A stretch of 22,408 nt of DNA from a virus. The position numbers were made by a program, and so were the translations under genes. How positions within the stretch are numbered: position 1 is the first letter of the stretch; each line of letters starts with the position of its first letter. A model generated the notes under the pieces. That model was not told where the DNA came from, searched no databases, and saw only the letters and a list, made by a program, of their open reading frames with translations. The stretch covers positions 1 to 22,408 of IMG/VR virus record IMGVR_UViG_3300025282_000273. One strand, 5' to 3'. Shown piece by piece: positions 1 through 22,408 of this stretch.

Positions 1-79
1 CCCAGAGCCCAGAGCCCAGAAGATCCCACCAAGGCCCACGCCATCCCATCATGGCCCGGGCCTTCGAGCGTCTCCGGTC

Positions 80-131
80 CTTCGATCGCTGCCTTCGATC
101 GCTGCCTTCGATCGCTGCCTTCGATCCCCGT
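80..131. repeat. 13-bp tandem direct repeat, 3 full copies plus a partial
   Basis: The unit CTTCGATCGCTGC occurs at 80-92, 93-105 and 106-118, followed by a partial copy (CTTCGATC) at 119-126. Related copies stand alone near 62-70 (CTTCGAGCG) and 192-199 (CTTCGATC). Each full unit contains the palindrome CGATCG. A 13-bp period is not a multiple of three, which argues against a coding role. Iteron-like binding of a replication or packaging protein is possible but unproven. Confidence 0.85.
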
Positions 132-143
132 CACCAGCCCCCA

Positions 144-178
144 GGTGGACAAAAACCCATTCCCTAAAACTGTCCACC
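144..178. repeat. 8-bp inverted repeat GGTGGACA / TGTCCACC
   Basis: GGTGGACA at 144-151 is matched by its exact reverse complement at 171-178, with a 19-nt spacer. It could be an operator for a dimeric DNA-binding protein or a weak hairpin. No run of T follows, so it is not a classical terminator. Confidence 0.6.
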
Positions 179-272
179 CGGTCCCTGGGCCCTTCGATCC
201 CTGTCTGAGCCCGTTCACCTCAGCTCGCCGGACATGGCCCGAGGTCGCAGCGTAGGGCCTAGGGGCCCGCGA

Positions 273-297
273 GCCTGTTTCCCCTGATAGAACAGGC
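273..297. repeat. 7-bp hairpin GCCTGTT / AACAGGC
   Basis: GCCTGTT at 273-279 pairs exactly with AACAGGC at 291-297 around an 11-nt loop. It is not followed by a T-run on the + strand. It may be a protein-binding site or an RNA hairpin; the function is unknown. Confidence 0.5.
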
Positions 298-414
298 ACT
301 TACAGAGCCCACCTCAGAAATTTTCTAGGCTACCTCCGAACATAGTGACCTTGACCTTGTTTCGCTCAAATAATAGGGTTAAAAAACAAACCAATTAACA
401 AGTGTGTTTTTAAG

Positions 415-430
415 TGTTTCACGTGAAACA
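415..430. promoter_or_regulatory. parS: parS centromere-like site (ParB-binding palindrome)
   Basis: The sequence TGTTTCACGTGAAACA is a perfect 16-bp palindrome identical to the widely conserved bacterial chromosomal parS consensus bound by ParB. Pairing continues outward to 411-434 with one G-T mismatch. It lies in an AT-rich stretch 47 bp upstream of the terminase start codon. A chance 16-base match in 22 kb is very unlikely. No parA or parB gene is in the window, so the site would be used by host ParB or by a phage ParB encoded elsewhere. Identity of the motif is seen; its use by ParB is inference. Confidence 0.75.
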
Positions 431-477
431 TTTATTAATAAGCTTGCTTACTAACTGGGTCCCCCGGAGGTAACTTT

Positions 478-1941
478 ATGGATGGTTTTGAAACGCCACA
501 GGTAGCAGAAAGAAGATTGAAATTAGAACTTAGACTGGCACAACTGGATGAGACTCAGGGTTGCCGTGAAGACTTCATTAAATTTGTAAAAAAGATGTGG
601 CCTGATTTCATTAATGGGGCCCATCACACCATGATTGCAAAAAAGTTCGAGGACATTGCAACAGGAAAGAATAAACGCCTGATTATCAATATGCCTCCAC
701 GGCATACGAAGTCAGAGTTTGCAAGCTATCTCTTTCCGTCATGGATCATTGGCCGCGCCCCTAAAACAAAAATCATTCAAACCACCCATACGGCAGAACT
801 TGCAGTCAACTTTGGCAGAAAGGTTCGTAACCTTCTGGACACAAATGAGTACAAAAAAGTTTTTGATGACGTGCAACTTCAGGCAGATAGTAAGGCTGCG
901 GGACGATGGTCCACGAACCACGGAGGGGAGTACTTTGCGTCTGGTGTTGGAGGTGCCATTACAGGCCGTGGTGCAGATCTGTTAATTATTGACGATCCGC
1001 ATTCGGAGCAGGATGCACTTTCTGATACTGCAATGGAACATGCCTACGAATGGTATACTTCGGGTCCCCGGCAGAGGCTCCAGCCGGGTGGGGCTATAGT
1101 TGTTGTAATGACCCGTTGGTCGTTGCGGGATCTGACTGCAAAAGTAATCAAGGCACAGGGCCAAGACGAACATGCGGACAAGTGGGAGGTAGTGGAGTTT
1201 CCTGCTATCATGCCTTCCGGTAACGCCTGTTGGCCGGAATACTGGAAGTTGCAGGAGCTGGAGGGAGTACGTGCGTCTTTATCTGTTGGAAAGTGGAACG
1301 CACAGTGGCAACAGAACCCTACTTCGGAAGAAGGGGCGATTATCAAGAAGGAGTGGTGGAAACGCTGGGAGCATGACGAGGTTCCGCAACTGGAGTACGT
1401 TATACAAAGTTATGACACGGCTTTCAGCAAGAAGGAAACAGCGGACTATTCTGCCATTACCACCTGGGGTGTATTCCATCCCAAGCAGGAGGGACCCCCG
1501 AACCTTATCCTACTGGATGCAAAGAAGGGGCGGTGGGACTTTCCCGAGCTAAAGAGTACGGCACTGGATCAGTATAACTTCTGGGAGCCTGAGACGGTAA
1601 TCGTGGAAGCTAAGGCATCCGGGATGCCGCTGACGCAGGAGCTTAGACAAGTGGGAATACCTGTTGTAAACTTTACTCCGAGCAAAGGAAACGATAAGGT
1701 AACGAGGGTGCATTCTGTATCTCCACTTTTTGAAAGCGGCATGATATGGGCACCCGAAGAACGTTGGGCAGATGAAGTCATCGAAGAGTGTTCCGCTTTC
1801 CCCAATGGGGAATACGATGACCTTGTTGATAGTACCACGCAAGCCCTGATGAGATACCGTCAGGGGAACTTTGTACAACTGCCCAGTGACGATTGGGTAG
1901 ACACGGAACCGTCCACGTATATTCGGAGCTACTATGGCTGA
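478..1941 (+). CDS. terL: Terminase large subunit (packaging ATPase and nuclease)
   Basis: This 487-aa protein is the motor that pumps DNA into the prohead through the portal and cuts it. The N-terminal ATPase has a Walker A-like loop PPRHTKSE (residues 73-80), in which T replaces the usual G of PPRHGKSE-type terminases. It also has Walker B LLIIDDP (168-174) and a coupling motif VVMTRW (209-214). The C-terminal RNase H-like nuclease shows SYDTAF (D313), VEAKASG (E377) and YDDLVDS (D447, D448, D451), plus the family-typical QWQQNP (276-281). Length is normal for the family. The start is set by GGAGG at 466-470, seven bases before ATG. No small terminase subunit is visible nearby. The stop overlaps the start of the next small gene. 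Confidence 0.95.
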   Translation: MDGFETPQVAERRLKLELRLAQLDETQGCREDFIKFVKKMWPDFINGAHHTMIAKKFEDIATGKNKRLIINMPPRHTKSEFASYLFPSWIIGRAPKTKIIQTTHTAELAVNFGRKVRNLLDTNEYKKVFDDVQLQADSKAAGRWSTNHGGEYFASGVGGAITGRGADLLIIDDPHSEQDALSDTAMEHAYEWYTSGPRQRLQPGGAIVVVMTRWSLRDLTAKVIKAQGQDEHADKWEVVEFPAIMPSGNACWPEYWKLQELEGVRASLSVGKWNAQWQQNPTSEEGAIIKKEWWKRWEHDEVPQLEYVIQSYDTAFSKKETADYSAITTWGVFHPKQEGPPNLILLDAKKGRWDFPELKSTALDQYNFWEPETVIVEAKASGMPLTQELRQVGIPVVNFTPSKGNDKVTRVHSVSPLFESGMIWAPEERWADEVIEECSAFPNGEYDDLVDSTTQALMRYRQGNFVQLPSDDWVDTEPSTYIRSYYG

Positions 1942-2095
1942 CCAAACTATTCCCGACGAACAGAAAATTTCTTATGAGCCGTGCCTTACTTGTGGCTGTA
2001 CAAAGCCAAAGGTATTTGTGCATGGTCATTACCAGTGTGAAGACTGTAAGTGTGTAGGAGACGGCGACTGCTGTCAGGGATCTTCACATGGCTGA
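1934..2095 (+). CDS. Small cysteine-rich zinc-ribbon-like protein (53 aa)
   Basis: A 53-aa protein with eight cysteines. The pairs CLTC (C17, C20) and CEDC (C35, C38) are spaced as in zinc ribbons; C22, C40, C46 and C47 add further potential ligands. GGAG at 1925-1928 lies five bases before ATG. The start overlaps the terminase stop by 8 bases, and the end overlaps the next gene start by 8 bases, so translation is probably coupled. The gene starts with nearly the same bases as its neighbour (ATGGCTGACCAA). Similar short Cys-rich proteins next to terminase genes are known to me from marine phages, but the function is unknown. It could bind DNA or a partner protein. Confidence 0.75.
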   Translation: MADQTIPDEQKISYEPCLTCGCTKPKVFVHGHYQCEDCKCVGDGDCCQGSSHG

Positions 2096-2879
2096 CCAAC
2101 AACATAGACTTGGGGATCTGGAATACAGGGTAGAATTGGACCCAGAACTTGCAACCACTCCTCTGGGCCAACTGGCATACTGGGATATAAGAGAAAAGTC
2201 AGGAGGAGATGTCTCTCAGTACATCAAAAATATAATGGGCAACCCTGAGACAGACCCTCCGTATGTCATGGGGGATGATCCAGATAGACCTATGTATGGC
2301 AGGGGTACTAGAGGTAGGTTCTATCCCGCAACAGGTATAGTTCGTGCAAACGCTACAGATCTGGTGGATATGTTTGGCCATGAAGCCAGAGGGATGTTGC
2401 AGCAGGATGCAGGAGACAGGGTTATGGCCCATGAACTGGGTCATGCTGGAATACGACTTCTTAAAGAGGCTGGAAAACTACCAGAAGGATCTAACCGTTT
2501 CTATGAAGAAGATATATTGCAGGTGTTAGATTCAATAGGATTTGGAACTAGGGAAGGAGATGTAGACCCTCCTTGGGAAATGGGGGATTTGAAGCTTAAT
2601 TATGCTAGTAAAGGCCCTATAGGTACATCAGAAAAATTCGAGCGTACTGAAAAAGACCACGTCAACTATGGGAGAACTGCTACTGGAGTGATGAGCGGAG
2701 AACTAGGTGAACTTACTCCCTATGAACAGAAACTAGCTGCACACATAATAGAGTTAAATAGAATAGCTACAGAGGAACTAGCCTCCAGAAAGCAATCGTA
2801 TGCACCAAAAGTAGAAAAAGCCGCAGGTGGTTTTGTAGACAAGCCACTTTATGATAGGAACCCTTATGGCTACAGATAG
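2088..2879 (+). CDS. Putative zinc metallopeptidase with shared C-terminal tag
   Basis: A 263-aa protein with the zincin signature HELGH at residues 115-119, inside a hydrophobic helix-like context (RVMAHELGHAGIRLL). Acidic residues at 140-142 (EED) about 20 residues downstream are candidates for the third zinc ligand. I do not recognise the rest. It ends with GGFVDKPLYDRNPYGYR (247-263), a tail almost identical to that of the next protein. AGGGA lies seven bases before ATG. Being between terminase and portal, it may be a virion-associated protease (processing, or ejected into the host) or an anti-host effector. The peptidase call rests on the HExxH motif and its setting only; a degenerate, inactive member is possible. 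Confidence 0.6.
   Translation: MADQQHRLGDLEYRVELDPELATTPLGQLAYWDIREKSGGDVSQYIKNIMGNPETDPPYVMGDDPDRPMYGRGTRGRFYPATGIVRANATDLVDMFGHEARGMLQQDAGDRVMAHELGHAGIRLLKEAGKLPEGSNRFYEEDILQVLDSIGFGTREGDVDPPWEMGDLKLNYASKGPIGTSEKFERTEKDHVNYGRTATGVMSGELGELTPYEQKLAAHIIELNRIATEELASRKQSYAPKVEKAAGGFVDKPLYDRNPYGYR
2825..2871 (+). repeat. 47-bp repeat, copy 1: C-terminal tag plus next gene's RBS and start
   Basis: This copy matches 3912-3958 at 43 of 47 bases; all four differences are T/C changes, two of them synonymous. In the upstream gene frame it encodes GGFVDKPLYDRNPYG. In the +1 frame it contains AGGA (2856-2859), a 6-base spacer and ATG (2866-2868) of the next gene. The same DNA is therefore used for a protein tail and for translation initiation. 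Confidence 0.85.
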
Positions 2880-3960
2880 ATGGCTTACTCCTAGAAAACC
2901 GGGAGATCTTATTCCAAGAGCCGGGGCCCCTGTTACACGGCCCACGGTCCATAGTCCCGGAACAGGTTCACTTCCTCCCACCCATGCAATGCCCATTGAC
3001 CCTTTGGCTGCAAGACTTCCTATTGGACCTCCTTCCAAACAGACTATGGAAGAGATACGTGCGGAGAGCCCTCCGGAAGATGTAGCATGGCGTAGAGCGT
3101 ACCATGGTTCCAACTGGGGTGAGGAAACAATGGGGCACCCCGATAGGTTTCCTGTGTCAACAGATGTAATCCAGCCTATGCAAGCAAGATACGGGGACCT
3201 TGGAACGCATTGGGCGGCAACACCCCGTGTACCAAACAGATTTGCAGCTGGAGTGTTAGGGCAATATAGGGACAGTCCTTTAAAGGGCGAACCGCGAGTG
3301 TATCCGGGGGACATACCTACAAACCTGAAAAAGATAGACCAGCGTGTATATGACACTGCGTTGCGGCGACACTACGGTGATCTATCAGATAAGCTTATAC
3401 CGGACCTGCACCTACGAGATATTATGGAATTTGATACAAGAGCCATACAGAGAGACATAGCTCAGGTAGTGTTTGAAAACGACAAGGATCTTTTCACAGA
3501 GTTTATGCGGTACTCCAGAAAAATGAAGAAGAATGATGCACACAAGATATTTGACATGCTGCAAAGAGGAGAGGCTCCTGACACTGAGGACATTCCAGAA
3601 CACCACAGATTCTCGGGCAAGGAAGTAAAGTACACAACTCCTAGAGGAAACAACCCGCCTGAAACGGTAAAGCATGTGTCTATTGGAGATTACATAATGA
3701 ACTTCGGATGGGTCCCGCCTTCTTGGTCCTCAAGGGTCATAAATAAGTATAGAAGTATACTACAGGACCAAGGCTTTGCTGGAATAGAGTACGAGAACAC
3801 AGCACTTGCAGAAGTACGGGGTCTGACAGAAGAGGACAGACGGAGCTTTGTAACATTTAACACCAGAGAAGAAACGAAACCTGCATTTGGAGAAGTTGGG
3901 GAGTGGCGAAAAGGTGGCCTCGTAGACAAGCCACTTTATGACAGGAACCCTTATGGCTGA
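2866..3960 (+). CDS. Putative ADP-ribosyltransferase-like protein with shared C-terminal tag
   Basis: A 364-aa protein. I chose ATG 2866 over the in-frame ATG at 2851 because AGGA lies six bases upstream and the same arrangement recurs at the next junction. A proline-rich N-terminus (1-60) is followed by YHGS (79-82), LGTHWAATP (112-120), a helical middle, and then GFAGIEYENT (303-312) and SFVTFNTRE (327-335). A start of Y-H-G with a late G-[YF]-x-G-I-x-Y-E-N and S-[YF]-x-x-F segment is the layout of H-Y-E-type ADP-ribosyltransferases, including those in phage polyvalent proteins. The catalytic residues cannot be fixed by eye. It ends with GGLVDKPLYDRNPYG (350-364). It may modify host proteins after injection; this is inference. 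Confidence 0.5.
   Translation: MATDRWLTPRKPGDLIPRAGAPVTRPTVHSPGTGSLPPTHAMPIDPLAARLPIGPPSKQTMEEIRAESPPEDVAWRRAYHGSNWGEETMGHPDRFPVSTDVIQPMQARYGDLGTHWAATPRVPNRFAAGVLGQYRDSPLKGEPRVYPGDIPTNLKKIDQRVYDTALRRHYGDLSDKLIPDLHLRDIMEFDTRAIQRDIAQVVFENDKDLFTEFMRYSRKMKKNDAHKIFDMLQRGEAPDTEDIPEHHRFSGKEVKYTTPRGNNPPETVKHVSIGDYIMNFGWVPPSWSSRVINKYRSILQDQGFAGIEYENTALAEVRGLTEEDRRSFVTFNTREETKPAFGEVGEWRKGGLVDKPLYDRNPYG
3912..3958 (+). repeat. 47-bp repeat, copy 2: C-terminal tag plus next gene's RBS and start
   Basis: Second copy of the element at 2825-2871. It encodes GGLVDKPLYDRNPYG at the end of the upstream protein, while AGGA (3943-3946) and ATG (3953-3955) in the +1 frame start the next gene. The upstream stop TGA (3958-3960) overlaps the first codons of the downstream gene. 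Confidence 0.85.
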
Positions 3961-4324
3961 AATTGACCAAGACATTGCGTCCTTACTTCCGGAGGAACTT
4001 CCCGGTTGGGTACAAAGGGCCATGGACCCTGAAACACCGACCACGGACCAGAAGGAAACTATCCGCAGTTCTTCCAGCTATGTGGACTCTCTGGGCGGAG
4101 AGGTTCTGTATCCAACTATCCGTATGGGGGAACAGGGGCTCTACAAGCCAGAGGACCCGTTACAGGAAGCAATGGACCGTGGTGACTATATACTGGTTCC
4201 CGGACCTCCCGGCGCGGAAACCGCAGCACGGGCCACGGCCCTTTCCAAATATATAAGTGACGTAATGATAGGCGGAGCAAGGGGCAGTCTTATGGACAAA
4301 CCTCTGTATGACAGGCAGGACTAG
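3953..4324 (+). CDS. Small tagged protein of unknown function (123 aa)
   Basis: I do not recognise a named family. ATG 3953 is preferred over the in-frame ATG at 3938 because of AGGA six bases upstream. The segment VLYPTIRMGEQGLYKPEDP (51-69), followed by AMDRGDYILVP and ATALSKYISD (95-103), resembles short domains I associate with phage internal or minor virion proteins, with low certainty. It ends with GSLMDKPLYDRQD (111-123), a diverged copy of the tag carried by the two preceding proteins. The AGGA encoding part of that tail (4317-4320) sits six bases before the GTG start of the next gene, repeating the junction design. Confidence 0.7.
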   Translation: MAEIDQDIASLLPEELPGWVQRAMDPETPTTDQKETIRSSSSYVDSLGGEVLYPTIRMGEQGLYKPEDPLQEAMDRGDYILVPGPPGAETAARATALSKYISDVMIGGARGSLMDKPLYDRQD

Positions 4325-4326
4325 TA

Positions 4327-6189
4327 GTGGCTGGTAAAGACAAAAAGAGGGGCAGTGTTCCAACTGTTATTAACAGGCCTCAAGTGGACGTACCCTACCG
4401 TATTCCTGGGACCGGGAGAACTCCCCGTTCAGACATACCTGAAATAGATATTATGCGTAACATTGTTCCCGGAGGAGCCGGACCCTCTCGGGAAATTCTG
4501 GAAGACCTTGAAAGAGAGCAAGCAGCAAAGGAGGCAGCTGCTCTTGCAGATCCGGGGCCTATCATAGAAAGGCCTGAAGTGGACGTACCTTACCCTTCTC
4601 GGGAGGACGTACCACAGGTTGAGGAAGATCCTCAGATGGTGGAAGAACTTGGAAGTATTATAGATCCGAGCATAGCTATTACGAGAGATGCAGAACCTGA
4701 GTTTGAAACTACGGGGGAAGTAGAGACATTTGAAACTACTGTGGAACCAAGCCCCACGGACCTTGCTAAGTCTTCTCCTAATAAACTAGTGGAATTTTTT
4801 AGGGAAGTAATATCCGACGATCAGGACTTTCGTGAGGGGAGAATGAAAGATCCGAATTATCGCAAGCACGATGTAAGATACGGTATAAACTGGGATGTGC
4901 CTACTTCAACAACCGAAGGAATACACTTTAAGATGAAGGATGGCTCTAATCTTTCTGTAGTACCAACAGAGAACGAAAACGAGGCCCTTATTAAGGACTT
5001 GTATCAAACACACCAGACTCGAGAAACTGAGTGGGGGACACTGGAGGGAGTTGATAGGGACACTTCAACCGATGACCGAATAAATCAGCTACGACAAATA
5101 GCTAGGATGGCAGACAAGACTGGAACTACTCTTGTAGCAGAAATAGATCCTAAACTTATTTTCACAGATCCTAGCTATTTATATCCGGCCAGCTTCGCAC
5201 CCATACCTCAAGCCGAATATATTAGGGATGCTTATCAGGGCTTGGAAGATCCTACAATTGATGGTTGGGAATTTGTGTCGTCTGAGGAGCACTTGGCCCG
5301 GTATGTGGACAGAGGGGTAGGGGATAAGACAGTCATAAAACGCAAACCCCAACCGTTTGACGATGAATGGAACATGCCTGTTACAGAGAAAGAGGAGATT
5401 ATCCAACGTCAGAAAGACTGGAAAGAGGGGGGCGAGCAAGAAAGTCAAGAACGGGAGCAAAGAATAGCAGAGGAAAAGAGAGCAGAAGCCGCTGAGAAAG
5501 CCGCACCTCTTGCAGATCCGGGACCTCTCACTTATGAAAGCCGGGTACTGCAACGAAGCGACGACGATATTGAGAATATACGAGGCCATGCCCTTGCTGA
5601 CTTTAAAGTGACGGGAGGTTCTCCTGACTCGGAGGTCAACCAAATGATCTCCCTTATGCCAAGAAGGAGCTATTATTTTAGAACAATTCCGTTTTCAGGA
5701 GTTACTGAGTGGGGCAGAAAACCCGACCAGAATTCATTTTGGTACAGAGGATTTCCAGTACACCGACGTACCACAGGAAGCGCAGGGTTGGACAAATATT
5801 ATACAATTTTTGCTCCCGATAATGAAACACTGATTTTCCAAGGTTATACTACAGAATACACGGAACCCGGTACGGAGTATGTCCCAAACCACGAACTGAT
5901 GTACAGTATGTCACGAGCAGAGCCTGTTACGTCAAGAAAGGTTATTAAACGAATTATAGACGAGTACTGGACGAATTATGACAAAAATACTCCGGATGGT
6001 GCGCTTTTGACAGATCCCGAGAAATCCGTTGGAAAAGATTATACAAAAGGGCAGTTTAAAGCGGACATGGAGGCATTAAGGCTGGATGAGTTTCTGGAGG
6101 CCCCTCATATAGGATCGGTACAGCAATTTCATGCTGGAGGGTTTGTCGAGGCATCTACCCTATCGACTGCCAGTCCTTTTATAGTATAG
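4327..6189 (+). CDS. Large multidomain accessory protein of unknown function (620 aa)
   Basis: The GTG start has AGGA six bases upstream. The N-terminal third is low in predicted structure, rich in P, E and D, and contains duplicated blocks: VINRPQVDVPY (14-24) and IIERPEVDVPY (79-89), and AALADPGP (71-78) and AAPLADPGP (392-400). The duplications are visible in the DNA too (4541-4560 versus 5507-5526, 19 of 20 bases). The segment at 250-340 (RINQLRQIARMADKTGTTL then a C-terminal VIKRKP) faintly recalls acetyltransferase-like modules in marine phage proteins; I would not assign it. Residues 353-396 are charged and probably coiled coil. A second globular part spans about 400-600. It ends near AGGFVEAST, only the first part of the neighbours' tail. 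Probably a virion-associated or ejected protein. Confidence 0.75.
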   Translation: MAGKDKKRGSVPTVINRPQVDVPYRIPGTGRTPRSDIPEIDIMRNIVPGGAGPSREILEDLEREQAAKEAAALADPGPIIERPEVDVPYPSREDVPQVEEDPQMVEELGSIIDPSIAITRDAEPEFETTGEVETFETTVEPSPTDLAKSSPNKLVEFFREVISDDQDFREGRMKDPNYRKHDVRYGINWDVPTSTTEGIHFKMKDGSNLSVVPTENENEALIKDLYQTHQTRETEWGTLEGVDRDTSTDDRINQLRQIARMADKTGTTLVAEIDPKLIFTDPSYLYPASFAPIPQAEYIRDAYQGLEDPTIDGWEFVSSEEHLARYVDRGVGDKTVIKRKPQPFDDEWNMPVTEKEEIIQRQKDWKEGGEQESQEREQRIAEEKRAEAAEKAAPLADPGPLTYESRVLQRSDDDIENIRGHALADFKVTGGSPDSEVNQMISLMPRRSYYFRTIPFSGVTEWGRKPDQNSFWYRGFPVHRRTTGSAGLDKYYTIFAPDNETLIFQGYTTEYTEPGTEYVPNHELMYSMSRAEPVTSRKVIKRIIDEYWTNYDKNTPDGALLTDPEKSVGKDYTKGQFKADMEALRLDEFLEAPHIGSVQQFHAGGFVEASTLSTASPFIV

Positions 6190-6222
6190 AATTAACTGGT
6201 ATGTTGGAGAGGAAACTATAGT

Positions 6223-6357
6223 ATGATTCGTAAGATAGGTAACAAATACCGCTTGGTTAGTAAGGCGGGAAGGAACCTTGGCACGTATTCCAGCAAAGCT
6301 GCGGCCAAGAAGCGGGAGAAACAGGTGCAGTTCTTCAAACATACGAGCAAGAAATAA
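6223..6357 (+). CDS. Small basic conserved phage protein (44 aa)
   Basis: A 44-aa lysine/arginine-rich protein containing KYRLVSKAGRNLGTYSSK (8-25), then AAAKKREKQVQFFKH (26-40). I recognise this pattern (YRLxSKxGxNLGTxxSKxxAxKREKQVQFFKH) from many marine and environmental phage genomes, where it has no proven function. GGAGAGG lies about ten bases before ATG. The stop TAA overlaps the ATG of the next gene (TAATG), so translation is coupled. A nucleic-acid-binding or internal head role fits its charge, but this is a guess. Confidence 0.75.
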   Translation: MIRKIGNKYRLVSKAGRNLGTYSSKAAAKKREKQVQFFKHTSKK

Positions 6358-8054
6358 TGGCAAGACTTCCGGGAGACATTCTGAGAGACATCCATCTTGG
6401 ATTGGGTGCGCTTTCTCCTGCCGATAAGGCGGAGGTTGCGGAAGTCCTTGTGGATGACCTTTCAGGTATGGGTCGTGTTAACGACAGGGATCTGGCTCAC
6501 ATAACTCCAGCGGAAGCTATAATGCTAAGGAAAGCCGGAGGAGCCGGAACCATTAATCCTGAAACAGGTCTGCCTGAATATATGGGACCCGGCACTGCTC
6601 CCGGTGTTAGCCCCGGTGTTGGGACCAGTGGTCCGGGATCAGCTAGTGGTTTTGGTTTCGGTCCAGCGGCAGCGGCAGTTGCTACTGCAATGGGTCAGGC
6701 AGCAAGCACTTCTTCGGGTCTCGGATCATCAGGAGGCATGTTTGGAGGGTATACATACGGGGGACCTCCGGGTTCGTCCTTATCTCCAGGTTCTGGAACC
6801 TCTCCGGCAGCAAGCCCTTTCGGATGGACCCCCGCAGAAGCTCAGAATATAGCGGATAGTATGGCTGATAGCGGTGACGCAGGTACTGGCGAAGGCTTTG
6901 TATTTGCAGATACAAGAGGAGACACACCGGCAGATTCACCTGCGGATTCAAATGTCATAGTAGATAAAGACAGCACACTATTCGATGCGGACAGAATAGC
7001 GGAGAGAGTATTTAGACGGGACATTATCCCTAAATTTGATTTTAAGGATTTTGATGTTGTTTTAGATAATCAAGATTTTGATTTCGATAAACAGTTAGCA
7101 TTGCAAGAGTTTAATGACCAATACCGACTGGATACGCTGGAACCTCATTATCGGCGACAGAAGATGATGCAGCGGACCAAGGATATGGCAAAACTGATAA
7201 ATAAGTACAACCTGGATAAGCCTTTTGATCTTACTAAAAACATAGATAATCCGTATCTCCCGGATAAACTAAATCCTGAAGATCGCACAGTTATCACAAC
7301 TGAGGACGGAAAACCTATTTTGACTAGGGACCTTAACCCGATTGACGTTCCTAACCTGTCGATTGAAAATGCGATTCACAGGTACGTAACAGAAGCAGCA
7401 AAAAAGAATCCCACCATGTATGGTCTGGAAAATTATTTTAAACCCTATGAAACAGTATCGGAGCAATTAGGGTTTGATAGAAGTTCATGGTTATCAAGAA
7501 CAGAAAAGGCTGCTAAAGATAGCTGGGTCGCCAGACAAACTTCGGACCTTGGCAGCTGGATAAGCAATAACGTAGGTAAGGTATCAGACTTCTTTGGAGA
7601 TGCCCCGATTATGTCTTTTATTTCAAGGTCTCCCTTGGGTGTTATTAAAAGCTTTATTGCTGAGATGCTATCAAAGCAGACTCCAGCTCTTCGGGACAAG
7701 ACAAGAATGTATCTTGCGGCACAAAGCTATGCTCAGAGGGGCTTAAAGATACCAGAGATGTCGGAACTTGCCGCACACGACTTTTCGGGCGAGACAGGAC
7801 AACCGTATCTTGGAGAAGAAACCTTTACCGACCAGTGGAAGACGGTTCCCACGTTGGAAAAGGTAGAACAACTACGGGAGGAAGACAGACTTGAACAGGA
7901 ACGTAGACTAAAAGGACTTGAAGAAGCGTATCGAGCAGAGCAGTTAGAAGAACTTAGCAAGTACTTTGATACTGTTTCCGATGAGTATCTTTCTTTAAGG
8001 GATCAACCGACATATAACCCAATAGGTATAGAACAACTATTGGGAAATACATAG
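6357..8054 (+). CDS. Glycine/serine-rich probable virion protein (565 aa)
   Basis: The N-terminus (1-72) holds ALSPADKAEVAEVLVDDL and GMGRVNDRDLAHITPAEA (37-54), followed by LRKAGGAGTINPETGLPEY. This combination is familiar from marine phage proteins of unknown function. Residues about 75-165 are a Gly/Ser/Pro linker, and the rest is helical. Residues 495-550 are strongly charged (EEDRLEQERRLKGLEEAYR) and likely coiled coil. It starts one base inside the previous stop. The linker plus helical body before the portal gene suggests a structural or ejected core protein. The GR-V-N-D-R-D motif is shared with the next protein. No enzyme motif was recognised. Confidence 0.7.
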   Translation: MARLPGDILRDIHLGLGALSPADKAEVAEVLVDDLSGMGRVNDRDLAHITPAEAIMLRKAGGAGTINPETGLPEYMGPGTAPGVSPGVGTSGPGSASGFGFGPAAAAVATAMGQAASTSSGLGSSGGMFGGYTYGGPPGSSLSPGSGTSPAASPFGWTPAEAQNIADSMADSGDAGTGEGFVFADTRGDTPADSPADSNVIVDKDSTLFDADRIAERVFRRDIIPKFDFKDFDVVLDNQDFDFDKQLALQEFNDQYRLDTLEPHYRRQKMMQRTKDMAKLINKYNLDKPFDLTKNIDNPYLPDKLNPEDRTVITTEDGKPILTRDLNPIDVPNLSIENAIHRYVTEAAKKNPTMYGLENYFKPYETVSEQLGFDRSSWLSRTEKAAKDSWVARQTSDLGSWISNNVGKVSDFFGDAPIMSFISRSPLGVIKSFIAEMLSKQTPALRDKTRMYLAAQSYAQRGLKIPEMSELAAHDFSGETGQPYLGEETFTDQWKTVPTLEKVEQLREEDRLEQERRLKGLEEAYRAEQLEELSKYFDTVSDEYLSLRDQPTYNPIGIEQLLGNT

Positions 8055-8063
8055 GAGGCAAAG

Positions 8064-8852
8064 ATGCCCGGAATTGGATTTAGGCCGTTAGGCTATTATG
8101 GAGGAGGCATGGTTCCTAAGAAGTATGCCCACGGAAACCTTGTAGAAGGCGATAGCACAATGTACGGGGCGGGAACAGACCCGCAGCCAAGGCTTAGAAA
8201 TTTTCAGGAGTTCTTGCAAGACGCGATTGGAGCAACTGAGTACGACAGAGAGTTCGCAAGGGATGCGTACAACGTTCCACCAACTACGGGAGGACGCATT
8301 AGCGACAGGGATCTTCTAGAGCAGCAACGTAGAATGCTAAATGAGTTAACCCCAGCAGGACCGGGAGGACGCATTAGCGACAGGGACGTAGAGCAGCAAC
8401 GTATAATGACAGGTACAGAAGCAGATAGGTTGCCTAATCCCGTGTCCTTTGGCGAGATGGTATTCCAAGAATTAAATCCGGGAGGAGCTGGGGTAGATGG
8501 CGGTGTTGCCCAGCACTATTTTGAGCTACACGGAGAGTATCCAGAAGGGTATCAGCCGACAGGTCCTAGCGGGGCTATGATGCCTAACGCAATAGAGCAA
8601 CAATTTATTGCCATAGAGGATTCTCCAGAGCAAGTATCGCCTCAACAGTTGTACGAATTCTTGGCAAGGCCAGAAGTGCAAGCTGCTTTACGTAATTCTC
8701 AAAGTAGTTTTATTCGGGAAAGGTATGAGGCCTATATGAGTCAGCTTGGTGGCTCAGGACGGATTAGCGATAGCGATGTTGGAAGCACCCTGGATATAAC
8801 ACCTTTGTTTAATAGTGGTGGTGGTATCCCCTTTGTTGGGCCCCAGTATTGA
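8064..8852 (+). CDS. Repeat-containing probable virion protein (262 aa)
   Basis: AGGAGG lies just upstream of ATG. The N-terminus contains YYGGGMVPKKYAHGN. Residues 76-91 (GGRISDRDLLEQQRRM) and 101-115 (GGRISDRDVEQQRIM) are two close copies, and GSGRISDSDV (from about 230) is a third, diverged copy. The previous protein carries a related GMGRVNDRD. The repeats are also nearly identical in DNA (24 identical bases at 8288-8311 and 8363-8386). The remainder is acidic and helical. I do not recognise a family. Position before the portal suggests a minor head or internal protein, and the repeated motif could be a docking or processing site. Confidence 0.7.
   Translation: MPGIGFRPLGYYGGGMVPKKYAHGNLVEGDSTMYGAGTDPQPRLRNFQEFLQDAIGATEYDREFARDAYNVPPTTGGRISDRDLLEQQRRMLNELTPAGPGGRISDRDVEQQRIMTGTEADRLPNPVSFGEMVFQELNPGGAGVDGGVAQHYFELHGEYPEGYQPTGPSGAMMPNAIEQQFIAIEDSPEQVSPQQLYEFLARPEVQAALRNSQSSFIRERYEAYMSQLGGSGRISDSDVGSTLDITPLFNSGGGIPFVGPQY
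8288..8403 (+). repeat. Intragenic 75-bp-spaced repeat encoding GGRISDRD
   Basis: Bases 8288-8311 and 8363-8386 are identical over 24 bases, and both copies are followed within a few bases by a shared TAGAGCAGCAACGTA segment (8317-8331 and 8389-8403). The spacing of 75 bp keeps frame (25 codons). This is a recent internal duplication; a third, older copy lies near 8754-8778. Confidence 0.85.
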
Positions 8853-8860
8853 GGTAAAAG

Positions 8861-11284
8861 ATGGCAGAAAGAACATTACCCAGAAGCAATCTTAGTACGG
8901 CCTCTTTAGTAGAGAGAAAAGAGGGCCTTCCCTACCCTGAACTAGAAGATGGTCCGGGGGCCGATATTGCTGTAGAGGATACTACGGTTATTGAAGCTCC
9001 GGGTCTCAACATAGAGATGGAAGACGACGGCGGAGTGGTCATTGACTTTGATCCTCGCAGTAAAAGGGAAGGTGCCGGAGATTTCTACGACAACCTTGCA
9101 GAAGATATGGATGACCGTGATCTTGGAAAAATTTCTACCGAGATTATGGATGCATATGAAAACAATAAGAATAGTCGCAAGGACTGGGAAGAAACGTACA
9201 CAAATGGTCTTGAACTTCTCGGCTTTAAATATGAAGAGAGAGCGGAACCATTTCGTGGAGCTACAGGAGTAACACATCCTTTACTTGCAGAAGCTGTCAC
9301 CCAGTTTCAGGCACAGGCATTTAGCGAGTTGCTTCCTTCCGGAGGTCCGGTTAGGACAGAGATAATAGGAGAAATAACTCCTGAAGTAGAACAGCAGTCG
9401 GAACGTGTTCGTCATTTTATGAATTACGAACTAATGTGTGTGATGAAAGAGTACACGCCTGAATTCGACCAGATGTTGTTCTATCTCCCGCTATCCGGAT
9501 CTACCTTCAAAAAAGTGTACTACGACGATTTTCTTGGACGAGCTGTAAGCAAGTTTGTTCCAGCAGAGCAGCTTGTAGTTCCATATACCGCTACGGATCT
9601 GGAGACAGCCGAAAACGTAACACATGTAATTCAGATTAGTGAAAATGAGCTTCGTAAAAAACAGGTTGGGGAATTTTACCGAGACATAGAGGTTTCTCCT
9701 TCCCAATCCCTGAGTGATTCCGAAATACGGAAAGAGATGGATGAGATAGGCGGGGTTGAGGCAAGTATTCTGGACAACACAGTAACGCTTTTGGAGTGTC
9801 ATGTTGATCTGGACATAGTCGGATACGAGGACACAGGTGACGGCGGAGAGCCCACAGGAATTAAGTTGCCGTACATAGTTACGGTTTCCGAGAACAATGG
9901 TCAGGTATTAAGTATTCGTAGAAACTGGAATCCTGATGATGAGAGAAAAAAGAAGATACAGTATTTTGTACACTTCAAATTTCTCCCCGGATTCGGGTTT
10001 TATGGGCTTGGTCTCATCCACATGATTGGTGGACTGAGTCGAACGGCGACAGCCGCGCTCCGTCAGCTCATAGACGCTGGAACCCTGTCCAACCTCCCTG
10101 CTGGGTTCAAAGCGAGGGGCCTCCGTATACGGAATGATGATGAGCCGCTGTCGCCGGGAGAATTCCGGGACGTAGACGCACCTGGAGGAGCTATTCGAGA
10201 TGCATTGATGATGCTTCCTTACAAAGGTGCCGATCAAACATTATTCCAGTTGATGAGTTTTTGTGTAGAAGCTGGTCAACGGTTCGCAGCAGTATCCAAC
10301 TTACAGGTAGGTGATGGCAACCAACAAGCTGCTGTTGGCACAACCATTGCAATGCTTGAGCAGGGCGCAAAGGTAATGTCTGCTATACATAAGCGGTTGC
10401 ACTATGCACAAAAAGATGAGTTCTTTCTCCTTGCCCGAGTATTCGGTGAATCACTCCCCCCGGAATATCCTTACAATGTTGTAGGGGCTTCCCGAGAAGT
10501 TAAGGCACAGGATTTTGATGACAGGATTGACGTTGTACCTGTCTCCGATCCTAATATTTTTTCCATGGCCCAACGTGTGACGTTGGCTCAGACAGAGCTT
10601 CAGCTTGCTCAATCGGCTCCGGAATTACATAACCTGTACGAAGCTTATAGAAGAATGTACAAGGCGATTGGAGTACGGGACGTTGATACTATACTTAAAC
10701 CTACGGATCAGGGAGAGCCAGAGCCAAAAGATCCCGCACAGGAAAATTCAGAGGCTTTGGATATGATTCAATTAACAGCTTTTCAAGGACAAAACCATAA
10801 CGCTCATATTATGTCTCATCTTGTGTTTGGATCTACTGGTATGGTAATGCAGATGCCACAAGTAGCTACATCCCTTCAGAAGCATGTCATGGAGCATGTT
10901 GCTTTAAGAGCTAAGGAGCAAGTAGCGGCCCAAATGGCACAAATGCAGGAAGCTCCGAGTATGGAACAAGCTCTTGAAATGGAATCAATGGTTGCAGAAC
11001 TTATTGCACAAGGTATGCAGGAGGTAAAAGCCATGAGTATGCAGATCAGTGGGCAAGGGCAACCGGACCCATTAGTTGCATTAAAGGAACAGGATCTGCA
11101 ACTTAAGGCTCAGAGAGACGCTAATGAGAATGCCGTGGATCAAGCTAGATTGCAGCTTGATGGACAGAAAGCAAGTACAAATGCGGCTCTTGGGGAGGCC
11201 CGTATTAAATCCACAGAGGATATCGCGCAAGCCCGTATTGACGCAGCTAAGGAGCGCGAGACTATGAAGCAGAGAAACCAATAG
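8861..11284 (+). CDS. Portal protein
   Basis: An 807-aa protein that forms the dodecameric DNA channel at one capsid vertex and docks the terminase. The length and order of segments fit large podovirus-type portals: an acidic N-terminus (1-70), NSRKDWEETYTNGLELLGF (about 101-119), RGATGVTHPLLAEAVTQFQAQAF, a long mixed body with GSTFKKVYYD, and HFKFLPGFGFYGLGLIHMIG followed by TATAALRQLIDAGTLSNLP. These are segments I know from marine phage portals. The C-terminal 150 residues are Q/M/A-rich and helical, as expected for a barrel or crown. GAGGT lies just after the previous stop and six bases before ATG. Position right after the accessory block and before the lysis and capsid genes is typical. 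Confidence 0.9.
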   Translation: MAERTLPRSNLSTASLVERKEGLPYPELEDGPGADIAVEDTTVIEAPGLNIEMEDDGGVVIDFDPRSKREGAGDFYDNLAEDMDDRDLGKISTEIMDAYENNKNSRKDWEETYTNGLELLGFKYEERAEPFRGATGVTHPLLAEAVTQFQAQAFSELLPSGGPVRTEIIGEITPEVEQQSERVRHFMNYELMCVMKEYTPEFDQMLFYLPLSGSTFKKVYYDDFLGRAVSKFVPAEQLVVPYTATDLETAENVTHVIQISENELRKKQVGEFYRDIEVSPSQSLSDSEIRKEMDEIGGVEASILDNTVTLLECHVDLDIVGYEDTGDGGEPTGIKLPYIVTVSENNGQVLSIRRNWNPDDERKKKIQYFVHFKFLPGFGFYGLGLIHMIGGLSRTATAALRQLIDAGTLSNLPAGFKARGLRIRNDDEPLSPGEFRDVDAPGGAIRDALMMLPYKGADQTLFQLMSFCVEAGQRFAAVSNLQVGDGNQQAAVGTTIAMLEQGAKVMSAIHKRLHYAQKDEFFLLARVFGESLPPEYPYNVVGASREVKAQDFDDRIDVVPVSDPNIFSMAQRVTLAQTELQLAQSAPELHNLYEAYRRMYKAIGVRDVDTILKPTDQGEPEPKDPAQENSEALDMIQLTAFQGQNHNAHIMSHLVFGSTGMVMQMPQVATSLQKHVMEHVALRAKEQVAAQMAQMQEAPSMEQALEMESMVAELIAQGMQEVKAMSMQISGQGQPDPLVALKEQDLQLKAQRDANENAVDQARLQLDGQKASTNAALGEARIKSTEDIAQARIDAAKERETMKQRNQ

Positions 11285-11293
11285 GAGCAAGTT

Positions 11294-11485
11294 ATGGCTG
11301 TGATAAAAGACGGTAAGTCTATAGGCAAAGTTGCCAAAGGACTAGTTATCGAAGGTCAGGGAACAGTTCCCTACAATGGACCTAAGTCTGTTGACACGCC
11401 TTCTACATCTACTGTTATGGTATCAAAAGGTAAGAAAAAAGGTATGGGTGCCGCTATTCGGGATGGTAGCTATACATATTGTTAG
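11294..11485 (+). CDS. Small conserved phage protein (63 aa)
   Basis: AGGAG precedes ATG by about seven bases. The protein is short, basic and glycine-rich and ends in KKKGMGAAIRDGSYTYC. A C-terminal KxxGMGAAxRxGxYT tail is familiar to me from small proteins downstream of portal genes in marine phages. No function is known. It lies between portal and lysis genes and may be a minor head protein. Confidence 0.65.
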   Translation: MAVIKDGKSIGKVAKGLVIEGQGTVPYNGPKSVDTPSTSTVMVSKGKKKGMGAAIRDGSYTYC

Positions 11486-11498
11486 ACAGGAGGTCAAC

Positions 11499-11666
11499 AT
11501 GCAAGGATTGATTCACTGGGTAACCGAAAGGTTAACAGAACCTTCTACCTATGCAGCGATTAGTGTCGGTGCTGTTGGTATGTGGGCAATTACAGCCAAT
11601 ATTCATTGGGTATGGGCAGGTCTGCTTGTAGCCGCTGTGGCCGTAGTAATACACGAAAAGTCGTAA
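11499..11666 (+). CDS. Holin-like small membrane protein (55 aa)
   Basis: I chose ATG 11499 because AGGAGGT (11489-11495) lies just upstream. The protein has two hydrophobic segments, about 18-33 (TYAAISVGAVGMWAIT) and 36-51 (HWVWAGLLVAAVAVVI), separated by a short turn and flanked by charged ends (TERLTEPS and HEKS). This size and hairpin layout fit class II phage holins. A LTEPSTYA start is common in such small proteins. It is the first of a run of membrane proteins (11499-12341). It would sit in the host inner membrane and form lysis holes; the role is inferred from topology only. Confidence 0.6.
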   Translation: MQGLIHWVTERLTEPSTYAAISVGAVGMWAITANIHWVWAGLLVAAVAVVIHEKS

Positions 11667-11679
11667 GTGATGGGTTTCT

Positions 11680-11934
11680 ATGGAAGCAGAAGTTTGGTTC
11701 ATAAAGGACTACTGGCAGCAAGTTATGGGTCTTTTGGCTCTAGTAGTAGTTGCTGTAAAACTTTCTTCCAGCGTCAAGGAACTTCGTAAGGATGTGGATG
11801 ACATTATTTCACGGAATACTTTTGTGGAAACGACTAAACTTAGGGCTCAAACGGACATGCAAGAGAAGCAAATTAGTGCGTTGTGGGCCTATACAAATAA
11901 GTTGCGTGACATGATTAACGGGAGTTCCAAGTAA
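11680..11934 (+). CDS. Membrane-anchored coiled-coil protein, spanin- or holin-accessory-like (84 aa)
   Basis: One N-terminal membrane segment (about 14-30, QVMGLLALVVVAVKL) is followed by a charged helical region (31-80) likely to form a coiled coil. This layout fits an i-spanin (Rz-like) or a holin-accessory protein, both of which act in the inner membrane during lysis. No lipoprotein partner (Rz1-like) was found in an overlapping frame. The Shine-Dalgarno sequence is weak. The stop overlaps the start of the GTA-type holin (TAATG), linking the two in translation. Confidence 0.5.
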   Translation: MEAEVWFIKDYWQQVMGLLALVVVAVKLSSSVKELRKDVDDIISRNTFVETTKLRAQTDMQEKQISALWAYTNKLRDMINGSSK

Positions 11935-12341
11935 TGGCTATAGCCGCTCTTTTGCCGAGTCTACTTCCTGTAGTAGGGGATGTTTTAGACAGATTCTTTC
12001 CTAATAAGGAGGAAAGAGCAAAGGCCGAAAGAGAGATAGAGGCAAAGCTTACAGCACATCTAGCTAGTATTGATCTAGCCCAGCTAGAGGTTAATAAACA
12101 GGAAGCAAGTCACAGGTCTCTTCTGGTTGCTGGATGGCGACCATTTGTAGGATGGACCTGTGGCGTTGCTTTATTCTACACGTATCTAGTACAGCCTATG
12201 GCTACGTTTGTTCTTGCCCAAACGGGTCACCTTATCCAACTACCTCCAGTTGATCTAAGTGCTATGATGCCGGTTCTTTTGGGAATGCTTGGATTAGGCG
12301 GTCTTAGAAGCTTTGAAAAGTACAAAGGTGTGAGTAAGTGA
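11934..12341 (+). CDS. Holin of the GTA 3-TM type
   Basis: A 135-aa protein with the hallmark layout of the three-TM holin family known from alphaproteobacterial gene transfer agents. It has a hydrophobic N-terminus, an amphipathic charged helix (25-60, NKEERAKAEREIEAKL), then GWRPFVGW (67-74) leading into a membrane segment (about 72-95), and a final membrane segment ending MLGLGGLRSFEKYKG (118-132). These two motifs (WRPxxGW and LGLGGLRxxEK) are what I associate with the family. It would permeabilise the inner membrane at lysis. It overlaps both neighbours by a few bases. No endolysin is nearby. Confidence 0.85.
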   Translation: MAIAALLPSLLPVVGDVLDRFFPNKEERAKAEREIEAKLTAHLASIDLAQLEVNKQEASHRSLLVAGWRPFVGWTCGVALFYTYLVQPMATFVLAQTGHLIQLPPVDLSAMMPVLLGMLGLGGLRSFEKYKGVSK

Positions 12342-12487
12342 AGCTATCCACACGCCAAAAAAACACCTTGAAAAAACACTCCGAGCATCATTCAGATAAG
12401 CATATGGCTTACATGAAGCGACTTATGCGTAAGGGGGAAACTTTTTCACAAGCTCACAAAAAAGCCATGACAAAGGTAGGAGCCTAA
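12338..12487 (+). CDS. Small histidine/lysine-rich conserved phage protein (49 aa)
   Basis: The GTG start overlaps the holin stop (GTGA, 12338-12341), a usual coupled arrangement. The protein begins KLSTRQKNTLKKHSEHHSDK and ends RKGETFSQAHKKAMTKVGA. The pattern LxxxQKxxLKKHSxHHSxKHMxxMxxxMxxGxTFxxAHxxAMxxVG is familiar from marine phage genomes, always as a short protein in the structural region. Its function is unknown. It is strongly basic with five histidines. I am fairly sure it is real because of this match and because it fills the gap between two coding genes. Confidence 0.75.
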   Translation: MKLSTRQKNTLKKHSEHHSDKHMAYMKRLMRKGETFSQAHKKAMTKVGA

Positions 12488-12495
12488 TAAGTATT

Positions 12496-12681
12496 ATGGA
12501 CGGTGTACTTTTAGCGGAACATTTATTAAAAATAATCCAAGAAAGACGAAATAGGATAACAGATATGCTCACAGGAGGATCTGTAAAAAGTTTGGAAGAA
12601 TACAAACAATTGGTTGGATCTTTGGAGTCTTTAGATTATATAGGACAGGAATTAAGACAACTCCTAGAGAAGGCGGATTGA
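12496..12681 (+). CDS. Small helical conserved phage protein (61 aa)
   Basis: A 61-aa, mostly helical protein (AEHLLKIIQERRNRITDML ... GSLESLDYIGQELRQLLEK). The layout, a helix with ERxxRI, a glycine turn (TGGSVKSLEEYK) and a second helix, is familiar from small phage proteins found before GroES or scaffold genes, with no known function. The stop overlaps the next start (TGATG). The Shine-Dalgarno sequence is poor (AGGAG about 14 bases upstream), so it may depend on coupling to the gene before it. Confidence 0.65.
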   Translation: MDGVLLAEHLLKIIQERRNRITDMLTGGSVKSLEEYKQLVGSLESLDYIGQELRQLLEKAD

Positions 12682-13133
12682 TGGCACAAGCATCCAAAGA
12701 AGATCTGGATAAAGTAAGTGAAGGTGTAATCTCTTTAGAACAGGCATATATAAAAAGAGACGAAAAAATACTGGACCCTAATAAACTGGAGGATTCCTCT
12801 TTAGAGAGACTTCCTAAACCTACCGGATGGCGCTTGTTAGTATTGCCTTATCGCGGAAAAGGTAAAACTGAAGGCGGTGTTTTTCTTCCGGATCAGGTTG
12901 TGGATAGAGATTCAGTAGCCACTGTGTGTGGTTATGTACTCAGTGTAGGTCCTCTAGCCTATTACGATAAAGATAAGTTCCCAGGAGATCCTTGGTGCGA
13001 GGAAAAGGATTGGATTATATTTGGAAGGTATGCGGGCGCTCGTTTTAAGATTGACGGCGGCGAGGTTCGTATACTTAATGATGATGAAGTAATTGCCGTC
13101 ATTCAGGACCCTGAAGATATCCTGCACATTTAA
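12681..13133 (+). CDS. Phage GroES-like co-chaperonin
   Basis: A 150-aa co-chaperonin (Cpn10 fold) that caps host GroEL, probably to fold the capsid protein encoded downstream. After a helical leader (1-43) come PTGWRLLVLP (47-56) and a mobile loop (58-72, RGKGKTEGGVFLPDQ) with GGVFLP in the place of the GroES GGIVL contact. Then GYVLSVGP, IIFGRYAGARFKIDGGEVRI (about 112-131) and the closing LNDDEVIAVI (132-141), which matches the GroES ending. It is longer than bacterial GroES (~97 aa) because of the N-terminal leader and an insert around 92-110. ATG 12681 is chosen over the TTG just upstream. Confidence 0.85.
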   Translation: MAQASKEDLDKVSEGVISLEQAYIKRDEKILDPNKLEDSSLERLPKPTGWRLLVLPYRGKGKTEGGVFLPDQVVDRDSVATVCGYVLSVGPLAYYDKDKFPGDPWCEEKDWIIFGRYAGARFKIDGGEVRILNDDEVIAVIQDPEDILHI

Positions 13134-13147
13134 CATGGGAGAAAACC

Positions 13148-14008
13148 ATGCCCGAACAAGAGAATATGACTGTAGATTTACCCTCCGAAGGTGCCCCAGT
13201 TTCCGTTGAAGTTAAACCTAGTATGGATAAAGAAGCTTCTTCCGAGCATGAGGAATATAGCGGTAAGGTTCAAAAAAGAATTGATAAGCTTACTCGGAAG
13301 GTGCGGGAAGCAGAAAGACAGCAAACTGCGGCACTTGAATTTGCCAAAGGTGTTCAAACAGAAAACCAGCAATTAAAACATAGAGTCTCCAGCCTTGATG
13401 CTGGTTATGTAAATGAATATGGAGACAGAATAGCTACTGAACAGGCTTCAGTGACAAAAGACATGCAGGAAGCCGTAGCTACAGGAGATAGTGCCAAGCA
13501 GGTTGAGTTAAATAAAAAGGTTGCTCAACTAGCTATCGAAGAAGAAAGAGTCAGAGCTGCTAAAATAGAGCAAGAGAGACAGGCTAAAATAGCCCAATCA
13601 AATACTCAAAGCCCTTCGCCTCAGACACAACAAGCACCTCCTGTAAGAACAGACCCTAAAGCAGCCAAATGGGCTTCCAATAACGAGTGGTTTGGAGAAG
13701 ATGATGCAATGACGTTTGCAGCATTTGGAATTCATAAACGACTTGTTGAAGAGGAGGGCTTTGACACAAGCGCTCCGGAATATTATGATGAGATTGATAA
13801 AAGAATTCGGGAGGCTTTTCCGCATAAGTTTGATGGAGAAGTTTCCGTATCAGAGAGCCGCCGTCCTCAACAGACAGTTGCATCTGCCGTTCGTACCAGC
13901 GGAACTGGTCGCGCAACAGTAAGACTATCACCAAGTGAAGTTGCTATTGCCAAAAAATTAGGGGTTTCCCTAGAAGAGTACGCTAAACATAAACACAATA
14001 TGACGTGA
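13148..14008 (+). CDS. Probable capsid scaffolding protein
   Basis: A 286-aa acidic, helical protein just before the capsid genes. Residues about 38-165 are strongly charged and coiled-coil-like, followed by a Q/P/S linker (150-170) and a region with WASNNEWFGEDDAMTFAAF (about 175-193). It closes with TVRLSPSEVAIAKKLGVSLE (about 258-277). This order (coiled coil, W-F-G-x-D-x-x-M segment, VRLTPSE-type end) is familiar from proteins annotated as scaffolds in marine phages. It would organise capsid subunits and leave before DNA entry. GGGAG precedes ATG. No maturation protease is visible in this cluster, although the metallopeptidase at 2088 is a possible candidate. Confidence 0.75.
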   Translation: MPEQENMTVDLPSEGAPVSVEVKPSMDKEASSEHEEYSGKVQKRIDKLTRKVREAERQQTAALEFAKGVQTENQQLKHRVSSLDAGYVNEYGDRIATEQASVTKDMQEAVATGDSAKQVELNKKVAQLAIEEERVRAAKIEQERQAKIAQSNTQSPSPQTQQAPPVRTDPKAAKWASNNEWFGEDDAMTFAAFGIHKRLVEEEGFDTSAPEYYDEIDKRIREAFPHKFDGEVSVSESRRPQQTVASAVRTSGTGRATVRLSPSEVAIAKKLGVSLEEYAKHKHNMT

Positions 14009-14022
14009 AGAGGCACACTATT

Positions 14023-14490
14023 ATGGAAAATACTACTGATAGGACTTCTCGCGCTGCCAAGACTAGGGCTGCAAAACCACGCCGCAAGCCTTGGCAACCT
14101 CCGTCCTTGTTAGACGCACCGCAACCACCTGAAGGCTATGTTCATAGATGGATCAGAGCTGAAGTAAGAGGTTTTGATGACCGAAAAAATGTTTCTGCCC
14201 GACTTAGAGAAGGCTGGGAACTGGTACGAAAAGAAGAGTACCCGGACTTTGAAGCTCCTACTATAGATTCTGGACGTTATGAAGGTGTCTTTGGTGTTGG
14301 TGGCTTATTGCTGGCTCGTATTCCAGAAGAGATTGTTATGGAAAGAACTGACTATTTTGTGCAGCAAAATGAAGATGCAATGCAAGCAGTTGATAATGAT
14401 CTTATGAAGGAAAGTCAGCATCCCTCGATGGCAATTCAGAAACCTGAACGTCAATCGCGTATTACTTTTGGGGGTCCTAAGAATAAATAG
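14023..14490 (+). CDS. Conserved phage head-region protein of unknown function (155 aa)
   Basis: I prefer ATG 14023, with GAAGAGG nine bases upstream, over GTG 14005, which would overlap the previous stop. The basic N-terminus (1-30) is followed by PPSLLDAPQPPEGYVHRWIRAEVRGFDDRKNVSARLREGWE, the diagnostic stretch (about residues 28-67). This pattern (LDAPxPPxGYxxRWxRxExxGxxDxKNVxxRxxEGWE) is common in small proteins between scaffold and capsid genes of marine phages. Function is unproven; a minor capsid or assembly role is likely from position. Confidence 0.75.
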   Translation: MENTTDRTSRAAKTRAAKPRRKPWQPPSLLDAPQPPEGYVHRWIRAEVRGFDDRKNVSARLREGWELVRKEEYPDFEAPTIDSGRYEGVFGVGGLLLARIPEEIVMERTDYFVQQNEDAMQAVDNDLMKESQHPSMAIQKPERQSRITFGGPKNK

Positions 14491-14508
14491 GACTCATTGT
14501 ATTAACTC

Positions 14509-14526
14509 TTTGCTTTGAGGAGCAAA
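14509..14526 (+). promoter_or_regulatory. RBS hairpin before the decoration-type gene
   Basis: TTTGCT (14509-14514) pairs with AGCAAA (14521-14526), exposing the Shine-Dalgarno bases GAGG (14517-14520) in the six-base loop, just before ATG 14529. It may influence translation of a highly expressed gene, but the stem is short and AT-rich. Confidence 0.3.
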
Positions 14527-14528
14527 AA

Positions 14529-15173
14529 ATGGCAAATACCAATGGAAGCTTTGGTTTGCGCCCCATCAGCAAGATGGGAAGCGCAGCAAACTCCACAGGT
14601 TTGTCCAACTACTCGATGTATGAAATTGCCAATGGCAATACTAGCAAGTTTTATCACGGCGAACCCGTGATTCCACTAAGCACCGGCTTTATAGATGTCC
14701 CTGGGGCAGCAGCCGGTGGAACAGTTGGTTTGCTAGGTGTCTTTCAAGGTTGTGAATACGTTGCGAGTACCACTGGAAAGCCTACGTGGAGTAACTACTG
14801 GCCCGGTTCTGGGGCAGATAGTAACCACCCGATCAAGGCGTATGTAAATGATGATCCAATGCAGTTATATGTAATTGCAACGGATGCGTCATGGACAAGC
14901 AAGGCTACGGCTCGCGCCGCAGTTTTTGCAAACGCCAACTTTTCAACCGCAATTACAGGGACTGATGCTACAGGCCTATCTCTTGGGCGGTTGGCAATTA
15001 GTACGATTGCAACTACCGCTGCACTCCAAATGAGAATAATGGGTTGGTTAGAAGATGACGCTAACTCCGACTTCTCTGCGGCTGGCATCGGTGCCATTGT
15101 CAGGTTGAATAACCACTTCAATAGTAATAACGGTGCTATTGCAGCTGGTACACCTTCAACTACTGGCGTATAG
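14529..15173 (+). CDS. Capsid decoration/stabilisation-type protein
   Basis: A 214-aa beta-rich protein directly before the major capsid gene. It starts GSFGLRPISKMGSAANSTGLSNY, then GEPVIPLSTGFI, LLGVFQGCEYV and KPTWSNYWPGS, and AYVNDDPMQLYVI. These are segments I know from proteins paired with capsid proteins in marine phages (xGLRPxxxxGxxxNxxG, GxPV, GVFxGCxY, AYVxDDP). It probably coats or stabilises the capsid lattice. GAGGAG lies eight bases before ATG. It has no transmembrane part or enzyme motif. The role is inferred from position and pattern. Confidence 0.75.
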   Translation: MANTNGSFGLRPISKMGSAANSTGLSNYSMYEIANGNTSKFYHGEPVIPLSTGFIDVPGAAAGGTVGLLGVFQGCEYVASTTGKPTWSNYWPGSGADSNHPIKAYVNDDPMQLYVIATDASWTSKATARAAVFANANFSTAITGTDATGLSLGRLAISTIATTAALQMRIMGWLEDDANSDFSAAGIGAIVRLNNHFNSNNGAIAAGTPSTTGV

Positions 15174-15185
15174 GAGGGTTGAAAA

Positions 15186-16094
15186 ATGGCTATTAGTAGA
15201 GCGCAACTCGTAAAAGAGTTGGAACCCGGCCTAAACGCCTTGTTTGGTCTTGAGTATGATAACTATGACAGAGAGCATTCTGAAATCTTCACAATGGAGA
15301 GTTCAGATCGCGCTTTTGAAGAAGAAGTTATGCTCAGTGGATTCGGAACTGCACCAACGAAAAGTGAAGGCACTGCCGTCAATTATGACGATGCACAAGA
15401 AGCTTTCACAGCTCGGTATACCATGGAGACTATTGCACTTGCATTCTCCATAACTGAGGAGGCTATCGAAGATAATCTTTATGATCGACTAGCTGCTCGG
15501 TATACGAGAGCGTTGGCACGTAGTATGAGTCAGACTAAAGAAGTCAAGGCCGCTGCGGTTCTTAACAATGCATTTGACAGCACGTATACAGGAGGAGATG
15601 CGAAGGAGCTTTGTGCTACGGACCATCCACTTGTTAGCGGAAGTACTTTCAGAAACGAGCTTTCAACAGCAGCCGATTTAAATGAGACTAGCCTTGAGCA
15701 AGCTCTCATTGATATCGCTGGTTTTGTTGATGAGCGTGGATTGAAAGTGGCTGTCAAAGGTCAAAAACTAATCGTTCCAAAAGAACTTCAGTTTACTTCT
15801 GATCGTCTTTTGGAATCAACACTACGAACCGGAACTGCTGATAATGACATCAATGCAGTTCGCAACATGGGAATGCTTCCACAGGGTTACACTGTGAACC
15901 ATTTCTTAACTGACACTGATGCTTGGTTCATCCGCACGGATGCTCCAAACGGCATGAAAGGTTTTAACAGAACTTCTGTAAAAACTTCCATGGAAGGTGA
16001 TTTTGATACAGGAAATGTGAGGTACAAGGCCCGTGAACGCTATGCGTTTGGCTGGTCAGATCCTCGCGGTATCTTTGGGTCACCTGGAGCATAA
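15186..16094 (+). CDS. Major capsid protein
   Basis: A 302-aa protein that forms the head shell. It begins ISRAQLVKELEPGLNALFGLEYD and continues with AFEEEVMLSGFGTAP, YTMETIALAFSITEEAIEDN and YDRLAARYTRALARSMSQTKE. It then has LCATDHPLVSG, GQKLIVPKELQFTSDRLL and YKARERYAFGWSDPRGIFGS. The sequence fits HK97-fold capsid proteins of the Mu gpT-like branch used by many marine phages. AGGAGGG gives a strong ribosome binding site, and a terminator follows the gene, as expected for the most abundant transcript. No long N-terminal delta domain is visible, in line with a separate scaffold. Confidence 0.9.
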   Translation: MAISRAQLVKELEPGLNALFGLEYDNYDREHSEIFTMESSDRAFEEEVMLSGFGTAPTKSEGTAVNYDDAQEAFTARYTMETIALAFSITEEAIEDNLYDRLAARYTRALARSMSQTKEVKAAAVLNNAFDSTYTGGDAKELCATDHPLVSGSTFRNELSTAADLNETSLEQALIDIAGFVDERGLKVAVKGQKLIVPKELQFTSDRLLESTLRTGTADNDINAVRNMGMLPQGYTVNHFLTDTDAWFIRTDAPNGMKGFNRTSVKTSMEGDFDTGNVRYKARERYAFGWSDPRGIFGSPGA

Positions 16095-16108
16095 CGTAAA
16101 GGGACTGG

Positions 16109-16132
16109 GGGGAGCTTGTCTCTCCCCTTTTT
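16109..16132 (+). terminator. Rho-independent terminator after the capsid gene
   Basis: A GGGGAG stem (16109-16114), a 7-base loop and CTCCCC (16122-16127) are followed directly by TTTTT (16128-16132). It lies 15 bases after the capsid stop codon. It would end or attenuate transcription from the capsid genes and set expression of the tail genes apart. Confidence 0.85.
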
Positions 16133-16145
16133 CTGGGATTAATAA

Positions 16146-16202
16146 GCCCTAGCGACTGGCCCAGCAGACGCTTACAAGACACTAGGGCATAACCTTTGTA
16201 AG
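16146..16202 (+). ncRNA. Candidate structured RNA leader (pseudoknot) before the next virion gene
   Basis: Stem 1 pairs GCCCTAG (16146-16152) with CTAGGGC (16182-16188). Stem 2 pairs CTTACAA (16171-16177) with TTGTAAG (16196-16202) and can add a G-U pair. The strands interleave (1, 2, 1', 2'), which is an H-type pseudoknot. A small hairpin fits inside stem 1: CTG 16156-16158 with CAG 16165-16167. Stem 2 ends directly at the ribosome binding site (AAGAAGGA) of the gene at 16216, so it could control translation or protect the 5' end of the mRNA downstream of the terminator. I do not recognise a known riboswitch family. Pairing is seen; function is inferred. Confidence 0.5.
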
Positions 16203-16215
16203 AAGGAACTGTATT

Positions 16216-16764
16216 ATGGCTAATACAACATTTAACGGTCCCGTCCGTTCTGAAAACGGGTTTAAAGTTATTAACGTTGCCGAAGCAACGGGAGCTGTCA
16301 CTGAGACTTCTTCCCAAGCATCTACAGGCATCTTTGTCAATAAATTTATCAAGCATGTTGGTATCGTTACTGGTGTCACTGTAAACACCACGGCTGGTGA
16401 TAGTCCTGCTATTGGTGAGTTCACGCAACCAGCTAATACTATCATAACCAATATCAAGATATTCTGTGCCACGGCTCCAGTTATTGGGACGGGCGATATT
16501 GGCTACGAAGTTGGGACTACTAGTTCTGGCGCACAGATCGTTGCGGCTGTTACTGACCAGATTCTTGATGGTGGTACTACGGTAGTACTCGGAAATGTGA
16601 CTTTGCCTACGCTAGTAACTCAGACTGAGAGTGGTACTACTGCCCCGGCTTCTGTTCAGTATGCGTCAGCAGAGAGAACCATTTACTGCAATATTACAAA
16701 TACGGTAGATGCAACCACGGCAGGTTCTTTCACCTTCATCATTGAGTATGTGCAAGTTGCATAG
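16216..16764 (+). CDS. Beta-rich virion protein, decoration or head-fibre type (182 aa)
   Basis: The protein starts ANTTFNGPVRSENGFKVIN, a beginning shared by proteins placed after the capsid gene in marine phages. The rest is rich in T, V, G and A (VTGVTVNTTAGDSPAIGEFT, ILDGGTTVVLGNVTLPTLV) and ends in alternating strands (FTFIIEYVQVA), fitting a beta sandwich. It is preceded by the pseudoknot leader and GAAGGAAC. No TM or enzyme motif. A surface decoration role is likely but inferred from position and composition. Confidence 0.65.
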   Translation: MANTTFNGPVRSENGFKVINVAEATGAVTETSSQASTGIFVNKFIKHVGIVTGVTVNTTAGDSPAIGEFTQPANTIITNIKIFCATAPVIGTGDIGYEVGTTSSGAQIVAAVTDQILDGGTTVVLGNVTLPTLVTQTESGTTAPASVQYASAERTIYCNITNTVDATTAGSFTFIIEYVQVA

Positions 16765-16777
16765 GTAGGAGCTTATT

Positions 16778-17182
16778 ATGGCTGATGCTGTAAAAACGAC
16801 CACAATAGTGGATGGAGACCGTACTGCTGTCATCTATTGTAGCAACACAAGTGATGGCACTGGTGAAGCCGCAGTGACAAAAGTAGATGTTTCTGAGTTA
16901 GCTTCTAACCAAGATGGAACAAGCTGCTCTGGTGTGACATTGCAAAAAGTTATTTTTTCTACCGTAGGAATGGGTGTAAAAATACTTTGGGATGCCACTA
17001 CTGATGTCATTGCCTTGGAGCTTCCCGCAGATTACTCTGATACTTTAGATTATTCAGATATTAGCGGTCTTCCAAATAACGCTGCCTCCGGGGGAAAGAC
17101 CGGAGACATACAGTTTACAACTGTAGGCCATACTAGTGGAGACACTTATTCTGTAGTCGTATATTGTTTAAAGCAGTTCTAA
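16778..17182 (+). CDS. Conserved beta-rich phage structural protein (134 aa)
   Basis: The start carries TTTIVDGDRTAVIYCSNTSDGTGEAAVTKVDVS, a stretch I associate with virion proteins after capsid genes in marine phages (xxDGxRxAVxxxxNxSDGTGExxVxKVDVS). It continues in beta-strand-like segments (VIALELPADYSDTLDYSDISGLP, GDIQFTTVGHTSGDTYSVVVYCLK). AGGAG lies six bases before ATG. Probably a head or connector component; the exact role is unknown. Confidence 0.65.
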   Translation: MADAVKTTTIVDGDRTAVIYCSNTSDGTGEAAVTKVDVSELASNQDGTSCSGVTLQKVIFSTVGMGVKILWDATTDVIALELPADYSDTLDYSDISGLPNNAASGGKTGDIQFTTVGHTSGDTYSVVVYCLKQF

Positions 17183-17183
17183 A

Positions 17184-17390
17184 ATGTCATTAGACAGGAA
17201 AAATGAGCTGGATATTGTGCAGGTTAGAGGAGATTTAAAGCTTATTTCTCAGAAGGTGGACAATCTCAAAAACAACGATTTGCATCATATACAATTATCT
17301 ATAAACAACATTAATCGTATTTTGTTGGGTGTGGGTTTATTGATTCTTGGTCAATTATTCATAGCTCTCAGGTCGATTCTAGTTGGATGA
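17184..17390 (+). CDS. XhlA-like membrane protein (68 aa)
   Basis: The N-terminal half is a charged helix (DIVQVRGDLKLISQKVDNLKNNDLHHI), and the C-terminal 25 residues form one membrane segment (ILLGVGLLILGQLFIALRSIL). This is the layout of XhlA-type hemolysin/holin-accessory proteins, including the NNDLHHIQ middle. It follows the previous stop by one base with no clear Shine-Dalgarno, so it may be coupled. It sits among tail genes, away from the other lysis genes, so a lysis role is only likely; a membrane-bound assembly factor is an alternative. Confidence 0.55.
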   Translation: MSLDRKNELDIVQVRGDLKLISQKVDNLKNNDLHHIQLSINNINRILLGVGLLILGQLFIALRSILVG

Positions 17391-17405
17391 CAGGAGTCTT
17401 TAAGC

Positions 17406-18293
17406 ATGGCTGTTTCTGGATCGAAAGATTTTGAGCCTGATGTAGCAGAGTATATAGAAGAAGCATTTGAACGATGTGGTTTGGAACTTCGTACCGGATA
17501 CGATGCCAGAACTGCACGTAGATCTTTAAACCTTCTTTTTGCAGATTGGGCCAATCGTGGTTTGAACAGATGGACTGTTGAGCAAGTTACTCAAACAGTT
17601 GCTTCTGGAGTTACTTCGTATCCACTAGGAACAATAACCCTTACTGTAGCTGACAGTGGTAGTTTTACTATAGGTGAAACTATCACTGGAGGGACAAGTG
17701 GTACTACGGCTTCTGTCATAACCAAACCACTTTCTACTACAATGACACTAACTATTCCTTCTGGCTCTTTCACAGCCACAGAAACTATAACAGGCTCTTC
17801 TAGCGCAGCTACTACTACAGTAACTTCGGACGCTTCTCTCACCAACGTACAGGCTTCAGTGGACATTTTATCTGCTGTAGTTCGTAGAAGCGATCAAGAT
17901 ATATCCATTCAAAGAATTGGAAGGGATCAGTTCCTTAGAATTCCTGACAAAACGACAACGGGTAGGCCTATACAGTTTTATGTAGACCGTCAAATAACAC
18001 CTTTATTTAAGATATGGCCCTCTCCTGAAAATAATACAGATCAGATAATTTATGACCGTATAGTCCGAATTGATGATGCGGATACCTCGGTAAACACAGT
18101 TCAAGTACCTTTCCGATTTTATCCGTGCCTAACTGCGGGATTGGCTTATTATATGTCACTTAAAAAGGCTCCGGATAGAGTTCAGTTGTTAAAAGGTATC
18201 TATGAAGAAGAATTTGACAGAGCGGCTACCGAGGATCAAGACAGAGTTCCGTTGATTTTGGTTCCAACAGCAGCTTCTTTGAGGGCTGTTTAA
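17406..18293 (+). CDS. Head-tail adaptor/tail tubular protein A-like, with inserted repeat domain
   Basis: A 295-aa protein. The outer parts fit the adaptor family (T7 gp11 or P22 gp4 type): a helical start (11-60, YIEEAFERCGLELRTGYDARTARRSLNLLF as pieces, then WANRGLNRWTVEQ) and an end with RPIQFYVDRQITPLFKIWPSP and PCLTAGLAYYMSLKKAP. Between residues about 75 and 150 a Thr/Ser-rich beta segment is inserted with two copies of an F-T-x-x-E-T-I-T-G-x-x-S motif (87-104 and 122-139). The insert may be an exposed decoration domain on the tail. The adaptor closes the packaged head and joins portal to tail. The call is from context and the C-terminal pattern. Confidence 0.65.
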   Translation: MAVSGSKDFEPDVAEYIEEAFERCGLELRTGYDARTARRSLNLLFADWANRGLNRWTVEQVTQTVASGVTSYPLGTITLTVADSGSFTIGETITGGTSGTTASVITKPLSTTMTLTIPSGSFTATETITGSSSAATTTVTSDASLTNVQASVDILSAVVRRSDQDISIQRIGRDQFLRIPDKTTTGRPIQFYVDRQITPLFKIWPSPENNTDQIIYDRIVRIDDADTSVNTVQVPFRFYPCLTAGLAYYMSLKKAPDRVQLLKGIYEEEFDRAATEDQDRVPLILVPTAASLRAV

Positions 18294-18797
18294 ATGCCTA
18301 CCTATGCTTCAGATAGACATGCTTTAGGAATATCTGATCGTTCTGGAGCTGCCTATAAAAAAAGAGACATGAGAAAGGAATGGACAGGAGCCTTAGTAGG
18401 GAAGGATGAGTGGGAAGCAAAGCAGCCTCAGTTAAATGCTCCAAAGATTGCAGCAGATCCACAAGCTTTACGGGACGCACGACCCGATAGAACTGAGCCA
18501 GCAGTTGAGGTTCTTCTTGAACGAAACCCTTTTAGGTCAGGTTCTTCCGGAAGTGCCGTTATAACTGTGACGCAACCGGGCCATGGACGTAGCACTGGGG
18601 ACACGGTACGCTTCCGTACTGTACTACCTTTTGATGGTTTTACAGAAGCTGTAATAGAGTCTTCAGGAGGTTTTTCTATTACTAAAGTAAATGATGACCG
18701 GTATACTTTTACTGCCAGTAGTGGAACTGCCACCACTGGAAACCTTGATGGGGGCGGAGAAATTGCTACCGCTGGACCAGTAACTCTGAGCGCATAA
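18294..18797 (+). CDS. Conserved phage virion protein with beta domain (167 aa)
   Basis: Residues 1-50 contain HALGISDRSGAAYKKRDMRKEW and LVGKDEWEAKQPQL, a block that often precedes tail genes in marine phages. In relatives I remember, this block carries cysteines where S stands here (CDRSG), but none remain in this copy. Residues about 75-150 (LLERNPFRSGSSGSAVITVT, PGHGRSTGDTVRFRTV, FDGF, YTFTASSGTAT) look like an immunoglobulin-like or related beta fold common in phage tail proteins. The start directly follows the previous stop with no strong ribosome binding site, so it is probably coupled. Confidence 0.65.
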   Translation: MPTYASDRHALGISDRSGAAYKKRDMRKEWTGALVGKDEWEAKQPQLNAPKIAADPQALRDARPDRTEPAVEVLLERNPFRSGSSGSAVITVTQPGHGRSTGDTVRFRTVLPFDGFTEAVIESSGGFSITKVNDDRYTFTASSGTATTGNLDGGGEIATAGPVTLSA

Positions 18798-18798
18798 T

Positions 18799-19443
18799 AT
18801 GGCATATACTTTCACTACTCTAAAGACAGCTATCCAGGATTATACAGATAACGCCGAGACGACTTTTGTAAGTCAGTTGAGCAGGTTTATTTTAAACGCT
18901 GAAGAGCGTATTTTAAAAGAATGCCAATTAGATGTGTTTCGTAAAAATGTTGAAGGAAACCTGACCAGTTCAGTCAAGTTTCTTACTAAACCAACCGATT
19001 TCTTAGCTCCGTACTCTTTAAGTGTCATAAACAGCTCGAAAAACGAGTTCTTACTGTATAAACATGTAACTTTCTTACAAGACTATACTCCAAATCCGGC
19101 TACTACAGGAATTCCTCTTTATTATGGGGATTGGGATGATAGCACTTTTCTGATAGCGCCAACTCCAAGCAGTAGTTTAAATGTAGAGTTACACTACTTT
19201 TTTAGGCCTGAATCTATTACCACAGCCTCTAGTGGAACTACTTGGCTCGGGGATAATGCTGAATTGGCTTTGCTTTATGCGTCCCTTGTCGAGGCATATA
19301 CTTTTATGAAAGGGGAGCAAGACATGATGGCCTTATATAACGGAAGATTCCAAGAGGCCCTTCAATGGTTGAAAAATTTAGGCGAAGGAAAGCAGACTCT
19401 AGATGAGTACAGGTATGATAGGTTAAGGAGACCTGTAAACTAA
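18799..19443 (+). CDS. Tail adaptor/connector-like protein (214 aa)
   Basis: A mixed helix-strand protein. It starts FTTLKTAIQDYTDNAETTFVSQ, with FILNAEERILKECQLDVFR next. A middle of strands includes PLYYGDWDDSTFLIAPTPS and NVELHYFFRPESIT, and it ends EAYTFMKGEQDMMALYNGRF and ALQWLKNLGEG. This layout (LxxxIxxxxxxxE, F(I/V)xxAExxIxxx, then I.PxP and a helical end) is what I know from adaptor-like proteins of podovirus-type marine phages. The stop overlaps the next start by one base (TAATG). It probably forms part of the neck or tail tube. Confidence 0.65.
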   Translation: MAYTFTTLKTAIQDYTDNAETTFVSQLSRFILNAEERILKECQLDVFRKNVEGNLTSSVKFLTKPTDFLAPYSLSVINSSKNEFLLYKHVTFLQDYTPNPATTGIPLYYGDWDDSTFLIAPTPSSSLNVELHYFFRPESITTASSGTTWLGDNAELALLYASLVEAYTFMKGEQDMMALYNGRFQEALQWLKNLGEGKQTLDEYRYDRLRRPVN

Positions 19444-20195
19444 TGTTAAATGCTAAGGATTCCTGTGCAATGAGAGAAAGTTTAAAAGGAGCGCATGTAG
19501 CTATTGTAGGGCTTGGAAGTACACAAGGAACATTTACTTCTTCTGTAGCCAACGGCAAAAGCTTTGATGAAGTGTGGGCAATTAATTCCATGATGGCTCC
19601 TATAAAACATGATCGTGTTTTTATGATGGACCCAGCATCAAGGTTTCTGGATACGGAAAACGCAGGTTCCCAAACCAAAGCCCTTCGTAAAATACTTGGA
19701 GCGCATCCCGGACCAATATACACATGCACTCTGGACGAAAGAGTTCCAGGTGCCGTTCTTTACCCTCTTGAAGAAGTGGTTAAGGATACGGGGCTATGCT
19801 ATTTTAATAATACGGTTCCTTACGCCATAGCTTTTGCTATTCACCATAAAGTTGAGAAGCTTTACCTATACGGGCTTGATTATTCGTATAAATCCAACCT
19901 TGTTATGGCAGAAGCTGGACGGGCTTGTACGGAATTTTGGCTTTCAGCGGCGGTTGCCCGTGGAATGAAAGTAGAAGTAGCACAGGATTCATCACTTTTA
20001 GATACAAATGTTCCAGACGAGGAAAAGCTTTACGGATACCACAGACTAGACGATCCTCTTGTTATGCTTATTAAAGACGGTTCTTTGACAGTGACCAAAA
20101 AGTCAGAAACAACGCCTCCAGAACCCGTGGATAAGCCTATTTTGTATGGCAGACACGACAAGGTGGTTGCATTGAAAGAGGCGGTAAATGTTTGA
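19443..20195 (+). CDS. Rossmann-like DUF115/MptE-like phage protein
   Basis: A 250-aa protein with a dinucleotide-type loop near the start (HVAIVGLGSTQGTF, residues 18-31). It continues with FDEVWAINSMMAP, RVFMMDP, YFNNTVPYAIAFAI, KLYLYGLDYSY and ACTEFWLSAAVARGMKVEV. The order fits the DUF115 group (6-hydroxymethylpterin pyrophosphokinase MptE-like or sialyltransferase-like fold) seen in many phages. The substrate is unknown; sugar or nucleotide modification is possible. ATG 19443 overlaps the previous stop; ATG 19470 (residue 10) is an alternative start. The tail contains VDKPILYGRHDK (229-240), faintly like the tag of the accessory block. It overlaps the next gene by 8 bases. Confidence 0.65.
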   Translation: MLNAKDSCAMRESLKGAHVAIVGLGSTQGTFTSSVANGKSFDEVWAINSMMAPIKHDRVFMMDPASRFLDTENAGSQTKALRKILGAHPGPIYTCTLDERVPGAVLYPLEEVVKDTGLCYFNNTVPYAIAFAIHHKVEKLYLYGLDYSYKSNLVMAEAGRACTEFWLSAAVARGMKVEVAQDSSLLDTNVPDEEKLYGYHRLDDPLVMLIKDGSLTVTKKSETTPPEPVDKPILYGRHDKVVALKEAVNV

Positions 20196-20478
20196 AATAG
20201 ATGCTTCAATTTCCCTGGGAAAGGTTTCTATCACTACAACCGACAATAGAGGGCTTTCGGTAGAAGAAGCTGCTCAGATGGCGGTAGACAAGATACTTTA
20301 TGTAGCTGAAGACGCTCCAGAACCTATTCGAGAGCAAGCAATGGCTTTTAAAAACACCGTTCATGGAGTTATAATGTATTATATGCAACATGCTGTAGAT
20401 CAGGACAGGGCTACGGTTGCTGCCAGATTACGGGAAGCTGGTCATTCTGAACTGGCAAAAAATTTAAGGAGTTTATGA
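20188..20478 (+). CDS. Conserved small helical phage protein (96 aa)
   Basis: A short strand-rich start (SISLGKVSITTTDNRGLS) is followed by a helical body with AAQMAVDKILYVAEDAPEPI and REQAMAFKNTVHGVIMYYMQ. It ends ATVAARLREAGHSELAKNLRSL. The stretch PIRxQAxAFKxxxxxVxxxYMxxA is familiar from tail-region proteins of marine phages, function unknown. A role as tail assembly helper is possible but unproven. AGAGG precedes ATG inside the end of the upstream gene, and there is only one base before the next gene's start. Confidence 0.7.
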   Translation: MFEIDASISLGKVSITTTDNRGLSVEEAAQMAVDKILYVAEDAPEPIREQAMAFKNTVHGVIMYYMQHAVDQDRATVAARLREAGHSELAKNLRSL

Positions 20479-20479
20479 T

Positions 20480-20935
20480 ATGGCAATTACAACAGCTATG
20501 TGTACATCATTCAAGGGTGAACTATTGTCTGCCACCCATGATTTTGATGCCTCTGGCGGAAACAGCTTTAAACTGGCCCTATATGCCATAGGTGGAGGAG
20601 GAAAATCGTCCACTACTGCCACATTGGGTGCAGCCACAACCGCTTATACCACTACGGGTGAAGTTGCTAACAGCGGCAGTTACTCTGCTGGAGGAAGTGC
20701 ATTAACTAATGTAGATCCGGCAACTGCCGGAACCACTGGATATACGGACTTTGCTGATCTTAGTTTCACAACCGCTACTATTACTGCTAGGGGTGCCTTG
20801 ATTTATAACGACACAAACAGTGATAAAGCTGTCTGTGCGCTTGATTTTGGCGGAAACAAAACCAGTACTGCTGGTACGTTTACGATAGCGTTCCCTGCCG
20901 CTGGTGCGAGTACAGCGATTATTAGAATTGCGTAA
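20480..20935 (+). CDS. Conserved beta-rich phage virion protein (151 aa)
   Basis: It begins CTSFKGELLSATHDFD and carries FKLALYAIGGGG, AYTTTGEVANSGSYSAGGSA, FTTATITARGALIYNDTN and ALDFGGNKTSTAGTFTIAFP. This chain of motifs (FKxELLxxxHxF, KxALY, YTxxGEVxxxGYxAGG, ARGAxIYN, LDFGGxKTSxxGxFT) is common to small virion proteins near tail fibre genes in marine phages. Probably a tail or fibre-base component. AGGAG lies upstream of ATG. Confidence 0.7.
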   Translation: MAITTAMCTSFKGELLSATHDFDASGGNSFKLALYAIGGGGKSSTTATLGAATTAYTTTGEVANSGSYSAGGSALTNVDPATAGTTGYTDFADLSFTTATITARGALIYNDTNSDKAVCALDFGGNKTSTAGTFTIAFPAAGASTAIIRIA

Positions 20936-20946
20936 GGGATAATGAT

Positions 20947-21612
20947 TTGGCAAACATCACAGGCTGGGGACGTAGTACTTGGGGCGCTGGAACGTGGGGC
21001 TCTCCTATTTCCGTCGATGTCACAGGCGTTGCGGGTACGGGTGCCATTGGTACAGTTACTGCATCAGCAAGTATTAGCGTTACCGTTACGGGCGTTGCAG
21101 GTACGGGTGCCGTTGGTACAGTTAGCGTTGCCACAGGCGTTGATGTTGTTCCTACAGGGGTCGCTGGCACGGGTGGTGTCGGTTCAGTCACGGTTACGGG
21201 TACAGGTACAGTCACGGCGACGGGTGTCGCTGGTACAGGAGCCGTTGGTTCTGTCACAGTTACACCTAGTATTACGGCAACGGTTACAGGCGTTGCTGGC
21301 ACGGGTGGTGTCGGAACGGTTACAGTCAGCGCCGCAACTAGCGTTGTTCCCACGGGCGTTGCTGGTACGGGCGCACTTGGTTCTGTTACGATTACAGGAA
21401 CCAGCGATATCACGCTTACGGGCGTTGCTGGCACAGGAAGTGTTGGAACGGTTACAGCCAGCGCCGCAACTAGCGTTACTCCCACAGGCGTTGAAGGTAC
21501 TGCCGAAACCAGCGGTACTCAGGTATGGGGGATTATTGATACCTCACAAACCCCCGGCTGGTCTTCGGTCAGTACGACACAAACCCCTAACTGGACGAAA
21601 ATAGCGGCATAG
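20947..21612 (+). CDS. Tail protein with seven 22-residue repeats (TTG start)
   Basis: The frame starting at TTG 20947 gives ANITGWGRSTWGAGTWGSPI, a start typical of marine phage tail proteins. Seven repeats of 22 residues follow, each with TGVAGTGxxGxVT. An eighth, partial repeat (TGVEGT) leads to the end IDTSQTPGWSSVSTTQTPNW, with paired QTPxW motifs common in such proteins. AAGGGA lies about eight bases before TTG. An ATG at 20942 opens another frame (220 aa), but that product is a low-complexity shadow of the repeat. It probably forms an elongated beta fibre or spike. Repeat number may vary between relatives. Confidence 0.7.
   Translation: MANITGWGRSTWGAGTWGSPISVDVTGVAGTGAIGTVTASASISVTVTGVAGTGAVGTVSVATGVDVVPTGVAGTGGVGSVTVTGTGTVTATGVAGTGAVGSVTVTPSITATVTGVAGTGGVGTVTVSAATSVVPTGVAGTGALGSVTITGTSDITLTGVAGTGSVGTVTASAATSVTPTGVEGTAETSGTQVWGIIDTSQTPGWSSVSTTQTPNWTKIAA
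21022..21501 (+). repeat. 66-bp tandem repeat, 7 copies plus a partial
   Basis: Units of 66 bp begin at 21022, 21088, 21154, 21220, 21286, 21352 and 21418, and a partial eighth at 21484. Each starts near ACAGGCGTTGCTGGTACGGG. Because the period is a multiple of three and each unit lacks stops, long spurious reading frames exist on both strands. It encodes the repeats of the tail protein at 20947. Confidence 0.9.
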
Positions 21613-21621
21613 GAAAAGATT

Positions 21622-22408
21622 ATGGCATCAACATACACAACTGGTTTTAGTTTTGAAAAAATTGCGACTGGTGAGCAATCTGGAACATGGGGTACGACCT
21701 CAAACCATAACTGGGACATCGTGGACAGGCTGGCCTCGTACAAGGCAGTAGCCATAACAACAAATGCCGATACGGCTACTTTGACTGTTCGAGAAGCCTC
21801 TCCTGGATCAGGGACCGAGAACCTTCAGGACGGCATGTACCGTATGATTAAATTCACAGGAGCTTTGGATTCAAATTGTACGGTTACAATAGCCCCAAAT
21901 ACGGCACCAGCTTATTTTATTATTGAAAACGCGACTACTGATTCAGGATCTAGTGGTCCTTATAGCCTTATCCTAAGTCAGGGTTCAGGCGCAAACGTCA
22001 CCGTCCAAAACGGTAAGAACGCAATTATCTACTGTGATGGCGCAGGTTCAGGCGCAGCCGTTGTTGATGCTCTGGCTGACCTTCAGATTGGAACTCTTGA
22101 AGTTACAGGCGCTGCTGCCATAGATGGCGCGTTAACTCAAGCAGGAGCCTCGCAGTTTAACTCTACGATCACTGTTGGTGTCGATGACACAGGTTATGAT
22201 GTCAAGTTTTTTGGTGATACTGCTAGTAGGTATTGGTTATGGGACACTTCAGCAGATGGTTCTGTCCAAAGGGGAACATTAACAGTCGGAGTAGATGACA
22301 CAGGACACGACGTTAAATTCTTTGGGGCCACTTCTGGTAGGTATATGTTATGGGACGAGTCTGCTGATACTTTACTCCTCCCAGATAATGTAAAAGCTTC
22401 TTTTGGAA
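21622..22408 (+). CDS. Tail fibre protein, N-terminal part (cut by window end)
   Basis: Open from ATG 21622 to the last base (262 codons, no stop), so the gene continues. The start TYTTGFSFEKIATGEQSGTW, then GTTSNHNWDIVDRLASY, is the N-terminal attachment module typical of marine phage tail fibres. Residues about 75-160 (GMYRMIKFTGALDSNCTVTI, NGKNAIIYCDGAGSGAAV) form the usual beta domain. Two 37-residue repeats start at residues 184 and 221: TVGVDDTGYDVKFFGDTASR and TVGVDDTGHDVKFFGATSGR, followed by Y-x-L-W-D. These repeats are common in phage adhesins. AGGAAAAG precedes ATG. The protein probably recognises the host surface. Confidence 0.85.
   Translation, partial: MASTYTTGFSFEKIATGEQSGTWGTTSNHNWDIVDRLASYKAVAITTNADTATLTVREASPGSGTENLQDGMYRMIKFTGALDSNCTVTIAPNTAPAYFIIENATTDSGSSGPYSLILSQGSGANVTVQNGKNAIIYCDGAGSGAAVVDALADLQIGTLEVTGAAAIDGALTQAGASQFNSTITVGVDDTGYDVKFFGDTASRYWLWDTSADGSVQRGTLTVGVDDTGHDVKFFGATSGRYMLWDESADTLLLPDNVKASFG

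Follow-up and report, generated by a model that had tools for sequence, protein, structure and literature searches.

What does a perfect bacterial centromere site do in a tailed phage in which no partition protein is found? We address this question for the window, by which we mean the whole 22,408-nucleotide (22.4-kb) viral contig analysed. It starts ~480 bp before the large terminase gene (terL) of a tailed phage, and downstream of terL come genes for the portal, GroES, the major capsid protein and further structural proteins. Judged by TerL identity (61-69%), its closest named phages are 023Pt_psg01, HTVC027P, DSL-LC04 and HTVC023P. The features of the window are:

79..126, no strand: GC-rich tandem repeat upstream of parS (13-bp unit, 3.7 copies)
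353..374, plus strand: upstream block CCTTGTTTCGCTCAAATAAT, found by visual comparison and retained in most close relatives; queried as a candidate promoter or packaging signal
411..434, no strand: imperfect 24-bp extension of the palindrome, one G.T mismatch at 414/431
415..430, no strand: parS, TGTTTCACGTGAAACA, a sequence match kept in relatives
478..1941, plus strand: terL, large terminase subunit (PHROG 38, E=4e-112)
2826-2879, 3913-3960 and 4283-4324: ends of three ORFs coding for a similar C-terminal peptide
8861..11284, plus strand: portal gene; other family members have parS just before or just after it
15186..16094, plus strand: major capsid gene, followed by parS in another branch

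The original prediction described positions 415-430 as the canonical ParB-binding palindrome, with pairing extended to 24 bp, next to the terminase gene. The site indeed matches the 16-bp consensus of bacterial chromosomal parS at 16 of 16 bases as a perfect palindrome with 0 mismatches. It is the only match at ≤3 mismatches in the window, where shuffles average 0.07, and by arithmetic ~5e-6 exact parS sites are expected by chance in 22 kb. Its neighbour is as described, since terL is the first gene after the site and its ATG lies 48 bp away. The wider pairing stands only in part: the 16-bp core is perfect and the extension pairs at 11 of 12 positions, while outside the core positions -2, -1 and +17 are partly conserved among relatives. 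An Rfam search of the region gave 0 matches and no terminator-like site was seen at the window parS, and we rejected an RNA element or terminator on these grounds; an RNA hairpin, moreover, could do without an invariant sequence.

We collected 80 viral loci by TerL alone, without regard to parS. In the closest clade (TerL identity 84-90%), 27 loci include sequence before terL, and the exact palindrome is found in the terL leader of 24 of them, usually 30-50 bp before the gene, with the proviso that IMG/VR contigs may be near-duplicates of each other. The other three comprise L125 and L146, with one mismatch each, and L130, with no site. Thus the concern that the palindrome might be absent from close relatives was dispelled. 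Three loci (L131, L138 and L146) carry a small extra gene before terL, and there the palindrome precedes the extra gene. An alignment of 24 sequences centred on the palindrome, of which one is the window and two are more distant loci, gives 1.75-2.0 bits in each of the 16 core columns and ~0.1-0.5 bits in most flanking columns, with about two bases beside the core reaching 1.0-1.35. The sole symmetric change replaces T by C at position 5 and the opposing A by G (L149, L167, L175, L186 and L190), which yields the half-site GTTCCAC. Likewise, the TGTTNCACGTGNAACA forms in the 80 TerL-chosen loci (30 sites) are T/T (25) and C/C (5), with no others, so that variation is restricted to what ParB tolerates (T/C, at times N, at position 5, with the core fixed). 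Some long records of the same TerL family (60.9, 56.4 and 57.8 kb) are without any parS, indicating that the site is non-essential to this phage type.

Scanning 2.9 million IMG/VR contigs, we found TGTTTCACGTGAAACA, TGTTCCACGTGGAACA and the hybrid TGTTTCACGTGGAACA on at least 120 contigs each, the hybrid being non-palindromic and so matchable in either orientation. Control palindromes were found on 1 contig (reversed) and 5 contigs (arms shuffled). Variants with A or G at position 5 gave 4 and 29 stretches, of which the G variant is the weakest control, since N is tolerated there by some ParBs and family members supply 7 of the 29. The few control matches, together with the shuffles at ≤3 mismatches, led us to reject a chance match. 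When family membership was defined by TerL, portal or capsid identity ≥38%, the family accounted for about a quarter of the parS matches listed (38/120 for TGTTTCACGTGAAACA, 26/118 for TGTTCCACGTGGAACA and 24/115 for TGTTTCACGTGGAACA) and for 0/10 of the reversed, shuffled and A control matches. Of the first 50 viral contigs bearing parS, regardless of kind, 2 encode ParB_N; many of the 50 are short fragments, so that the viruses truly without ParB are fewer than this count suggests. It follows that parS is common on viral-labelled contigs without ParB on the same contig, which bears on the use of parS for locating origins or plasmids in metagenomes.

The original prediction saw no ParA or ParB gene, and profile searches uphold it. 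ParA, ParB and HTH_ParB were not found in the window record, and PF02195, PF17762 and PF13614 (ParB_N, HTH_ParB and ParA AAA_31) were absent from the related records searched, in which the positive controls were found. The parS-bearing family members negative for ParB_N and ParA include records of 61.5, 55.4, 49.0, 41.0 and 40.5 kb; the closest relatives of the window phage are fragments. A phage-encoded ParB was rejected for the window and the relatives searched, and the parA and parB of a self-contained phage ParABS were not found on these elements. Phage-plasmids and extrachromosomal prophages, for example among mycobacteriophages, encode ParA and ParB; they likewise have parS on a phage genome, but here the proteins were not found. 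Because no phage ParB was found, host ParB is the obvious candidate for the binder.

Chromosomal parS, the centromere bound by ParB (Spo0J), has the same 16-bp palindrome and the same T/C freedom at position 5. It lies near the bacterial oriC, whereas the phage site lies at head and packaging genes, usually in one copy, on genomes without ParA and ParB. Hyphomonas and Caulobacter use parS of the TGTTTCACGTGAAACA type, and in a survey table the Hyphomonas neptunium entry is identical to TGTTTCACGTGAAACA and that of Burkholderia chromosome I is tGTTNCACGTGAAACa (PMC7022226). The half-sites bound best by Pseudomonas aeruginosa ParB are GTTTCAC and GTTCCAC (PMC10419367). A scan of genome contigs returned a single family contig, in a Maricaulis MAG (L222); this phage contig is without parS, and one contig of the MAG bears two exact parS. 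A mobile element with partition sites and without partition proteins is known in SGI1, which hijacks the ParABS of IncC plasmids via its own parS-like sites, with binding shown (PMC10954446). SGI1 is the closest precedent for ParB theft by a bare site. There the stolen system is a plasmid's, whereas the site described here is, by sequence, of the widespread chromosomal type and is carried by an apparently lytic virus. We found no report of a phage parS without ParB in the open-access literature searched.

Across the family, parS precedes terL by 18-63 bp or by 89-178 bp, in several of the latter cases on the upstream side of a promoter-like region, and four loci (L097, L296, L333 and L334) have two sites 24 bp apart before terL. 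Other members have parS 280-530 bp after terL, 57-375 bp before or 46-227 bp after portal, inside a scaffold-like gene (L008 and L267), or downstream of the capsid gene at a distance of 32-63 bp, where a terminator-like hairpin often comes immediately before it. The L221 site shares bases with a start codon (ATGTTTCACGTGAAACA, MFHVKQ), and the sites of L175 and L186 lie in frame within coding sequence and encode ...DVPRGT..., with nearly the same sequence in L190. Most family genomes have one or two sites. Relative to the start of terL, exact sites in whole TerL-chosen records range from about -0.3 to +7.7 kb; among the 40-62 kb records chosen by parS, which were picked partly by their terL-portal neighbourhood, most sites are likewise near terL-portal. 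When site position is mapped as a label on a 121-row TerL tree, 26 changes are required, and shuffled labels require 61 on average; the tree is a quick one in which some parts are weak and some branches long, and many of its rows were included for carrying parS. parS was apparently placed several times independently, and we claim no number. Because the site moves between places, a strict terL operator was rejected, and control of terL expression, an effect suggested in the original prediction, is unlikely as the sole use.

We judge it probable, though far from certain, that the palindrome is a working parS that loads host chromosomal ParB on the phage genome to a benefit in cis. A ParB loading site best explains a near-invariant palindrome that moves, even into coding sequence, and varies as ParB allows. 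That a parS-type site is kept by selection in phages without ParAB of their own is strongly supported by the comparisons above, and phages of this family probably recruit host ParB to their own DNA. Host ParB would bind the site, close as a CTP clamp and slide over the neighbouring phage genes, as on chromosomes. A ParB-coated and possibly condensin-loaded region would then form on phage DNA and may help replicating phage genomes to be organised, positioned or retained inside the cell. The benefit would act in cis and would extend beyond an operator function for terL. This cis effect through ParB clamps is our first choice, held with reasonable confidence, over damping of late genes, a decoy and an episome. 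Thus the core of the original prediction, a genuine selected parS in a phage without ParAB, stands, while control of terL alone and use in an extrachromosomal prophage lose ground. A bolder version, which we offer tentatively and consider doubtful, is that apparently lytic phages repeatedly gained parS in the head and packaging region, where host ParB clamps, diluted as genomes multiply, would gauge genome dosage or organise DNA and in this way set the timing of late expression or packaging.

Replicating phage genomes might instead soak up host ParB clamps with their parS sites, disturbing chromosome segregation and division of the host. The sequence is of the perfect, high-affinity kind and its copy number climbs with phage replication; parS copies of SGI1 destabilise the helper plasmid in a similar manner (PMC10954446), and other phage contigs hold several sites, with five each in L017 and L044. 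Nevertheless, such a decoy should favour many copies, and the one or two sites per genome in most of the family weakly disfavour it. A decoy should also be indifferent to position, whereas the sites in whole TerL-chosen records lie near terL and portal. We regard a pure decoy as unlikely.

ParB clamps loaded in the head region might instead slow transcription of head genes at low genome number and free it once replication dilutes ParB. Placement of sites at the start of the terL-portal-capsid region, or inside it, speaks for this. Plasmid ParBs silence flanking genes over kilobases, but Bacillus subtilis ParB at native levels leaves neighbouring genes unsilenced (PMC7333895). P. aeruginosa ParB is reported to repress promoters near parS3 and parS4 (PMC5521831). 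In the family, however, parS can be upstream or downstream of the promoter-like region, or within genes, and no clear promoter was seen at parS in the window. Such late-gene control is likewise unlikely and ranks below the decoy.

Could the phage genome persist unintegrated, in pseudolysogeny, by riding on host ParABS? A single, position-free and perfect site would be in keeping with this, as a single parS together with a chromosomal par operon is able to stabilise plasmids that are otherwise unstable (PMC7022226). Tyrosine integrase (PF00589), the mark of an integrating temperate phage, was absent in 25 records including 4 complete genomes, so that integration is not the route. ParA was also not found in these 25 records, no plasmid replication gene was seen, and the relative HTVC027P is described as obligately lytic (PMC12753301). 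The early region of the relative L213 encodes primase, helicases, PolA, MT-A70 methylase, TerS and one small Cro/C1 protein, and the genes of the relatives resemble a lytic replication set, which disfavours classical lysogeny. Together these results weaken use as an extrachromosomal prophage, and we consider episome maintenance improbable.

The palindrome might also be the operator of a repressor or activator made by the phage itself, its identity with parS being accidental. This would fit the many copies that stand 18-63 bp ahead of the start codon in the terL leader, and the Cro/C1-type HTH protein of one relative (L213 5670-5951). It is nevertheless highly improbable, and an XRE operator was rejected: only 4 of 26 records contain an HTH_3 protein, the long parS-bearing G166, G147 and G053 are among those without one, and HTH_3 does not follow parS across relatives. 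The HTH-bearing record is without a second site at its HTH gene, the sites shift to unrelated places and into coding sequence, and the tolerated substitutions are those of ParB.

If the preferred reading, host ParB loaded in cis, is true, a 16-bp site is all that apparently lytic phages use to exploit the machinery that segregates host chromosomes, which raises the testable question of what ParB does for a virus. The cultured SAR11 phage HTVC027P is a possible laboratory model. It carries a one-mismatch parS, CGTTTCACGTGAAACA, between annotated genes (L203 15843; record 16412-16427) as its only site, and HTVC023P is without parS. SAR11 podoviruses of the HTVC023P type share primase, PolA, GroES and portal with the window phage, and the words ParB and intergenic are absent from the paper on them (PMC9599517).

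A different phage group (L017, L044 and L053), with TerL ~28% identical to that of the window, has three to five exact parS, and the five of L044 are all found in the 1 kb preceding terL. The 116.7-kb contig of L087 has eleven hybrid TGTTTCACGTGGAACA sites and one exact parS within 14 kb. On a 23-kb viral contig (IMGVR_UViG_3300037423_000235; L350 and L353), TGTTACACGTGTAACA, the parS form bearing A at position 5, recurs about eight times and may belong to a partition system whose specificity has changed. In L213, AGAGAAGGAGATTTAACATG is repeated four times in perfect tandem at 11401-11480, and each copy includes a Shine-Dalgarno-like stretch and an ATG. A near-complete parS-bearing relative (G166; L347-L349) encodes a protein that matches the HlyC acyltransferase family (Pfam PF02794, E=3.6e-16), which is unexpected in a phage.

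The repeat region upstream of parS is hypervariable among relatives, and contigs often break there. GC-rich tandem repeats with differing units occupy positions 1-300 of the window and the same region of L122, L128, L134, L136 and L140, just upstream of terL, where numerous contigs stop; they could be a replication origin or packaging site. Between terL and portal, three consecutive ORFs of the window end in the near-identical C-terminal peptide GG(F/L)VDKPLYDR or GSLMDKPLYDR. Single copies of the peptide are found in many close relatives, and it is possibly a shared sorting, packaging or cleavage tag.
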